The position numbers and the translations under genes were made by a program. Below, in pieces: positions 1-64,000 of a stretch of 64,000 nt of DNA. Within the stretch, counting starts at the first letter, position 1; the number at the start of each line of letters is the position of its first letter. Source of the DNA: Dehalogenimonas sp. WBC-2 (GTDB taxonomy: Bacteria > Chloroflexota > Dehalococcoidia > Dehalococcoidales > Dehalococcoidaceae); NCBI GenBank assembly GCA_001005265.1, contig CP011392.1, forward strand, positions 62,001-126,000, given 5' to 3'. The notes below the pieces were generated by a model. That model made no database searches and was not told the origin of the DNA. It saw only the letters and a list, made by a program, of their open reading frames with translations.

Positions 1-1125
1 CTCATCGAATTCGGGTATGAGTACCTCGACCATGCCGCCGATATCTTTATCGGCCGATGCCCCAATGACCAGGATGGCAGGGTGGGGACGGGTGGGCAGG
101 TATGCCTTGATGGAAATAATGAGCTCACATGCGGCGGCGGGGTTGTGGGCTCCGTCCACGATCACCAGAGGGTGTTGCCGGACTATTTGAAAGCGTCCCG
201 GCCATTCAGTGGCCGCTAAACCGTCCTCAATATTGTTTTTAGTAATATTAACACCCTGCTCAATAAGTGATTCCAGCGTTGCTACAGCTACCGCAGTGTT
301 GATGCGCTGGTAGCTGCCCAGAAGCGGAAGTCGAATATTATAGCGGTTCAATCGTCCAGTGATAGAAAAAAATTGCCATTCGTCTTTGAAGTATGATGGC
401 GATAATGATGCCATATGTGTCAGCCGCAACGGCGCGCCCCGGCGGCGGCAGGTATCCTCAATGACCTTTTCTACATCCCCGGCTTGCGGTGCGCTGACCA
501 CCGGCACGCCGGGCTTAATAATTCCTGCCTTTTCAGCGGCAATCTCGGACAGGGTACTGCCTAAGACCTCGGTATGTTCCAGATTGATAGTGGTAATGAC
601 GGCAATATCCGGAGTCACAACATTGGTGGCATCCAGCCGCCCGCCGAGACCGACCTCAATGACCTGCCATTCTACATTCTGCTCACTGAAGAACACGAAG
701 GCCATGACGGTCATAATCTCAAAGGTGGTCAGTTCACCAAACCTGGCTTCGGCGTTAATGGCCGCCACCAGCGGTTTTAGCTTCAAAGCCACAGCGACGA
801 ACTCAGCCTGAGTGATGTCGCGACCATTGACCCTAAAACGTTCAGTTGTCTCGATGAGATGCGGTGAGGTGTACAGACCAACTTTGAAACCTGATTGCCG
901 TAATACGGAATAGACCATAGCGGCGGTGGAGCCCTTGCCCTTGCTGCCGGCGATATGGACGGTTCTGGTTTTCAGGTGGGGATTGCCAAGCTTTTCTAAG
1001 AGAAGGCAGACTCGCCGCAGGTCATAGCGCGATGGATCACGGGGACGGGCCACCGCCTCATAATCTACAAAGCCATAGAGCCACTCAAGGGCGACAAGGT
1101 ATTCCTGATCCGGTACCAAACTCAT
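1..1125 (-). CDS. folC: Folylpolyglutamate synthase / dihydrofolate synthase, 3' end missing
   Basis: Translating the minus strand from the ATG at 1125 gives an open frame to the left edge, so the C-terminus lies outside the window. FolC is the cytosolic Mur-ligase-like enzyme that adds glutamate to folates (and in bifunctional forms makes dihydrofolate). Visible signs: the start MSLVPDQEYLVALEWLYG, an ATP-binding loop HIAGSKGKGSTAAM near residue 60, the LYTSPHL motif, GLGGRLDATN, and VVDGAHNPAA further on. Its ATG overlaps the TAA of the upstream DUF2807 gene by one base, so the two are probably co-transcribed. Family identity is secure; monofunctional versus bifunctional activity cannot be told from this. 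Confidence 0.93.
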   Translation of the reverse strand, partial: MSLVPDQEYLVALEWLYGFVDYEAVARPRDPSRYDLRRVCLLLEKLGNPHLKTRTVHIAGSKGKGSTAAMVYSVLRQSGFKVGLYTSPHLIETTERFRVNGRDITQAEFVAVALKLKPLVAAINAEARFGELTTFEIMTVMAFVFFSEQNVEWQVIEVGLGGRLDATNVVTPDIAVITTINLEHTEVLGSTLSEIAAEKAGIIKPGVPVVSAPQAGDVEKVIEDTCRRRGAPLRLTHMASLSPSYFKDEWQFFSITGRLNRYNIRLPLLGSYQRINTAVAVATLESLIEQGVNITKNNIEDGLAATEWPGRFQIVRQHPLVIVDGAHNPAAACELIISIKAYLPTRPHPAILVIGASADKDIGGMVEVLIPEFDE

Positions 1126-1901
1126 TAGCCCTTGCTTATAGACGAGCCGCCGCTGACGTTAACCTCGCCTAGTGACGGGTTGCCGAAGTAGCGGAGAGAG
1201 GAGGCTCCGGATAGTTGGACATCCAGGCGACCATCGGAGTTAACTGAACCGGAGGTAGCGCCGGAGAAGTTGACCTTGACGTTGCCGCAGGTGAAGTCTT
1301 TAAGAGTGGCATGAGATGCTCCGGAGGCGGTAACATCAAGTGCATTGCCGCTGCCGGTGAGATCCACCGATGAAGCGCCGCTGACATTAAAGCGGGCATC
1401 GGCGCTGACTAGACCACCATTGATGTGGGATGCGCCGAAGACCTCCATATCAACATCACCGGATTTAACATTGGTTAAATCGATGCTGCTGGCGCCGGTG
1501 GCTTTGAGTGTAAGTGAATGAGTGAAGTTGAAGTTGCTGACAAGTCCCGACGAAGCGCCAGAAACCTCCAGACTGAAGAGATCCGGCATGGTTATCTGAG
1601 CTTTGAGAGAGGCGAAGGAATAGCTGCCCGCGCGTAGCTGTACTTTGAGGGTATCGCCGTTTTGTTGTAAATCAAGATATTCGAAAATGTTCTCATTGGT
1701 AGTGACGGCGACGCTGAAATCGTTTGACTTAATGATTTCAACATTAAACGAGGTGGCAACAATAATCCGGGTGAAGCCGGTAAAATCAAAGTTCTGTGTC
1801 TCTACCGGGCCTCGACCGACGATGCTGCCGATGGTGAAACACCCGGCTGCCGATACGGCTAGTGCCATTATAATTAACAGAGTAACTATTTTTTTGAACA
1901 T
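1125..1901 (-). CDS. DUF2807 (head GIN domain) lipoprotein
   Basis: A 258-residue protein with an N-terminal lipoprotein signal (hydrophobic LLIIMALAVSAAGC, lipidated Cys at about residue 21), so it should be anchored outside the cytoplasmic membrane. The remainder is built of repeating beta-strand units with recurrent GASS/GASH/SGAS motifs, typical of the DUF2807 putative auto-transporter adhesin/head-GIN family, which folds as a beta-helix-like stack. The molecular role of the family is poorly known; adhesion or envelope-stress functions have been suggested. It is followed immediately by folC (one-base overlap) and lies downstream of a second DUF2807 gene, which looks like a paralogue without a signal peptide. 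Confidence 0.85.
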   Translation of the reverse strand: MFKKIVTLLIIMALAVSAAGCFTIGSIVGRGPVETQNFDFTGFTRIIVATSFNVEIIKSNDFSVAVTTNENIFEYLDLQQNGDTLKVQLRAGSYSFASLKAQITMPDLFSLEVSGASSGLVSNFNFTHSLTLKATGASSIDLTNVKSGDVDMEVFGASHINGGLVSADARFNVSGASSVDLTGSGNALDVTASGASHATLKDFTCGNVKVNFSGATSGSVNSDGRLDVQLSGASSLRYFGNPSLGEVNVSGGSSISKG

Positions 1902-1996
1902 TTTTGTCTCCCCTAGCGTTCAATATAAATCAATAGCAATTAGAACACACCAGGCAAATCGGGAGTTTTGTACTGACCTTTTGAATAGTGTCATTC

Positions 1997-2638
1997 TTAC
2001 TTTTTACTGAAACTGGAGGCGCCGGTAATCTTGATATCACCCATGGATGGAGAACCAAGCCAGCGGAGTTTGGAAGCGCTGGAGACATCGGCGTCAATCT
2101 TACCGTTTGAATTTAGAGTCAGACTGGAGGCACCGGCCAGTTTGGCCTGGGTATCACCGGTAACCATCTTTTCCAGATTGGCATGTGAAGTTCCAGAAAG
2201 GCCGATATTAAGAGTAGCGGCGCTACCGGTGAGTTCAAAGAACGAGGCCGCTCCACCTTCTAACTTTAATTCCCGGCATTCGATATCGCCGGTAAGCCTG
2301 CTGGCGCCCGCTAAAACAGCCTGAAAACTGTCAACGCCGCTAAAGCCGGTGATATTGCCGCGGGTGGCGGCGGCCAGTTCCAGGTACTTGAGCTGCGGCA
2401 TGGTGATGATGAGCCGGGGCGACGGTGTTTGTTTGAACAACATGCCCAGGTGGCCCCAGCGGGTTACTAATTTGGCTTTGAGCTTATCACCGGCCATTTC
2501 CACCTTAACTTCATCGATAATTTCCTTGTCAGCATCTATAGCGACGGTGTAGCTGTCGCCATAGGATATTTCCAATTTCAGGGCGTTGCGCGCCTCAACT
2601 GCGGTAAATCCGCTTAGATCAAATTCTTTCCGTGACAT
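1997..2638 (-). CDS. DUF2807 protein lacking a signal peptide
   Basis: The ATG at 2638 is preferred because a GAGG sequence lies about 8 bases upstream and the sequence starting MSRKEFDLSGF aligns by eye with the start of the mature DUF2807 domain of the neighbouring lipoprotein; the open frame extends to 2743 but that part has no family features. The 213-residue product has the same repeated GASS/GTSH/ASK beta-strand units and ends ITGASSFSKK, close to the neighbour's C-terminus (VSGGSSISKG). It has neither a signal peptide nor a lipobox, so it would stay in the cytoplasm unless another route is used. The pair probably arose by tandem duplication. Confidence 0.75.
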   Translation of the reverse strand: MSRKEFDLSGFTAVEARNALKLEISYGDSYTVAIDADKEIIDEVKVEMAGDKLKAKLVTRWGHLGMLFKQTPSPRLIITMPQLKYLELAAATRGNITGFSGVDSFQAVLAGASRLTGDIECRELKLEGGAASFFELTGSAATLNIGLSGTSHANLEKMVTGDTQAKLAGASSLTLNSNGKIDADVSSASKLRWLGSPSMGDIKITGASSFSKK

Positions 2639-2757
2639 GCCTAACCTCGTTTGATATCTATTACTGAGATTATAGCACCAGCACTGCGGTAGTGCCTTAA
2701 AAGACGAAGAAGGATTTACAAAGTAAAACGACGTAGTTATCATATGTCCATGTCGAT

Positions 2758-2763
2758 TATAAT
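2758..2763 (+). promoter_or_regulatory. Candidate -10 box (TATAAT) for the GIDE-LemA gene
   Basis: A perfect TATAAT lies 39 bases before the ATG at 2802. It overlaps a potential TTG start at 2763, which argues that the coding sequence begins at 2802 instead. No convincing -35 hexamer was identified. Confidence 0.4.
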
Positions 2764-2801
2764 TGCCGGGTACTCAAATTACACTAGGATTTCTAATTAA
2801 T

Positions 2802-4097
2802 ATGCCTGCCGATACAGAGTCTTACAGTATTATCATTGTACTTACCATCGCACTGGCGCTGGGGTGCCTTTTAACCGCTTTTCATTTTTACCGACGCCGC
2901 TGTCTTATCGATGATATGCCGACGTCCAAGACCAAAGGTGTCTTTATCGGGCTGGCTGAACTCAAAGGTACCGCTGAAAGTGAGTCACCGCTTACCAGTT
3001 ATCTTGCCGCTGTCCGTTGCGTCTATTACACTTTTAAAGTGGAAGAACACTGGCACCGGGTGAGTGTCGGCGCAAAAGGCCGGGTCCAGAGTGAAAGCGG
3101 CTGGAAAACGGTAGCTCACGAGACACAAAGCGTACCAATTCTTCTCAAGGATGATACCGGATTCATCCGCGTTATGCCTTATGGCGCAGAAGTTCACGCC
3201 GATACTGTTTTTAGTAAGAAATGCCGCCGCGATGATGCGCTGTATTATGAAAAGGGGCCGCAAACGGCCGTCGCCTCCTCAACTCACCAGCGCCGCTTCA
3301 CAGAGCAGGTTATTCCGCTACACACTGCTGTTTATGTGGTAGGCCAGGCGCGGGAGCGGGATGATATGGTGGCGGCGGAGATTGCTCAAAGTAAAAAAAC
3401 GCCGCTTTTCCTGATTTCCACCCATGATGAGAAACATCACAGTGACCGCTACCGTCTGTGGCACTGGTTGTGGTTATGGCTTGGTCTATTGATTTCCATT
3501 GGAGGTATAGCACTGTATCATGCCCAAAGCCTATCGCCTTCACCGGTATGGGCACTGGTTTTTATGAGCGCAGGATTGTATCTGCTGGCGGTTGCCACGG
3601 GCTGGATTTGGAATGCCTATAACAATTTGGTCAATCTGCGCCAGCGAGTTAGTCAGGGTTGGTCGCAGATAGATGTTGAGCTTAAACGGCGGCACGACCT
3701 CATTCCCAATCTGATTCAAACAGTAGAAGAGTATCGCCGTCATGAAAGCGGGTTACAAGAACTGGTGGCGGAACTCAGACAGCAGGCGAAATTTAGCGGT
3801 GAGAACGACTTCACCGGGCTTCAGGGTCTTAGCGCATCTTTGACGGCCATTGCTGAACGTTATCCAGGACTCAAAGCAAGTGAATCATTCCTGGGATTGC
3901 AAAGGTCTCTTACCGAGACCGAACAGCGGCTGGCGCTGGCCAGGGATTATTATAATGAGATCGCTACGTTTTACCGGACGCGGTTAGAAGTGATACCTGA
4001 GCGCTGGTTGGGACAATTGACCGGTTTTGAAGCGCGACCGTTACTGGAATCCGCTGCCTTTGAGCGGGCGCTGGTAACGGTGACCCTGGCGCAGTGA
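2802..4097 (+). CDS. GIDE-domain / LemA-domain fusion membrane protein
   Basis: A 431-residue protein. An N-terminal membrane segment (residues about 7-27) is followed by a region resembling the bacterial GIDE (MUL1/BAM-like) domain (KGVFIGLAELKGTAES, then YYTFKVEEHW), then two adjacent membrane segments at about 219-240 and 250-272. The C-terminal part from about residue 270 is LemA-like: NAYNNLVNLRQRVSQGW, then RRHDLIPNLIQTVEEY, a coiled helical bundle, and the ARDYYNEIATFYRTR motif. LemA proteins are membrane proteins of uncertain role; GIDE domains resemble the substrate-recognition part of mitochondrial E3 ligase MUL1. The stop codon abuts the stop of the convergent protease gene (shared TGATCA). 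The ATG at 2802 was chosen because the earlier TTG overlaps a -10 box. Confidence 0.8.
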   Translation: MPADTESYSIIIVLTIALALGCLLTAFHFYRRRCLIDDMPTSKTKGVFIGLAELKGTAESESPLTSYLAAVRCVYYTFKVEEHWHRVSVGAKGRVQSESGWKTVAHETQSVPILLKDDTGFIRVMPYGAEVHADTVFSKKCRRDDALYYEKGPQTAVASSTHQRRFTEQVIPLHTAVYVVGQARERDDMVAAEIAQSKKTPLFLISTHDEKHHSDRYRLWHWLWLWLGLLISIGGIALYHAQSLSPSPVWALVFMSAGLYLLAVATGWIWNAYNNLVNLRQRVSQGWSQIDVELKRRHDLIPNLIQTVEEYRRHESGLQELVAELRQQAKFSGENDFTGLQGLSASLTAIAERYPGLKASESFLGLQRSLTETEQRLALARDYYNEIATFYRTRLEVIPERWLGQLTGFEARPLLESAAFERALVTVTLAQ

Positions 4098-4943
4098 TCA
4101 AATCATGGAAAGCAGGGCTAACAGGCCGTAACCGAGGGCTGCGGCCACCGTCAGTGGCGGTAGCGCCGCCGTCGGGCCGCCTTTGAAAAACACTTTCTGC
4201 ACCCAATAGACAGAGAGCAGCCCCGCCAGCAGGAAGGTAGCCATGACCGCTGCTGCCCCGATACCCCCGGCCGCCAGCACCGAGACCATTATAATCAGTG
4301 AAAAGCCGATATCGCCGCCGCCCAGCAGAGAAACCGTTTTTTCTTCCGGCTCATCCAGCTTGATGTCAGTGATGGACATTTGCCAACCCCCGGCAGCCAT
4401 GGGATAAACAAAGGCAGGCACGATGTTAACACCGGAAAGTTTAGTGACCATCCACATCATATGACCAGAGCGCACCGATACCAGGTCATAAACTGAAACG
4501 ACCGCCATCAGACCTAAGGCCAAGCCTGGCGAGAGTAGGAAACCGAAAACTGAGGCATAGCCGACTAGCGCCAACCCGAGGAGCAGATTGTGCAGCCACA
4601 AACGTGGCCAGCGCAACCAAGCCAGGGCTGCGGCTGCGGCGACCAGCGCCGCCACAATCACTGGTAGCGGCAGCGCCAGAATAACGAACACTCCCCAGGC
4701 ATACAGAGTCATGAAAAGAGCCTTGGTGATGAATTTCAGGATTTTTAGGGGCAGAAATGCCAGCGCCAGCCCAATTAAAATTACGGCTGCAAAGAAATAT
4801 GCCAACGGCAGCCCCGCCGTTACTTCCGGTATGGGGATTCCCTCATCTTCAATGAAACGCAACTGTCTGCTTGCGACCACGATGGCCAAAATTTCACTGA
4901 TGATAAGGGTCAAAAGGCTCCAGTGGGCCGGTTTTAGACGCAT
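4098..4943 (-). CDS. Presenilin-like (A22/DUF1119) intramembrane aspartyl protease
   Basis: A 281-residue, strongly hydrophobic protein with about nine membrane segments. The two catalytic Asp motifs of GxGD proteases are visible: YD at residues 152-153 within VSVYDLVSV, and GGGD at 208-211 within SLLGGGDIGFSL. A C-terminal LPPL at 261-264, preceded by Ala, occupies the place of the PAL motif. This matches the presenilin/signal-peptide-peptidase superfamily known from eukaryotes and archaea and less often from bacteria. Such enzymes cut transmembrane helices within the membrane. Substrates are unknown here. It is convergent with the GIDE-LemA gene, with the stop codons touching. Confidence 0.82.
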   Translation of the reverse strand: MRLKPAHWSLLTLIISEILAIVVASRQLRFIEDEGIPIPEVTAGLPLAYFFAAVILIGLALAFLPLKILKFITKALFMTLYAWGVFVILALPLPVIVAALVAAAAALAWLRWPRLWLHNLLLGLALVGYASVFGFLLSPGLALGLMAVVSVYDLVSVRSGHMMWMVTKLSGVNIVPAFVYPMAAGGWQMSITDIKLDEPEEKTVSLLGGGDIGFSLIIMVSVLAAGGIGAAAVMATFLLAGLLSVYWVQKVFFKGGPTAALPPLTVAAALGYGLLALLSMI

Positions 4944-5055
4944 ATATGCCAGTTATTTTGTTTCATAGGGATTAGCTTAGTACAGGGCTGTCCCTAAGTA
5001 AAGGAAATGAGGCGATAAAACCAGAAGTACTATGGCGGTGCTCTGGTAAACAGTC

Positions 5056-5061
5056 TATAAT
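5056..5061 (+). promoter_or_regulatory. Candidate -10 box of the BTAD/TPR regulator gene
   Basis: TATAAT ends 9 bases before the ATG at 5071 and no Shine-Dalgarno sequence fits between them. This predicts an almost leaderless transcript. A good -35 hexamer was not seen, so the promoter may need an activator. Confidence 0.45.
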
Positions 5062-5070
5062 AGAACAGTA

Positions 5071-8000
5071 ATGGTCATTTCAGATGCCAGAACCTCCAGG
5101 CACCGGCAAGCAGTGCCCCATATCAGAGGCGCGCTGGTGCGCCGCCGCCTGCTGGACAGACTTCATTCCAACCTGGGTTATCATTTTCAGGTGATTAAAT
5201 GCCCGGCTGGGTACGGTAAGACTACTCTCCTGGCTGACTTTGCCAGAGAAGTGGAAGCGCCGGTCTGCTGGTACAATGTTTCCGACGCCGACCGGGATCC
5301 ATTTAGTCTTTATGAAGGGTTGGTGCAGGCGGTCGATAAGGCTTTCCCCGGAGTTGCCTTGCCTGGACGAAGGCTGGCAGATGGCAAAGTAAACGCCTTA
5401 GCAGTTGCCATCGGGGATTTGCTGAGTCAAATACCAGACTATTTTGTTTTAGTTATTGAAGACCTGCATATCCTGGCTCAAAGCCCTTCCGGTGAACTGA
5501 TTGACCGCCTGGCAGAAGTATGGCCTGATAACGGTCATCTGGTGGTATCGACGCGCCAACTTGATAGTTTTGACCGGATCAATGACCATATTGAAAGGCA
5601 GCAAGCCGCCTGTCTTGTCGTTGCGGACTTGATGTTTACGCCTGATGAGGTCAAGCAGCTGGCCAAGGAGCGCCACGGTATTGATATTGATGACGCCGAT
5701 GCCTGCCGGTTGACTGAAACACTTGATAGCTGGCCCTTAGGTATCTCGCTGGTGTTGAATTCACCCGATGGTCTAAATACCATGCACACCGTGGGCCGCG
5801 GCCATATCTTTGATTTTTTAACCCGTCAGGTTTTAAAGCAGCAATCTGTGATGACGCAAAAACTGTTATTGGGATTATCCACCTTCCTGTTTATTGAGCC
5901 CGACCTGTGCGCTGAGGTGCTGGAGGTTCCCAATTTCAGAAAGAAGTTGCGGCAACTACTGGAAAGTAATCTTTTCATCGCCGAAACCGGGCCGGAAATT
6001 TACAAATACCATCAACTCTTCCGTGACTTTCTACAAACAACTCTTAAAGAAAAAGACACTGAGCTTTTCTACTCATTGCATAACAAAGCGGCGGTAAAAT
6101 TCGAAGCTGAAAGCAGACCCGAGACGGCTATCGAGCATTTTATTGCCAGCCGTAATTATGATGAAGCGGCACGGTTGATTCTGGGTATTAGCGACAAACT
6201 GCTGCGGCAGGGGCGATGGACCAGCGTGGTTAACTGGATAGAACGGCTGCCAGATAGCATCCAGAGCGGCACGGTGGATATGGTACTCCTTTACGCTCAG
6301 TGCCTGGTTCATACCGGTGAACCGGCCAAGGCCGGCGGGATCATCACGGCTATCATTTTAAATGAAGCTAAACCTCTTGACCGGGTCACCAAAGCCAGGG
6401 CGCTTTTTACCAGGAGCAGTGCCTGCCGCCTATTAGGACAACGTGACCAATCCCGTCTGGATGCGGAACAAGCGGCAACCTTGCTGGGTAGTAGTGAGAT
6501 TCACAAGGGCTTGATGGGTGAAATCAACGCAAGACTTGGACACCTTCATTTTGATAAAAGTGAGTTCGCTCAGGCGTTGCAGTATTTTCAGAAAGCCAGG
6601 GAACTCTTTACTGCTGTTTTTGATGTAGACAATCTGGCCTTCGTTAATAATACGCTTGGCGGTATTTATAAGAACTATGGCGACCTGGGACAGGCGTCCA
6701 CTTATTATGAATATGCCCGTCAGGGGTTCATAAAAAACGGGAACCGCGGCAATCTTTCCATGGCCTTAAGCAATATTGCCTATATACAACACAAACATGG
6801 CATGCATGAACTGGTTTTACAGACACTCACTGAAGCCCGTGATAACGCCCGGGCTGTGGGATACTGCCGGATTGAGTCCATTATCGCGTTAGCTTTCGGC
6901 GAAGTATACCGTGATTTGGGGACATGTGACAAATCACTGGATTCTTTTCAGGAAGCATTGAGTCTTGCAAGACAGTCTCAAGAGGCAAATTATATCGCTT
7001 ATGCCAAAGCCGGTCTGGGGGAAACATACCGAATAATCGGGAACCTAGGGAAAGCGGCGTATTGGACAGAGGAAGCGCTTGCTCAGGCGCAAACGGAAAA
7101 GCAACCATATGAAATCGCACTGTTTAAAATGCAACTGGCAATGATCGACCACGGCAATAATAAGTCGGATGAAGCGGTAATATTATTGACTGAAGTGTAT
7201 AAAAAACTACTCTTAATCGGTGATCGGGATGCTCTAGCCCGATGTTGCTTTGCGGCTGCTATAGCCAGTTTTTCCCAAAAGAATTATGAGTCTGCGGTGA
7301 GATGGCTGGGTTGGATGCTCGGACATATTGAAAACTTGGGCTATGATGATTTTGCGGTAATTGAAGGTGGTCGAAATCCTCTTCTGGTGCAGTATGCCGC
7401 TGCCAAGGAAATAGGCGGGCATTACTTTGAGCGTTTGATGGAACGTATCAAAGCAAAAAGGCAATTGCTACTATCGGTCAAAGAGCAGACGCCCACAGAA
7501 GTCCGCCTTACGCGGTTGCAGGGTTTCGGCTTCAATGATTCGAAGGTTGTTCTCGACGGCCAAGTGGTGAATGAGAGTGCCTGGCGTTCCAACCGGGCCA
7601 AAGAGTTGTTCTTCTTCCTGTTGAATAACCCCGGGAAATCAGCCGAGGAGATTGCCTGCCAACTCTGGCCGGAATTGCCGCCGGCTAAATCAGCTAGTAA
7701 TTTTCACATCAACCTGTTCCGCGCCCGCCGAGCCACCTCACCAGGGATTATCATTTCGGAAAATGGCCGTTACTATTTTAGCCCTGAAGTGGAATTCTGG
7801 TATGACGTCACAGAATTTGAGGTACAACTCCGAGAGATCAGCCGCCTGGCACCTGAAGAGAGAACACTGGTTACCGAAAAGGTGATAGATTTGTACAAAG
7901 GGGCGTTGCTGCCGGGCTTTGACAGCGAATGGGTGGATGAGAAACGGTGCGAACTGGAGAATAAGTACCTTAAACTGCTCTTTACCATGGTAGGTCAATA

Positions 8001-8229
8001 TGCTAAAAAGGGAGACATGTCCAAGGTAGTGAATCTGGTGGAAAAGGTGCTGGATACCAATACTGATGATGATGAAGTCTACTATCAAGGCATTCAGGCC
8101 TATCTGGCGTTAGGAGATTCTCTATCGGCGTCTCATTTGTATAAACGTTATCTGGTTAATCTAAAAGAAATTGATGCTGCGCCTGACCCGCGCATTGAAT
8201 CTCTCATAGGACACCTGTCAATCAATTGA
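5071..8229 (+). CDS. MalT-like STAND ATPase regulator with TPR array and C-terminal wHTH-BTAD domain
   Basis: A 1052-residue cytoplasmic regulator. The N-terminus resembles the NTPase module of MalT/LuxR-type STAND proteins: a Walker A loop CPAGYGKTT with Lys50, and VIEDLH near residue 131 as a Walker B-like segment. A winged-helix-like region lies around residues 250-340. Residues about 370-780 are helical repeats of TPR character (for example ALQYFQKARELF, ASTYYEYARQGF). From residue 811 there is an OmpR-type winged helix (RSNRAKELFFFLLNNPGKS) followed by a BTAD domain (YDVTEFEVQL, LYKGALLPGF), as in SARP regulators, replacing the LuxR helix-turn-helix of MalT. Such proteins are switched by ligands that bind the TPR part. 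A terminator follows at 8258, then a gene for an exported micro-peptide. Confidence 0.88.
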   Translation: MVISDARTSRHRQAVPHIRGALVRRRLLDRLHSNLGYHFQVIKCPAGYGKTTLLADFAREVEAPVCWYNVSDADRDPFSLYEGLVQAVDKAFPGVALPGRRLADGKVNALAVAIGDLLSQIPDYFVLVIEDLHILAQSPSGELIDRLAEVWPDNGHLVVSTRQLDSFDRINDHIERQQAACLVVADLMFTPDEVKQLAKERHGIDIDDADACRLTETLDSWPLGISLVLNSPDGLNTMHTVGRGHIFDFLTRQVLKQQSVMTQKLLLGLSTFLFIEPDLCAEVLEVPNFRKKLRQLLESNLFIAETGPEIYKYHQLFRDFLQTTLKEKDTELFYSLHNKAAVKFEAESRPETAIEHFIASRNYDEAARLILGISDKLLRQGRWTSVVNWIERLPDSIQSGTVDMVLLYAQCLVHTGEPAKAGGIITAIILNEAKPLDRVTKARALFTRSSACRLLGQRDQSRLDAEQAATLLGSSEIHKGLMGEINARLGHLHFDKSEFAQALQYFQKARELFTAVFDVDNLAFVNNTLGGIYKNYGDLGQASTYYEYARQGFIKNGNRGNLSMALSNIAYIQHKHGMHELVLQTLTEARDNARAVGYCRIESIIALAFGEVYRDLGTCDKSLDSFQEALSLARQSQEANYIAYAKAGLGETYRIIGNLGKAAYWTEEALAQAQTEKQPYEIALFKMQLAMIDHGNNKSDEAVILLTEVYKKLLLIGDRDALARCCFAAAIASFSQKNYESAVRWLGWMLGHIENLGYDDFAVIEGGRNPLLVQYAAAKEIGGHYFERLMERIKAKRQLLLSVKEQTPTEVRLTRLQGFGFNDSKVVLDGQVVNESAWRSNRAKELFFFLLNNPGKSAEEIACQLWPELPPAKSASNFHINLFRARRATSPGIIISENGRYYFSPEVEFWYDVTEFEVQLREISRLAPEERTLVTEKVIDLYKGALLPGFDSEWVDEKRCELENKYLKLLFTMVGQYAKKGDMSKVVNLVEKVLDTNTDDDEVYYQGIQAYLALGDSLSASHLYKRYLVNLKEIDAAPDPRIESLIGHLSIN

Positions 8230-8257
8230 CACAAGAGCAACTTCTGCTGTTAAACCG

Positions 8258-8279
8258 GGTGGCGAAAGCCGCCTTTTTT
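8258..8279 (+). terminator. Rho-independent terminator after the BTAD regulator
   Basis: Six-base-pair stem GGTGGC/GCCGCC (one G-U pair) closed by a GAAA tetraloop and followed by six T residues. It lies 28 bases after the stop codon and separates the regulator from the micro-peptide gene, which therefore needs its own promoter. Confidence 0.8.
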
Positions 8280-8282
8280 ATT

Positions 8283-8317
8283 TGGTAAGAATCTGGTAAG
8301 AGGTCTTCCGTTATCAT
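8283..8317 (+). promoter_or_regulatory. Direct repeats with 11-bp period and candidate -10 box before the micro-peptide gene
   Basis: TGGTAAGA occurs at 8283-8290 and again at 8294-8301, exactly 11 bases apart, so both copies face the same side of the helix. A TATCAT hexamer at 8312-8317, 10 bases after the second repeat, would serve as -10 box. SARP/OmpR-type winged-helix regulators are known to bind heptamer-like direct repeats with 11-bp spacing close to the -10 box, and such a regulator is encoded immediately upstream. The regulatory link is inferred. Confidence 0.55.
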
Positions 8318-8346
8318 TGGGTAAATTCAATAAAGGAGTTGCTGCA

Positions 8347-8457
8347 ATGAAAATGAAAACCGCCCTGAGGACTATCTTGGTTGTCACTGTTGTCTCTATC
8401 GCCACTGTTTTATCCGCCATTCCAGTTGCTGCTTGGCCTGTAGCCACTGGTCCGTAA
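8347..8457 (+). CDS. Sec-exported micro-peptide (36 residues), candidate signal peptide precursor
   Basis: Small open frame with a strong ribosome binding site (AAGGAG at 8333-8338) before the ATG. The product has a charged start (MKMK), a hydrophobic core (TILVVTVVSIATVLSAI) and a signal-peptidase-like site PVAA, leaving a very short C-terminal end WPVATGP. Almost the whole protein is therefore an export signal. The order TPR regulator gene followed by a tiny exported peptide gene resembles RRNPP-type regulator/peptide pairs of Firmicutes, although the regulator here is a different, MalT/SARP-like family. Family membership could not be recognised. An alternative is a small membrane-spanning peptide or a leader peptide. 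Confidence 0.6.
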   Translation: MKMKTALRTILVVTVVSIATVLSAIPVAAWPVATGP

Positions 8458-8474
8458 CAAGCATGAGAAAAGGA

Positions 8475-8511
8475 GGGGGCTCCGAGGTAAAAGATGGTAT
8501 TCGGAGCCCCC
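8475..8511 (+). promoter_or_regulatory. 11-bp perfect hairpin over the start region of the receiver gene
   Basis: Arms GGGGGCTCCGA (8475-8485) and its exact complement (8501-8511) flank a 15-base loop. The only plausible Shine-Dalgarno (AGGAGG at 8471-8476) borders the left arm and the ATG at 8494 lies in the loop. The hairpin could control translation of the receiver gene, or act as a terminator of the micro-peptide transcript, although only a weak T-run (four T) follows. Confidence 0.6.
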
Positions 8512-8976
8512 GGACCAATTTTGAAAAACCCTGATAAATCACTATCACTTGGGGGGTTGTTGGAAGAGTTACTGCAAGGACAAAGACCGCGACTGCTGGT
8601 CGTGGAAGATGAACCGCATGTCGGGGAAATTTGTCTGCGCGTTTTGGGCCGTGAAGGCTTTGACGTGGAGATAGCCGCAAATGGCCATATAGGGTTGGGT
8701 TTTGTTATTCAATATGATTATGATTTTTGCCTGCTGGATATTAGAACCCCAGGCATGAGTGGCAAAGAACTCTATAAGTGGCTGCTTGAAAACCGGACGG
8801 AGCTAGCCAGCAGAGTGATATTTACCACCGGTGATATTATGGCTCAGGACCTGTTGGCATTTATCAAGCATACCGGTCGTCCCTTCCTGCCGAAGCCGTT
8901 TTCACCAGATGAACTGGTGAAAATAGTGAAGGAGACCTGGAAAGAGATTATCAGCAGGCCAGTTAATGCCCAGTAG
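8494..8976 (+). CDS. Stand-alone response-regulator receiver protein
   Basis: A CheY-like receiver domain starts at about residue 32 (RPRLLVVEDEPHVGE). The phospho-acceptor Asp is in CLLDIRTPGMSG, the conserved Thr in VIFTTGD, and the Lys in FLPKPFSPDEL. There is no output domain. No histidine kinase gene is adjacent. The 31 residues before the domain have no receiver homology, so translation may really begin at one of two adjacent TTG codons at 8557 or 8560, just after a G-rich stretch; the ATG at 8494 sits in a hairpin loop. A terminator follows at 9069. Confidence 0.85.
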   Translation: MVFGAPGPILKNPDKSLSLGGLLEELLQGQRPRLLVVEDEPHVGEICLRVLGREGFDVEIAANGHIGLGFVIQYDYDFCLLDIRTPGMSGKELYKWLLENRTELASRVIFTTGDIMAQDLLAFIKHTGRPFLPKPFSPDELVKIVKETWKEIISRPVNAQ

Positions 8977-9068
8977 TTGCGAACTATGAGGTCTTATTTT
9001 AAGGTGAACTCCACTGTGACGTCAGCAACTTCCCATGGTGATGTGTCAGAGGGGCTAGTTAGCAAAAC

Positions 9069-9106
9069 AAAAGCCTTTAATAAATGAAAATACTTAAGGC
9101 TTTTTT
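9069..9106 (+). terminator. Rho-independent terminator after the receiver gene
   Basis: A nine-base-pair stem (AAAAGCCTT at 9069-9077 with AAGGCTTTT at 9096-9104), followed by further T residues. A-rich on the other side too, so it may serve both strands, including the small minus-strand gene ending at 9190. Confidence 0.7.
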
Positions 9107-9189
9107 GTCTAACTTGGTGGAACTGAGTTACCAATAGGTAGAACGTTTCCGTTGCCTTCATATTGGTTTAGGTTATAGCACAATTCGGT

Positions 9190-9408
9190 TCAAGGGTTGG
9201 GTGCGCTTTGTTCTTCGACAATGAGTCGGTGTACTTTTAACTCATCAATATTTAAATTTTTTATCACGGCTCGGTTGACAGCCAATCGTCCAATTGCCAA
9301 TGCCCCGATGGCGATAGCCCCTACAGCCAAAGCTCCAAATGCAACAGATCCGATGGTTAAAGCTCCCACCTTTCTGTGAACAATTGGAAGATACTTTTGA
9401 TCAGCCAT
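9190..9408 (-). CDS. Small pentapeptide-repeat-like protein
   Basis: A 72-residue product read from the ATG at 9408, which has AGGGAGGG a few bases upstream. Residues about 17-60 show a strict period of five: GSVAF, GALAV, GAIAI, GALAI, GRLAV, NRAVI, KNLNI, DELKV, HRLIV. Hydrophobic residues always occupy positions three and five and small residues the first places. This is the pattern of a right-handed quadrilateral beta-helix (pentapeptide-repeat fold), though it departs from the A(D/N)LXX consensus. The Gly/Ala-rich section could instead be read as a membrane helix, but the periodicity continues into charged repeats. Function unknown; no operon partner. Confidence 0.6.
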   Translation of the reverse strand: MADQKYLPIVHRKVGALTIGSVAFGALAVGAIAIGALAIGRLAVNRAVIKNLNIDELKVHRLIVEEQSAPNP

Positions 9409-9623
9409 TTCGCCCTCCCTATTTTTCATCCTGACTAATGATAGCAGGGAAAACTTACAACCTAAAAGACATGACATTCGGGAGGTATTTTCACTTGGGG
9501 CTCTGGGTCAACGTAGGGAAGTAAACATTCTAACAAAAGGTTAAATCCGGCAACAACGCGAAAACAGCGAGTCAATGTCTTCACACCGTTCATTTTGCAC
9601 ACCCAACGGCGATTTTAGCTTTG

Positions 9624-9699
9624 TGGTGGAGCCGGAGGGGATCGAACCCTCTACCTTTTGACTGCCAGTCAAACGTTCTCCCAAGTGAACTACGGCCCC
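9624..9699 (-). tRNA. tRNA-Ala (anticodon GGC)
   Basis: On the minus strand the sequence folds as a cloverleaf: acceptor GGGGCCG paired with CGGCTCC (one G-U), anticodon stem TTTGA/TCAAA with loop CTGGCAG giving anticodon GGC, and a T-arm with GGTTCGATCC. Discriminator A73 is followed by CCA in the DNA, so the CCA end is genome-encoded. It reads GCC/GCU alanine codons. Confidence 0.93.
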
Positions 9700-9754
9700 A
9701 ATAGGATAGATACGAAATATATCATATCATCCTGAGTGCTGCAAGTTATGAAAG

Positions 9755-10069
9755 CTATTCGATTACGACGCCGGTGCCATAAGCAATGGTCTCTGCAGCG
9801 GACTGCATGACCATTGCAGTGCCGAATGACAGGGAAATGACCGCATTTGCACCCTTCTTCTCAGCGTCGGCAATCATACGTTTCAGGGCCTCTTCACGTG
9901 ATTCAGCCATCATCTGGGTGTACTCGCCGATCTCACCGCCGACAAGGCCTCTGAAACCAGCCATGATGTCCTTGCCGATATGTTTGGCTCTGATGGTTGA
10001 CCCTCTGACCAGACCTACGGTGCTAGTGATGTTTTTGCCCGGGATTGTGGGTGATGTGACGACGATCAA
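9755..10069 (-). CDS. YbjQ/UPF0145 family protein
   Basis: A 104-residue protein with the family's typical start (IVVTSPTIPGKNI) and end (AMVMQSAAETIAYGTGVVIE). YbjQ proteins form compact beta-rich oligomers; they were once annotated as heavy-metal-binding, but the function is not established. The TTG start at 10069 overlaps the TGA of the upstream gene (TTGA) and is preceded by GAGGAGG, so the two genes are translationally coupled. Genes run 10965 to 9755 in the same direction and probably form one operon with the ArsR/SdpI-like pair. Confidence 0.88.
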   Translation of the reverse strand: MIVVTSPTIPGKNITSTVGLVRGSTIRAKHIGKDIMAGFRGLVGGEIGEYTQMMAESREEALKRMIADAEKKGANAVISLSFGTAMVMQSAAETIAYGTGVVIE

Positions 10070-10281
10070 TTGTCTACCTCCTCAAAATTTTCTTGTTTCT
10101 TCTGTTTCTGCCGGTCGATGATTGCTTGGACGAGCAGCGCCAGTCCGCCGAGGAAAAACGCTGCCGTAATGAGTATAACTACCCATGGTGTTTGGTCTGC
10201 TTCGTCCACCATCGCCCATATAACGCTCCCCATCATTGCCAGAAAGGCAATCAGGAAAAGACCGAGACCCAGTTTTTTCAT
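10066..10281 (-). CDS. Small two-helix membrane protein
   Basis: A 71-residue protein with membrane segments at about residues 4-24 (LGLGLFLIAFLAMMGSVIWAM) and 33-54 (WVVILITAAFFLGGLALLV), followed by a charged, Lys/Gln/Glu-rich cytoplasmic tail. The short acidic linker DEADQ lies between the helices. No family was recognised. Its stop overlaps the start of the YbjQ-like gene, and it lies 21 bases after the SdpI-like gene, which suggests an accessory role in that module. Confidence 0.7.
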   Translation of the reverse strand: MKKLGLGLFLIAFLAMMGSVIWAMVDEADQTPWVVILITAAFFLGGLALLVQAIIDRQKQKKQENFEEVDN

Positions 10282-10302
10282 ATTATCCTCCAGGTTCCCG
10301 CC

Positions 10303-10968
10303 TTAGCGGATACCGTTTGAGCGGTTAGGGTCAGATTTCCAGACTCTGTAAGAATAGGCGAAGAGAAATACGATTGATGCCAGGAATAATCCCATGATAA
10401 CCAGGAAAAGCCAGTTTTGTCCCAGTATTCCGGCTAAAGCCAGCAGAACGCCGAAACCTACGAACAGTTTTCCGCCGAGTTGGTGCGTTTTAGTCCATGA
10501 TAAATCGCTGGTTAGCGTCCATGGCGTCCGGATGCCGACGAACCAGGTAGGTTTGAGTTTCCCGAAATAATTGCCGAGTACAGCCAGCAAGATACCCACC
10601 ATGACAGGGATGACTCTGCCGACATCGATGGATACCTCGTTGATGTAGGCAATGGTTACGCCATAGACGACTGCCATGAATACCACCAGTAGGGTCCTGA
10701 TGATCCTGTAGACATTGCCGAAACGGTCATAGTTCGCCCGTTTCGGGTCTATGCGCGGGATGAAAAGCAGCATCAGGTATATCCCGACGGTCATGAGAGG
10801 TAGGAGCAGCAATCCTTCGAACTTACCGCCGTAGCCGTCGACTTCCCCTGATATGCCCCAATGTACCGGAATACTGTCCGGCGCGCCGGACCAGGCTAGT
10901 GCCGCGGTGATGAACATCGCCGCCATCAATAGCAGATTAAACGCTTCACTTCGCCAGGTGATTTTCAT
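10303..10968 (-). CDS. SdpI/DUF1648 family membrane protein
   Basis: A 221-residue protein with about six membrane segments. The N-terminal DUF1648 signature is visible: LPD-like APDSIPVHWGISGEVDGYGGK. A second signature VGIRTPWTLTSDLSWTKTHQLGGKLF is the SdpI-type half. In Bacillus SdpI is an immunity protein against the killing factor SdpC and also a sensor that recruits the repressor SdpR to the membrane. Here the gene overlaps the stop of an ArsR/SdpR-like repressor gene by four bases (ATGA), the same gene pairing as sdpRI. No toxin gene is seen nearby. Confidence 0.9.
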   Translation of the reverse strand: MKITWRSEAFNLLLMAAMFITAALAWSGAPDSIPVHWGISGEVDGYGGKFEGLLLLPLMTVGIYLMLLFIPRIDPKRANYDRFGNVYRIIRTLLVVFMAVVYGVTIAYINEVSIDVGRVIPVMVGILLAVLGNYFGKLKPTWFVGIRTPWTLTSDLSWTKTHQLGGKLFVGFGVLLALAGILGQNWLFLVIMGLFLASIVFLFAYSYRVWKSDPNRSNGIR

Positions 10969-11264
10969 GATGGCTTATCCTGTACGTCTTTTTTATTTTT
11001 TTCGCCTACCTTGAGCAATTCCATGATTGCGGCAAGGGTTTCCTCGACCACCGACAGATTCAGGCTGTAGGTGATGACGGTACCGGTGCGCTCTTCCTGG
11101 ATAAGATTGGCGGCTTTCAACACGTTGAAATGCCCCGACAGGGTGGATTTGGCCAAGTGGAACTTCTCAGCGATTTCGCCGGCGCTCATCGGCCCCTCGC
11201 CGAGCATTTTGAGGATGCGACGGCGGGTGACATCGGCCAGGGCTTTATAGACGCTTTCAGTCAT
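10965..11264 (-). CDS. ArsR/SdpR-type autorepressor
   Basis: A 99-residue winged-helix repressor from the ATG at 11264; an upstream extension of the frame to 11354 overlaps the operator and cysS and is not credible. The helix-turn-helix is in MSAGEIAEKFHLAKSTLSGHFNVLKAANLI (given here as a description; core AKSTLSGHFNVLK), with the wing EERTGTVITYSL. No Cys metal site is seen, consistent with an SdpR-like rather than metal-sensing member. It is the first gene of an operon with the SdpI-like protein, and a perfect inverted repeat lies directly in front of its start codon, predicting autoregulation. Confidence 0.88.
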   Translation of the reverse strand: MTESVYKALADVTRRRILKMLGEGPMSAGEIAEKFHLAKSTLSGHFNVLKAANLIQEERTGTVITYSLNLSVVEETLAAIMELLKVGEKNKKDVQDKPS

Positions 11265-11265
11265 A

Positions 11266-11289
11266 TTCGGTAATTCGCCAATTACCGAA
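11266..11289 (-). promoter_or_regulatory. Operator: 10-bp perfect inverted repeat before the SdpR-like gene
   Basis: TTCGGTAATT and AATTACCGAA are exact complements separated by CGCC. The repeat ends two bases before the start codon at 11264, so a bound dimer would block transcription or initiation. Its symmetry and place fit an autoregulatory ArsR-family operator. Confidence 0.75.
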
Positions 11290-11332
11290 ATAATACTACC
11301 GGGAGCAATTCCTGTCAAGTTCCCGCAGTGGA

Positions 11333-12775
11333 TCAGGCCGGTTTGAACTCCCATATTGTGCCTGCCGGTGTATCTTTGATGGCGATTCCGGCCATATCAA
11401 GTTTTTTGCGCAGGGCATCGGCCTCGGCGTACTTTTTAGCTTGTCTCAGTTCGGTCCGCAGCCCTATCACGTCGTTCATTGTTTTTTCGGTATCCCCGCC
11501 CCAATCCGGCACCTCCCGTCCGAGTTCCCGAAAGATCTCGGTGGCGACTGCGGCGATACGGCTGTCATCGGAAACGGTTTTCGCTGCTGGTTCCAGTTTC
11601 AAGCCCAGGATTCCGGTCAGTTCTCCCAATAGCGCCTTGGCGCCTGAACTGTCGGAATTATCGGCATCCATACGGTTGATATCCCGGACCAGGTCGAAGA
11701 GCGTCGCCAGAGCCCGGGGTGAGTTGAAATCGTCGTCCATGGCTTCGGTGAATCGTTTGCGGTAGAAATCGGCATCAAAATCGGTTTTTTTGCTGCTGCC
11801 GGTGCCAGCCTTTAACGCCTGTGCCAGCCGCAGTGCGCCTTTTTCAGACCCTTCCATGATTTCGGCGGAGAAGGTCAGCGGGCTGCGGTAGTGGGAACTG
11901 AGGACGAATATTCTCAGCCCGTCGGCTGAATATTGGGACAGGGCTTCCTTGATGGTGATCAGGTTGCCCAGAGACTTGCTCATCTTTTCGCCGCCGAGCT
12001 GCAGCAGGCCGTTGTGCATCCAGTAGCGGACGAACGGTTTTTTACCGGTGAAACTTTCAGATTGGGCGATCTCGTTCTCGTGATGAGGGAATATCAAATC
12101 CTGGCCGCCGCCGTGTATATCTATCGTCTCGCCGAGGTATTTCCGGCTCATGGCGGAGCATTCGATGTGCCAACCAGGTCGGCCTAAGCCCCAGGGCGAT
12201 TGCCAGGAGGGCTCGCCGGGCTTGGCCGCTTTCCATAAAACGAAATCCATAGGGTGTTCTTTATCTTCGTCAACTTCAATACGCGCTCCGGCCTGCATCT
12301 GATCCAGAGTCCGGTGGGACAGCTTACCGTAATCGTCCAGTCTGGTCACCCTGAAATAGATTGACCCCTTCGATTCATAAGCAAAACCCTTTTTGACAAG
12401 TCCTTCGACCAGTTCGATGATCGAAGGGATCTCCTGGGTAACCCGTGGATAAACGTCGGCTGGAAGGATGTTGAGCGAGGCCATATCCGACAGGAAATCG
12501 GCGATGTTGCGGTCGGCCAGTTCCAGCGGTGTCAGGCCCTGCGGTGCGGCCTTGGCGATGATCTTATCGTCGACATCGGTGAAATTCTGGATATACCTGA
12601 CGCCGTAACCACGGTACAGTAGATAGCGGCGGATGACATCGAAATTGATATAACTCATGGCATGACCGATGTGCGCTGAAGACTGCGGTGTGATGCCGCA
12701 GACGTACATTTTGACCGGTTGGCCTTCTGGCTTGAATTCTTCTTTACGTCCGCTAAGGGTATTTGAAATCTGCAT
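11333..12775 (-). CDS. cysS: Cysteinyl-tRNA synthetase
   Basis: A 480-residue class Ia aminoacyl-tRNA synthetase, which joins cysteine to tRNA-Cys in the cytosol. The zinc/substrate Cys is in [10 protein letters not shown], the HIGH motif in [10 protein letters not shown], and the KMSKS loop is [20 protein letters not shown] and [11 protein letters not shown] supply the other zinc ligands. Length and motif order are normal for the family. It lies downstream of ispD-ispF in the same direction with a 54-base gap, an arrangement common in bacteria (ispD/ispF/cysS), so the three probably share a transcript. Confidence 0.97.
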
Positions 12776-12829
12776 GTTACCTATATTACTGTCCGTTGTT
12801 TTCCTCTCATAATTGAGTCTGCGGCAGAG

Positions 12830-13309
12830 TTAAACGCTCTCAATGAGTGCTGTCGCCCAAACACACATGCCCTCTTCACGGCCGACAAAACCAAGTTTTT
12901 CCGAGGTGCCTGCCTTGATATTGACCGCCGTGGGGTCAATGCTCAAGACGCTGGCGAGGTTACGGCGCATGGCATCCTTATATTCGCTCAATCTGGGCTG
13001 CTCCGCCGCGACCATGATATCAATATTACCAATCTGCCAACCGGCATCACTGATCATTCCCCCGACATTGCCTAGTAGAGACAGACTGGAAATCCCTTTA
13101 TACTGAGGGTCTCCGGGTGGGAAGTGAACGCCGATGTCTCCCAACCCCGCCGCCCCCAGCAGCGCGTCCATGACGGCATGTGTAAGCACATCGGCATCGC
13201 TCCAACCGATTAGACCATGGCTCCATGGAATATCCACCCCTCCCAGAACGAGCTTAAGCCCCGGCGCCAGCCGATGGACATCATAACCGATGCCGCTACG
13301 GATTTTCAT
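12830..13309 (-). CDS. ispF: 2-C-methyl-D-erythritol 2,4-cyclodiphosphate synthase
   Basis: A 159-residue enzyme of the MEP isoprenoid pathway that cyclises CDP-methylerythritol 2-phosphate. It starts MKIRSGIGYDVHRLAPG; the metal-binding Asp-x-His (GYDVH) and His in SDADVLTHAVMDALLGAAGLGDIG (core DADVLTHAVMDALLGA) are present, and the C-terminal GFVGREEGMCVWA is typical. The ATG at 13309 follows the ispD stop by one base, showing tight coupling. Confidence 0.97.
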   Translation of the reverse strand: MKIRSGIGYDVHRLAPGLKLVLGGVDIPWSHGLIGWSDADVLTHAVMDALLGAAGLGDIGVHFPPGDPQYKGISSLSLLGNVGGMISDAGWQIGNIDIMVAAEQPRLSEYKDAMRRNLASVLSIDPTAVNIKAGTSEKLGFVGREEGMCVWATALIESV

Positions 13310-13310
13310 A

Positions 13311-14000
13311 CTATTCGCCGTGCCTTCTCCAGAGTATCTCGGCGGCTGCAAGGCTTTCAGGGGTGGTTATCTTGATGTTTGCTGTGGATCCCTGATAAAG
13401 CTTGACCGGTACGCCCAACCGCTCGACCAGTGATGAGTCGTCGGTGGCGGAGCCGATAGCTGTGTCATAGGCGCGGCGAATCAGGTCGTAACGGAAAACC
13501 TGAGGTGTCTGTGCTGCCCACATTTGTTCCCGTGGCGGAGTCTCCTGAATGTCGCCGTTTTCAGTGACGATTTTAATGGTGTCAGTAACCCGTACGCCGC
13601 AAACCGCCGCCCCGGTGGCTTGGGCGGCTTTAATGCCGTCTTCAATCTGTTCCCGACGCAACAGCGGCCGCGCTCCATCGTGGATGCAAACCCACTTCAC
13701 ATCATTCTCCAGCAGTCTCAAGGCATTCATCACAGAATCCTGACGACGATTGCCACCAGTTATGATGTCGGTCACCTTGCGCCATTTCTCGGCATCTGAC
13801 AGCCGTTTACCGGCGGCCAGGTTTTCCGGGTTTAAGACAACGATGATGCGGTCGATAACCGGGGCAGACTCGAAGGGATAAACCGTCCTTGCCAGCACCG
13901 GGCGGTTACCCAGCGGGGTGAATATCTTGTCAATTCCCTGCATGCGTTCACTGGAACCGGCGGCGGCTATAATGGCGGCAACTCGTTCATTGTTAAACAT
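13311..14000 (-). CDS. ispD: 2-C-methyl-D-erythritol 4-phosphate cytidylyltransferase
   Basis: A 229-residue enzyme that attaches CMP to methylerythritol 4-phosphate. Visible: nucleotide-binding AAIIAAAGSSERMQGIDK, the GGNRRQDSVMNAL loop, VCIHDGARPLL and the C-terminal NIKITTPESLAAAE. Two ATG codons are possible (14018 and 14000); 14000 gives the standard N-terminus. There is no Shine-Dalgarno at either, but TATAAT ends six bases before the ATG at 14000 on the minus strand, so the message may be leaderless. It is the first gene of ispD-ispF-cysS. Confidence 0.95.
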   Translation of the reverse strand: MFNNERVAAIIAAAGSSERMQGIDKIFTPLGNRPVLARTVYPFESAPVIDRIIVVLNPENLAAGKRLSDAEKWRKVTDIITGGNRRQDSVMNALRLLENDVKWVCIHDGARPLLRREQIEDGIKAAQATGAAVCGVRVTDTIKIVTENGDIQETPPREQMWAAQTPQVFRYDLIRRAYDTAIGSATDDSSLVERLGVPVKLYQGSTANIKITTPESLAAAEILWRRHGE

Positions 14001-14125
14001 GAACGTATTATAAGGCATGCAGTCATAGAGCGCTATGGGTTATTCTTGCTTTTTTGGCTGTTGCCAAAGTCAAAAATTGATGCTGGAAAATATCCGCAAA
14101 AAGCAGTTAAAGAGATTGGAGAAGA

Positions 14126-14698
14126 TTAGAGGCGCAACTTGCCGCGAGAGATTAGCAGAGCTGCCCCGATGCCGGTTATCAGGCCGCCAAGATGAGCTTC
14201 CCAGGCGACACCCGGCACTAAAGAGATGAGCAAACCGCCGCCGATAACAGCGATCCACAGCGGCATGGGGATGGGGATGGGAAAAATGATCACCCGTGTC
14301 ATGGGTTTAAGCACTGCCAGCGCACCACCAAGGGCGAAGATGGCACCAGAGGCGCCCACCGCGATGGCATACGATGGTCCCAGTAGCCAGAAGAAGAGAC
14401 TGCCGACAATGCCGCCGATAAAGTAGATAGCCAGCATGGTTCTCTCTCCCACCAGTTGTACCATATAGCTACCGAAGAAATAGAGCGCCAGCATATTAAA
14501 GAGCACGTGAGAAAAACTGCCATGAACGAACATGCTGGTCACGGCCGTCCATGGTTCCCGGGTGAAAGTAGCCGGGCTTAAACCAAGTTGGTAAATCAGG
14601 GTTGATGACCCGAGAGTCAGGATATAGACTAAAACGTTGACCCCAATGAGGACAAACAACGGATTCTGCCAGATCTGGCGGTTGTGACGTTGATACAT
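14126..14698 (-). CDS. Rhomboid-family intramembrane serine protease
   Basis: A 190-residue, six-helix membrane protein. The catalytic Ser is in GASGAIFALGG and the catalytic His in AHLGGLITG near the C-terminus; FVHGSFSHVLFNMLALYFFG carries the conserved His/Asn of helix 2 (core HVLFNM). Rhomboids cleave transmembrane segments of other proteins. The ATG at 14698 with GAGGG upstream is preferred over the GTG at 14707. It stands between ispD and the THEP1-like gene, on the same strand, with no obvious partner. Confidence 0.93.
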   Translation of the reverse strand: MYQRHNRQIWQNPLFVLIGVNVLVYILTLGSSTLIYQLGLSPATFTREPWTAVTSMFVHGSFSHVLFNMLALYFFGSYMVQLVGERTMLAIYFIGGIVGSLFFWLLGPSYAIAVGASGAIFALGGALAVLKPMTRVIIFPIPIPMPLWIAVIGGGLLISLVPGVAWEAHLGGLITGIGAALLISRGKLRL

Positions 14699-14749
14699 AA
14701 CCCTCACATGATACGTGTTTTAGGCGCAGTTAGGCAAATTGCGGTGGTT

Positions 14750-15295
14750 TCAAAGGATGTTGATATCAGGATAACTAAACACATGACCTTCTTTTTCCAA
14801 ATCAAGGCCAATGTCGTGTGTCACAAAATTAGTGCTGGGTTTCGATGCGGAAAAGCGGTTAACAAAATTGAGCAACAATCGTTTCCGAACCACAGATACC
14901 GTGTTGGGGGATTGGCCGTAAGCGACTTGTGCTTCTTGGGAGAGACCTTTGCCATTGAGTTCCAGATGACCCATCTCATCAATGAATACAACACTGCATC
15001 CGGTCTGGACGGCATTACTTATTGCTTGTTTTGCAAAGGCCAAACCGGTATCGCTAATAACGTATTTTCCAACCTTTTGACCGATCTCCCTTGCTGCCGA
15101 ATCAACGCGTGCAAAGCTGGTTGACTGACCTGAGTGAAGGTCTATGACGTCGTAGCCAATTTTTACATTTTCATTGGACTGAACCCGGCAAAGAATACCA
15201 CCAACCTTGACTCCCTGCCATTTCAGGATGGAGGCGTATCGGTCACACCATGAAGTTTTACCGCTACCGATTTCTCCAGTTACGATGAGGTTCAC
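14750..15295 (-). CDS. THEP1-like nucleoside-triphosphatase
   Basis: A 181-residue P-loop protein. Walker A is GEIGSGKTSW near residue 7, Walker B is VVFIDEMGHLEL, as in the NTPase THEP1 (DUF265) family, which hydrolyses NTPs slowly and whose role is unclear. A basic, Cys-containing segment (GILCRVQ) is in the middle. The start is GTG, exactly adjacent to the TAG stop of the membrane-protein gene upstream, so it is the last gene of the molybdoenzyme operon. The position suggests a role in assembly or cofactor insertion; this is inferred from linkage only. Confidence 0.82.
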   Translation of the reverse strand: MNLIVTGEIGSGKTSWCDRYASILKWQGVKVGGILCRVQSNENVKIGYDVIDLHSGQSTSFARVDSAAREIGQKVGKYVISDTGLAFAKQAISNAVQTGCSVVFIDEMGHLELNGKGLSQEAQVAYGQSPNTVSVVRKRLLLNFVNRFSASKPSTNFVTHDIGLDLEKEGHVFSYPDINIL

Positions 15296-15985
15296 CTAGC
15301 CTCCCAGATGAAAAATGGGGGGAATAGCCCAGCATGAAATAATGAGTGCGAGTGAAGTGCCGTAATAGAATCGGGGATAGTTATGCTTCAGGTTGGAAAG
15401 CCGGATCATGCTGAACTTACCAACATAATTGCCAATAACCAGCATTACCGCTCCTGCAACAGCCACCGGAGCTCCGGTATCAAAAACCGTTTGGAGCTTA
15501 GCTGACAGATCCAGCATCGGCCACTTGCCCATTCCAAAGATTGAAGCAGTAACAGCGTACAACACGATACCAAAGGCACCGGCAAGGAAACCAGCTCCAA
15601 TCTTGGCATAAAGATGTCTCTCCATTGTTTTCGCCAATATAAATGTCACGATTCCAAAAGCCAGCGCTTCCATAACTATTGCTACGGACGGATTAATGAC
15701 GTATGCCGATGTTACCGGTTGCCCAAAGATCAAAGCTGAGAAAGGTTTGAAAGCAGCAGCAATGAAACCCAGTAATGGAACCAACAATGGTTTTTTTGTA
15801 ATCGAAAGAAACACAGCCATCAGGGAAATAGCCAAGCCTCCCATGACCGCGCCTGTTTGGACAAAGTGAATCGTATGCAGGAAACCACCCAGTGACATCT
15901 CCAATAGCCCCCAGACTGACCCGATTAAGATAACGGTGAGGATATTGGCAAACCATTTACCGTGGTTAGTTGAAACAGAGCTCAT
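15296..15985 (-). CDS. Six-helix membrane protein of the molybdoenzyme operon, unknown function
   Basis: A 229-residue protein with about six hydrophobic segments (for example ILTVILIGSVWGLLEM and AVAGAVMLVIGNYVG). The start at 15985 is chosen because GGAGG lies five bases before it; the alternative ATG at 15997 has no such site. The fold has the look of an ECF-type or small permease component (internal motifs GFIAAAFKPFSALIFG), but no family was recognised with certainty. It begins 21 bases after the Mo subunit and abuts the THEP1-like gene. A role in molybdate/pterin supply or complex assembly is only a guess from context. Confidence 0.75.
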   Translation of the reverse strand: MSSVSTNHGKWFANILTVILIGSVWGLLEMSLGGFLHTIHFVQTGAVMGGLAISLMAVFLSITKKPLLVPLLGFIAAAFKPFSALIFGQPVTSAYVINPSVAIVMEALAFGIVTFILAKTMERHLYAKIGAGFLAGAFGIVLYAVTASIFGMGKWPMLDLSAKLQTVFDTGAPVAVAGAVMLVIGNYVGKFSMIRLSNLKHNYPRFYYGTSLALIISCWAIPPIFHLGG

Positions 15986-16006
15986 ATTGGCCTCCATTAT
16001 ATGTTA

Positions 16007-19000
16007 TTATACTTGGATTTTTTCCAATTTTACCTGAGTATCATAAAAGACAGCACTGCCACCGACGGTGTCAGTAAGGCATGTGTTTTTTAGATAGGGG
16101 TCAATTCGCATGGCTGCATTGGCATTTACACCTCTTGACCGCCGTTTTTCCCCTTTTATGACTTGCCCATCGATGGTAATGTCTATGCCACCGTAGGCAA
16201 AATGACCGTGGCCCAGGGAGAAAGCGATTACACCCGGACGGATTCCCTCAATCACATTGACCCTGCCATTCATTGGCCATTCGTCCCCATTTTTTAAATC
16301 CCAGACGCCTTTAGGATTACTAGCCGAGATAACTCTGACTATATCGCCATTTTCAAGTTTTAAGCGATCAGCATCCCGTTTATTGATCAGAATGAAATTT
16401 TCAGGAAGCAGTGCATTAATATAGTAATTGCTTGCAGTGGTTGGTGTCCGCGCAATTTCGCGGTAGGTAATCAGTCTGAGATCAAAACCATCTTTCTCGT
16501 CATCTATCGGCTGTCCGTAAATATCGCGTCCTGAAGTGATGTACTTTGCATAACCCGGGATGAGTGTTCCTGTTTGCGAATTTCTTACGGTGGCAGTTTT
16601 TTCCTGGAACATATTCAGCAGTTTGCCATATTTATTGCCGACTTTCTGATCCGCGGGATAACCCTGGGTCAGATCTTGGAAGCGGCCGCCCCTGTTAAGG
16701 ACATATACAACCTTGGGCCACATTTTTTCGCCTATTAATGATTGCCATCGGTCCGGATCAAAAACACTTTTTGGCAGATGACGCCTGGCTTCCAAGAAAA
16801 TTCTCATCTCCTCATCGTCAGCATCCGGTACGGTCTCCGAGCCATCAGCTTTGTCGCCGAAGGCCAGATTAGATACCATTCTCAGGTAAAGATCATCTTG
16901 ATGAGTCAATGGTTGCCCGGCCCCAAAGCCATCGCTACCGAAGGAAGGAAGGCCAAGTTTTTCTGCCAGACCCAATAACAGGGCTTCGAAGGATAAAGGC
17001 ATTTCTCGACCGAATACCGTTACTGTGTCTACAAGCGGGGCAATAACGGGTTGGCGCATCGGTTGAGATTTAAATGGGATAGTCGGTTGACTGCCGGCGA
17101 ACTCCCATCGCTCAAGATAGGTCAAGTCTGGGAAGATATAATCAGCATACATCGAGGTTTCACCGACAACGATATCGGTGACAACCATTAATGGTATTTT
17201 GGTATGATCCGCTAGGATTTCTATCAGTGTCTGTCCGGCAGGCATGACATATACGGGAGATCCCATTTGGAGGAACAACGCTTTCAGTGGATAAGGGTAT
17301 CCGTCTGCAGCTGAGGGCATTACCTCTTGATAAATGTCTTCTGAAAGAGGGAACCAGTTGCGTCGGGCAGGGTAACCATCCCGTTGGAATAGCGTCGTTT
17401 CTTCATAGTGTTGCTCTCGCCGCACGCTGTTAGCCCCAAAAGGAACGAGCGCGCCTGGTTTCAACCCGCTCATCTTGAACGGGCTGTTGGCCGCATTTCC
17501 GTTGATATCATATATGGAAGCCTTAATCATGCCACCTTGCCAGTCGTAGTTACCGATGAGCATGTTAAGATTCCACCAAGCGGTGGCATTATAGAAGCCG
17601 TTGGTGTGTTGGCTAACGCCGCGGTGGACGTCTGCTGCCGCTTTTTTGCCGTGACTGGTAAATTCAATGGCAATTTCTTCTAAATCATCTGATTTCACGC
17701 CACAAATTGTCGCCCATTCATCAACAGAATGGGATGAAGCTTCTTCCCAAAGAATTTGCAGACTGCTTTTGATACGCTCACCGTTAATCTCGGTATCCAC
17801 CATGAGTTCTCCCTCCATGGCGTTAACTGTATCATTGGGATCAAAAGGAACAACTTGCCCCTGATTCATGACCAGAGGAGGGTCAAAAGTATACTGTTCA
17901 TGATTGATGGCAAGGTCGGAAGCTCGTAAAAATCTTGAAGCCCTACCAGATTCATCAATCTTGACCAGCCAGGCAGCATTACTCCAAGTGGGCTCACCGT
18001 CGGCATCTGCCGCAGCTTTATTGGCGTTGGCCAGGTATTTTGAATCTTGTCGGCCGTTTTCGATTATCAAGCGTATTAAAGCCAGTGCCAGGGCACCTTC
18101 TGTTCCCGGAATGGCGGGGAGCCACTTCCAGGCTTTGGATGCAGCTTTAGAGAAACGAGGGTCGACTACTGCATATTTCAGACGACCGCTGCCCAGACCG
18201 TCAGTGATGCGCATAGCACGGCTTGTTGGGCCATAACTGGCTTCAAAGGGTGAAGCACCGGTGAAAATAACAAATTCGCTTTTGCCTAAATCGGCCATCC
18301 AGAAAAACTTCTGCCCCCCACTGAATGCCCCAGATTGCGGATTGAATTGTTCGGTGATTGCCTTGGCCGATTGGAACAAACTGCCCTGACACACAGTGGT
18401 GTGTCCGTGCGCGTTTACCGACCCCATACCATCGTTAGTAAAACGCTTGAGAAGATCGACTCGCCCGCCTAAAAGCCGTCCGAACATAAAGGCGAACTGA
18501 TTGTTCTTTGGCCCGAGGTCAGGGTGTTCCGGGTCAATAAGTTTGTCCAGATTTGCCTGGTGTTTGATTTTAAAAGCATCGACCAGGGCAGCTTTTTCCA
18601 GGGCATCTTTTGCTGCCCAAATATCCTCGATATCATGCTTCATGCTTTTCATTACCTCTGGGTCACGCAGCGCCCAGATATCTTTTAACCCTTCGACGAC
18701 TCTATTTTCTTCTCCGGGTACGTGGCTGAACAGAGTGCCTCCATTGACGATCTCCTCAATAGCCTGTTCAAAAGGGATGCTGACCCATTTATTTGAACCA
18801 CGGGGGCCGTCACGCTTGACAACTTTAACCAAACGATAGGGGTCATAGGTGGTTTGGGCACCGGAGTGTCCTTTAGGGCAAATACTTGCGTCGATCATCG
18901 CAGTTGTACTTACAGGTGTTTTGTAATCAAGGTGAGGCATCATATTCCATGGACTGAAAGGGTTGCCGTCTATTTTTGCAATGACGCCGTCAATCAATTT

Positions 19001-19222
19001 AACTTTTATTCCACAATGAGTAGCGCACTGCTGACATGTGCTATAGATAATATCTTCGGCTTTAGCCAGATCATAGGAGGCATCTCCCCAGGCTCGTCTG
19101 GTGTTAGGGCTTAGCCCGCAACCGGCGAGTGCGGCAGAACCACCCAGCAGTGCTGAAATTTTTAAGAAATCAGCTCGGGTTATTCCCTTTGATTGATTAT
19201 TCTCAATTGATTCATTTTTCAT
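16007..19222 (-). CDS. Tat-exported molybdopterin oxidoreductase, catalytic subunit (TtrA/PsrA-like)
   Basis: A 1071-residue member of the complex iron-sulfur molybdoenzyme family. The N-terminus carries a Tat-like signal with a single Arg (GITRADFLKISALLGGSAAL), and a Cys (AGCG) that may be a lipobox. The [4Fe-4S] motif is STCQQCATHCGIKVK. A Cys in HTTVCQGSLF is a good candidate for the molybdenum ligand. Length (over 1000 residues) and the gene order FeS-NrfD-Mo match tetrathionate reductase TtrBCA rather than formate dehydrogenase; no Sec/Cys formate-type site was identified. Polysulfide, thiosulfate or arsenate reduction, or the Ome role in dehalogenase complexes, remain possible. The start at 19222 has GAGGAA upstream. 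Confidence 0.85.
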   Translation of the reverse strand: MKNESIENNQSKGITRADFLKISALLGGSAALAGCGLSPNTRRAWGDASYDLAKAEDIIYSTCQQCATHCGIKVKLIDGVIAKIDGNPFSPWNMMPHLDYKTPVSTTAMIDASICPKGHSGAQTTYDPYRLVKVVKRDGPRGSNKWVSIPFEQAIEEIVNGGTLFSHVPGEENRVVEGLKDIWALRDPEVMKSMKHDIEDIWAAKDALEKAALVDAFKIKHQANLDKLIDPEHPDLGPKNNQFAFMFGRLLGGRVDLLKRFTNDGMGSVNAHGHTTVCQGSLFQSAKAITEQFNPQSGAFSGGQKFFWMADLGKSEFVIFTGASPFEASYGPTSRAMRITDGLGSGRLKYAVVDPRFSKAASKAWKWLPAIPGTEGALALALIRLIIENGRQDSKYLANANKAAADADGEPTWSNAAWLVKIDESGRASRFLRASDLAINHEQYTFDPPLVMNQGQVVPFDPNDTVNAMEGELMVDTEINGERIKSSLQILWEEASSHSVDEWATICGVKSDDLEEIAIEFTSHGKKAAADVHRGVSQHTNGFYNATAWWNLNMLIGNYDWQGGMIKASIYDINGNAANSPFKMSGLKPGALVPFGANSVRREQHYEETTLFQRDGYPARRNWFPLSEDIYQEVMPSAADGYPYPLKALFLQMGSPVYVMPAGQTLIEILADHTKIPLMVVTDIVVGETSMYADYIFPDLTYLERWEFAGSQPTIPFKSQPMRQPVIAPLVDTVTVFGREMPLSFEALLLGLAEKLGLPSFGSDGFGAGQPLTHQDDLYLRMVSNLAFGDKADGSETVPDADDEEMRIFLEARRHLPKSVFDPDRWQSLIGEKMWPKVVYVLNRGGRFQDLTQGYPADQKVGNKYGKLLNMFQEKTATVRNSQTGTLIPGYAKYITSGRDIYGQPIDDEKDGFDLRLITYREIARTPTTASNYYINALLPENFILINKRDADRLKLENGDIVRVISASNPKGVWDLKNGDEWPMNGRVNVIEGIRPGVIAFSLGHGHFAYGGIDITIDGQVIKGEKRRSRGVNANAAMRIDPYLKNTCLTDTVGGSAVFYDTQVKLEKIQV

Positions 19223-19226
19223 ATAT

Positions 19227-20396
19227 TTATTCCTCATCTCCGATGTGGATCGGTATCAATCTCATCATTTTGGCAACAATATAGAAAGCGATAACCCCTA
19301 GAGCTGCGATACCAATGGACAAAGCCCATTCCGGAAGCGTAGGAACGTAACTACCGATATGACGCGAATCGACGATTCCACTGGCCATGAAATCAGTACC
19401 GGCAACTGCTTGGGCGGGGATGATAAAGTTCATACGGGCAATTGCTGTGCCGAGTAACACAAGGACACCCGCAGTGACACCCCATATCGGCTTTTTGGCC
19501 AAACTTGGTTGAAACAATATCTTAACCAGTATCGCCAAAGGAACCAACACGCCTAAACCTATTTGTACGAACCAGAAACCGTACCAGTATTGGCCGAACA
19601 TGATGTAGTTAGCTGCGGCGATTGAGGGCGGAGTGGCATCATAAAAACCAACAAAGAGTACCGATCCAATGATATACATAATGACTAATAACAAAGTTAT
19701 GGTAGAAATTGCCATAATCTTGGCCAGACGAGGATAACCAGAACTTTTCTTATTCCCAAAAAGAGCTACCAGGATGCGGGATAACGCAAAACCCGCTGAC
19801 AGGCCGAATATTGGAAAAAGTACCGGGAATAATGCTACGTTCCAGAATGAATGTGATGCCTGGGTACTGAGTGTGAAACCAACGGCACCACTGGCAATCA
19901 CGGCGACCGGGAACCCAATAATCATCAATGCTTTAATCAAGGGCTCTCTACGTACGGGCAGCCATTTTCCAGGGATGAAGAGAGCGGCGAGAATTCCTGC
20001 CGTTGCAAAAGCAATGGCGGTATATATCCAGACTGACCAAGCTAAAACAGACTCAAAGTTGGGGTGCAAAAACACGTTCATAACCCGTTCAGGCCGGCCT
20101 TCATTGGCTAAAATATGAATAAGCCCGGCGGCCAGACTGGTGAACGATGCCAGCATGAAAATCTTGCCGGTACCTGCAAAGGCCTTAACTTTAAATAAAA
20201 GATCGAGGGATGCGACGAAAAACATTCCTGCTGCAGTACTGGCGAAAAACACATATAGTGCCATCCATAAACCCCAGACAACGAAACTACCCAAACCAAG
20301 GGCCTGTTGCCCCTGGGTCAGGAATATGTAGAAACCCCAGATACCAGCGATAAGAGAAAGGGCGATTATCCCTTGAGCTAATCTCTTCAGCAACAT
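19227..20396 (-). CDS. NrfD/TtrC-like membrane subunit
   Basis: A 389-residue integral membrane protein with about ten segments, typical of the NrfD/PsrC family that anchors molybdoenzyme complexes and exchanges electrons with quinone. Family-like stretches are VVWGLWMALYVFFASTAAG (near residue 40) and LAWSVWIYTAIAF. The start ATG has AAGGAG eight bases upstream. The gene lies between the FeS and Mo subunit genes with very short gaps (16 and 4 bases), so the three proteins form one complex. Whether it binds menaquinone or works in a quinone-independent chain, as proposed for Dehalococcoidia, cannot be told from sequence. Confidence 0.9.
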   Translation of the reverse strand: MLLKRLAQGIIALSLIAGIWGFYIFLTQGQQALGLGSFVVWGLWMALYVFFASTAAGMFFVASLDLLFKVKAFAGTGKIFMLASFTSLAAGLIHILANEGRPERVMNVFLHPNFESVLAWSVWIYTAIAFATAGILAALFIPGKWLPVRREPLIKALMIIGFPVAVIASGAVGFTLSTQASHSFWNVALFPVLFPIFGLSAGFALSRILVALFGNKKSSGYPRLAKIMAISTITLLLVIMYIIGSVLFVGFYDATPPSIAAANYIMFGQYWYGFWFVQIGLGVLVPLAILVKILFQPSLAKKPIWGVTAGVLVLLGTAIARMNFIIPAQAVAGTDFMASGIVDSRHIGSYVPTLPEWALSIGIAALGVIAFYIVAKMMRLIPIHIGDEE

Positions 20397-20412
20397 AAAA
20401 CACTCCTTGTGA

Positions 20413-21348
20413 TTAGAATAGATAGTATACGAATGGTTTAGTTCCTAATTCTGCTTTTAACTGGATGATTCCGGGGTCTGCGATGAGTTCTGACACCAAA
20501 CTATCAGGGTCATTTGCATCACCAAAATAGTTGACTCGGCCAATGCATGTTGTGACGCATGCCGGCAGCATCCCGTTCTCTACTCGATGGAGACAGAAGT
20601 GGCATTTCCGCGCATTGCCTATTGGAGAATCTCTTTTCTTAGTCCGTTCATGCTTGATTGAGTACTCAAAATTTGCCGCCTGTGCCCAGACACTCGCCGC
20701 CTCTTGCCCGACAATCAGACCAGGCACTTCTGGTGTCCCTTGAAGGTAATCATCTCCATAATCCATTACACGTGCGGTGTAAGGACAAGCTACAATACAG
20801 AAACGACAACCAATACAACGTTCATAATCGATCACTACCGTACCGTCAGCTTGTTTAAAAGTGGCTTTTACAGGACAAACATTGGTGCAGGGTGGGTTTT
20901 CACAATGCATACAAGGCCGAGGTATGAAGCGTCGTGAAATATTGGGGTAGCTTCCCATTTCTTCATCCATGACGAAACGGTAAACGACTCCTGTGGGTAG
21001 TTTATTTTCGGAAATACACGCCTCGGTGCAGGCATGACAACCGACACACCGGCGCAAATTAATGACCATGCTCCAATGCCGTTCCTCCATCGGCTTGGTG
21101 AGAGCCCGACGAAGTTCATCCTGCATACGGACCAGGACATCTTGCTTTTCTAAATTGCCGATAAGTGACTCAGTGGCTAGGTTATTGCTTTCCACCGGAG
21201 GAATCACGGCTGCGCTGACTTTCTGCACCCGCTCTTCCAACTCCACTGCGGCGGCTAGAGCAAGTGCACCACCGGCCATCTTGAGGAATTCGCGTCGTTT
21301 TGGGAAAGCCTCTGACTTACCAAGAGCTTGGTCATTTTGATTTGCCAT
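20413..21348 (-). CDS. Tat-exported four-cluster FeS subunit (TtrB/PsrB-like)
   Basis: A 311-residue ferredoxin-like electron-transfer subunit. Tat motif [20 protein letters not shown] lies within the first 40 residues. Cys groups for four [4Fe-4S] clusters are visible: [41 protein letters not shown] and [20 protein letters not shown]. The ATG at 21348 has AGGAGG seven bases upstream; the frame extends to 21381 but lacks a site there. It is the first gene of the operon, so its promoter region (with a GTACTAG palindrome) controls the whole complex. Confidence 0.92.
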
Positions 21349-21890
21349 TCGATTCCTCCTAACAAGGTTTGGGCTATACAAAGGGTGTATGCGTTTATAT
21401 TAGGTGCTAGTACCAGTACTAGTTCACAGGTACTAAGACTACCAACAAATTATCATTCTGTGGCACGCAGGTCAAATATTGATACGTTTATAAAATGGTG
21501 ATTATCTGTAACTTATAGAAATATATATTTCGTAATTCAGGTTGAAGTCTACCCAGCACAGTAAACAGTTCCAACATGCATTTTATTATGAGGATGTTTC
21601 AAAGCTAATATTTTGTTTTTGAAATGATGACTAATTAATAGTAACAATACGATAATTATCAAGACTGGTAATACGATGCGTCCCCTTCCTTTGATCGGCA
21701 AAGTTCATTGGATGCTTTTCTAGGCTTTTGAATAATTCTTTTCATAATAATTAATGAATATGGGTCACACCGTCAGTCCTGCCTGTCTATGGCTAGTCAA
21801 GAGTAGCTGGTCGAAGAAAAATCCTGGCCTTTATCATTTAATCTTGATGGTGGTTGCCGCCTTGCGCGGCAGGCTCTATACTTGGGGTAT
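21349..21890. promoter_or_regulatory. 542-base divergent intergenic region with GTAC palindrome
   Basis: No gene is seen. At 21407-21422 there is a perfect palindrome, CTAGTAC and GTACTAG around CA, with one more GTACTAA at 21430-21436. On the minus strand a TATAAA at 21394-21399 follows the palindrome by 7 bases, so the site would overlap the -35 region of the molybdoenzyme operon. At the right end TATACT (21878-21883) sits 7 bases before the ATG of the PhoP-like gene, consistent with a leaderless start. The middle (about 21450-21780) is AT-rich with no clear element. Confidence 0.5.
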
Positions 21891-22586
21891 ATGGCAAAAA
21901 TAGTTGTCGTTGAGGACGATAAAACTCTTTCCGACCTGCTGAAATATAATCTCAGCAAAGAGGGTTTTAGTGTCTTCACCGCCCCTGACGGTAATAAAGG
22001 ACTCGACACAATTCGCCGGGAGAAGCCGGACGTTATAATAATGGACGTGATGATGCCGGGTATGGACGGCTTTGAGCTGACCAGACTGCTGAGGCGCGAG
22101 AGCACGGCGCCAGTCCTGCTTTTAACTGCCCGCAGTGAAGAAATCGACCGGGTGTTGGGACTTGAGTTGGGTGCCGATGATTATCTGACCAAGCCTTTTT
22201 CCATGAGGGAACTTCTAGCGCGGGTGAAAGGGATGCTGCGTCGGGCAGAACTGGGACGGCAGGAACTTGCTGGCAAGCTGCCAGCCGACACTCTGAAAGC
22301 GGGTAAGATTACCATTGATACTAGCCGACACTTGCTAACGGTGGCCGGACAACCGGTGGAGGTAACTCCCAAAGAGTTTGATTTGTTGAGCTTTCTGATG
22401 CTTAACCGCAGCCAGGTGTTTTCCCGTAATAGCCTGTTAGACCGGGTCTGGGGTTATGATTACCCTGGCGATACCCGTACCGTAGATGTGCATATCCGCT
22501 GGCTGCGGCAAAAAGTGGAAACTGATCCTTCTATGCCAAAATACCTGATTACCGTCCGGGGTGTTGGATACAAATTCGAGGAGTGA
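21891..22586 (+). CDS. phoP: PhoB/PhoP-like response regulator
   Basis: A 231-residue OmpR-family regulator. The receiver has EDD at residues 8-10, the phospho-acceptor Asp in VIIMDVMMPGMDGF, and Lys in YLTKPFSMREL. The C-terminal winged helix shows PKEFDLLSFLMLNRSQVF and the RTVDVHIRWLRQKVE recognition segment. The ATG at 21891 gives the usual start MAKIVVVEDD. It is followed after one base by a PhoR-like kinase gene and 3.4 kb away by a pst operon with a Pho-box, so it is very probably the phosphate-starvation regulator; the symbol is assigned on that basis. Confidence 0.9.
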   Translation: MAKIVVVEDDKTLSDLLKYNLSKEGFSVFTAPDGNKGLDTIRREKPDVIIMDVMMPGMDGFELTRLLRRESTAPVLLLTARSEEIDRVLGLELGADDYLTKPFSMRELLARVKGMLRRAELGRQELAGKLPADTLKAGKITIDTSRHLLTVAGQPVEVTPKEFDLLSFLMLNRSQVFSRNSLLDRVWGYDYPGDTRTVDVHIRWLRQKVETDPSMPKYLITVRGVGYKFEE

Positions 22587-22587
22587 A

Positions 22588-23919
22588 ATGACAGAACAGT
22601 TATTACGCCGCCTAATTGCCACCTCGGTTATCACCATCGCAGTAGGCCTTGTAGTAGTTGGCCTGGTACGTGAATTTTCATTGGAACTGCTAATCGCCGG
22701 TATCGTTTCGAGCGTGGCGGTGGCTGTTACCATTTATCTATTGGTGCCTTCAACCACTGATGATGAAGCGGAGTTAGAACTGGCGATGAAACGCCTGGGC
22801 GGCGGCGAGCCTGCTGATAAATTGCGTCTGGTTGGCATTGGAGAACTTGCTGGGCTGAAACATGCTTTCAATGAAATGTCTAAACGTGTCGGCGACAGAC
22901 TAAAAACAATCACCGCTGAGCGTGACCGGATGGATCTGGTGCTGGCCCATGTGGCTGATGCCATTTTCATGGTTAATAAACATTGTGAGGTCACCCATCA
23001 CAACGATGCTGCGGAGAAAATATTCCATCTGAGTTCCAATACTGATGGGCATACCTTCATTGAGACAGTAAGAAACCATGAACTGGAAGCGTTATTGAAT
23101 AAATGCTTGAGCAGCGGCGTACGCCAGGAAGGTACGGTGGAAGCCAGACCGGGACGGCACATCTTTGGAGTGACGGTTACCCCAATTAGGAATGAGCCGG
23201 GTGCTGTCATGGTTATCCGGGATTTAACTGAACTCAAGCGGCTGGAAAAGGTGCGTCGGGATTTTGTGGCCAATATTTCCCATGAATTGCGCACCCCGGT
23301 AGCATCTTTGAAACTGCTTGCCGAGACGCTTAAAGACGGCGCTATAGCCGACCCAGATGTTGCTTCTGATTTCCTGTCGCGTATCGCTGTGGAAGCCGAT
23401 AAATTAGGGCAGATGGTGGAGGAGTTGGGTGAACTGTCCCGTATTGAAAGCGGTGAGGCGCCGTTGCATAAACACCCGCTGAATATCACTGAAGTCATGA
23501 GCGGTGTTGCCGACCGGCTGAGGCCGCAGATAGAACGGGCGGAGTTGTTTATTACAGTAGAAGCCACGTCTGATCTGCCGATAATAAACGCCGATGCCGG
23601 CCGTATCGAACAGGTGTTGATGAACCTGATCCATAATGCCATCAAGTTCACCCCGCCGGGTGGCCATATTACCATTGGTGCTACAACAAATAATAAGGGA
23701 ATAGAGGTGTCAGTGCAGGATACGGGAGTCGGTATTGCTTATGACGACCTGCCGCGCATCTTTGAACGTTTCTATAAGGCAGATAAAGCCCGAAGCGCCG
23801 GCGGCACTGGCCTGGGTCTGGCTATCGCCAAGCATATTGTCAAAGCACACGGCGGCGATATCCGGGCCGAAAGTGAACCAGGCCAGGGAGCTGGTTTCTT
23901 TTTCACGTTGCCGAAATAA
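22588..23919 (+). CDS. phoR: PhoR-like sensor histidine kinase
   Basis: A 443-residue membrane kinase. Two hydrophobic segments lie at about residues 10-27 and 32-52 with almost no extracytoplasmic loop, as in PhoR types that sense through the Pst/PhoU complex. A HAMP-like linker and a PAS domain (about 105-210, ending MVIRDLTELKRLE) follow. The phospho-accepting His232 is in NISHELRTPVASLK. The ATPase part has NLIHNAIKFT (N box), QDTGVGI (G1) and GGTGLGLAIAKHIV (G2). GAGGAG before the ATG at 22588 is within the end of phoP, so the pair is coupled. Confidence 0.92.
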   Translation: MTEQLLRRLIATSVITIAVGLVVVGLVREFSLELLIAGIVSSVAVAVTIYLLVPSTTDDEAELELAMKRLGGGEPADKLRLVGIGELAGLKHAFNEMSKRVGDRLKTITAERDRMDLVLAHVADAIFMVNKHCEVTHHNDAAEKIFHLSSNTDGHTFIETVRNHELEALLNKCLSSGVRQEGTVEARPGRHIFGVTVTPIRNEPGAVMVIRDLTELKRLEKVRRDFVANISHELRTPVASLKLLAETLKDGAIADPDVASDFLSRIAVEADKLGQMVEELGELSRIESGEAPLHKHPLNITEVMSGVADRLRPQIERAELFITVEATSDLPIINADAGRIEQVLMNLIHNAIKFTPPGGHITIGATTNNKGIEVSVQDTGVGIAYDDLPRIFERFYKADKARSAGGTGLGLAIAKHIVKAHGGDIRAESEPGQGAGFFFTLPK

Positions 23920-23960
23920 AAGAGTAATTCCTGTTTATTTTCGGATAGAAGATGGAGCGC

Positions 23961-24995
23961 ATGAGGATAATTGATTTAAGAAGCGACACTATTACTCATC
24001 CCACCCACGCGATGCGGGAAGCTATGTACCGCGCTGAAGTGGGTGATGATGTTTTTGGTGAGGACGTCACGGTTAACCGCCTGGAGGAATTATCTGCTGA
24101 AATTACCGGCAAAGAAGCGGCGGTTTATACCCCCAGTGGTACAATGAGCAACTTGTTGGCAATCCTAAGTCATACCCGCCGCGGTGATGAAGTTATCCTG
24201 GGTGACCGGGCTCATATTTTCTTAAATGAGGTCGGCGGTGCGGCTGCACTGGGTGGCGTATCTCTCAGGACGTTGCCTAATAATCCCGATGGCACCATTG
24301 ATATTGACCTGATTGAGGGCGCGATCCGCGGTCAAAACCTGCACTGGCCGCCTTCAACGCTGCTTTGTCTTGAAAACAGCCACAACTTTTGCGGCGGCAG
24401 TGTGCTTGACGTGGAATATACTATTGAAGCTGCTGAAGTGGCTCATCGACATGGTATGAAAGTCCACCTTGATGGTGCCAGGATTTTTAACGCCGCAGTC
24501 AGCTTGAATACTCCGGTTATTGAACTGTGTGAACCAGTAGATTCGGTTTGTTTCTGTCTTTCCAAGGGTTTGTCCGCTCCAGTGGGCTCAGTGTTATGCG
24601 GCAGCACTGAGTTTATTAACCGGGCCAGGAAGCTGCGGAAAATGGTCGGTGGTGGTATGCGCCAGGCCGGAGTAATCGCCGCGGCGGGCGTTGTTGCCCT
24701 GGAAACGATGGTTGAGCGTCTGTCGGAAGACCATCACAACGCCAAAATATTGGCCGAAAAACTATCGCAATTTCCCGGGATCAAAGTCGAGAGACCTGAG
24801 ACCAACATTGTCATGTTCGGCACCCCTGACGGCATTCCAGCTGCTGACTTTATCAAGACGGCCGGGATGGTGGGAGTGAAGATGATTGCCGTCGGGCCGC
24901 ACCGGGTTCGAGCGGTGCTTCACCGCATGGTGACAGCGGAGGATGTTGGAGAGGCGATAGAAAAATTGAAAACAGTCATGGGCTCAGGTATATGA
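23961..24995 (+). CDS. ltaE: Low-specificity L-threonine aldolase
   Basis: A 344-residue PLP enzyme of fold type I that splits threonine/allo-threonine to glycine and acetaldehyde. It begins MRIIDLRSDTITHPTHAM, contains VGDDVFGEDVTVNRLEE and YTPSGTMSNLLA, and the PLP Lys lies in FCLSKGLSAPVGS. GGAG five bases before the ATG at 23961 supports this start over 23952. Its stop overlaps the next start (ATGA), so it is coupled to the HEAT-like gene. It sits between phoR and the pst operon but shows no direct phosphate link. Confidence 0.94.
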   Translation: MRIIDLRSDTITHPTHAMREAMYRAEVGDDVFGEDVTVNRLEELSAEITGKEAAVYTPSGTMSNLLAILSHTRRGDEVILGDRAHIFLNEVGGAAALGGVSLRTLPNNPDGTIDIDLIEGAIRGQNLHWPPSTLLCLENSHNFCGGSVLDVEYTIEAAEVAHRHGMKVHLDGARIFNAAVSLNTPVIELCEPVDSVCFCLSKGLSAPVGSVLCGSTEFINRARKLRKMVGGGMRQAGVIAAAGVVALETMVERLSEDHHNAKILAEKLSQFPGIKVERPETNIVMFGTPDGIPAADFIKTAGMVGVKMIAVGPHRVRAVLHRMVTAEDVGEAIEKLKTVMGSGI

Positions 24996-25609
24996 AACCC
25001 ACTGAAGCCGAAATAATTGCACTGACTCGGGAAGCGCTGACCGACGACGCCAAACTTGAGGGGCTGTGGAACGGACTGTCATCAAAGTCACTTGATACCA
25101 AGCAACGGAGTTACCTGTCCCTGCATATGCTGACTGAGGTTTATCCCGAAAGGATGCATGTGAGGTACTGGGGCAGGGTTGTCTCTATGCTCGATAGCGG
25201 GGGTGTTGATGGCAAGTACATCGCTATTTATTTGTTGGCAGGCATGGCGGCGACAAAGGGAGACACTAATTTTGAAGCTGTCTTTGATAAATATTTTAGC
25301 TTACTGGATGACAACAGTTTGATTATCCCCATGCATGTGGCTATCAATGCCGCCCGGATTTTCAAAGCCAAACCCCTGCTGAGAGACCGAATTATCGGAT
25401 ACTTGCTAGGTATTGACCAGACCCACCATACGCCGGGACGGAAGGCTCTCATTGCGGCCAACGCCATTGAATCGCTGGATAAATGCTTCGAAGATGTCGG
25501 GAACAAACCAGCAGTGATAGATTTTGTTAAGAGTTATCTTGACGCGCCAAGTCCAAAAGCGCGGAAGACTGCCAAGGAATTCCTGAAACGGCGAGGAGCT
25601 ATCTCTTAA
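24992..25609 (+). CDS. Helical-repeat (HEAT-like) protein, unknown function
   Basis: A 205-residue, soluble, mostly alpha-helical protein without signal peptide. Its helix-turn-helix pattern (for example YIAIYLLAGMAATKGD, MHVAINAARIFKAKPLL, KALIAANAIESLDKCF and a final ARKTAKEFLKRRGA) resembles HEAT/armadillo-type repeats. No catalytic motif is seen. It overlaps the threonine aldolase stop by four bases and converges on the FmdB-like gene with a four-base overlap. Confidence 0.65.
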   Translation: MKPTEAEIIALTREALTDDAKLEGLWNGLSSKSLDTKQRSYLSLHMLTEVYPERMHVRYWGRVVSMLDSGGVDGKYIAIYLLAGMAATKGDTNFEAVFDKYFSLLDDNSLIIPMHVAINAARIFKAKPLLRDRIIGYLLGIDQTHHTPGRKALIAANAIESLDKCFEDVGNKPAVIDFVKSYLDAPSPKARKTAKEFLKRRGAIS

Positions 25610-25851
25610 TGGTTGTGGCAGCCACCACCGCCGCCGCTGTGGCAGGGTGAGGTCTCGCAGCGTTCTTCAGCTCCGCAGCAGGTCAAACCTCCGGGATTAC
25701 ACCGTTTCAGCACCAGAGGTATAGATTGTTGCTTTTCCAGATCATTACCACCGCAAGCGGCGCAATTGAAGTCCTGACATTTACCGGTGTAAGAAACCAG
25801 CAGTTCTGTTACCTGACCGCAGGTGCGGCATTTATAATCATAGATCGGCAT
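25606..25851 (-). CDS. FmdB-type zinc-ribbon protein
   Basis: An 81-residue protein with the family start MPIYDYKCRTCGQVTELL and a second CxxC pair (FNCAACGGNDLEK) forming one zinc ribbon. The tail is unusually rich in Cys, Gly and His (CCGAEERCETSPCHSGGGGGCHNH spread over the last 24 residues), suggesting extra metal binding. FmdB proteins are small putative regulators. Convergent with the HEAT-like gene. Confidence 0.85.
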   Translation of the reverse strand: MPIYDYKCRTCGQVTELLVSYTGKCQDFNCAACGGNDLEKQQSIPLVLKRCNPGGLTCCGAEERCETSPCHSGGGGGCHNH

Positions 25852-25990
25852 ATAATCTCCTCAAGTCCTATTCAATCAGTGTAAACGTTCAATCCGGTTA
25901 TCCAACCGTCTTTCTATCCAGCAGTACGATTGAAGCATAACACCTGATACCATGCCAGTCAACTAGCGGTATTGACTTTGCCGTCAAAAT

Positions 25991-26044
25991 TTAACACAAA
26001 TTTAACACTATCTTAAAGACACTTTAATCTTGAGCTTTTATACT
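25991..26044 (+). promoter_or_regulatory. Pho box (four direct repeats, 11-bp period) and -10 box
   Basis: TTAACA (25991), TTAACA (26002), TTAAAG (26013) and TTAATC (26024) are spaced by exactly five bases. This matches the PhoP-box design known from Bacillus (TTAACA-like repeats with 11-bp spacing). A TATACT -10 box at 26039-26044 follows. The array lies upstream of mgsA-pstS and should be the binding site of the PhoP-like regulator encoded at 21891. Confidence 0.85.
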
Positions 26045-26085
26045 TGAGGTTGTAATAAAAAGAGAAAGAATCTTGAGGATCAAAA

Positions 26086-26526
26086 TTGAACGGTATCACC
26101 CTGGCGCTTATTGCCCACGACAACAAGAAAGAAGAAATGCTTTCGCTGATAAAAAATCATAGAGAACATCTTTCACAACTGGCGTTAGTAGCCACCCGTT
26201 CCACCGGTATGCTTATCCAGGCTCGCACAAACCTGCCGGTAACCCTGATGCAGAGCGGACCGATGGGTGGTGACCAGCAGATAGGGTCACTAGTGGCTTC
26301 CGGTGTAGTAAAGGCGGTGATATTTTTAAGGGATCCATTGACTGTTCAACCCCACGAGCCGGATGTTGCTGCCCTGTTGCGCGTATGTGATGTTCATAAC
26401 GTCCCCCTGGCAACCAATGTAACCACTGCTGAAGCGATACTGCACCTAATCTTTGAACACTCAGAAATAATCAATGAAGCTTCAATAAGATCCAGCTTTT
26501 TAACCGGAGTCGTTTCGGCTCTGTAA
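26086..26526 (+). CDS. mgsA: Methylglyoxal synthase
   Basis: A 146-residue enzyme that converts dihydroxyacetone phosphate to methylglyoxal and inorganic phosphate. Motifs: ALIAHDNKKEEM with the substrate-binding His/Asp/Lys, GMLIQARTNL, MQSGPMGGDQQIGSLVASG with the catalytic Asp, and FLRDPLTVQPHEPD. The start codon is TTG with GAGG upstream. The gene lies between a Pho box and pstS, with only 44 bases before the latter, so it is the first gene of the phosphate operon. Because the reaction releases Pi and the known enzymes are inhibited by Pi, expression on phosphate starvation is metabolically sensible. Confidence 0.94.
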   Translation: MNGITLALIAHDNKKEEMLSLIKNHREHLSQLALVATRSTGMLIQARTNLPVTLMQSGPMGGDQQIGSLVASGVVKAVIFLRDPLTVQPHEPDVAALLRVCDVHNVPLATNVTTAEAILHLIFEHSEIINEASIRSSFLTGVVSAL

Positions 26527-26570
26527 ACATAGATTAAATAAAGATAAAAAAAGAAGGAGAAAGAAAAAGG

Positions 26571-27725
26571 TTGAAATCGAAAAATTTATCTAAATGGTTG
26601 GCTCTGCCCTTGACTCTGGCGCTGTTAGTGTCGTTCGGTCTGACAGGTTGCGATAATGATAGCACCACACCCACAACAACTACCATTCCCCCGACAACTA
26701 CTGCTCCCTCCACAACTCAGACTTTAGCCACCATGCCCAATCCAACCATTCCCTTGAATGGCGCCGGTGCCACCTTCCCAGATCCCCTATATAAAAAATG
26801 GTTCGAACTCTTCAATCAACAGTATAAAGTTGCCATCAACTATCAGGCAGTCGGTTCCGGTAGCGGTATCAATGCCATTACCGGACTCACCGTGGACTTC
26901 GGCGCCTCCGATGGTATCATGACTGATGCCCAGATTGCGGCAGCTGAAGCCGCCGGTGGCAAAATCCTGCACATTCCCATGACCAGTGGTTCAGTGGTTA
27001 TTACTTACAATGTCGCCGGTCTCAAGTCTGGTGATCTCAAGTTGTCGTCCGATGTCCTGGCTGATATCTTCCTGAAGAAAATCACCAAATGGAACGATGC
27101 CCGCATAGTAGCTCTGAATCCAACTCTCACCTTGCCGAACGCTGACATCACCGTTGTTCATCGGAGTGACGGTTCAGGCACTACTAATATCTTCACCAAC
27201 TATCTGTCAAAAGTCAGCACCGATTGGGCGAGCCAGGTCGGTAGCGCAAACTCGGTCAACTGGCCTGGAGACATAGGGGCTGCGGGTAATGCCGGCGTAG
27301 CAGGCCAAGTACAGCAGATTCCCAACTCCATCGGGTATGTCGAACTAATCTATGCCTTGCAGAACAACATGGCTTATGCTCAGTTGAAAAATAAAGCTGG
27401 TAACTTTGTCACCCCATCACTGGCGTCGACCACCGCTGCAGCCCAGGGCATCACACTCCCCGATGACATGAAAATCATGATCACCGATTCCGCTAACGCC
27501 CAGGCTTATCCAATTGCCGGATTCACCTGGATTCTAGTTTTCCAGAATCAGACCAACAAGGATAAAGGTGCCGAACTGGTAAACTTCCTGTGGTGGGCGC
27601 TCCACGATGGTGCCTCTGTTGAAGCAGACCTTTCCTACGCTGCTATCCCGGCTGATGCAGTTAAAAAAGCAGAAGTACTTATCAAATCCATCACCTACCA
27701 AGGGCAGTCAATCCTGCCAAAGTAA
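26571..27725 (+). CDS. pstS: Phosphate ABC transporter substrate-binding lipoprotein
   Basis: A 384-residue lipoprotein: signal with lipobox LTGC near residue 27, then a Thr/Pro-rich linker (TTTTIPPTTTAPSTT), then the PstS fold starting LNGAGATFPDPLYKKW. The phosphate-binding residues are visible in GSGSGINAI and HRSDGSGTTNIFTNYL. It binds phosphate outside the membrane and passes it to PstCA. The start is TTG, preceded by AAGGAG. A strong hairpin follows before pstC, probably setting a higher level of PstS than of the permease. Confidence 0.96.
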   Translation: MKSKNLSKWLALPLTLALLVSFGLTGCDNDSTTPTTTTIPPTTTAPSTTQTLATMPNPTIPLNGAGATFPDPLYKKWFELFNQQYKVAINYQAVGSGSGINAITGLTVDFGASDGIMTDAQIAAAEAAGGKILHIPMTSGSVVITYNVAGLKSGDLKLSSDVLADIFLKKITKWNDARIVALNPTLTLPNADITVVHRSDGSGTTNIFTNYLSKVSTDWASQVGSANSVNWPGDIGAAGNAGVAGQVQQIPNSIGYVELIYALQNNMAYAQLKNKAGNFVTPSLASTTAAAQGITLPDDMKIMITDSANAQAYPIAGFTWILVFQNQTNKDKGAELVNFLWWALHDGASVEADLSYAAIPADAVKKAEVLIKSITYQGQSILPK

Positions 27726-27740
27726 AAAAACCGCTAGCCA

Positions 27741-27786
27741 ATGCCGTGATACGGGGATATAATACCACCCGTATCACGGCATTTTT
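27741..27786 (+). terminator. Strong hairpin between pstS and pstC
   Basis: A perfect 15-bp stem (27741-27755 with 27768-27782), a 12-base loop and five T residues. Because pstC starts only 27 bases later without an evident promoter, it probably acts as a partial terminator or mRNA stabiliser that gives more pstS than pstCAB message. Confidence 0.85.
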
Positions 27787-27812
27787 GAAATACAAAAGAC
27801 CGGAAAGACTCA

Positions 27813-28775
27813 ATGCAGGACAACTCTTTAATCGACCCAAGAATAGTGAGGAATAAGAGGCGGATAAGCTACGCTGATCGCCTCTTTTCCGGTTTTACAG
27901 GGTTATTTTCTGTTTTTACGGGAGCCATTCTATTAGCATTGCTGATTGTCCTAAGTATTCAAGCCTGGCCCTCTATCAAAGAGTTCGGTGTATCTTTTTT
28001 AACCAGTTCAGTTTGGGACCCAGTAAAGGAGATTTTTGGAGCTTGGCCAGCGGTTTTCGGGACGTTGGTAAGTTCACTTTTGGCCCTTGTTCTAGCAGTA
28101 CCAATTAGTCTGGGAACAGCGATATTCTTAAGCGAACTAGCGCCTAAATGGATGCGCGGACCGGGCTCTTTCATTATCGAGATGCTGGCTGCAATACCCA
28201 GTGTCATTATCGGCTTGTGGGGTATATTCGTCATGGTGCCGTTCCTGAGACCGATTGAAGAGTGGTTAGGGTTGCATTTGGGATTTGTGCCGCTTTTCCA
28301 GGGTAACACCTTTGGAGGTTTCAACATCCTAGCAGCCAGTCTACTCCTGACCATCATGATCATTCCGATCATTACGGCCGTTAGCCGTGACGCTATCAAA
28401 GCAGTTCCTGTTTCTCAAAAAGAGGCGATGCTTGCATTAGGCGCTACTCGCTGGGAGACTTTAAGTCGTGTAGTCCTACCGTTCTGTCGTTCCGGACTCA
28501 TCGGTGCGGTCATCCTCGGTCTGGGCCGTGCCCTTGGCGAAACGATGGCAGTCACCATGGTCATCGGCAATGCGGATAGAACCAGCACTTCGCTTTTTTC
28601 TTCAGGTACCACTATCGCCAGTAAGATTGCCTCCCAGTTCGGGGAGTCGAGTGGTTTGTCTTTGAGTAGTCTCATGGAACTGGCTTTAATACTTCTCGGT
28701 GTCACTCTGCTAGTTAATGTCGTCGCCCGGTTGTTAGTTTGGCGACTGACTGCGATCAAGGCAGGGAGAGTATAA
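27813..28775 (+). CDS. pstC: Phosphate ABC transporter permease PstC
   Basis: A 320-residue inner-membrane permease with six segments. Family features: SVWDPVKEIFGAWPAVFGTL, IEMLAAIPSVIIGLWGIF, and the ABC-coupling EAA loop KEAMLALGATRWETL...GRALGETMAVTMVIGN. Forms the channel with PstA. It lies one base before pstA and after the pstS hairpin. Confidence 0.95.
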   Translation: MQDNSLIDPRIVRNKRRISYADRLFSGFTGLFSVFTGAILLALLIVLSIQAWPSIKEFGVSFLTSSVWDPVKEIFGAWPAVFGTLVSSLLALVLAVPISLGTAIFLSELAPKWMRGPGSFIIEMLAAIPSVIIGLWGIFVMVPFLRPIEEWLGLHLGFVPLFQGNTFGGFNILAASLLLTIMIIPIITAVSRDAIKAVPVSQKEAMLALGATRWETLSRVVLPFCRSGLIGAVILGLGRALGETMAVTMVIGNADRTSTSLFSSGTTIASKIASQFGESSGLSLSSLMELALILLGVTLLVNVVARLLVWRLTAIKAGRV

Positions 28776-28776
28776 T

Positions 28777-29619
28777 ATGGTAAATCTTATGATCCGTCGT
28801 AAGTTGACTAACCGTCTGATGATCGGGCTATCGGGTGTGGCGGCGTTGATCGGAATGACTCTACTTGGGCTGATATTAGGTTATACTATTGTTCATGGCT
28901 TGACGTTCATCAACCTAGATTTTATTACACATGCGGCAAAACCGACAGGTGAAGTTGGCGGCGGCATGGGGAATGAAATCCTGGGTACCTTAGTACTCGT
29001 TGGGATAGCTTCTGCCATCGCTATCCCTGTAGGCCTCATGACCGGACTTTTTCTTGCAGACTTCGGTAGGCCAATGATGGCCGCTGCTTTCAGATTCATT
29101 GCCGATATTCTGGCTGGAGTCCCATCTATCGTGGTTGGCGTCTTCGCTTTTGCCATCGTTGTGAAACCGATGCATTCGTTCTCGGCACTTTCAGGAGGTA
29201 TAGCCCTTGCAATAATCATGGTGCCGATAATAGCTCGAACTGCGGAGGAAGCTTTGCGCCTGGTCCCGGTTTCCATGCGGGAAGCGGCCCTGGCTCTTGG
29301 TATCACACGCTGGCGTTCTGTATTAGGTGTTATTATTCCTGGCGCGTTAACTGGTATTATCACCGGCATTATGCTGGGCGTTGCCCGTATCGCCGGTGAA
29401 ACCGCACCGCTTTTATTCACAGCACTTGGGAGTAATTTCGGTTTCCAAGGAATCCTGAAACCCATTGGAGCATTACCGCTGCAAATATATCATTATGCGT
29501 TATCCCCGTTTAAAGATCAGCAGCAGCAGGCGTGGGCTGGCGCTTTTCTTCTGGTAGTATTGGTCTTAATTATCAGCCTCGTTGTCCGCTGGCTTAGTCG
29601 AGGGAGGCAACGGATGTGA
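28777..29619 (+). CDS. pstA: Phosphate ABC transporter permease PstA
   Basis: A 280-residue inner-membrane permease, partner of PstC. Visible: [42 protein letters not shown], and the coupling loop [15 protein letters not shown] followed by [16 protein letters not shown]. Starts one base after the pstC stop. Confidence 0.95.
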
Positions 29620-29671
29620 AAATTATCATGAGTATAACGTTACTTTTCGACGAACTTGGAGACACACACTA

Positions 29672-30463
29672 ATGGTTATGCAGAATCAAAAAGGAACTAT
29701 GGAAGTTGACCATCTTAAGGCTTGGTATGGTAAAACATTGGCCGTTAACGATATAAGCATGAAAATTAAACCCAAGTCTATCACAGCAATAATAGGACCA
29801 TCAGGCTGCGGTAAATCTACTTTTATCAGGTGTCTTAACAGGCTGCATGAAATTTCAAATAATGGGCGAGTTGATGGCAGCGTACGTCTTGATGGCAATG
29901 ATATTTATGACCCGAGCGTAGACCCGGTCATGATTCGACGGCATATAGGTATGGTATTTCAGAAACCTACACCATTCCCGACAATGTCCATATTTGATAA
30001 TGTCGTTTCTGGGATTCGATTGACTCGACTGTGGAGCCGCCGCAAGCAAATGGCTGAAGTTGTGGAGCGGAGTTTGCGGCATGCAGCACTTTGGGATGAG
30101 GTCAAGGATAAACTAGGTGAATCCGGAGCGTCTCTGTCAGGGGGACAGCAACAACGGCTTTGTATTGCGCGGGCGCTAGCTGTTGAACCTGAGATCATTC
30201 TTCTTGATGAACCATGTAGCGCATTGGATCCGATAGCAACGTTGAAAATTGAAGACCTGATGAGAAACCTGGCACAGGATTTTACCCTCGTGATTGTCAC
30301 TCACAACATGCAGCAAGCGGCCCGGGTTTCAGATATGGCAGCTTTTTTCATGATAGACGAAAAATGTGCCGGCACTCTGGTGGAATATGACGAAACTTCC
30401 AAGATTTTCACTAATCCCAATGATAAGCGTACTGAGGATTACATCACCGGTCGCTTCGGGTAA
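29672..30463 (+). CDS. pstB: Phosphate ABC transporter ATPase PstB
   Basis: A 263-residue ABC ATPase driving phosphate import. Walker A is [13 protein letters not shown], the Q loop [10 protein letters not shown], the signature [15 protein letters not shown], Walker [14 protein letters not shown] and the switch His in VTHNMQQA. The ATG at 29672 was chosen; the ATG at 29699, with AAGGA close upstream, would also give a complete domain ([11 protein letters not shown]). The frame further upstream overlaps pstA and lacks homology. Confidence 0.95.
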
Positions 30464-30491
30464 GTAACTACTGGCATCAGAAAGAGCGCAA

Positions 30492-30869
30492 TTGGAACAT
30501 TACAAACTCATTTTACCAGAGCACCTCAACCACGATGGTTTTCTGTTCGGCGGCAATATGCTGAAATGGATCGACGAATTTGCATATATCACCGCAAATC
30601 AGGAATTTCCAGGCAACCGTTTCGTTACGATTGCACTTGATAATGTGGCTTTTCACCATCCCGTAACCGGTGGGGAAATAATCAAGTTTGAGGTTGGCCT
30701 GCACCAGTTAGGTAAAACTTCGGTTCAATATAAAGTTAGGGTGTTTGGAACGCGGCGTCACTCCTGTCCAGAAGCGGTACTATTTGAGACAAGGATTACT
30801 TTCGTTGCGGTAGATAATAACGGCAATAAGCGTAGTATTTTGGTACAAGAGGTTAACAATGAGAGTTGA
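30492..30869 (+). CDS. Hotdog-fold acyl-CoA thioesterase
   Basis: A 125-residue single-hotdog protein of the acyl-CoA hydrolase (BACH/YciA) type. The typical segment HDGFLFGGNMLKWIDEFAYITA contains the active-site Asp/Glu region (core GGNMLKWIDE), and VTIALDNVAFHHPVTGGEII is characteristic. The start is TTG; no strong ribosome binding site is seen. It sits between pstB and phoU and overlaps phoU by 11 bases, so it belongs to the phosphate operon, an unusual place for this enzyme. Confidence 0.85.
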   Translation: MEHYKLILPEHLNHDGFLFGGNMLKWIDEFAYITANQEFPGNRFVTIALDNVAFHHPVTGGEIIKFEVGLHQLGKTSVQYKVRVFGTRRHSCPEAVLFETRITFVAVDNNGNKRSILVQEVNNES

Positions 30870-31518
30870 TTACGAGCGCCATCTTAAGCAATTACAGGAT
30901 AAGGTCTTAAGCCTTGGAAGTATGGTAGAAAATGCGATTCTCCTTTCAATGGAAGCGATGAAGAACCGTGATATCCTGCTGGCGGATAAAGTGATCAAAG
31001 ACGATGCGTTAATCAACAAGAAGCGCTTTGAAATTGAAGAAGACTGTATTAACCTTATCGCTACTCAGGCACCAATGGCCCGAGATTTGCGGATAATTGT
31101 TGCCGTGTTAAATATTATCGTTGACCTGGAGAGAATTGGTGACCATGCCTCAGGCAATGCCAAAATTGCCATTATGCTGGGTGATGAACCGCCGCTAAAA
31201 CCGCTTATTGACCTGCCGCGCATGGCTGATAAAACCGCTGATATGCTTCGGAGGGCATTAGATGCCTTTGTCAAACGCGATGCTGGCGCCGCTAGGAAGG
31301 TCACTGATGATGATGATGAGGTGGATGGTTTGTACGACCAGATCTTTCGTGAATTATTATACTTTATGGTCGAAGACCCTAAAACGGTTAATCGGGCGAC
31401 TCGGCTTATATGGGCTGCACATAACCTGGAGCGGTCTGCTGACCGGGCAACCAATATCTGTGAGCGTGTCGTCTTTGTGGTGACTGGTAAGCAGGAAGAG
31501 ATAGGTGGAAAATATTGA
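30859..31518 (+). CDS. phoU: Phosphate signalling protein PhoU
   Basis: A 219-residue protein of two similar three-helix bundles, with the metal-binding ExxxD motifs of the family (RDLRIIVAVLNIIVDLERIGDHA in the first half, core DLERIGDHA, and NLERSADRATNICER in the second). PhoU links PstB to the sensor kinase and shuts off the Pho response when phosphate is sufficient. Start ATG lies within the end of the thioesterase gene. Confidence 0.95.
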   Translation: MRVDYERHLKQLQDKVLSLGSMVENAILLSMEAMKNRDILLADKVIKDDALINKKRFEIEEDCINLIATQAPMARDLRIIVAVLNIIVDLERIGDHASGNAKIAIMLGDEPPLKPLIDLPRMADKTADMLRRALDAFVKRDAGAARKVTDDDDEVDGLYDQIFRELLYFMVEDPKTVNRATRLIWAAHNLERSADRATNICERVVFVVTGKQEEIGGKY

Positions 31519-31549
31519 TCGGTTACCCTTCCCATTACTGAGAAGCGAA

Positions 31550-31963
31550 ATGAAGAAAGTCCTCTTTGTTTGTATCCATAATTCCGGTCGAAGCAAAATG
31601 GCTGAGATTTTATTCAATCATTATGCCGGTGATAAGGCAAGATCAGAATCAGCTGGTACGGCTCCGGGGGGTGTGGTTAATCCGGTAGTGGTTGAGGTTA
31701 TGAAGGAACTGGGGTTTGACTTGAGTGCTGAAAAGCCGCGGCTGCTGACACACGAGATGATTCTTAATGCGGATAAAGTGATAACCATGGGATGCATGAA
31801 GGGTGAAGGTATTTGTCCGGTTGTTTTCACCCCCGCCGAGGACTGGGCATTACCGGATCCAAAGGGCCAGGATATTGTTACTGTGCGTCAAATACGTGAT
31901 GAAATCAAAACGCGAGTGATAGAACTGGTCAAACACTTAGGTGTTGTTGCCAAATATCAGTAG
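31550..31963 (+). CDS. arsC: Thioredoxin-type arsenate reductase (low-MW phosphatase fold)
   Basis: A 137-residue protein of the LMW-phosphatase fold. The P-loop VCIHNSGRS contains the nucleophile Cys8; Cys82 and Cys89 (GCMKGEGICP) match the position of the redox pair in staphylococcal/Bacillus ArsC, and DPKGQD has the acid Asp. This triad indicates reduction of arsenate to arsenite with thioredoxin rather than simple phosphatase activity. The start MKKVLFVC at 31550 is preferred; an upstream ATG at 31505 overlaps phoU. Last gene of the pst operon; because Pst can import arsenate, the linkage is sensible. Confidence 0.85.
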   Translation: MKKVLFVCIHNSGRSKMAEILFNHYAGDKARSESAGTAPGGVVNPVVVEVMKELGFDLSAEKPRLLTHEMILNADKVITMGCMKGEGICPVVFTPAEDWALPDPKGQDIVTVRQIRDEIKTRVIELVKHLGVVAKYQ

Positions 31964-31978
31964 CGTGCAAGTCAAGGC

Positions 31979-32905
31979 TTAACGAAAAAATGCTTGCTGG
32001 AATAAATTCACCACATGATGACGGATCAAAGGATAAAACACCCAGGCGCTGGCATGACCGGAAGGCAGCCATTTTTGTTTAGGTCGGCCGCATGCTTGCC
32101 AAAATTCTTTAACCGTTTCCATTGGAAAGTATTCATCCCAGCGGGCATTCATCATCAATACCGATTTACCTTTAATCTCTGAAGCGAAGGTGTATGGATC
32201 GAAAAGGTAGCCGATTTGCGGTGGCGTCACATTGACAAAGCCCCGTGTTGAAACATCCGCTACATAGGCCATGTAGCGGCTCTGGTTCTTTCGGAATAAT
32301 TCATCACTGATGTCATATTTGGCGTAACGCCGACTGGTGCGGGTGCGAGCCAGTTTTTCCAGATTGCCACCGGTGAACAGAAGCGCTCCGGCTCTAACCC
32401 TCGGTTCAACGCCCATGGCTATAGCCGAGACATATCCACCGAAGCTGATTCCGGTGACTCCTAAACGCCGGGTATTGAGTTCGGTACGGGTTTCTGCCCA
32501 ATCTAAGGCCTGACGGATATTGATTACCGAAATACGGTACAGGTTGAACCAGTCTTGAGGGGAAAGATCATAGAACCGTTTTTTGAGTTCAATCGGCAAA
32601 CGCCGGGAGTGGATAGGCATATAGAGAACCAAACTGGCGATGCCCGCCCTCGCTAACGCGTGAGCCAAAAAACGGCAGGGTAAAGTGCTGGTATCGCCTA
32701 CACCATGCACCAAGATTACCAATGGTGGCTTGTCTATTTGCTCAGGGAGATAATAATCACCGCTGACGGTATTCATTTCCGGATAATCTGATGGACAAGC
32801 TGAGTCAAACTCAAGTCCAAAACGTTGGAATTGGTTGGAAATGGAAACTTCCTTGAGCTGGTAGTGTTCAATTGGAACGTAGTCGTAGGGATTGACTTTG
32901 TCCAT
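31979..32905 (-). CDS. Alpha/beta hydrolase
   Basis: A 308-residue cytoplasmic hydrolase. The oxyanion segment is VILVHGVGDTSTLP, the nucleophile elbow GISFGGYVSA gives the Ser, and a C-terminal GHAS His with an acidic ARWDEYF segment complete a likely triad. Family resembles dienelactone-hydrolase-like/AXE-type hydrolases; substrate unknown. It converges with the arsC gene (16-base gap) and is divergent from the response regulator gene at 33019. Confidence 0.85.
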   Translation of the reverse strand: MDKVNPYDYVPIEHYQLKEVSISNQFQRFGLEFDSACPSDYPEMNTVSGDYYLPEQIDKPPLVILVHGVGDTSTLPCRFLAHALARAGIASLVLYMPIHSRRLPIELKKRFYDLSPQDWFNLYRISVINIRQALDWAETRTELNTRRLGVTGISFGGYVSAIAMGVEPRVRAGALLFTGGNLEKLARTRTSRRYAKYDISDELFRKNQSRYMAYVADVSTRGFVNVTPPQIGYLFDPYTFASEIKGKSVLMMNARWDEYFPMETVKEFWQACGRPKQKWLPSGHASAWVFYPLIRHHVVNLFQQAFFR

Positions 32906-33018
32906 ATCAAACCGATTTTACGCCTAATGTTATTGTTAGGCAATACCGGCTGATTTTGCCTGAATTACTCTTGCTTAGTGACAGTGAGGCGACTATACTC
33001 TTGGCAAGGATTAATGTG

Positions 33019-33393
33019 ATGGCAGTAAAAATATTAGTTGTTGATGATCAAGTGCAGATACGCCGTTTGGTAAGCGCTATTTTGGGTGCAGAATACCAGG
33101 TGTTGGAGGCAACCGGTGGTGAGGAGGCGCTGCAAATAGCCCGTCAGGATATGCCGGATCTGGTAATCATGGACATACTAATGCCTGGTATGGATGGGTT
33201 GACCGCCTGTAGCCAGATTAAGAACGACCCGGTGACTTCAAAAATCCCGGTATTAGTATTGACCATAATTGACTACGATCTTAACCGCCGTTTTGCGGAA
33301 GACCTCGGCGCGGACGGCTATATAACTAAGCCGTTTACAGCAGAAAGCTTGCGTGAAGCGGTTGCCAGGCATCTCAAACCCACTGCGGCTTGA
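33019..33393 (+). CDS. Single-domain response regulator
   Basis: A 124-residue CheY-like receiver. Acidic pocket VVDDQ at residues 7-11, phospho-acceptor in LVIMDILMPGMDGL, and Lys in YITKPFTAESL. No output domain and no kinase gene nearby. The ATG at 33019 has AAGGA eight bases upstream; an earlier start at 32956 adds non-homologous residues. Confidence 0.9.
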   Translation: MAVKILVVDDQVQIRRLVSAILGAEYQVLEATGGEEALQIARQDMPDLVIMDILMPGMDGLTACSQIKNDPVTSKIPVLVLTIIDYDLNRRFAEDLGADGYITKPFTAESLREAVARHLKPTAA

Positions 33394-33516
33394 TTAATAA
33401 TTTTCTGTTTCAGTGTTCTTAAGCCAGAACTCCGTTTTATCAGAGTATCGCCTCGGAGATATGGCCTGTGATTTTCAGGGAACCAGCAACACAAGTAGCA
33501 TACAGATTGGCAAGAT

Positions 33517-34425
33517 TTATCTTTTTTTAAGAAGTTTTTCTGCTTTATCCAATGATTGAGCGTGCTTGTATATGTTCCGCCAGGGATCAGGCCGTATCGA
33601 TAACAATCCAAAAAGAGTGTCAATATTATAGCTGGCTGAATTGAGGTTTTTGTCTTCCAGTTCTTCCCAGGTGATCGGTACTGCCACGGTAGCGCCTCTT
33701 CTGGCCCGCACTGAATAGGGAGCTACCGCCGTTTGGGCGTAGTTATTGCGTGCCGTGTCAATAAATATCCGGGTACCGCGTTTGGCAATACGAACCTCGG
33801 TGGTGAGGGTTTCTGGGTGGCGATTTTCTAATAGAACCGCTGTTTCATGGGCGAAGGTCTTGACCTGATTGAATTCCGCTTTCCGGTCTATTGGCACCAC
33901 GATGTGCAGCCCCCGTGATCCGGTAGTCTTGACATAACTCGTTAGCCCAAGTTCGGAAAGTAGATCTCGTAAGCCAAAGGCGGTCTCTCTTACAGAATTG
34001 AAATCATTGGTTTGAGGGTCCAGATCAAAGACAATCAGGTCAGGATTATGGGGTTTGTCAGTGCGAGACAACCATGTATGGTGGGTTATCACCGCCTGCT
34101 GTGTGAAGTACACAAGTGCTGCCTTCGAGTCGGCGATGGCATAAAGGGTGGTGTCTTTTTCACCAGGGAGTGGTGCTCGCTTGATCCATGGTGGATAGTA
34201 TTCAGGAGTCGATTTTTGGTAAAAACCTTCTCCCCCGATACCGTCTGGAAAGCGCTGGAACGATAACGGACGGTCTTGAAGGTACGGCAGCATAACCGGG
34301 GCAATTTTAAGGTAGTATTGAATAAGCTGCCCCTTGGTAATACCGTCATCAGGGAAAAGGACTTTGTCGGTATTGGAAATCTCAAACTGATGACCATCAA
34401 GTGTGGTGGAAATTCTGTCAGCCAT
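33517..34425 (-). CDS. LigD-type primase-polymerase domain protein
   Basis: A 302-residue stand-alone polymerase domain of the LigD/AEP type. Visible: TNTDKVLFPDDGITKGQLIQYY-like start (ISNTDKVLFPDDGITKG), the catalytic acidic motif DLIVFDLDP, the SGSRGLHIVVPI-like motif (TTGSRGLHIVVPIDR), and the C-terminal VRARRGATVAVPITWEEL. In NHEJ systems this domain extends and repairs ends before sealing by ligase with Ku; no Ku, ligase or nuclease gene is in the window. The ATG at 34425 gives the usual start; an upstream extension to 34548 has no homology. Confidence 0.88.
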   Translation of the reverse strand: MADRISTTLDGHQFEISNTDKVLFPDDGITKGQLIQYYLKIAPVMLPYLQDRPLSFQRFPDGIGGEGFYQKSTPEYYPPWIKRAPLPGEKDTTLYAIADSKAALVYFTQQAVITHHTWLSRTDKPHNPDLIVFDLDPQTNDFNSVRETAFGLRDLLSELGLTSYVKTTGSRGLHIVVPIDRKAEFNQVKTFAHETAVLLENRHPETLTTEVRIAKRGTRIFIDTARNNYAQTAVAPYSVRARRGATVAVPITWEELEDKNLNSASYNIDTLFGLLSIRPDPWRNIYKHAQSLDKAEKLLKKR

Positions 34426-34682
34426 GAATCCAATATACCAGTAAATATTATTACGCGCTATCCAGAGAAGTTCTGGTATTGAAACTATGCCGTAACAGAC
34501 TTTGAGTTGGATGGATACTACTGCCGTCATCGGTATGACGGTTGCCAAACGGATAGGTATACGAAGTTCACGAACCGATATTAGTGCTGGAAAACCTAAC
34601 CTCTAGATAACAAAATTGCTATCCGACTTGCGGCCACGTTATCTCGACTGTCATTTGCTTATTACTTAGTTTACAAATGAAG

Positions 34683-35336
34683 TTATGAGTGGGTTAAAAC
34701 AATTGTGAGTTTAATATCACCGAAACCAACCAAACTATGTTCGGTAGCGGTGTTGTCGTTTGCTCCTAAGGCATAAAGGAATGGATTCGAACCATTGACG
34801 AACGCTATGTCGTATGGGTCACCGGTGTTAAGCAACCGCTTAAACTCAAGAGTGGTGACCCCATTTGCTTCACTGCCGGATATAATCTGGAGATCATCCT
34901 TACCGCCTAATACTGAATCCTTAGGGTGATCACCGGAATAGCCTGGATCATATGAATCCACCAGATTGACCTGTCCGTCGCTGACAAAACCTATCATGAG
35001 ATCCGATTGGCTCTTTGAGAGAGATGGCGATAGGGCTATGGCCACCCAACCGGTTGTTTTAGCTTTGATGCCGATAAAAATGGTGTCTTCGGTGATGCTC
35101 CAACTGACTCTGAACAGACCACCGGTAACTAGTAAGGTATCATTATATTTACCAGCAGGGAACTCCATTGCTGATAAGGGAATGGTAGAGGTGGGTGGTT
35201 TTGAGGTAGTCGGAGGTGGAGTGGTACCACCACCGCATCCTGTAAGCATCAAACTCAATAAAAAAATTACGGTAATTGAGGCTGCCAAAGTTCTTTTGCT
35301 AAGCAACGATTTAATAATTGACTTTGTCTCTTTCAA
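34683..35336 (-). CDS. DOMON-domain lipoprotein
   Basis: A 217-residue secreted lipoprotein. A Lys-rich start, hydrophobic core and lipobox LTGC near residue 34 are followed by a Thr/Pro linker and a DOMON-like beta-sandwich (FRVSWSITEDTIFIGIKAKTTGWVAIAL, core TGWVAIALSPS; later GGKDDLQIISGSE and LEFKRLLNTGDPYDIAF). DOMON domains bind heme or sugars and occur in extracellular electron-transfer proteins; whether heme is bound here is unknown. The start appears to be TTG at 35336, with no clear ribosome binding site. Confidence 0.8.
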   Translation of the reverse strand: MKETKSIIKSLLSKRTLAASITVIFLLSLMLTGCGGGTTPPPTTSKPPTSTIPLSAMEFPAGKYNDTLLVTGGLFRVSWSITEDTIFIGIKAKTTGWVAIALSPSLSKSQSDLMIGFVSDGQVNLVDSYDPGYSGDHPKDSVLGGKDDLQIISGSEANGVTTLEFKRLLNTGDPYDIAFVNGSNPFLYALGANDNTATEHSLVGFGDIKLTIVLTHS

Positions 35337-35764
35337 CTACAATGCATTAATTGTAGCACTTTGGGAATATAATACAAGTCAGTGATAGTAATCTTACTAA
35401 ATAAGAACATGATATATTGGTATATCCCGAGTGACTAGTATGTTTTACCAACTTCTGTTCGGTGTTTCTTGATCTTCAACAATCATAGGCGTTTGAATAC
35501 TACCCCTGCCATCTAGTGGCTTTTGCCACCACCAACTGATTTTCTGCGGTCAATTTTGTTTTTCCGGATGGAACCCCCTTATGAACCTTCCTTGTGGAAT
35601 CTTTCTCAATGCGACATTCCCCCCCTTTTTTACTTGACTTTGGTCTGCTCAGTCAGTCTTACCTTGAATCGGCCTTTGCCCTGTCTTCTGTGAATTCCTT
35701 AATTGATATAAACTACTAAGGATTGATTCCAGCGCACAATGGGATGGAATGTCATTGGGTTTTA
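35337..35764. other. Intergenic region without a recognisable gene
   Basis: 428 bases between the DOMON lipoprotein and the PstS-like gene, both on the minus strand. Short AT-rich part near 35350-35420 (with a possible minus-strand promoter for the DOMON gene) and a pyrimidine-rich part with a C8/T6 run near 35615-35632. No tRNA, hairpin terminator or credible open frame was found. Confidence 0.5.
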
Positions 35765-36691
35765 TCAGGGGTAAAACAGCCTCAGATATCCTCCAGCCAT
35801 GACTTTACCCTGGCCTTCTTCCGATAGGCAGTAATCGATAAAGTCTTTGATGACACCGGTTGGAGTACCATCGGTATAGAAAAAGAGCGGACGGTAGATC
35901 GGAAAAATCCCGGCGGTAGTGGTTTCCAGACAGGCTTTTGTCGGTTCATCACCTATGTTGCGTACAATCCAAGTAGGTGTCACTTCTTGGGTGACAGTAG
36001 CAACCGGAATGAAAAAGATAGCATTAGGGTCATCGGTGACCAAATCAAGACCTTCATCAGCGGTTGATAGAAAGATCACATTGGCGCCGAACTGAATAGA
36101 ATGGTCCTCAGTTGGAAGCCCGGCCATATGCAGCACTTTGTACACGAAAAAGTTATAAGCTTCAGATCTTGGAGGCATGGCGTAGACCCGGATAGGGGCG
36201 TAGTTGCCGCCAAGTTCTTTCCAATTAACAATTTGCCCACTATAGATCGCAGAAACTTGGGCGATAGTCAATAATTCAACCGGGTTTGTTGGATAGCGAA
36301 TGATGGACAGGGCATCAGAAGCGATACGGATTTCATATGGTTCAATGCCATCAGTTTTGGCTTGCTCTACCTCTGCTGGTGTTGGTTGAGGCATAGCCTG
36401 GTAAATTGCGGCGGTACCATCAAGGACAGATAAACCTGAAGTGTTGTCCTCAATAACAGTGATAGTGACTCCAAGATGGTGGCTCATATATTCTGCCGCC
36501 CAAACTCTTGAAAGAGGCGCCACCAGACTGTTGCCACGGATGATGAAGGTTCCGGATAGACTATCTGTTGTTAGTGGCGGGTCAGAATTGTTATCAGCGC
36601 CCGCGTCGCCGGGGTCAGAGAATGCCAAGACCGCCAACACTACCACAACTAATACTCCTAGCGGTGCCAGCCATTTCTTGTTCAGAGGCAT
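35765..36691 (-). CDS. PstS-like periplasmic binding protein linked to rdhA
   Basis: A 308-residue protein with an N-terminal hydrophobic segment (WLAPLGVLVVVVLAVLAF) that lacks a lipobox Cys and may stay as a membrane anchor. The remainder is a type II periplasmic-binding (PstS/phosphate-binding superfamily) fold: GTFIIRGNSLVAPLSRVWAAEYM, VSAIYSGQIVNWKELGG, and FIDYCLSEEGQGKVMAGGYL near the end. The phosphate-loop SGT motif of true PstS is replaced by YAMPPRSEAYNFF, so another ligand or no ligand is likely. Its ATG follows the stop of an rdhA gene by 16 bases, so the two are probably co-transcribed. Confidence 0.82.
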   Translation of the reverse strand: MPLNKKWLAPLGVLVVVVLAVLAFSDPGDAGADNNSDPPLTTDSLSGTFIIRGNSLVAPLSRVWAAEYMSHHLGVTITVIEDNTSGLSVLDGTAAIYQAMPQPTPAEVEQAKTDGIEPYEIRIASDALSIIRYPTNPVELLTIAQVSAIYSGQIVNWKELGGNYAPIRVYAMPPRSEAYNFFVYKVLHMAGLPTEDHSIQFGANVIFLSTADEGLDLVTDDPNAIFFIPVATVTQEVTPTWIVRNIGDEPTKACLETTTAGIFPIYRPLFFYTDGTPTGVIKDFIDYCLSEEGQGKVMAGGYLRLFYP

Positions 36692-36707
36692 TTATTAACT
36701 CCGTTAG

Positions 36708-38117
36708 TTACCAATCCTTAACTCCAAAACCCTTTAGTTCGTCATAAGGCCAAGTGGCGAGATTGCGGTTCCACCAGCCAGTCAATTCCTCAGGACTTCT
36801 TTGACGGGCATACCCGAAGGTTCGGTCCATGTTGGCGAAAAAGCTGTTCAGCACCGGGGTGGTGCCAATAGTAGCCCTGGCTAGTTCATGGATGGCAGCT
36901 TCCGGGGGGTGGTTGAAAGGGCAGCTCAACTGGCAATTGGAACAGTCATGCGGCCCGCCCCATTCGGCGCATTTTTGCCAGTGCTGGTGCCAACCTTTAA
37001 AGCCGCCGCGGTTCCATTCACCGGCTACATCCCATGAGGTGTCATCGGCCAAAGATAACGCCCCTGAAGGACAAACCTCGGCACAGCGTTTACAAGATTT
37101 ACAAAATTCAAGGACACCGGCGTCTATAGGTTTGGTCGGTTGCAGGGGCAGGTCGGTAATCGCCCAGTCGATGTAACGGATGGCAAGACCGTAATCCGGA
37201 GAACATGAATGAGCAGTTCGTCCCTGTTCAGCAAGGCCGGAAAACAGACCAAACGGCACATTTGCTCTAGTGTCCGGTTGCAGTGCAGCATAGCCCAGAC
37301 CATGCAGAAAACCGGTAATATTCCAACGTATCTGCGGAGCATGAGAATAGGAAGCATTGCGGGCAACCTGCCCTAGTTCAAAAACCTTGTTCCGCCACGG
37401 GTCACCTTCGTTTGTCCGCAGTGAATAAAGGCTCTGGGCGTAATTTTGTTTGACAATCCAGGTAACTATCCAGCGACATTTGGTGGGTATATGATAAACG
37501 CCCTGTGAGTCCTGAAAACCGGTATCTATGTCTTCCCAGACAGTCGTCCCAAGATCAAATAATCTTTTTGTATGGTCGTTAACTTCTATCGCACCAAGGC
37601 GGGGCGCTCCATATAAATGAGCGGCCGCCTGCATCATCTGGAGGTTTTCCTCGGGTGTACCCTGCCATTGACCGCTGGCACCCCTATAAGCTGGTGGGGA
37701 AGTGAGCGTGTTACCTTGCCAACCCAGGTACTGTTTGTTGTAATTTTCATAGGTGGCTTCATCAAGTGCCAGGTCCCGTAAAGTTGAGCCAGGTATCGGG
37801 GCATTTATGCCATCAAGCTGTCGCTGGCGGCGCTCGTCAGCTTGTCGTTTATAAATTTCTCCGGGCATGGAATACAGCTTGCGGGTATCATATTGCTTGA
37901 AAATGCTCCAGTCAATTGGTGTTGTCAGGTCTTCGTAGTCCCGCTCCTGTTGCCACCATTTCTTGTAAAGGTGAGTATTCGCCCCGGCAGCTAGTTCATC
38001 CAAGTCATGGAAAGCTGGGGTGGTGGCCATTATTCCGGATATGCCCGCGCCAGCCAAACCAAGACTCTTCATGAAATCACGGCGGCTGATAGAACTGTGA
38101 AATTTAGATTCTTCCAT
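36708..38117 (-). CDS. rdhA: Reductive dehalogenase catalytic subunit (second of tandem pair)
   Basis: A 469-residue RdhA. The Tat motif SRRDFMKSLGLAGAG begins near residue 10; the start at ATG 38117 aligns with other RdhA N-termini (FHSSISRRDFMK). Near the C-terminus are two Fe-S motifs: C339-x2-C342-x2-C345-x3-C349-P (FCKSCKRCAEVCPSGAL) and a second group CAEWGGPHDCSNCQLSCPF. RdhA enzymes reduce organohalides at a corrinoid on the outer face of the membrane, using electrons from H2 via Hup. No rdhB-like anchor gene follows; a PstS-like gene does. The substrate cannot be inferred. Confidence 0.95.
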   Translation of the reverse strand: MEESKFHSSISRRDFMKSLGLAGAGISGIMATTPAFHDLDELAAGANTHLYKKWWQQERDYEDLTTPIDWSIFKQYDTRKLYSMPGEIYKRQADERRQRQLDGINAPIPGSTLRDLALDEATYENYNKQYLGWQGNTLTSPPAYRGASGQWQGTPEENLQMMQAAAHLYGAPRLGAIEVNDHTKRLFDLGTTVWEDIDTGFQDSQGVYHIPTKCRWIVTWIVKQNYAQSLYSLRTNEGDPWRNKVFELGQVARNASYSHAPQIRWNITGFLHGLGYAALQPDTRANVPFGLFSGLAEQGRTAHSCSPDYGLAIRYIDWAITDLPLQPTKPIDAGVLEFCKSCKRCAEVCPSGALSLADDTSWDVAGEWNRGGFKGWHQHWQKCAEWGGPHDCSNCQLSCPFNHPPEAAIHELARATIGTTPVLNSFFANMDRTFGYARQRSPEELTGWWNRNLATWPYDELKGFGVKDW

Positions 38118-38300
38118 TTTAAGATATGCCAAGTTAGTTTTCCGTGTGATTGTTAAGTGAGGGGATGTGTGCTTCTAATTGATGAGCTTGGTATGGCATC
38201 ACTCATATTTAACACTTATATTATGTAATACATTTGTATTTGCGTCAATCCGCCATCATGCTTAGTTATAGTTAGGAACTGATAACTTAAAGATGAAATG

Positions 38301-38337
38301 ACGAAGAAGAGGCGGGTCTTACCCGCCTCTTCTTCGT
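38301..38337 (-). terminator. Strong hairpin after the first rdhA
   Basis: A perfect 17-bp stem (38301-38317 with 38321-38337) around a three-base loop, 32 bases past the rdhA stop at 38369 on the minus strand. Only a weak T-tract follows, so it may act as terminator and as a 3' stabiliser. It separates the two rdhA messages. Confidence 0.8.
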
Positions 38338-38368
38338 TTCCCAAGTTGAAAACAACCTTCGGAGGATA

Positions 38369-39865
38369 CTATTTCTTGTAACCACCGTCGAAAGAAGAAA
38401 CAGTGGTGTCCATACCCAGAACAGGGAAGGAACGATCCCACCAATCTTCAGCTTTCTGTGAATCAGCACCGTAGTTGAACAACTCGCCCATCTGGAAGAA
38501 GAAGTGGTTGAGTGGTCCGATGCCAACATTGGCAATGGTGCCACGGATGACTTCATGCACCATGGCACCCTTATTGGTGGTAAAAGTACAGTTGCCCCAG
38601 CACACATTGCAGCCGTTGGCCTCGGTGCGGAACAGGCGGCATAGGGCGCCGTCGCTCCAGTATTCCTTGGTGCCAGCATGATGCATCAAGTTAGGTTTGC
38701 CGTTGATGTCCGGAATATCCCATGACGGTCCTTTGTCCAGCGAAATAACTTTAGGCGGACAGGCGCGGGCGCATTTGCCGCAGTCGGCGCAGAACTTGAA
38801 CTGACCGGCATCAATAGGATAGGTCGGCGCAACTGGCATATCGGTGATGTAGGAGTGGATACGGCCGATAGGTCCGAGTTCCGGTGTCAGACCGTAGAGA
38901 TTCTGGCGGGAGCTTTCACAGACACCGGTGAGGTTGGCCACAGCGACTTCGACGAAGGGGTAGTTGGAGTCGCCGCCATCACCAATCATCTGATAACCGA
39001 AGTAGCGCAGGAAGTTGAAGACAGACGGTTTGAGCGAGGTGGCTACAAAGTCAGAGCTGTTGAAGCGGCCGCTCATAGCAGGGGTGGCGCGGGATAACTC
39101 ATGAGACATATGCTCCCAGTGAACCAGATGATACATCTGGTTTTTGCCTGGGACTGCCAAAGCGGTAGAAGTCTCATAGGCGGTATCAACCGTATCATCA
39201 ATGATGAATTTCTTGTCGGCGTTGTGTTTGATATTTGTACACAATAGTTTTGTGCGGTCCAGGGTGCTGAACTCACCGTAGCCGCTGACAGCGGCCCCGA
39301 CAAACTTCTGGTAGGCGTTTAGCATATGGGTATTTTCTTCAGGGGTGCCGTTCCATTTAGGCTCACCACGCTCGGTGGGTGTGGCGACACCTTTATAAAC
39401 AGAACCGCCGCCCTTGGTCCAGGTGGAACTGGTACTGGCGCCGACCCATGACTTGCTGACATAAGAAGACCAAGAAGTAGTTACTGCAGCTTTGAGGGCC
39501 AGACAGCGGGGGCTGAAACCAGGATCGTTGGCAGCAATGCTGGCATTGTCAACCTCGGAACCCTTGGAGGAAGCGGCATCGGCGCGGGCTTGGCCATGAT
39601 AATAGGCCCACATTTCGGTCTGCTGTCCGGTGTTGGTCGGGTTGGGACGGCCCATGATGTCCCAATCGATCTCGGTGGTGGGATTATGCTCTTCACGCTC
39701 TTTAACCCACCAGGGGCGTTTCTGCATGGTGGCACCGGTGGAGATGAGTTCATCAACATCATGGAACACCGGGGTAACGGCAGCTGCGGCTCCGATGCCA
39801 CCGGTGGCGACAGCCATGAACTTCATGAAATCCCTGCGACTGATTGTACTGTGAAACTTTTGCAC
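38369..39865 (-). CDS. rdhA: Reductive dehalogenase catalytic subunit (first of tandem pair)
   Basis: A 498-residue RdhA. Tat motif SRRDFMKFMAVATGGIGAAAA near residue 9; start codon GTG with AGGAG upstream. The Fe-S ligands are C359-x2-C362-x2-C365-x3-C369-P (FCADCGKCARACPP) and CRLFRTEANGCNVCWGNC (C-x10-C-x2-C-x3-C). The corrinoid-binding region between residues about 200 and 340 has no DHxxG motif, as is usual for RdhA. It lies downstream of a B12-binding radical SAM gene and a lipoprotein gene, on the same strand, and no rdhB gene fits in the 128-base gap before it or the 231-base gap after it. Confidence 0.96.
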   Translation of the reverse strand: MQKFHSTISRRDFMKFMAVATGGIGAAAAVTPVFHDVDELISTGATMQKRPWWVKEREEHNPTTEIDWDIMGRPNPTNTGQQTEMWAYYHGQARADAASSKGSEVDNASIAANDPGFSPRCLALKAAVTTSWSSYVSKSWVGASTSSTWTKGGGSVYKGVATPTERGEPKWNGTPEENTHMLNAYQKFVGAAVSGYGEFSTLDRTKLLCTNIKHNADKKFIIDDTVDTAYETSTALAVPGKNQMYHLVHWEHMSHELSRATPAMSGRFNSSDFVATSLKPSVFNFLRYFGYQMIGDGGDSNYPFVEVAVANLTGVCESSRQNLYGLTPELGPIGRIHSYITDMPVAPTYPIDAGQFKFCADCGKCARACPPKVISLDKGPSWDIPDINGKPNLMHHAGTKEYWSDGALCRLFRTEANGCNVCWGNCTFTTNKGAMVHEVIRGTIANVGIGPLNHFFFQMGELFNYGADSQKAEDWWDRSFPVLGMDTTVSSFDGGYKK

Positions 39866-39993
39866 TTAATTCTCCTAATACTATTTTTTCGGTTCTTTCG
39901 ACCTCGCGACAGGCCAAACCTGGGTTGCTGAATACACCGTTTATGTTTGTTATCTGTAGACCATCACCCCCTTAGTAATTTCCAGGCTGATTA

Positions 39994-40572
39994 TTAGCTA
40001 TTTTGGCCTATACCTTCGGCGGCTATTTCGTTGCCGCCGGTGGTGACGGGGTAGTCGTTGCCGATGTCATTACCGGCATGTAAGCGCGGGAAGCAACTGA
40101 ACTGGACATTCATGTGAGCATTCGGAATCAGTATTGCTCCGTCCTCATCCAGTCCTGCCACGATACCGCGTACTTCTACGGTGTCGGTGACTGCCAGATA
40201 GTTCACATAATCCACATCTGTAAGTTGAGCGCGGATAGCTCCTCCGCCAACCATTACATTAGGCTTGGATTTGCTGACGATAACTGTATTGCGGACATAA
40301 ACTTCCTTACCGATGTATTGTTCATAGTTGGCAATAAGCTCTTCAGCTGACATATCTATCCAGGTGATCTCCTCGATAATGGGGGTTCCGGTGCTGCCGA
40401 GTTGGTTTGCCTGGGAATCGGATCCCATGTCAATGTTTAGGCCGCTACAACCGGACAGGAATGGCATTGCCAACAGCGCTACAAAAGCTGTCAGCAATAG
40501 TACCGGCTTGAAGCGACGGCGCGGTTTGGCAGCGTCAACGCCTACCAATCCCGCCTCCAGATAACTGCGCAT
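39994..40572 (-). CDS. Lipoprotein with possible OB-fold domain
   Basis: A 192-residue protein with a basic N-terminal region (KPRRRFKPVLLL), a hydrophobic segment and the lipobox FLSGC, so it should be lipid-anchored outside the membrane. The middle (EELIANYEQYIGKEVYVRNTVIV, later AVTDTVEVRGIVAGLDEDG) resembles an OB-fold, tRNA_anti-like domain. The last 40 residues are acidic/Gly-rich and likely unstructured. It is encoded between the radical SAM gene and rdhA. Exported lipoproteins near rdhA could assist anchoring, but this is inference. Confidence 0.7.
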   Translation of the reverse strand: MRSYLEAGLVGVDAAKPRRRFKPVLLLTAFVALLAMPFLSGCSGLNIDMGSDSQANQLGSTGTPIIEEITWIDMSAEELIANYEQYIGKEVYVRNTVIVSKSKPNVMVGGGAIRAQLTDVDYVNYLAVTDTVEVRGIVAGLDEDGAILIPNAHMNVQFSCFPRLHAGNDIGNDYPVTTGGNEIAAEGIGQNS

Positions 40573-40641
40573 TATTCTAACCCTACCTCCTTATTTTTAT
40601 TCCCTGTTATCTTGTTCCGTGCGGCCTTCGCCGTCGGATAC

Positions 40642-42111
40642 TCAGGTCTCTTTAGCTGCCAACACAGACGATGACTTCTGTTTGGCATCTTTCATGCCTA
40701 ACGCTCTTCTAAATCTGACCAACCAGGATTCTTTGCCGTTGGCGGCATCCATTAGGGCGTTCAGATAGTTCTTGATAAGGTAGGATAGTGAACCCCAGAA
40801 CTCTTTCGGCGCTTTGATGGCATTGATAAAATAGCCAGGATTGTGGCGCAGCATGAAACGGAAGCGCCGGGTAGCAAAGGTAGTCCGGAAATTGGCCATG
40901 GCTTCATCCATCAGTTTATCCGGGATCCGAGACAGATTGGCCTGCGTGGCGTGGTAGAACTGAAAACCAGACCAGTCGGCCAAGGAACTGGGTACGGTTA
41001 CCAGTTTTTTGTCAACGCATTGATCAAAAAGTACCGTCTTGGGATAAGGTACAAATTTCATAAACAGATATGGAGGGTTGTCTAATCGCTTGATGAAATC
41101 CAGGGTCTCTTTGAAGTCAGCGGCGGTTTCTGTTGGGAACCCGTACTGGATGAACAGTGTGGGGATGATGCGCTGTTTAACCAGATTCCAGAAGGTTTGT
41201 TCAAACTCTTTGACACTGCCCTTGGTGAGCAAATCTAGTATCTTTTGGCTGCCGCTCTCAGCGCCTAGGATAACAGCAGTGCATCCCGCCCTGGACATGA
41301 GTTTGGCATCTTCTTGGGTAACATTGCCGGAAATCTGACAATTCCATTTTAATGAGAGTTTCTTTTTAATCATGATGTGGCAGAATTCGTGCAACCGTGG
41401 TTTGTTGATACCAAAATTATCCCCGGTATACATGATGTAATTGATACCGAATTCCTTATGCATGCGTTCCGATTGGGAAGCAATACGCTCGGCAGAGAGA
41501 TCGGTGACATTCCCTTTGTAGAAAGTGGCGTCGGCGCAGAAGGTGCAGGTATAGGGGCAGCCCCGACTGGTGATAATAGACACATCCCAGTATTTCTTGG
41601 GGTCTACTAGGTGCCAAGCCGGGTCAGGTAGTTCATCCAGATTTTTCAAGAAAGGGCGGGGTTCGTTGATGACAATATCTCCGCCTGATTTCCAGGCCAG
41701 ACCTTTAATATCCGCTAGGCGACCGATACCTTTTTCAATATATTCGGCCAGTTCAAGCAGCGTATATTCCCCAGCGCCGATAATGACATAATCCACATAC
41801 TTTTCAATGAGCGTCTGTTCCGGCAGTGCGCTGGGGTGACGGAAACCCCATGCCGTCTTGATGCCCGGGAACACCTTTTTGAATTCAACTGATTTTTTGA
41901 TTGAATCGGCAATGCAACCCGTGGATACGGAAAAGCCTACGATTGATGGGTTAAAATCAATGAAAGATTCGGCTGTCCGGTCTCCCAGATTGCTGTCATG
42001 CAACATTACCTCATGACCATGCTGTTCCAATACGGCAGCAATGGACAGAAGCTCATCCGGGAATTTAGTGTATACACCGTCCCGCAACGGTATGCTTAAA
42101 AGGATCCTCAT
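40642..42111 (-). CDS. B12-binding radical SAM protein next to rdhA
   Basis: A 489-residue protein: an N-terminal cobalamin-binding Rossmann-like domain (residues about 1-140, with ISIPLRDGVYTKFP-like start and GHEVMLHDSN), then a radical SAM barrel whose CxxxCxxC is RGCPYTCTFC near residues 183-192. The C-terminal 150 residues are specific (FMKFVPYPKTVLFDQ, ATRRFRFMLRHNPGYF). B12-dependent radical SAM enzymes perform methylations and other modifications of unactivated carbons; this subfamily often has unknown substrates. Encoded at the head of the rdhA cluster and divergent from a NarL-type regulator. Confidence 0.88.
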   Translation of the reverse strand: MRILLSIPLRDGVYTKFPDELLSIAAVLEQHGHEVMLHDSNLGDRTAESFIDFNPSIVGFSVSTGCIADSIKKSVEFKKVFPGIKTAWGFRHPSALPEQTLIEKYVDYVIIGAGEYTLLELAEYIEKGIGRLADIKGLAWKSGGDIVINEPRPFLKNLDELPDPAWHLVDPKKYWDVSIITSRGCPYTCTFCADATFYKGNVTDLSAERIASQSERMHKEFGINYIMYTGDNFGINKPRLHEFCHIMIKKKLSLKWNCQISGNVTQEDAKLMSRAGCTAVILGAESGSQKILDLLTKGSVKEFEQTFWNLVKQRIIPTLFIQYGFPTETAADFKETLDFIKRLDNPPYLFMKFVPYPKTVLFDQCVDKKLVTVPSSLADWSGFQFYHATQANLSRIPDKLMDEAMANFRTTFATRRFRFMLRHNPGYFINAIKAPKEFWGSLSYLIKNYLNALMDAANGKESWLVRFRRALGMKDAKQKSSSVLAAKET

Positions 42112-42247
42112 ATAACTCTTTCAGTTGGCTGGAACCTGGTTGGGAGGTTTAGCGACCGACACACTTGTGATAAAGGGTGAATTAAAATATTTCAAAATAC
42201 CATTGATTCAGTTTAACGCTTTTATCTGCCAAATACTATCCGCATCC

Positions 42248-42311
42248 ATGCTTATAACTTCTAAGCATTTAGGATATATTATTAATCAATTTATATCCTA
42301 TGGTATATAAT
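42248..42311 (+). promoter_or_regulatory. Two inverted repeats and -10 box in the radical-SAM/regulator divergent promoter
   Basis: ATGCTTA (42248-42254) pairs with TAAGCAT (42262-42268). TAGGATATA (42270-42278) pairs with TATATCCTA (42292-42300). A TATAAT at 42306-42311 follows, with the second repeat covering the -35 zone of the NarL-type gene. The repeats could also regulate the divergent radical SAM/rdhA operon. Confidence 0.55.
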
Positions 42312-42367
42312 TAAACTATACATGGTTTTCAGCTTTGAGTAAGTTAATAACCGGACAGGAGGTCAGA

Positions 42368-43024
42368 ATGGATAAAATAAAAGTCTATTTAGCGGATAAT
42401 CATGAAATTTTCCGGGTTGGTCTTCGTGCCGTTCTCAGAGATATGCCGGATATTGAAGTGGCTGGTGATTCTGACCTTGGCCCAGGGCTGTTAGATATGA
42501 TAAAAAAAGATAACCCGGATTTCGTATTATTAGATGTGGACCTGGGACGTTCTGACTATTTTAATAATCTTGATCTTATTAAAGTCGAATTCCCGGGGAT
42601 TAAAGTAGTGGCCATGTCTGGTGATGAAAGGCAGATACCTGTTAGAGATGTGCTATCCCGCCGTATTGATGGCTATATCAGGAAGAGTTGTTCGGGTGAA
42701 TTCCTTTGTACTACCATTCAAATGATCGGCCTCGGCGGCAATGTGTGGCAATCGGATATGCTCTATTGCACGTTAGAAGAGGACAAAAACCCTGAAGCCG
42801 CTAAGCAATCTAATTTACTTACCAGTGTGGCCGCTCAAATCTCTTTGCGGGAACGGCAGATACTGACACTTTTGGTAAAAGGGGAGACCAACAAGCAGAT
42901 AGGGAAGGCTATGAATCTGGCCCAGGTGACGGTGAAAAAAACGTTACAAGGTCTTTTTGTCAAACTGGGGGTAACCAACCGAACTCAGGCGGCTATGATG
43001 GCGACACGGTATAAATTGATTTAG
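42368..43024 (+). CDS. NarL/LuxR-family response regulator near rdhA cluster
   Basis: A 218-residue two-domain regulator. Receiver: VYLADNHEIFRVGL, phospho-acceptor in VLLDVDLGRSDY, and Lys in GYIRKSCSGEF. The C-terminal LuxR helix-turn-helix is SLRERQILTLLVKGETNKQIG (core RQILTLLVKGETNK) followed by VTVKKTLQGLFVKLGV. A strong AGGAGG before the ATG at 42368 sets the start. No kinase gene is adjacent. Placement opposite the radical SAM/rdhA operon suggests it regulates dehalogenation genes, which in this group often have two-component or MarR regulators nearby. Confidence 0.9.
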   Translation: MDKIKVYLADNHEIFRVGLRAVLRDMPDIEVAGDSDLGPGLLDMIKKDNPDFVLLDVDLGRSDYFNNLDLIKVEFPGIKVVAMSGDERQIPVRDVLSRRIDGYIRKSCSGEFLCTTIQMIGLGGNVWQSDMLYCTLEEDKNPEAAKQSNLLTSVAAQISLRERQILTLLVKGETNKQIGKAMNLAQVTVKKTLQGLFVKLGVTNRTQAAMMATRYKLI

Positions 43025-43082
43025 TGTTTGGTGCAATACATTTGTATAGGACTCACCTTTTGACGTAAAATAACTTTCTCAT

Positions 43083-43158
43083 GGGCGGCTAGTTCAGTGG
43101 TTAGAACGCCTGCTTCACACGCAGGAAGTCCGTGGTTCGAGTCCACGGCCGCCCACCA
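43083..43158 (+). tRNA. tRNA-Val (anticodon CAC)
   Basis: Acceptor GGGCGGC/GCCGCCC, D arm CTAGTTCAGTGGTTAG, anticodon stem CCTGC/GCAGG with loop TTCACAC (anticodon CAC), T arm GTGGTTCGAGTCCAC, discriminator A, and encoded CCA (43156-43158). It reads GUG valine codons. Confidence 0.95.
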
Positions 43159-43252
43159 CTCCTCAAGCTGACCATGATACTTCAACTGTCCTGCGCGCTG
43201 GGGGTTTGAGGAAAAATGTTGCTCACACACTCAGTTTTGGGCAACACGTTAT

Positions 43253-44332
43253 CTATCCACTGATAACCCCGCTGCCCACCACAACGTCGCTATCATAAAA
43301 GACCACCGTTTGTCCCGGTGCTGGCGCCATTTGGGGTTCCTTAAAAATAACTCTCACCTGTCCCGGACCACTTGGTTCAATAGCGGCAGGCGCGGGTGAA
43401 GCCGCGGATCGGATCCTGGCGGTAACGTACATGCCTGAGGTCAGGTTTTCTATGGCGATCCAGTTCAAGTCTTCGGCGGTGATGTTAGTACGGTATAGCG
43501 CGTCCCTGCTGCCGACGACCAAAGCGTTATTGCCTGTATCAATACGGATGACATAAAGTGGCTCTTTTGACGCTATGCCCAGGCCTTGACGCTGACCAGG
43601 TGTAAAAAATGAGACTCCGGGATGACTGCCAAGGATTGTGCCTGCTTCATCAATTATTGGGCCGGGTACCGCTTCCCCGCAGACTAACTGGCGGTAGCCT
43701 CCGGCGATGAAGTTTTGACTTTCTTCCTTATGAGCTACCGGTAAATCCAGTTTGTCTGCCAGCCGCCGTACCTCTTCCTTTGACAGTTCGCCCAGTGGAA
43801 AGCGCACTGTTTGCAGTTGCTGCTGTGATAGTCTGGAGAGGAAATATGACTGGTCTTTGTCGTGGTCAAGGCCGCGCAGCAGCCGATACCGGTCGGTCGG
43901 TGAGTGGTACTGTACTCTGGCGTAATGACCGGTGACTACATAATCAAAATCTATGCCTGAATGGCGGGCTTTTTCAAGCAGCACCCCCAACTTGATACGC
44001 TGGTTGCAATATACGCATGGGTTGGGTGTTCGGCCGCTTTTATATTCGTCTTTGAAATGGTCAAGGATGATATCCTTATATTCTGCCTTGAGGTCGAAAA
44101 TTAGCAGTTTGATGCCCAGTTTTTCAGCCACTGACCGGGCGTCTGCTACGTCCTCGGCTTCACCTGGACCATAACAGCCGTGTTTATGACTGGTTGCTAC
44201 CGCTGTGGTCTCGTCGCCACCGTATATGGTCATCATAATGCCGGTGACTTCGCAGCCCTGCCTTTGCATCATAGCCGCAGCTACTGCTGAATCCACACCG
44301 CCGCTCAGGGCAACTAACACTTTTTCAACCAT
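43253..44332 (-). CDS. mnmA: tRNA-specific 2-thiouridylase
   Basis: A 359-residue enzyme that thiolates U34 of Lys, Glu and Gln tRNAs. The PP-loop is ALSGGVDSAVAAA; catalytic Cys residues are in NPCVYCNQRIK and the later NFIAGGY region (the second Cys is in RQLVCGEAVPGP); TGHYARV and DQSYFLSRL are family motifs. The middle ends in a beta-barrel domain with FKEPQMAPAPGQTVVFYD. Length is normal. It is followed (minus strand) by the tRNA-Val region. Confidence 0.95.
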   Translation of the reverse strand: MVEKVLVALSGGVDSAVAAAMMQRQGCEVTGIMMTIYGGDETTAVATSHKHGCYGPGEAEDVADARSVAEKLGIKLLIFDLKAEYKDIILDHFKDEYKSGRTPNPCVYCNQRIKLGVLLEKARHSGIDFDYVVTGHYARVQYHSPTDRYRLLRGLDHDKDQSYFLSRLSQQQLQTVRFPLGELSKEEVRRLADKLDLPVAHKEESQNFIAGGYRQLVCGEAVPGPIIDEAGTILGSHPGVSFFTPGQRQGLGIASKEPLYVIRIDTGNNALVVGSRDALYRTNITAEDLNWIAIENLTSGMYVTARIRSAASPAPAAIEPSGPGQVRVIFKEPQMAPAPGQTVVFYDSDVVVGSGVISG

Positions 44333-44401
44333 GTGTTAATCCTTTTTCTCGATGACTCTCATTGAAGCATATCTGGAAATTGATCTTGGGACAACTAGGA
44401 A

Positions 44402-44432
44402 AAACCCCGCCTCTGTTACAGAGGCGGGGTTT
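44402..44432 (-). terminator. Rho-independent terminator after hupL
   Basis: A perfect 14-bp stem (44402-44415 with 44419-44432) with a three-base loop, followed on the minus strand by T residues. It ends the hupXSL transcript 23 bases past the hupL stop. Confidence 0.88.
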
Positions 44433-44454
44433 GATATGAAATTCAGGTTAGTGA

Positions 44455-46026
44455 TTAACAGATACGGAAACGGCCCTTTTCAGTACCCTTGGGACTGATT
44501 ACATGAACGGCGCAGGCCAGGCAGGGGTCGTACGAACGGACGATACGGACAACTTCAAATGGATTGGCTTCATCCCTGACCTTGGTGCCTATCAGAGATT
44601 GTTCCAATGGGCCTGGTTGATCCTTATCGTCTCTCGGTGAACAGTTCCAAGTCGAGGGCACCACGCATTGGTAGCGCTCAATCTTTTTATCTTTGATGCT
44701 GATCCAGTGACCCAGCGCGCCACGCGGTGCTTCCCAAAGACCCATGCCTTGGGCGGTGTCCGGGATTTCGGTATGAACATTGAAGGGCTCACCTAATTTC
44801 AGTTCGTCCAGCCATTTATCCATGGCGTCGGCTACCATCTTGCATTCCAGCGCCCGGGCGGCATGGCGGCCGAGGGTGCTGAACAGGGCGGTTGCCGGTG
44901 CGCCGAAATGCGCCAGTGTGCTGTCCACCAATGTATTGGCGGTGGCATCGCCTGCTAAATAGGCCACCAGGACACGTGCCAGGGGGCCGACCTCATAAAC
45001 GTCACCTTGGTAGCGTGGCGCTTTTAGCCAAGTATAGGCGCCGGATTTATTGGGGTTGTCTACGGTGTCGGTATCGCCAGGATACCCGGAGGAACTGGAG
45101 AACCAGCCATACTTAACATCTTCGGTAATGCTCTTGGGATCGAACGTCGCTAGATCCAAACCGCTGGCGGCGCCCGCCGGCATGAAGCGACGTCGCTTGG
45201 TCAGGTCTTTTTCCTTGCCGTCCAGGTCAAAGACGCCATAGGACAGGAATTTGCCACAACCAAAACCCTGGTCAAAATGATCGGAATAGGCTTCAGCCAC
45301 CGCGATGACATCAGGGATATAGACGTTATCAGTGAAATCACGAAGCACTTTGAGCTTGGCACGGAAGGCAGCGATGTTATCTTCGGTAGGGCCCTGTGTT
45401 ACACCGCCGGCTACCAGTGCCGGGCTATGAGGCACGCGGCCTGAGTAAATGGAACTCATCTCGTGGGCGATACGGCGCATATCCAGTGCTTTGACATAAT
45501 CCTGTACCGCTTTGATGTTGATAGCTTTGGACAGCCGGTAATCACCTTCATAACGTGGGAAAAAAGGCCCCAGCATGGCGGTGTTATTGGCCGCCAACGC
45601 CCGGCCGATGAACTGTTGCACCTTGGTAAGACCCGGGTCATTGCCGCTATAGTCGGCAACAGCGGTAACATCCACGTAGTCCAGCGCCGCCAGATGGTAA
45701 AAGTGTAAGATGTGGGACTGGATATAGTTGGCACCTTGGATAAGATTGCGGATAATACGGCCGTTGTCCGGGATCCTGTCATCCACTCCGAAGGCGCTGT
45801 CCAGGTTCAAGACCGCAGTCATGCCGTGGGAGGTGGGGCAGACACCGCAGATGCGCTGAGTGTAGTGTTGGGCGTCAGTGGGGTTGTGGCCTTTCAGGAA
45901 TATCTCAAAGCCGCGGAACAGCGTACCGGTGGAATGAGCGTCCTTGACCACGCCGTTTTCGACGACCACCTCAATCTTAAGATGACCTTCGATTCGGGAA
46001 ATTGGATCGATTACAATTTTAGCCAT
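44455..46026 (-). CDS. hupL: [NiFe] hydrogenase large subunit (uptake, Hup)
   Basis: A 523-residue catalytic subunit of a group 1 membrane-bound uptake hydrogenase, which oxidises H2 on the outer face of the membrane. Nickel ligands are C60 and C63 (RICGVCPTSHG) and C502/C505 (DPCLACAVH). A 15-residue extension follows His508 and should be cut off by a maturation endopeptidase, not encoded in the window. It has no signal peptide; it is exported together with Tat-signal-bearing HupS. H2 is the electron donor for organohalide respiration in Dehalococcoidia. Confidence 0.97.
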   Translation of the reverse strand: MAKIVIDPISRIEGHLKIEVVVENGVVKDAHSTGTLFRGFEIFLKGHNPTDAQHYTQRICGVCPTSHGMTAVLNLDSAFGVDDRIPDNGRIIRNLIQGANYIQSHILHFYHLAALDYVDVTAVADYSGNDPGLTKVQQFIGRALAANNTAMLGPFFPRYEGDYRLSKAINIKAVQDYVKALDMRRIAHEMSSIYSGRVPHSPALVAGGVTQGPTEDNIAAFRAKLKVLRDFTDNVYIPDVIAVAEAYSDHFDQGFGCGKFLSYGVFDLDGKEKDLTKRRRFMPAGAASGLDLATFDPKSITEDVKYGWFSSSSGYPGDTDTVDNPNKSGAYTWLKAPRYQGDVYEVGPLARVLVAYLAGDATANTLVDSTLAHFGAPATALFSTLGRHAARALECKMVADAMDKWLDELKLGEPFNVHTEIPDTAQGMGLWEAPRGALGHWISIKDKKIERYQCVVPSTWNCSPRDDKDQPGPLEQSLIGTKVRDEANPFEVVRIVRSYDPCLACAVHVISPKGTEKGRFRIC

Positions 46027-46064
46027 TATTGTTCTCCATGTCGTTACTCAATCTCAAGATGGGT

Positions 46065-47114
46065 TTAGTGAGCCGAACTACCAGATTTACCCCGGGTAGC
46101 GGCGATGACAGCTGTGGTTAGCACTGCGGCGCTGGCCAAGCCGATTGCGGCTTTGTCCAGGGTTTGATCGGCAGTGAGGTCAATCGGCTCATGTATCGGG
46201 CCGAGTCCGGCTGGAAAGGCCAGTTCGGCGCAACCGATACAGGGTGCCCCGGCCTCGATGCACCATCGGGTCTTATTGTTCCATAAGCGATCATTGCAGT
46301 CGGCGTGGGTTATCGGGCCTTTACACCCGAGCTCGTAAAGACAATCGGGATCACCGAAATTAGTAGCGAACTTGCCATTGGCGAACTGCCCGCGGCGGGG
46401 ACACTGGTCATGAATGAGTTTGCCATAGAAAGCGGTCGGTCTTAAATCCTTATCTACTTTGACTGATTCCGCTCCGCCGATAAGCACCTGTGCCAGTGTG
46501 CCGACAAACCAATCGGGGTGGGGTGGGCAGCCCGGTACGTTGATGACCGGAGTGGTGATGCCTTTTTGTTTGTAGAATTCGGCGATACCTACCACTTCAC
46601 CGGGATTAGGAGGAGAGGCTGAAATACCGCCGGAGGAAGCGCAGGTACCCAGGGCGATGGTGGCAATTGCCTTGCGCCCCAGCCGCTCTATGGTTTCGGC
46701 CATGGGGATACCGTGGCCGTCTTTCTCACCGACTTCGCAATAGAACCCCCCGTCTTTTAAGGGAACACCGCCTTCAACCACTAGTGCAAAAGGGCCGGTT
46801 TCAGTGTCGTACAGAGCACTCATCGCCAGGTCTCCCTGGGCGGCCATGACGGTGTTATGGAAGCGGAGACTAACGTGCTGCCCGCTGACAACTTCGGACA
46901 GAAGCAGGTCTTGAATAGTAACCGGGAAACTGTTAAGCGCTGATACGGAGCATCCGTTGCAACCGGAGCCTTGGAACCATATTACCGGTACTTCGGACAG
47001 CGCATCAGCGAAGAGGCGTTCAAATTCGGGATGCTTGAACAGTGACAATCCCAGCGCCGCTGTTGAGCCAGCGCACAGTTCCACAAAGTGACGTCGGGTT
47101 AGTTTGGTCGCCAT
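46065..47114 (-). CDS. hupS: [NiFe] hydrogenase small subunit (uptake, Hup)
   Basis: A 349-residue Fe-S subunit. The Tat signal is TRRHFVELCAGSTAALGLSLF; the proximal cluster begins with GSGCNGCSVS, followed by ALGTCASSGG and PGCPPHPDWF, and C-terminal clusters use CLYELGCKGP and AGAPCIGC. A C-terminal hydrophobic segment (ASAAVLTTAVIAAT) anchors the complex in the membrane. The start at ATG 47114 lies two bases after the hupX stop and has GAGGAG upstream. Confidence 0.96.
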   Translation of the reverse strand: MATKLTRRHFVELCAGSTAALGLSLFKHPEFERLFADALSEVPVIWFQGSGCNGCSVSALNSFPVTIQDLLLSEVVSGQHVSLRFHNTVMAAQGDLAMSALYDTETGPFALVVEGGVPLKDGGFYCEVGEKDGHGIPMAETIERLGRKAIATIALGTCASSGGISASPPNPGEVVGIAEFYKQKGITTPVINVPGCPPHPDWFVGTLAQVLIGGAESVKVDKDLRPTAFYGKLIHDQCPRRGQFANGKFATNFGDPDCLYELGCKGPITHADCNDRLWNNKTRWCIEAGAPCIGCAELAFPAGLGPIHEPIDLTADQTLDKAAIGLASAAVLTTAVIAATRGKSGSSAH

Positions 47115-47115
47115 C

Positions 47116-47913
47116 TTAGCTTTGCTCCTCATTCTTGGATTGCCCTTCCGCCTTGGCTTTCAGGCTGGCTTCACGTTTAGAACGGAAGAGGTAGACACCA
47201 GACAGGAATAGAGCCAGCGCTGATACCTCAAACGGTATCTTGCTCAGAAATTCGCGGGTAAAGGCAGGGTACATTTCCTTCTCGACTTCGGGGAAACCAA
47301 GTTCGGCAGGTTCAACAGCACCTATGTACATTACCGCAGTTCCGCCGACCTCGTGTTCGCCATAGATGTAATCGTAGTATTTCCCCGGCTCTGCCTGAAT
47401 ACGCTCATGAGCCAGCGCAACCATATCGGCACGTTCGCCAAAACGGATGGCTTTGGTAGGGCAGACCTCAAAACAGACCGGCACTTCACCGTTGACCAGC
47501 CGTTTTTCATGGCAGAAGATACACTTGGAAATCTTGGGCCACGGTTCGTCCCATTCAAACTTGGGGATATCGAACGGACAGGCGTTTTGGCAATAGCGGC
47601 AGCCGATGCATTTGCCTTCATCCCAGACTACCGCGCCATCCGCCTGCTTGTTAAGAGCGCCGACGGGACAAACTGAGACGCAGGCCGGGTTAAAACAATG
47701 CAGGCAGCGCTTGCTGACGCCAACAATCTGGGTGCGGTCTGACCGCTGAACCGCATGAGCCTGGAGGGCGACATAGTGATAAGCGTCCAACTCTGTGATT
47801 GTGTCAGTACCCGCCAGTCGTTTGTCCTTCAGTTCATAGAACTTGTGACATTCAATCTCGCATAATTTGCACAGGATACACTTAGTGGTGTCAATGAGCA
47901 TACCAACAGGCAT
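47116..47913 (-). CDS. hupX: HupX-type ferredoxin-like membrane-anchored electron transfer subunit
   Basis: A 265-residue protein with four [4Fe-4S] groups: CILCKLCEIECHK, CLHCFNPACVSVCPVGAL, CIGCRYCQNACPFD and CIFCHEKRLVNGEVPVCFEVCPTKAI. A C-terminal hydrophobic helix (FEVSALALFLSGVYLF) with a charged tail anchors it. It has no Tat signal. In Dehalococcoidia this protein is found with HupL and HupS in dehalogenase complexes and carries electrons from hydrogenase to the next module. First gene of hupX-hupS-hupL. Confidence 0.93.
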   Translation of the reverse strand: MPVGMLIDTTKCILCKLCEIECHKFYELKDKRLAGTDTITELDAYHYVALQAHAVQRSDRTQIVGVSKRCLHCFNPACVSVCPVGALNKQADGAVVWDEGKCIGCRYCQNACPFDIPKFEWDEPWPKISKCIFCHEKRLVNGEVPVCFEVCPTKAIRFGERADMVALAHERIQAEPGKYYDYIYGEHEVGGTAVMYIGAVEPAELGFPEVEKEMYPAFTREFLSKIPFEVSALALFLSGVYLFRSKREASLKAKAEGQSKNEEQS

Positions 47914-48362
47914 ATTATTGTGACTCCTTTCGCGGATAAATGGTTGCTACGGTGATAGCCGTCCCATCGGACAGGGGTTGGCAATATGATTTGCAGTTTT
48001 TTATCATCATAATTGTACTTTGAGCCTGTATCATTATAATTGCCGCACCAATGAATTAGAATTTATTAACCGTTGTGTTAATCTATCCGAGCCCTAATTG
48101 AAGCCCTGCCGCTAAAGCCGGAGTGTTCTTTCTGGTATTGTTTTTCCTTTCGGCGGTAAGCAGTTATGGCACTACGTTTAAGACCGGGCCACTGTAAAAG
48201 CCACTAAATCAAGGCATTCTAACACCGGCCAGCTATAGTGTCAATCGTAAATTGACTACCCGGACTAATACCGGATATAGGCCGTTTTGCGATGGTTATG
48301 AAATACAACTGACGACAATCTCAGCCCGACCAATAGTGGCCGTAACGTGAATGTAAAGTGGA
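47914..48362. other. Intergenic region upstream of hupX
   Basis: 449 bases without a credible gene. On the minus strand a TATAAT at 48033-48038 lies about 120 bases before hupX and may be its -10 box, giving a long 5' leader; a well-matched -35 was not found. The distal part (48060-48362) shows no hairpin terminator or repeat. This is the stretch in which hydrogenase regulation should be sought. Confidence 0.5.
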
Positions 48363-49223
48363 CTAAGCTGTATCAATCCTATCGAACAGATCTTTTTCAT
48401 GTCTTCCGTCGGGTAGCGGAAAGGCGCGTGTAAAAGTATCGTGTTGTCCTGTAAGTTTACTGACAATACTCAGAACGCCGCGGCGTGAAGGTCCGCCTTC
48501 TAATTGGCTTTTATGACAGGCAGAGGCTTGTTCCTTGGTTTTTAATGCTTGTTTTTCAAGTTTGATCGTTGTGGTCAGCGGCATGTTTGCGCCGGTCAAA
48601 ACCGTCAGGTCAATGTCCTTGTTTCGTCCAAAATGTTTGGCATCCTGGCCGAACAGAGGCAGAAATCGTACCGCTAGTTTGAGTAAACGCTTGGAAAAGA
48701 CGTTGTAATACAGCTTTTGAGGTTGAAAGGCGGCACCCAGACCGGGGAACTTGCTCTCATCGCCGGCTGCATGGAAGGCGGCGGTAGTTGCCAGGTGTAC
48801 CGCGATATGGTCAGGATGACCGTAGTCGCCGTTAGCCCCGTGCGTCAGCACCACCTGCGGCCGGACTTCCCGGATGATTTTTACAATACGGGCGGTAACC
48901 TCTTCAATCGGGGCATTGACCAGAGCCTGAGGATGGTGGTTGTCGGCACTTCCGGACATACCGGAATCCCTGTATCCCAGGTGAAATAAACCGGCTAACC
49001 CCAAAACTTTAGTGGCACAAACAAGTTCTGCCCAGCGCAAGTCACCTGCTGAGGCAAAATCCTTAAGATGTTTGGCATCAATAGTGCCTGCTTCACCGCG
49101 GGTGGCACAGGCGTAGTACACCCTGACTCCGGCCGCGGCATAATGGGCCAAAGTGGCGCCGGGTCCAAAACTCTCATCATCCGGATGAGCCCCGACAAAC
49201 AGCAGTGTTTTATCTAGTGCCAT
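48363..49223 (-). CDS. PIG-L family deacetylase
   Basis: A 286-residue zinc-dependent deacetylase of the LmbE/PIG-L family. The zinc motif is AHPDDESFGPGAT (residues 12-24), and GHPDHIAVH supplies a further His/Asp. Members remove acetyl groups from N-acetylglucosaminyl conjugates (bacillithiol, mycothiol or glycolipid synthesis). The partner pathway is not visible in the window. Minus strand, divergent from no close gene. Confidence 0.88.
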   Translation of the reverse strand: MALDKTLLFVGAHPDDESFGPGATLAHYAAAGVRVYYACATRGEAGTIDAKHLKDFASAGDLRWAELVCATKVLGLAGLFHLGYRDSGMSGSADNHHPQALVNAPIEEVTARIVKIIREVRPQVVLTHGANGDYGHPDHIAVHLATTAAFHAAGDESKFPGLGAAFQPQKLYYNVFSKRLLKLAVRFLPLFGQDAKHFGRNKDIDLTVLTGANMPLTTTIKLEKQALKTKEQASACHKSQLEGGPSRRGVLSIVSKLTGQHDTFTRAFPLPDGRHEKDLFDRIDTA

Positions 49224-49306
49224 TGGGCTGGTGCCTCATGATACTCTGCTACGTTAGATATCCGATGTATCTCAGCCTGGAAATCTTCAGCGTCTGGCCC
49301 ACTCTG

Positions 49307-50743
49307 TCATTGGGGTGCTGGTTCACTTTTAGGCTTAACGAATATCTGTTCCATCCTCACGTGGATGTTCTTGTCGCGTTCTTTAATGCGTTGCATCTCG
49401 GCCAACAGGCTTACCTCCCGGCTGATGAAGTCGGTATCAAGATCACCGGCTATAAAACGGGAGTTTTCCAGAATCGCCTTGTGTAATACCAGATTGGTAT
49501 CTACGCCCAGAATTATATATTCACTTAACGCCCGCCGCATGCGCATGATAGCCTCGTTGCGGTTGCGACCCCAGGCCACAAGCTTGCTGATCATAGGGTG
49601 ATAACAGTCAGGGATGGTGTAGCCGTTGTGAACACCGGAATCCACACGGATGCCGATACCGCCCGGCGACCTATAGCCCACCAGTTTGCCCGGTGAAGGC
49701 ATAAAGTTGCGCATCGGGTCTTCGGCGTTTACGCGGCACTCAATAGCCCAGCCGCAGGTCTTAACATCCTCTTGTTTAACCGACAGCGCCAGCCCGGTGG
49801 CGATGTTGATCTGTTCCTTGACTAAGTCAATGCCGGTGACCATTTCGGTTACCGGATGTTCCACCTGGATACGGGCGTTTACCTCTAAAAAGTAGTATCT
49901 GCCTTCGGAATAGATAAATTCTACCGTGCCGGCACCCACGTATTTGATTTCCCGGGCCAGGTTAACCGCTGCCGCCCCCATCTCCGCCCGCAATTCCGGT
50001 GATAGCGCCGGTGACGGTGATTCTTCAATAACCTTGGAATGAAAACGCTGGATAGAGCATTCGCGTTCACCCAGGTGGATTATATTGCCCTGATTATCGG
50101 CCAGTATCTGAAATTCAATATGACGCGGCCGTTCAATGTACTTCTCAACATAAACGCTGCTTATGCCGAAATACTTTTTGGCCATTTCCGGAGAGGAGGT
50201 CAGTGCGCGCTGCAGATCGGCGTCGTTACGGGCAATGACCATGCCGATACCACCACCTCCCCCTGATGGCTTGACGATTAGCGGGTAGCCAATATCTCCC
50301 AGTTCGTCCTGGAGGTGGGAAAAGTCGGCGGGGCATTCTCCGGTGCCCGGGATTACCGGAACCCCGGCTTTAACCGCTTCTTCACGGGCGGTGATCTTGT
50401 TGCCGGTTAGTTCAAGCACTTCGGACGGCGGCCCGATGAATATGATCTTGGCTTTTTCACAGGCCCGGGCAAAGGCAGGATTTTCGGACAGAAAGCCGTA
50501 ACCGGGATGAATGGCCTCAGCGCCGCTGGCCTTGGCTATTTCAATGATCTTATCCATGTTAAGGTAACTCAGTGCGGCCGGAGCCGGCCCCAGTAGGTAG
50601 GCTTCATCGGCGTAGCTGGCAAAAAAAGCGTCCTGGTCGGCCTCAGAAAAGACGGCTACAGTCTTGATGCCAAGCTCGCGGCAGGCGCGCATGACACGCA
50701 GCGCTATTTCGCCCCGGTTGGCCACTAATATCTTGGAAATCAT
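49307..50743 (-). CDS. accC: Biotin carboxylase (acetyl-CoA or pyruvate carboxylase subunit A)
   Basis: A 478-residue ATP-grasp enzyme that carboxylates biotin. The start MISKILVANRGEIALRVMRA at ATG 50743 is preceded by GGAGAGAC. Typical segments: HPGYGFLSENPAFARACE, KPSGGGGGIGMVIA, CSIQRFHSKVIEESP, NARIQVEHPVTEMVTGIDLV and EAIMRMRRALSEYIILG. Whether it serves acetyl-CoA carboxylase (fatty acids) or pyruvate carboxylase (anaplerosis) cannot be told, since no partner carboxyltransferase or biotin carrier is beside it. Confidence 0.94.
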   Translation of the reverse strand: MISKILVANRGEIALRVMRACRELGIKTVAVFSEADQDAFFASYADEAYLLGPAPAALSYLNMDKIIEIAKASGAEAIHPGYGFLSENPAFARACEKAKIIFIGPPSEVLELTGNKITAREEAVKAGVPVIPGTGECPADFSHLQDELGDIGYPLIVKPSGGGGGIGMVIARNDADLQRALTSSPEMAKKYFGISSVYVEKYIERPRHIEFQILADNQGNIIHLGERECSIQRFHSKVIEESPSPALSPELRAEMGAAAVNLAREIKYVGAGTVEFIYSEGRYYFLEVNARIQVEHPVTEMVTGIDLVKEQINIATGLALSVKQEDVKTCGWAIECRVNAEDPMRNFMPSPGKLVGYRSPGGIGIRVDSGVHNGYTIPDCYHPMISKLVAWGRNRNEAIMRMRRALSEYIILGVDTNLVLHKAILENSRFIAGDLDTDFISREVSLLAEMQRIKERDKNIHVRMEQIFVKPKSEPAPQ

Positions 50744-50818
50744 ATCCGGTCTCTCCCTGAATGGTTGTTCAGAATAATATAGCATAAATAGGTAGGAGCT
50801 TAAACGGCGTCATAAATA

Positions 50819-50859
50819 CCGAAACCCGATCCGAGCCGAAAGGCCGGACCGGGTTTCGG
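50819..50859 (-). terminator. Terminator after the orphan NrfD-like gene
   Basis: A long stem beginning CCGAAACCCG (50819) and returning with CGGGTTTCGG (ending 50859), with a GAAA loop in the middle and one or two bulged bases. It lies about 22 bases past the stop of the membrane subunit gene on the minus strand. Confidence 0.75.
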
Positions 50860-50880
50860 TTGATTGTCTGTCTGAGGATT

Positions 50881-52044
50881 CTAAGCAGGTATCACAGCAG
50901 GATCTGCTTTGATGACCGCTTGAGACAGGCCGGTCTTCTGCTCAGAAAAGAGCGGCAGATATTTGGCTGCCAGCCTGAAGACATACATAGCGCCGGCAAT
51001 TAATCCCAGGGTGAAGATGAACTCCCATACCGTTGGGAAATAACTGCCTTCACGGGCTGGAGAGTGAGACAGCACCAGGGTATTGATACGGTTAAGCATC
51101 AAGCCCATGATGATCAGACCAGAACTCCACAACAAACCTGAGCGTGACTGGCGCACCTTTTTTATGGCGATCAGTATGATTGGCACTACCATACCCAAGC
51201 CGATCTCGGCAGCGAAGAGCAGGCCAAATTCATCAAAAGTGAAGGCTGACAGATGGCCGGCATTAGCCAGGTCAAAGAAACGCAGGCCTAGATAGAAGAC
51301 CAGTATCCAGGCGGCAATGGGCATAATCTTGGACAGCAGATCCATGCGTAGCGTCAGCTTCCAGGACTTGGCGACAATGATGCTGAAGAAAGTCAGCACT
51401 GACAGCCCCAGCGCCATGGCGGAGATAACAAAGAGATAACCCATCAATGGTTCATGCCACAGTAGATGCTGGTCGGGGGTGATCAGGAACAGCGCTCCCA
51501 GTGATGACTGGTGCAGGAATGACAGCAGGATGCCGAAAACTACCAGCGGGATGACTACGGCGTGCTGTACCCGGCCGGCTTTTCTTAAACCAAAACGATC
51601 AAAGATATTGGGGCTGAACTCCAGGTAAAGAACAGTCAGATACATCATGACGCACCAGCCCACTTCGAACATGATGGAATTATGCTGCCACATCCATAAA
51701 GGATGGACGATCAGCGGTGAGCGGCCAAGATCAATGGCGATGCCAATGGCGCCAATGGTATAACCCAGCGCGGCGATCAGAATAGCCGGTTTAACCAGTG
51801 GGCGGAAGGCTTCAATCTTGAAGACGTAGACTATCGCTGCCAGGACAAAGCCGCCAGCAGCAGTGGCGATATAAACGCCGACGTCAAAAGCAACCCACAA
51901 GCCCCATGGCCAGTTGTCGGAAAGGTTGGATACCGCTCCGAGGCCCCATACCAGCTTGGCTACCAAAACGCCGACGGCGCCCAGGCCAAGGATTATCTGG
52001 ACTATGCCCCAGAAGCTAAACAGGGGAACATTTCGATTGTTCAC
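50881..52044 (-). CDS. Orphan NrfD/HybB-like membrane subunit
   Basis: A 387-residue integral membrane protein with about ten segments of the NrfD/HybB family; features are LSDNWPWGLWVAFDVGVYIATAAGG, the WMWQHNSIMFEVGWCVMMYLTVLY segment and GLVLSHSPAREGSYFPTVWEF-like end (VLSHSPAREGSYFPT). Such subunits link periplasmic FeS proteins to the membrane electron pool. Unlike the NrfD gene in the molybdoenzyme operon, it has no FeS or catalytic neighbour. Hydrogenase, dehalogenase and Ome-type partners are all possible; hupX lies 3 kb away. The promoter region carries two GTACTAA direct repeats. Confidence 0.9.
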   Translation of the reverse strand: MNNRNVPLFSFWGIVQIILGLGAVGVLVAKLVWGLGAVSNLSDNWPWGLWVAFDVGVYIATAAGGFVLAAIVYVFKIEAFRPLVKPAILIAALGYTIGAIGIAIDLGRSPLIVHPLWMWQHNSIMFEVGWCVMMYLTVLYLEFSPNIFDRFGLRKAGRVQHAVVIPLVVFGILLSFLHQSSLGALFLITPDQHLLWHEPLMGYLFVISAMALGLSVLTFFSIIVAKSWKLTLRMDLLSKIMPIAAWILVFYLGLRFFDLANAGHLSAFTFDEFGLLFAAEIGLGMVVPIILIAIKKVRQSRSGLLWSSGLIIMGLMLNRINTLVLSHSPAREGSYFPTVWEFIFTLGLIAGAMYVFRLAAKYLPLFSEQKTGLSQAVIKADPAVIPA

Positions 52045-52117
52045 CGTTAGTGAACCCCTCCTTATATGAAGATTCGCTATCGCCGCGCCCTGTTGCCAGA
52101 ACGGCTGTGTATCATAA

Positions 52118-52133
52118 GTACTAACAGTACTAA
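52118..52133 (-). promoter_or_regulatory. Tandem GTACTAA repeats upstream of the orphan NrfD-like gene
   Basis: GTACTAA occurs at 52118-52124 and 52127-52133, nine bases apart, 74 bases upstream of the start codon of the minus-strand gene. The half-site GTACTA also makes the palindrome before the molybdoenzyme operon and occurs before the third rdhA. Significance is uncertain. Confidence 0.4.
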
Positions 52134-52329
52134 TCCCGAATTTTGCTAATCATAACACCAAGTACCAGCCGCTGTAAATAACCAAAATAAAGCTGATTGA
52201 GTGACGCTATCCTTAAAATAGCTTGCGTTAGGCCAACTCATAAATGATACTTTGTCAACCTGGTCTTATGATTAATAATACCGGGTGCTTCTGCCTTCCG
52301 CCGGTTGCCTGGGAAGGTGGCCGTAAACC

Positions 52330-52986
52330 TTATTTCCGCCGCCGTCTGCGGATGCCTAATAAGCGTCTCAGCCATAACGGATGTGGCTTGATCTCTGTCC
52401 GTTCCAAAACCAGCTTTTCAAATTCAGTCGGGCTGCCGCCTGCCCCCCGCGGCAGAGAATAACCCTTAAGTCCCCATAACACCTCCACATCCAGCTTCGG
52501 CGGCGGTGTTTGACCTTCTTCTATAAGATAATAAAGATTAATTCGCTCTTTGTCCGGCATGAAAGTGAAGAACTCGCCTTTGTCCGGCTTGCCCCAGCGC
52601 TTGAGCGTTTCAAGTGGCGGACCGTCCGCTAGCCCGATGTGCCCCATAATCTTGTCCGGTTCCAGTTTCAGTTTATCCGGTGTCTGCCGCGACCGGTATA
52701 TTATGCTTTTCAGGCGGCAGAAATCATACAGGTGTTCGGCGGTAATAGTGACCAGCCGCAGTTCGGGACAGTCCGTGGACAGGCCGGTAACCGCCACACT
52801 CAGGTAGGGTGACTCAGTTTTGGCCACCGCAATTGCCTTTTGCGTCTGCAGCCACACCGCCGCCGGCAAAACGACGCCGCACAGCGTGCCTTCATGATTT
52901 ACCGCCCAGTACATTACCCGTCCGGAGGAGGATGGTGATACTTTTCCTCCCCATAATAAAAGGAACGTGTCAGCGGCAGTTTTCAT
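52330..52986 (-). CDS. Unrecognised soluble protein
   Basis: A 218-residue protein without signal peptide or membrane segments. Its first half contains MYWAVNHEGTLCGVVLP and VAVTGLSTDCPELRLVTITAEHLYDFCR; the end is strongly basic (LLGIRRRRRK). No catalytic motif or family was recognised. It precedes, in the opposite direction, the rdhA at 53176; a role in dehalogenation is not supported by anything but proximity. Confidence 0.6.
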   Translation of the reverse strand: MKTAADTFLLLWGGKVSPSSSGRVMYWAVNHEGTLCGVVLPAAVWLQTQKAIAVAKTESPYLSVAVTGLSTDCPELRLVTITAEHLYDFCRLKSIIYRSRQTPDKLKLEPDKIMGHIGLADGPPLETLKRWGKPDKGEFFTFMPDKERINLYYLIEEGQTPPPKLDVEVLWGLKGYSLPRGAGGSPTEFEKLVLERTEIKPHPLWLRRLLGIRRRRRK

Positions 52987-53038
52987 CGGGTGTTATTGTA
53001 GTAGGCTCACTTGCGCCCGTCAAAAATGCCTCAACAAA

Positions 53039-53083
53039 CTAGTATAAACTAATTGGTTATAAGTAATAACTATTATGTACTAG
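53039..53083 (+). promoter_or_regulatory. Nested inverted repeats upstream of the third rdhA
   Basis: Outer arms CTAGTA (53039-53044) and TACTAG (53078-53083), with inner arms GTTAT (53056-53060) and ATAAC (53066-53070), nearly concentric. The outer half-site CTAGTA/TACTAG is the same as in the palindrome before the molybdoenzyme operon. It could be a dimer-of-dimers operator for rdhA regulation. Confidence 0.5.
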
Positions 53084-53175
53084 AACTATTATTAAATCTA
53101 CGCATAATGGCGTATAGGAAATTAATTTTAAATATGGTACTATCATTATCAAGTTAATCATGAAGGAGAATAATA

Positions 53176-54648
53176 TTGAATAAATTTCACACGACGGTAT
53201 CCCGTCGCGATTTCATGAAGAGTATCGCTTTGGCTACCGGTGGTTTGGGTGCCACCGCAGCCCTTGCTCCTGGATTCAAAGATCTGGACGAGATCGTTAC
53301 TGCTGAAGGCGGTGTCTTCAATCGTCCCTGGTGGCAGAAGATTGTCGATAATCCCACCATTGATATCGACTGGACAGTGATGACTCGTTATGCTGAAGGC
53401 GAGACCATGCGTGGTTCCAAGGTTAAGCGTTTTCAGGAAGCTGGTTCGTCTGCTGAAGAAGCTTTGGCTACTGCTTCCGCCGAGGGTGCCGATTGGAAAC
53501 AGCGCGGTCTTGCGGAGAACCTGCCCGGTCTGTCTCTCCGTGACACTGCTCTTAATTTCGGCGGTTTCTTGAACTTCCAGTACCCCGGCACTTTTGGAAA
53601 ATCGAGTTTTCTTGGATCGCAGAAAGCACCCACCCCGGCTTCTCTGGGTGTTCCCCGCTGGGAAGCCACCCCGGAAGAGAATAGCAAAATGATTCGCCAG
53701 GTACTTCGCGGTTATGGTGCCATGACCGTCGGTTTTTTTGAGATCGATGAAGCTACTACCAAGAAAATGTTCTACTCCTACCAGCCGGCGTATACCGCCA
53801 AGCTTGAGTTTGAAGATGTCGATACCGCCTATGTGACCACTGGTACCGGCGCTAAGAACGTCATTCCCAACAAGTGTAAATATGTCATCACCTATACCAA
53901 CCAGGAGTCTATCCTGTCCCGTCAGACGGAAGGCCATGTCATGGGCTTTGCCCCTCACGGACGCTACATGCGCTGGGCTAATACTGAGGCTTGTTTGCAG
54001 GAATTCCTGCGCCACATCGGCTATGAAGGTCATGGCCAGGGTGTTGATGGCAATCAGGTCAATGGTCTGGGCACTATGCCCGGTTTCGGCACTGTTGCCG
54101 GTCTGGGTGAAATGAGTCGCTTGAACCGTATGATTTCCCCTGAATGGGGCCCCACCGTCGGTGTTTGGGGTATGGTCACAGATCTACCCCTAGCTCCCAC
54201 CAAACCCATCGATGCCGGGATGATGCGCTTCTGCGCTACCTGCATGAAGTGTCATGATTCGTGTGGCCTCGGCGCCCCGAACAATGAAGTAGAACCCCAG
54301 TGGACGCCGGAAGGCCGATATGCTGGTTTATACCATCGTCAGGCCGGTATCAAGACCTATTGGGATGACCAGATCGGTTGTCAGACTTGGAAAGCCACCA
54401 CCGGTAACTGCTCCAACGGCCGTTGCTTTGGTGCCTGTGTTTTCACCAAGATGAGTTCCGCATCTGTCCATGAAATCATCAAGGGCACCGTGTCAACTAC
54501 CGGATTGTTTAACGGCTTCTTCCGTAACATGGATGACCTGATGGGTTATGGTGTTGCTGACTATGAAGGCCCGTCCAACAAAGATGCAGAACGCATGTGG
54601 ACTGAGCCGATCCCGATTTATGGAATTGATTCCAACAAGGGCATGTAG
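53176..54648 (+). CDS. rdhA: Reductive dehalogenase catalytic subunit with atypical Cys spacing
   Basis: A 490-residue RdhA. Tat motif SRRDFMKSIALATGGLGATAAL starts near residue 9 (core SRRDFMKS). The start is TTG at 53176 with AAGGAG nine bases upstream. First Fe-S group: C353-x2-C356-x2-C359-x3-C363, where the Pro usually after the last Cys is replaced by Gly. The second group is C402-x9-C412-x4-C417-x3-C421 (GNCSNGRCFGAC); in the other two RdhA here the middle spacing is two, so the pocket is altered. No rdhB follows; a terminator does. Confidence 0.93.
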   Translation: MNKFHTTVSRRDFMKSIALATGGLGATAALAPGFKDLDEIVTAEGGVFNRPWWQKIVDNPTIDIDWTVMTRYAEGETMRGSKVKRFQEAGSSAEEALATASAEGADWKQRGLAENLPGLSLRDTALNFGGFLNFQYPGTFGKSSFLGSQKAPTPASLGVPRWEATPEENSKMIRQVLRGYGAMTVGFFEIDEATTKKMFYSYQPAYTAKLEFEDVDTAYVTTGTGAKNVIPNKCKYVITYTNQESILSRQTEGHVMGFAPHGRYMRWANTEACLQEFLRHIGYEGHGQGVDGNQVNGLGTMPGFGTVAGLGEMSRLNRMISPEWGPTVGVWGMVTDLPLAPTKPIDAGMMRFCATCMKCHDSCGLGAPNNEVEPQWTPEGRYAGLYHRQAGIKTYWDDQIGCQTWKATTGNCSNGRCFGACVFTKMSSASVHEIIKGTVSTTGLFNGFFRNMDDLMGYGVADYEGPSNKDAERMWTEPIPIYGIDSNKGM

Positions 54649-54671
54649 TTCCCGTATAGAACTTGATAAAA

Positions 54672-54700
54672 GGGCCGCTCTTTTTGTGAGCGGCTCTTTT
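54672..54700 (+). terminator. Rho-independent terminator after the third rdhA
   Basis: Stem GGGCCGCTC with GAGCGGCTC (one G-U) around TTTTTGT, then four T residues, 24 bases past the rdhA stop. This makes rdhA a monocistronic message. Confidence 0.85.
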
Positions 54701-54777
54701 GTATTTTAACCCCGTCCTAGCCACCAAACCCCGCCCTGCCATATAATAAGAAGATAACCGGATCTTGAGGTATTTTT

Positions 54778-55344
54778 ATGAAAAAACTCCTTATCGGTAT
54801 CGGCATAGCGGTCGGCCTGCTGCTCATTATCGCCCTGCCGCTCATCACTACCTATAACTCCCTGGTAACCCGTAGCCAGTCGGTTGACGCCCAGTGGGCT
54901 CAGGTGGAGACCCAGTACCAGCGCCGTTTTGACCTCATCCCCAACCTTGTTGAATCGGTCAAAGGCATCATGGCTCAGGAGCAGGCGGTCTTCATCGCCA
55001 TCGCCGACGCCCGCACCCGTTACGCTGGCGCCGCCACTGCCACAGATCAGGCCGCCGCCGCCAATGATGTTGAAAGTGCCCTGGCACGGTTACTGGTCAT
55101 CATGGAGAATTATCCGGAACTTCGCAGCATTGAGGCGGTCACAACTCTAATGGATGAACTGGCGGGCACGGAAAACCGCATTTCGGTGGAGCGCGGCCGT
55201 TACAACACCGAGGTCCGTGACTACAATACTGCCGTCAAGCGCTTCCCCACCGTCCTTGTCGCCGGTATGTTCGGTTATGACCAGCGGGATTACTTTGAGA
55301 GCTTCCCCGGCACTGACCAGCCGCCGGTGGTGGATTTCAGCTAG
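54778..55344 (+). CDS. LemA family protein
   Basis: A 188-residue protein: a single N-terminal membrane helix (residues about 3-23), then the LemA helical bundle (TYNSLVTRSQSVDAQWAQVETQYQRRFDLIPNLVESVKG; core RRFDLIPNLVESV) and YNTEVRDYNTAVKRFP near the end. The N-terminus is thought to stay outside or short inside, with the bundle cytoplasmic. It precedes a TPM-domain gene by three bases, a common pairing in bacteria. Function is not established. Confidence 0.93.
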   Translation: MKKLLIGIGIAVGLLLIIALPLITTYNSLVTRSQSVDAQWAQVETQYQRRFDLIPNLVESVKGIMAQEQAVFIAIADARTRYAGAATATDQAAAANDVESALARLLVIMENYPELRSIEAVTTLMDELAGTENRISVERGRYNTEVRDYNTAVKRFPTVLVAGMFGYDQRDYFESFPGTDQPPVVDFS

Positions 55345-55347
55345 TCT

Positions 55348-56238
55348 ATGCGCCGTTACCTGCTGGTTAGCCTCGCGGCCGCGGTTCTGCTGCTTAGCGG
55401 CGGCGTTGCCGTTTGGGCGCAGTCTTTTCCACCGCCGCAGGGCTTTGTTTCAGATTTTGCCGGTGTTATTGATGCTGACACCCGCTCCGCCCTGGAGAAC
55501 CGTCTGACCCTCCTGTCCCAGGAGACCGGCGCTGAGATTGCCGTGGTAACCATAGAATCTCTGGAAGGCGACACCATAGAAGATTATGCCGTCAGACTTT
55601 TTGAGGACTGGGGTATCGGCCAGGCCGACGCTGACAACGGTGTTCTCTTCATTACCGCCGTGGCTGAACATAAAGTACGCATTGAGGTCGGTTACGGTCT
55701 GGAGCCGATCATCACCGATGGCCGGGCCGGGCGGATCCTGGATGATTACGTTCTGCCGGCTTTCCGCGTTGATGATTACGCCACCGGTATCGCCGATGGT
55801 GTCGCTGCTTTGGAAGAACTTATCCGCGCCGATACGCCTCCATCCCTCATTGAGGAAAACCCCATCCGTGATATTTTTGGGGAGATTGAATCGGTCATCT
55901 TCGGCATTGGCTTCATCACCGTGTATATTTTAGCCTTCATGGCTCGTACCAAGAGCATTTGGTTAGGCGGTATCTGGGGCGCTATCGCCGGGGCGGTCAT
56001 TGGGCTGGCTTCCGGTAATATCTGGGCTTTGGTCGGTCTGACAATCGGCCTGGCGGTATCCGGTCTATTCCTTGACGCCCTCTTGTCCCGCAACTATCAG
56101 TCCCGTTCTTCCAGTGGTCTCCCCACCAGTTGGTCGTCTTCCGGCGGTGGCTTCCGCAGCAGTTCGTCCCGTAGCTCCGGCTTCGGCGGTTTCAGCGGCG
56201 GGAGTAGTGGTGGTGGTGGTGCGAGTCGGGGTTGGTAA
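55348..56238 (+). CDS. TPM-domain (YgcG-like) membrane protein
   Basis: A 296-residue protein with a cleavable signal peptide (LAAAVLLLSGGVAVWAQ), then a TPM domain (residues about 30-170: GFVSDFAGVIDADTRSALENRL, ETGAEIAVVTIESLEGD, NGVLFITAVAEHKVRIEVGYGLEPIITDG), two to three membrane segments at about 185-245 and a Ser/Gly-rich tail ending SGGSSGGGGASRGW. TPM proteins are periplasmic and have been linked to photosystem repair phosphatases and envelope functions. The last 64 bases are repeated downstream at 57529. Confidence 0.92.
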   Translation: MRRYLLVSLAAAVLLLSGGVAVWAQSFPPPQGFVSDFAGVIDADTRSALENRLTLLSQETGAEIAVVTIESLEGDTIEDYAVRLFEDWGIGQADADNGVLFITAVAEHKVRIEVGYGLEPIITDGRAGRILDDYVLPAFRVDDYATGIADGVAALEELIRADTPPSLIEENPIRDIFGEIESVIFGIGFITVYILAFMARTKSIWLGGIWGAIAGAVIGLASGNIWALVGLTIGLAVSGLFLDALLSRNYQSRSSSGLPTSWSSSGGGFRSSSSRSSGFGGFSGGSSGGGGASRGW

Positions 56239-56263
56239 CCGGGCTAATTAGATTTTGCGTGCG

Positions 56264-57034
56264 CTACTTACTTTTCAATTTGCTGATGGCATTCCAGGCA
56301 GCGATCGGCGCTTCCAGCGACGCTTCTGACCCTTCCAACGCGGCCTTTACCGGTTCGAGGCTGTTTTTATCCTGACCCTCAGCGGACAATTCTGAAAGAA
56401 AATGGTGGACACCGTTTCGGAAAACAGAGGAACCGGATCGGTGAACCAGAGACTCTAAAACCGGAACAATCGCCTTTTTACCCAGCCGGGCAAGCCCATC
56501 GGCGGCGACCCAACCCCTGCCGTCATCATCGCTTAAGTGGTCTATCAGTGTATCGATCGCCTGGCGATTGCCTATCTGGGCCAGAGCTTTAAGAGATTCC
56601 CATTGAACCGTTGTATCTGGGCTTTTCGTGGCTTCAATCAGGGCGGGGACGGCAATTGAACCCAGTTTAACCAGAGCCAGACGCGCTTTGCGACTTTGAA
56701 TACCATCATCCCGTTTGAGTTCATCAATCAGTTTCGGTATAGAATCTGTTCCAGATGTGTTGGTCTTTGCTTTGATAACGATATTTTCGCTGGGGATGCC
56801 GAACCGCGTCTCAATCTCCCGGGCAAACGAATGAGCCTTAATTGGTGAAGTAAATACGGCTTTTGGTATCCGAAAATGTTCTTCGGTTATTGCAAAGCCT
56901 TGTTGTGTTTCTCCCTGGAAATCGTGAACTTTATCTCCGATGAAGGCTGCAAGTGCTTCTGCTTCTTCTTTCGATTTTAAACCTTTTGTAACCCGCACCT
57001 CGTGATAAGAATGGGGCCCATTTTCTTTTGGCAT
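56264..57034 (-). CDS. HEAT-repeat protein with N-terminal stress-like domain
   Basis: A 256-residue protein. The first 95 residues are unrelated to repeats (SYHEVRVTKGLKSKEEAEALAAFIGDKVHDF, then EEHFRIPKAVFTSPIKAHSFAREIETRFG). From about residue 100 there are four to five HEAT units (IPALIEATKSPDTTVQWESLKALAQIG, then QAIDTLIDHLSDDDGRGWVAADGLARLG; cores ALIEATKSPDTT and WVAADGLARLG), typical of PBS-lyase-type scaffold proteins. No catalytic motif is visible. It lies on the minus strand in the segment enclosed by the duplicated TPM tail. Confidence 0.75.
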   Translation of the reverse strand: MPKENGPHSYHEVRVTKGLKSKEEAEALAAFIGDKVHDFQGETQQGFAITEEHFRIPKAVFTSPIKAHSFAREIETRFGIPSENIVIKAKTNTSGTDSIPKLIDELKRDDGIQSRKARLALVKLGSIAVPALIEATKSPDTTVQWESLKALAQIGNRQAIDTLIDHLSDDDGRGWVAADGLARLGKKAIVPVLESLVHRSGSSVFRNGVHHFLSELSAEGQDKNSLEPVKAALEGSEASLEAPIAAWNAISKLKSK

Positions 57035-57199
57035 ATTAACCTCCAGGTCAAGCTGAAATTTACAGCGCTTTCATCGTGCTAAAACGCTCTAAGCTGATTA
57101 ACGGAATCCCTCTGCGAGCGAATCAACATCTTCACAAAAAGCTTCATTTAATCTTCAAGCTGGAATTAAATACTTCTTCATATTTTCAATCTCTCTTTT

Positions 57200-57385
57200 C
57201 TACAACTTCTTCGCTGCTTTGATAGCGTTACCCTGTGCTTTGCCGATGGATTCCTGAGTTTTGCCAACTATCTGTTCTGTCTTGCCCCTGATTTCCATGG
57301 CTTTGTCGCCTTTGATCTTGCCGATCTTCTCCTTAGCCTTGCCCTTCGCTTGTTTGATTTTTCCTTTTGCCTCGTTCTTTTCCAT
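57200..57385 (-). CDS. CsbD-like small stress protein
   Basis: A 61-residue, Lys-rich, predicted helical protein with the repeating pattern of CsbD (NEAKGKIKQAKGKAKEK, then MEIRGKTEQIVGKTQESIGKAQG). CsbD is a general-stress protein of unclear mechanism, common in Firmicutes and other phyla. GGAGCA-type sequence precedes its ATG. It shares the segment with the HEAT-repeat gene. Confidence 0.75.
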   Translation of the reverse strand: MEKNEAKGKIKQAKGKAKEKIGKIKGDKAMEIRGKTEQIVGKTQESIGKAQGNAIKAAKKL

Positions 57386-57528
57386 GTTGATGCTCCTTAT
57401 TTAAGCTTTGACTCATTGTTTCATTATTCTGACGGCATTGATATGGGTAACTGTACTTGTTTATTGTCATTTGGGTACGTAATTATTTCAATCAATAAAC
57501 ACCGGTTCTCCTCTGACAGAGGCTTCCT

Positions 57529-57592
57529 CTCCGGCTTCGGTGGTTTCAGCGGTGGGAGTAGTGGTGGTGGTGGTGCGAGTCGGGGTTGGTAG
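57529..57592 (+). pseudogene. 64-bp duplicate of the 3' end of the TPM gene
   Basis: This stretch matches 56175-56238 with 61 of 64 bases identical, including the stop codon; the three differences are in third positions (and in TAA/TAG). The open frame containing it, 57350-57592, overlaps the minus-strand CsbD gene and has no homology before the repeat, so it is a remnant rather than a gene. The two copies enclose about 1.29 kb carrying the HEAT and CsbD genes. Confidence 0.85.
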
Positions 57593-57619
57593 CAAAACAG
57601 ACAGGTCATTGTGCGCCCC

Positions 57620-57760
57620 AACTTAACTGTCATTGCGAGGAGTGAAACTACTCGCAGCTCTGTAAACGTTCACTCTGAGCTTGTCGAAGAGCCATTCTCT
57701 TTCATCCCGCCCCCCCCCAGTCATTGCAAGACTACGCGAAGCAATCCGTTCGCACTATGT
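57620..57760. repeat. Degenerate REP-like interspersed repeats
   Basis: Three short units: GTCATTGCGAGGAGTGAAAC at about 57631, the palindrome CTCTGAGCTTGTCGAAGAG at 57673-57691, and TCATTGCAAGACTACGCGAAGC near 57721. Similar GTCATTGCGAG...GAAGCAATC and CTGAGCTTGTCGAAG units are widespread intergenic repeats in bacterial genomes. A run of C residues (about 57707-57717) separates them. Confidence 0.6.
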
Positions 57761-57815
57761 TATAAAAACCGCAATTATTAGCAAGATATTATATCCGATA
57801 CAGTAGAATTAAGTA

Positions 57816-59006
57816 CTAATTTCGTTCTAAATTTTGTAAGAAACGTTTTATTTTAAAACTACCGATGGTCTCCAACTCCAAGTGGTTTAAAATATTTTCC
57901 ATCGCGCTTGAATATTTTTCGCTTACTAAACCATTTGTCTTGGCTAAATAAGCCTCAAGAAACGCTGCGAGTTGGTCGGCAGTTTTTACGAGGCTCCCAT
58001 CACGTAAGTCATATATGTTTTTATTGTATTTACTAATAAGCTCTTTACGGTTGATTTCAATCTCTTCCCCTTCAACGATAATCGAAACCGAAAATTCGTT
58101 TTTTGTGAAGCGACTAATCTCTCTGTGCCATTTTTCAGGAATTTTATTAAAAACTTCCTTTAACATTTGGTCTTCTTCATACTGTTTTAATAAATCGGCG
58201 ATACCGGTTCCATGTTTAACAGGGGAAATAATATCTCTCGTTAAGGCTTCGGGTAAGTCATGAAAAAGCCCCGTAAAGTAGTTATTTATTTGCCCTCGTA
58301 CGCATTGTCCAATTTCTAGCGAAAATATGTATGAATAAATAGCAACAATCAGCATATGACCAAGCACCGATGTTTGCGGTATACGATCTAAATGCGACCA
58401 TCGTTTTTGGAAACGTAATGCGCCACATAAATCCACGAAGTCTTTTATCTCTGTTCTTTTAATTAATTGTTGTATACCGTAAAGTTCAAAATACTGATAG
58501 ACCTCGGCATCGATAGAACCTCTGATATAATCGCGTTCAAAATCATCGGGATTTCCTCGTTCAACAATCTCATACTCCCACCGCGTTGCATAGAAGTGCG
58601 CAGCTTCAAGTATTTTATCAATATGATCGGTATCAGTTTTAAAAATATATTCCCTATAACGCTGTCCAATATTATTGGGCAGTCTTTCGAAATATTGCTC
58701 GGTCTGTTTATAGACCCATGCGTTCAGCGTTAAATATTGCTCAGGGATTGCTTTTATTTTGTGAAATATTGGAGGTTTAATATCCGTTGTTGTAAGTCTT
58801 CTTATCAGTTCAAATAGTCCACGCTCAATCAAAGATAACCAGTCAATGCTCTTGCCATCAGATTCCTCATATTTAGCCAGAACATAAGCAATAATCATTT
58901 TATGGGATTGTTTATCAAGTTCCGTAAACATCGTAGGGCGCAGTTTATCATTCCATCTTTGAAGACTGGCGGCTTCAAAAACCTTAAGAAGAAAATCTCT
59001 GTACAT
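57816..59006 (-). CDS. HD-domain phosphohydrolase
   Basis: A 396-residue protein with an HD-type metal site: LGHMLIVAIYSY supplies a His, and GLFHDLPEALTRDIISPVKHG the HD pair (FHDLPEALTRD). Such proteins (YfbR/5'-nucleotidase-like HD family) act on nucleotides or other phosphates. The N-terminal 200 residues are helical, with no other motif. The start at 59006 has TGGAG seven bases upstream; TTG at 59012 is possible. Base composition is visibly more AT-rich than neighbouring genes and codon use is Lys/Ile-rich, suggesting recent acquisition. Isolated between repeats. Confidence 0.82.
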   Translation of the reverse strand: MYRDFLLKVFEAASLQRWNDKLRPTMFTELDKQSHKMIIAYVLAKYEESDGKSIDWLSLIERGLFELIRRLTTTDIKPPIFHKIKAIPEQYLTLNAWVYKQTEQYFERLPNNIGQRYREYIFKTDTDHIDKILEAAHFYATRWEYEIVERGNPDDFERDYIRGSIDAEVYQYFELYGIQQLIKRTEIKDFVDLCGALRFQKRWSHLDRIPQTSVLGHMLIVAIYSYIFSLEIGQCVRGQINNYFTGLFHDLPEALTRDIISPVKHGTGIADLLKQYEEDQMLKEVFNKIPEKWHREISRFTKNEFSVSIIVEGEEIEINRKELISKYNKNIYDLRDGSLVKTADQLAAFLEAYLAKTNGLVSEKYSSAMENILNHLELETIGSFKIKRFLQNLERN

Positions 59007-59825
59007 TATCAACTCCAGATGGAACGTTAATCCTGTAAACTAACAGATAACCACTATATTTCCTTCTTCAGTCTCACCACAAGATCGTCAGCTGAATAAT
59101 GCCATCCATCACTCATTTTTCTGCCCTAATTTCGCCCTTATCACGTTTGCTAAGCGAGTAAACGTGGATCTATTCCCGCAAGAGAATGAGCTTCCGCTAC
59201 TTTGGTTGAACTCCCAAGTGGGTACTTAAGAATTGTACCCTTAACCCTTCTTGGGGTCCACGGTCTTATGCTCCGTTCGAAAGTTGTTTAGATTATACAC
59301 CACAAAACCGGATTATCCATCCCCCTCCTCCCAAAAAATATTTCAAAAAGTTCCAAAACCCCCTTTACAACCCCGCCGCCCCGTGCTATCATACGTTCTC
59401 TATATACTTGGTAGTTAAAGAGAGTATCTGAATTATTTGTTTCTCCCAAAAACAACCGGTTGTTTTCGCCGCTTTCAATCGTAAAAGAGAGGTTGTTTTG
59501 GTTGTTTTAGGGCTTTTTTGATAAAACAATTCGGCTCCTCAACCACTGCCCTGCGCGCCAAAAATCGCACCTTGAAAACTGAATAATTAAAAACAGCAAA
59601 TAACCCAATTGTTGCTTTGAATCAAAACTCTAGCCCTCAAAAAACAGCTATTTGTGTCAAAACAATTCGCCATTTTCCGTTTGCCCTTTGGGATTTGAAA
59701 TTTTTTTACTATTTTTTTCTTGTGATTTGGGACGTGCAATCCAATATGATAGGTACCCTTACCTTTTATTGAACTCGCACCGCCGGTGTGCTTAAATGAG
59801 CCAAGAGACTTTGAGGAGGCCGTCC
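59007..59825. other. 819-base repeat-rich intergenic region
   Basis: No gene is seen. Elements: a hairpin near 59137-59159 (ACGTTTGCT with AGTAAACGT); a nested inverted structure near 59211-59257 (CCCAAG...CTTGGG outside, GGGTAC...GTACCC inside); a perfect 18-bp palindrome AAAACAACCGGTTGTTTT at 59449-59466; two more tandem GGTTGTTTT at 59491-59508; and two AAAACAATTCG copies near 59522 and 59658. The right half is AT-rich with long T runs (59701-59724). A CTTGAAAACTGAATAA stretch near 59571 resembles spacers near rRNA genes, but no rRNA is present. Confidence 0.6.
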
Positions 59826-60050
59826 ATGGTGGAAACGTTTAGCCCGGAGCTTAAAAAACTGATGAGTATCGCCCAGGACAGTCACCTTTCCGCCGTGATG
59901 CGTTCACAGGCTGTTGCTGATATTACCCATCTCGCCAGCCGTCAGGCTTTTTTGGCTCTCCTGGAGATTGCCTCGGACAAGAACGCTGACTTTGAGATCA
60001 GGGATCAGTGTCTGGTCAGCGCCCGGGAAATCATCAGACCCTTAAGCTGA
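59826..60050 (+). CDS. Small helical protein upstream of ychF
   Basis: A 74-residue protein read from ATG 59826, which has GAGGAGG six bases upstream (an ATG at 59796 adds ten residues without a site). It is predicted helical with HEAT-like composition (SPELKKLMSIAQDSHLSAVMRSQAVADITHL, then AFLALLEIASDKNADFEIRDQCL; cores DSHLSAVMRSQAV and FEIRDQCLVSAREI). No family was recognised. It lies 99 bases before the YchF-like gene on the same strand. Confidence 0.6.
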   Translation: MVETFSPELKKLMSIAQDSHLSAVMRSQAVADITHLASRQAFLALLEIASDKNADFEIRDQCLVSAREIIRPLS

Positions 60051-60149
60051 CCTCCAGCCGTCTCCTCGGAAGCTATTGGCAGTATTTTTAATATTTGAGA
60101 TTGGTATCGTTGTCTTTTTCTCTTAATCTGACTTGGTAAAGGAATAATA

Positions 60150-61241
60150 ATGGCTCTTTCCATCGGCATCATCGGTCTCTCTCAGAGCGGCCGCACCACC
60201 ATCTTCCAGGCAGCCACCGGCGGTGTCGCTGCCGCCCGGCCCGGCGAGGCGGCTCATGTCGGCATCGCTAAGGTGCCGGACGCCCGCATAGATAAACTGT
60301 CCGCCATGTTCAAGCCCCAGAAGACCACTTTTGCTGAGGTTAAGTATATGGATCTCGGCGCTTCGGTCAAGAGCCTGGCCCAGTCCGGCGTCGGCGGTGA
60401 GGCTCTGCGGGAGCTGTCCAACATGGATGAACTCATCAATGTGGTGCGTGCCTTTGAGGATGATTCGGTGCCCCATCCGCAGCTTACGGTCAATGCCGGG
60501 CGCGACATCGAGGCCATGAACCTGGAACTTACCTTTTCCGACCTGGCGATACTGGAGCGCCGTCTCGGCCGTATAGAGCAGTCCCTCAAGAGCGCCAAGG
60601 CGCTGGAACGTCCCAAGTACCTTGCCGAGCAGGAGCTTTTAGCCCGGCTTAAGGCGGAACTGGAAAAAGACGTGCCGCTGCGCAACCTCACCCTTGATGC
60701 CGAAGAAGAAAAGGCCATCTCCGGCTACCAGTTTCTGTCCGCCAAGCCGCTGCTTATCGTGGTTAATATTGGCGAGGATGACCTGTCCCGCGCTGCCGAC
60801 ATTGAAAAGGACTTTTCCGGAAAGTTCTCCGGCAAGGGCTGCCGCGTTATCGCCATGTGCGGCAAGCTGGAGGCTGAACTGGCCACTATGGACGATGAGT
60901 CTGCCGCAGAGTTCCGCTCTGACTACGGCCTGTCGGAAACCGGCCTGGCCCGCACCGTCCGCGCTTCCTATGAGCTTTTGGACCTCATATCATTCTTTAC
61001 CGTCGGTCCCGACGAGGTCCGCGCCTGGAGTATTCAGGCCGGTATCCCGGCCCAGCAGGCGGCGGGCAAGATCCACTCAGATATAGAACGCGGCTTCATC
61101 CGCGCCGAGGTCGTCGCCTACGATGATCTCATCCGCGTGGGTACCATGGCCGAAGGCAAGAAGCAGGGCGTGGTGCGTCTGGAAGGCAAGACCTACATCG
61201 TCAAGGATGGAGACATCGCCCACTTCCTGTTCAACATTTAG
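60150..61241 (+). CDS. ychF: YchF/OLA1-family GTPase/ATPase with altered P-loop
   Basis: A 363-residue protein with the family layout: GTPase core interrupted by a helical insertion (residues about 128-200), then a C-terminal TGS-like domain (ending GVVRLEGKTYIVKDGDIAHFLFNI; core YIVKDGDIAHFLF). The usual G1 loop GxxNVGKST is here GLSQSGRTT, so the catalytic Lys is replaced by Arg15. The G3 region reads KYMDLGA instead of DxxG; the NxxE motif is kept (NIGE). YchF binds ribosomes and hydrolyses ATP; nucleotide use here may be weakened. Confidence 0.88.
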   Translation: MALSIGIIGLSQSGRTTIFQAATGGVAAARPGEAAHVGIAKVPDARIDKLSAMFKPQKTTFAEVKYMDLGASVKSLAQSGVGGEALRELSNMDELINVVRAFEDDSVPHPQLTVNAGRDIEAMNLELTFSDLAILERRLGRIEQSLKSAKALERPKYLAEQELLARLKAELEKDVPLRNLTLDAEEEKAISGYQFLSAKPLLIVVNIGEDDLSRAADIEKDFSGKFSGKGCRVIAMCGKLEAELATMDDESAAEFRSDYGLSETGLARTVRASYELLDLISFFTVGPDEVRAWSIQAGIPAQQAAGKIHSDIERGFIRAEVVAYDDLIRVGTMAEGKKQGVVRLEGKTYIVKDGDIAHFLFNI

Positions 61242-61300
61242 CACATGAGCCAACCGGAATCAGTTTACGACGCTTCGCCCCGCAAAAGCGGAGGATCCAT

Positions 61301-61330
61301 AAAACGTTCGCCCTGAGCTTGTCGAAGGGT
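61301..61330. repeat. REP-like palindrome
   Basis: AAACGTTCGCCCTGAGCTTG begins a unit whose core CCCTGAGCTTGTCGAAGGG (61311-61329) is an imperfect palindrome. A related copy lies at 57664-57691. Both are intergenic. Confidence 0.65.
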
Positions 61331-61521
61331 CTTCCACTTTCGTTCCCCGCCTGTCTCAGTGAACTTGGAAATGAATCAAGGTACACGACGGCATGCCGTT
61401 CCGGTCTTTTGCCTCTTTGAATGACCCACAAATCGGCATCTCACCATCTCCAGCCACCGACTCCTTGACGGCAATCCCCCTTTGGTATAGCCTAAGCTAA
61501 TTTTTACTCCGGGGGGACTTT

Positions 61522-61992
61522 ATGACCTCACGTCTGCGGCTTCTCACCGTGGCATTTTTTCTTTTATCGACGATGCTTCTAAGCGCCTGCGCCGATAGCT
61601 CGCTGGTCGAGATCTACACCCCGACCACCCAGCCGCCGTTATTTGAGACCGTAGCCATTGAAGGTTCGGTCAGCCTGCCCGGTGTTTACCCTATGAAATC
61701 CGGCGATACCGTGGCAGACCTTCTCCAGGCAGCAGGTGGTGCTACCGGCGGCACAACGGTAAAACTGGTTGTCGGCGACGTTTCGCTGCTGCCTCAGAAA
61801 GTCAACCTGAATACCGCTGAAGCCTGGCTGCTGATGGCCCTGCCCGGCATCGGCCAGACTAAAGCCGCCGCTATCATTGACTATCGTAATGATCATGGTT
61901 CCTTCGTCAATATCATTGAACTGACCAAGGTCGCCGGTTTCGGTCCCTCAACTTTCGATGCCCTCAAAGATATGATAACGGTGTCGGGCTAA
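61522..61992 (+). CDS. comEA: ComEA-like DNA-uptake lipoprotein
   Basis: A 156-residue lipoprotein: signal with lipobox LLSACADS near residue 24, then an SLBB-like domain (VAIEGSVSLPGVYPMKSGDTVADLLQAAGG) and a double helix-hairpin-helix DNA-binding part (VNLNTAEAWLLMALPGIGQTKAAAIIDYRNDHG, then VAGFGPSTFDALKDM). ComEA binds incoming DNA outside the membrane and hands it to ComEC. Lipid anchoring replaces the usual transmembrane anchor. Stop is three bases before the comEC start. Confidence 0.9.
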   Translation: MTSRLRLLTVAFFLLSTMLLSACADSSLVEIYTPTTQPPLFETVAIEGSVSLPGVYPMKSGDTVADLLQAAGGATGGTTVKLVVGDVSLLPQKVNLNTAEAWLLMALPGIGQTKAAAIIDYRNDHGSFVNIIELTKVAGFGPSTFDALKDMITVSG

Positions 61993-61995
61993 GCC

Positions 61996-64000
61996 TTGGC
62001 GCTGATAACCCTGTCGCTGGCCTGGGTGCTGGGCGTCTGGCTGGGTTCCCAACTGGCGCCCTCCCCGCTGTGGTTTTTTGCTGCGTTGCTCCCTTTATCC
62101 TTGGTCGGTTTGAGACGGTGGCGCGGCAAAGCTGTGGTTGCCTGCCTGGCGCTTTTATTGATCGTCGGCGGCGCTCTTTTTAATAGTTCGACCGGGGCTG
62201 ATTTCGATGAAAACAGTATCGGCTGGTATGTTGGCGACACCGCCGCCGTCACCATCGAGGGCATCGTCAGCCGTATGCCGGAGGATAAAGAGAAGTCACA
62301 GGCTTTGCGCCTCGCCGATATCACCATTGCGACTCCGGACGGTTTGCGCGCGGTCTCCGGCACTGTCATGGTCTATCTGCCGCCATTCCCCCAATTCCGT
62401 TACGGCGACCGCATCACAGTAACTGGCAAACTGCTGGAACCGCCGGTGTTCGACACTTTTGACTGGCGCGCTTACCTCGCCCGCGATGAGGTTTATGCCA
62501 CTGTTCTTTACCCCTCCGTCGGCTCTGTTGATCCGGGCCATGGTAACGCGGTTTTGTCGGCCATCTATTCCGTGCGCCACAATATGGCCGACGGTTTGTC
62601 CGCCGTCCTGCCTGAACCATATGCCTCACTGGCGCAGGGTCTGACCCTCGGCATCCGTTCCAACATCCCCGCTGAGGTCAAAGACAGTTTTGCTGTCTCG
62701 GGCACGTCGCATCTGCTGGCCATATCCGGTTTGCATCTGGGGATCATCGCCGGAGCGATCCTCCTGCTTGCGCGGGGAGTCCTGGGTCGCCGCGGCTATT
62801 GGTACGTTTGGCTGGCGATGGCTGCCATCTGGGGTTTTGTGGTGCTTTCAGGCCTGGCGCCGCCGGTCGTCCGCGGTGCCGTCATGGCCTCGGTCTTCCT
62901 GCTGGCCGAATTTTTCGGGCGGCAGAAATCGGCGCTGCCTGCCCTGTGTTTTGCCGCAGCCCTGATGGTCGCCGCTAATCCGCAGGTGTTATGGTCGGCT
63001 TCCTTTCAGATGAGTTTTGCCGCCATGGCCGGGCTGCTCTTCCTTTTACCGCCGCTCACCGGAATCGTCCGCCGTCTGACCGCCCGTTTTCCTGGCGAAT
63101 CCAGCCGTTTCCACGGAATCGCATACATTCTTGGCCAGGGATTGGCGGTAACCACCGCTGCCGTAGCTGGTGTACTGCCGCTCATTGCTTATTATTTCGG
63201 CAACGTTTCTCTGGTTGGCGGCATCGCAACCCTGGCCGCCATGCCTGTAGTTCCGTTGGTCATTTTCGGCGGTCTCCTCACCGGCGCCGCCGCTATCTTG
63301 AGTCCGGTCTTTGCCGTGCCTTTTGCCGCCGTCAGCTGGCTGGGGCTGGTTTACCTTCTGGCTGTTGTAGAGCTTTTTGCCCAGGTGCCGGCCATCTCAG
63401 TCGGGGAGTTCGACGCGGGCTGGGTCTGGGGTGCTTATGCGTTGCTGGGGGTGGTTGTCTGGTGGCTGGCACGCTGGCAGCGGCGGCTTGGGATGGTCGA
63501 AAGTCCTGGCCCGATCAAAATGGGACTACCGGGGAAATTCGCTCTACCATCGCTGATTCTGATAGTAGCATTGACCGCGACGGGAATCGTGGCTCCCGCT
63601 GACCACCGCTTGCAGGTCAGTTTTCTGAACGTCGGCCAGGGAGATGCCATCTATATCCGCACCCCGTCCGGACAGGATATCCTCATTGACGGCGGCCCGT
63701 CGCCGCAGCGGTTGGCGCAGGAACTGGGTAAGAAGATGCCGTTTTGGAATCGTACCATCGAACTCGTTGTCTCTACCCACGCCGACGCCGATCACTTGAC
63801 CGGTCTGCTGGAAGCCTTGAAACGGTACAAGGTGCTGCAGATAGTAGACCCCGGTGTTCCGTCTGACACCGATCTTTACCGGGAGTGGCAAAGCTTGATA
63901 GAAGATAAAAAGGTGCCGGACTCCGCTGTGATGGCGGGACAGAGCATTAAGCTCAAAGGCGGTCTGGAGTTTGCAGTTCTGAACCCCATCAATACCGTCA
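61996..64000 (+). CDS. comEC: ComEC/Rec2 DNA-uptake channel, 3' end outside window
   Basis: The frame starts at TTG 61996, three bases after comEA, and runs to the right edge (668 codons visible), so the C-terminus is missing. It shows N-terminal membrane segments, an OB-like loop (DTAAVTIEGIVSRMPED), the ComEC competence core (AVSGTSHLLAISGLHLGIIAG; APPVVRGAVMA; SASFQMSFAAMAGLLF) and a C-terminal metallo-beta-lactamase-like domain (FLNVGQGDAIYIRTPSG, then STHADADHLTG). ComEC translocates single-stranded DNA across the membrane in natural competence. Confidence 0.95.
   Translation, partial: MALITLSLAWVLGVWLGSQLAPSPLWFFAALLPLSLVGLRRWRGKAVVACLALLLIVGGALFNSSTGADFDENSIGWYVGDTAAVTIEGIVSRMPEDKEKSQALRLADITIATPDGLRAVSGTVMVYLPPFPQFRYGDRITVTGKLLEPPVFDTFDWRAYLARDEVYATVLYPSVGSVDPGHGNAVLSAIYSVRHNMADGLSAVLPEPYASLAQGLTLGIRSNIPAEVKDSFAVSGTSHLLAISGLHLGIIAGAILLLARGVLGRRGYWYVWLAMAAIWGFVVLSGLAPPVVRGAVMASVFLLAEFFGRQKSALPALCFAAALMVAANPQVLWSASFQMSFAAMAGLLFLLPPLTGIVRRLTARFPGESSRFHGIAYILGQGLAVTTAAVAGVLPLIAYYFGNVSLVGGIATLAAMPVVPLVIFGGLLTGAAAILSPVFAVPFAAVSWLGLVYLLAVVELFAQVPAISVGEFDAGWVWGAYALLGVVVWWLARWQRRLGMVESPGPIKMGLPGKFALPSLILIVALTATGIVAPADHRLQVSFLNVGQGDAIYIRTPSGQDILIDGGPSPQRLAQELGKKMPFWNRTIELVVSTHADADHLTGLLEALKRYKVLQIVDPGVPSDTDLYREWQSLIEDKKVPDSAVMAGQSIKLKGGLEFAVLNPINTV

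Follow-up and report, generated by a model that had tools for sequence, protein, structure and literature searches.

In the window (the whole stretch of 64,000 nucleotides of Dehalogenimonas sp. WBC-2 analysed here), the gene for a large regulator is followed after 117 nt by a short ORF, which starts with ATG and encodes the 36-residue peptide MKMKTALRTILVVTVVSIATVLSAIPVAAWPVATGP, and then by the gene for a receiver protein (Table 1). The genome, a single 1.73-Mb contig, has one copy of the peptide gene. Both the ORF and its ribosome binding site are as originally predicted. The peptide is signal-like by a simple rule and is probably exported by Sec; as read from the sequence, cleavage would fall after an AxA-type site and leave a short C-terminal tail. 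Two further ORFs of the window lie on the reverse strand. The first (4098-4943) encodes a hydrophobic membrane protein of 281 aa, whose YD and GGGD motifs look presenilin-like by eye, and adjoins the regulator gene both here and in the relative G006. We dropped a link between this protein and the regulator-peptide cassette, as genus mates lacking the regulator also have it, at another place, and it has no Pfam name. The second (9190-9477) encodes 95 residues with GALAVGAIAIGALAIG-type repeats and has no Pfam match.

Table 1. Features of the regulator-peptide locus, in window coordinates
Feature	Position	Strand	Basis or remark
Regulator, 1052 aa	5071..8229	+	Pfam, PDB profile matches to MalT and AfsR, AF2 model
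Regulator STAND NTPase, residues 23-328	about 5137-6054	+	
Regulator TPR superhelix, residues 330-780	about 6058-7410	+	
Regulator OmpR-type winged helix, residues 814-911	about 7510-7803	+	
Regulator BTAD, residues 912-1047	about 7804-8211	+	
Terminator-like hairpin with T tail, between regulator gene and operator	8257..8274	+	
Operator TTGGTAAGAATCTGGTAAGA, 11-bp direct repeat, GGTAAG cores 8284-8289 and 8295-8300	8282..8301	+	sole match in window, 0.04 expected
-10 box TATCAT, fixed distance from operator	8312..8317	+	TAnnnT, same spacing, 41 aligned loci
Ribosome binding site AAGGAG	8333..8338	+	sequence; 8 nt upstream of ATG
Pre-peptide gene, 36 aa, Sec-type signal and short tail	8347..8457	+	conserved in relatives; pS 0.65 vs pN 0.15 against G006
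Predicted mature tail WPVATGP, after AxA-type site VAA	8434..8454	+	inferred from sequence; same place in relatives
Strong hairpin behind peptide gene, without T run	8475..8511	+	-26.8 kcal/mol, z -4.6; similar hairpins in G006, G005, G007
Response-regulator receiver protein, start TTG 8557/8560 or ATG 8494	8557..8976	+	Pfam 8e-19; similar gene in G006, G011

The regulator has Pfam matches to TPR_12 (4.7e-19) and, at its C-terminus, to BTAD (1.9e-8). When a profile of its orthologues was compared with the PDB, it matched MalT (8bob) over positions 15-396 (6e-53) and the SARP part of AfsR over positions 847-1053 (3e-20), bearing out the earlier description of a TPR-bearing STAND protein of MalT/SARP type. 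An OmpR-type winged helix followed by BTAD is indicated by the BTAD match in Pfam, the AfsR profile match and the structural model; by these domains and by its operator the regulator is a SARP, but its domains stand in the order seen in MalT. The AF2 model (mean pLDDT 82, pTM 0.52, with 7 sequences in the input) contains a confident TPR superhelix at residues 330-780. Its top fold match is domain III of MalT (1hz4, Z 34.0, 3.1 A, 362 aa), followed by complexes of Rap with Phr (8rsv, Z 31.2, 4.4 A, 351 aa; 4i9c, Z 29.9; 4gyo, Z 28.8); NprR scores Z 26-27, and unrelated TPR proteins also reach Z 25-31. The match list is filled by TPR chains and the comparison thus bears only on residues 333-780, where the modelled fold is compatible with peptide binding and no proof of it. 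The A helices form the concave side of a TPR array, and by our assignment of A and B helices the conserved charged or amide residues of this region (R448, R453, E484, 567-568, R600, 611 and 681) lie in A helices.

Searching the whole genomes of relatives, we recovered complete or almost complete orthologues in G006, G049, G011 and G024. The regulators of G005 (L030:5492-7663) and G007 (L031:5604-7733), short forms of 709-723 aa, lack the STAND NTPase and keep the TPR part, the SARP module, the operator and the peptide. Counting the window, a Sec-type mini-peptide gene occupies the same place behind 7/7 of these close regulators, and in genus mates lacking the regulator no credible match to the peptide was seen; one match, in G001, is interrupted by stops and was discarded as chance. 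In a scan of genome contigs, a single regulator as query found no match and an alignment-based query found 5 loci. We searched a profile of the 7 regulators against 393 genomes from the class and 400 from the phylum, and applied to the downstream DNA a rule for mini-ORFs (24-60 aa, a ribosome binding site, a charged start, an uncharged hydrophobic core and a short tail, within 450 nt) that was written after part of the class set had been seen and then frozen for the other classes. Such ORFs stand behind 51 of the 72 class homologues with readable downstream DNA (dinucleotide shuffles 0.2/72, reverse strand 0) and, under the frozen rule, behind 14/21 homologues from other classes of the phylum (shuffles 0.06, reverse strand 0), counts taken over sampled genomes, many of them MAGs, whose sequences share ancestry and are not independent events. 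None of the 20 STAND-TPR relatives used as controls, 19 of which have, by eye, a LuxR-type end, has one (Fisher p 3e-9), and at the ends of other ORFs in the window and five neighbourhoods the rule matched once apart from the peptides themselves. By the rule the mini-ORF is absent in 21/72 class homologues, including most of family f54; in a few of these (L073, L075, L077) a peptide lies farther downstream. The pairing of a peptide gene with this type of regulator is thus constant, and the predicted gene order, a TPR regulator followed by a small Sec-type ORF in the manner of RRNPP systems, recurs over the phylum.

The peptides have no match in Pfam or NCBIfam. Between the window and G006 they are 67% identical, and over pooled independent pairs pS is 0.41 and pN 0.09. 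The peptide gene is therefore real and constrained at the protein level; the original prediction had named two observations that would speak against it, no small ORF in relatives and no selection on the protein, and neither was made, the peptide being conserved with synonymous change exceeding non-synonymous. The tails of the 7 close members read WPVATGP in the window, WPVGTCP, GPFPTMP, GPIATLP, SGADGFGP, GPDIFGP (G011) and GGAPNCFNP. Farther afield the predicted tails are clade-specific and kept within clades: AAQSP[LF]F, GQSAFI, AEVI[YW]xx, ADDGLDP and AGAAP[FYVI]QSW, with longer, Gly-rich tails like GAPxxGGxxR in family f123. Among the AGAAP peptides (n=19), positions -9 to -5 do not vary, and within the tail variation is greatest at position -4. 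Some loci have cassettes in tandem, one (L076) with QSPFF and QSPLF tails, another (L064) with two identical copies. Behind one regulator (L150:4700-4850, reversed) a small ORF beginning MTYKQIEDPTSGGSGG has no signal and is possibly a leaderless variant.

The peptide gene had been predicted to have its own promoter. A promoter is present, but a pattern scan upstream of the gene found none of plain sigma-70 type; it is instead of activator type, with a 22-bp direct-repeat operator replacing the -35 box. From regulator stop to peptide start, a direct repeat of at least 8/10 occurs at lag 11 in 40/51 loci, as against at most 6 for any other lag from 5 to 30, and across 41 loci the TAnnnT of the -10 box stands at a fixed spacing (T 0.78, A 0.80, T 0.78). 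In SARP operators the repeats are 11 bp apart and the 3' repeat lies 8 bp from the -10 box (PMC10936776), and the sequence here has both spacings. The operator varies with the recognition helix found in the regulator next to it, HIN occurring with GGTAAGA, HSN with [CG]G[CT]GAGA, HTT with TGGT[CG]AGAG and FKN with TTGAAGCC at lag 12. This co-variation, although it runs along the phylogeny as well, is the best sign that the operator is read by the regulator, and it strongly suggests that the regulator binds there and activates the peptide gene. In family f123 (L145-L147, L151-L156) the lag of the TTGAAGCC repeat is 12, not 11.

Across the genome the operator points to a set of putative targets. 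With up to 2 mismatches there are 6 operator-like sites, against 0 for a reversed control pattern and about 0.07 expected by our simple count, and TAnnnT stands at the same spacing beside 6/6 of them. The operator site is found in 7/7 genomes with the regulator vs 6/54 without it. Besides the peptide gene, one predicted target is a GlmS-like SIS/GATase gene, behind which lie genes for a UDP-sugar dehydrogenase and an oxidoreductase of the GFO/IDH/MocA type. The others are a hybrid histidine kinase of periplasmic-binding type, an operon with CBM96 for exported proteins, a small membrane protein and the pair PtuA/PtuB of a Septu system (PADLOC 9e-153 and 7e-63). The Septu pair (L179:1372-3424, about 355871-357923 of contig C1 of this genome) has the operator-like site and a -10 box upstream, raising the possibility of peptide-controlled phage defence. 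Predicted targets in relatives include the GlmS-like gene again (G006) and a GHMP kinase gene with genes of sugar-nucleotide type (G024). In two relatives (L030:7961-8299 in G005 and L031:8071-8385 in G007), a protein of about 105 aa encoded behind the peptide gene looks RadC-N-like by eye and has no Pfam match; a RadC-like gene also lies behind an operator-like site in G059 (L043).

We propose that the two genes form an autoinducing cassette, in which the regulator activates the peptide gene and the tail returns as an autoinducer bound by the TPR part, and give this reading a probability of roughly two in three. Basal transcription would yield the pre-peptide, Sec would export it and signal peptidase would release a C-terminal tail of 5-8 residues, here WPVATGP. 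The tail would re-enter the cell, probably by a permease of Opp/Dpp type, and bind in the concave groove of the TPR array, whereupon the SARP domain would be freed or activated. In AfsR the NOD and TPR parts inhibit the SARP domain until ATP binds (PMC10936776), and a switch of this kind is therefore plausible for the regulator. On the 11-bp direct-repeat operator, in place of a -35 box, the activated regulator would recruit RNA polymerase in the SARP manner and close a positive loop by turning on the peptide gene; promoters with the same operator, those of surface-sugar genes, exported proteins, the sensor kinase and the Septu defence pair, would be switched on alongside. Processing, import and TPR binding of the tail are suggested by analogy and by the model. 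Of the signalling pair originally proposed, the regulator-peptide pair stands on its recurrence and on the operator between the genes, whereas the signalling is a matter of interpretation.

The peptide might instead be an output of the regulator. As in AfsR/afsS, the regulator would sense a nucleotide state, a metabolite or phosphorylation, and the small gene would be its main target, with a product acting at the membrane or outside as a small membrane protein, a bacteriocin-like peptide or a surface peptide. The operator does mark the peptide gene as a regulator target, and afsS, a small gene of the adjacent type, is driven by AfsR through the same kind of repeat without its product being a ligand of AfsR (PMC10936776). 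Several observations count against the peptide as ligand: domain III of MalT, which binds a sugar, matches the fold more closely than Rap does, and the scores of unrelated TPR proteins come near; the mini-ORF is missing by rule in about 21/72 homologues; and Opp/Dpp proteins, represented by SBP_bac_5 proteins in all genomes tested, occur in genomes without the regulator too. We nevertheless think an output role rather unlikely, as the peptide neighbour is constant over the phylum while the other predicted targets vary, the predicted tails are only 5-8 residues long, clade-specific and variable mainly at single positions, and the modelled TPR fold is near that of the peptide-binding Rap proteins. 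Far less probable is a nascent-chain sensor, a leader that stalls at its C-terminus, reports the state of secretion and controls the downstream gene via the hairpin. All tails of the Dehalococcoidales-like group do have Pro before the stop, a strong hairpin follows the ORF, and exported leaders acting in this way are known (PMC9973294), but elsewhere the tails end in W, F, I, L, R or other residues, the downstream gene is not constant, and the tandem copies and constant upstream regulator would be left unexplained. That the ORF, short and outside any Pfam or NCBIfam family, is a chance reading frame beside the regulator is refuted by conservation, selection, shuffles and controls.

An autoinducing cassette of this kind would resemble three known systems. 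RRNPP systems rely on a TPR regulator in the cytoplasm and a short peptide that is exported (PMC10075063, PMC9765709). Like RRNPP(A) systems (Rap-Phr, NprR-NprX, PlcR-PapR, Rgg-SHP, PrgX, AimR), the cassette has a TPR-protein gene adjoining a short Sec-type pre-peptide gene, whose 36-aa product is within the range of 10-100 aa used for adjacent genes and whose C-terminal residues would be the signal; tandem variant peptides and a modelled TPR fold matching the Rap-Phr complexes are further likenesses. However, its receptor has 1052 aa, as against 250-500 aa in RRNPP, and bears an N-terminal STAND NTPase and a C-terminal winged helix with BTAD in place of the N-terminal HTH or 3-helix bundle; moreover it occurs in Chloroflexota, not Firmicutes, and has a SARP-type operator on the peptide promoter. 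The cassette is thus no RRNPP member by receptor size and N-terminal domain, and by analogy RRNPP-like in working. To our knowledge, searches for RRNPP systems have so far covered only Firmicutes and small receptors with an HTH. With AfsR-AfsS of Streptomyces the regulator shares winged helix and BTAD, STAND/NOD and TPR parts, 11-bp direct repeats 8 bp from the -10 box and a small gene as target, but its SARP module is C-terminal, not N-terminal, and its small gene codes for an export signal and a tail that varies; we know of no description of AfsS as an exported ligand. It shares the order of STAND and TPR with MalT-type regulators, and has the SARP module where MalT has a C-terminal LuxR-type HTH; regulators of that kind in the control set lack the adjacent peptide gene. 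By descent and architecture the cassettes would be a separate family. The open-access literature searched yielded no description joining a STAND-TPR-SARP regulator with an exported peptide, in agreement with the original remark that the combination was not known as described.

The recurring pair with its changing tails across Chloroflexota suggests a hitherto undescribed family of peptide signalling, comparable to the quorum sensing of Bacillus and its relatives. On balance we favour an independently evolved, phylum-wide peptide quorum-sensing family with STAND-TPR-SARP receptors and exported autoinducers of 5-8 residues, its DNA-binding part unrelated to that of RRNPP; its regulon in this genome would comprise genes for surface sugars, exported proteins, a sensor kinase and the Septu pair. 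Should the tails be signals, the Chloroflexota, organohalide-respiring bacteria among them, would have a peptide language of their own that can be read from the genome, with tail, operator and regulon each predictable. If true, this would also assign a class of ligands to the TPR sensor domains in STAND regulators of SARP type, few of whose signals are known.
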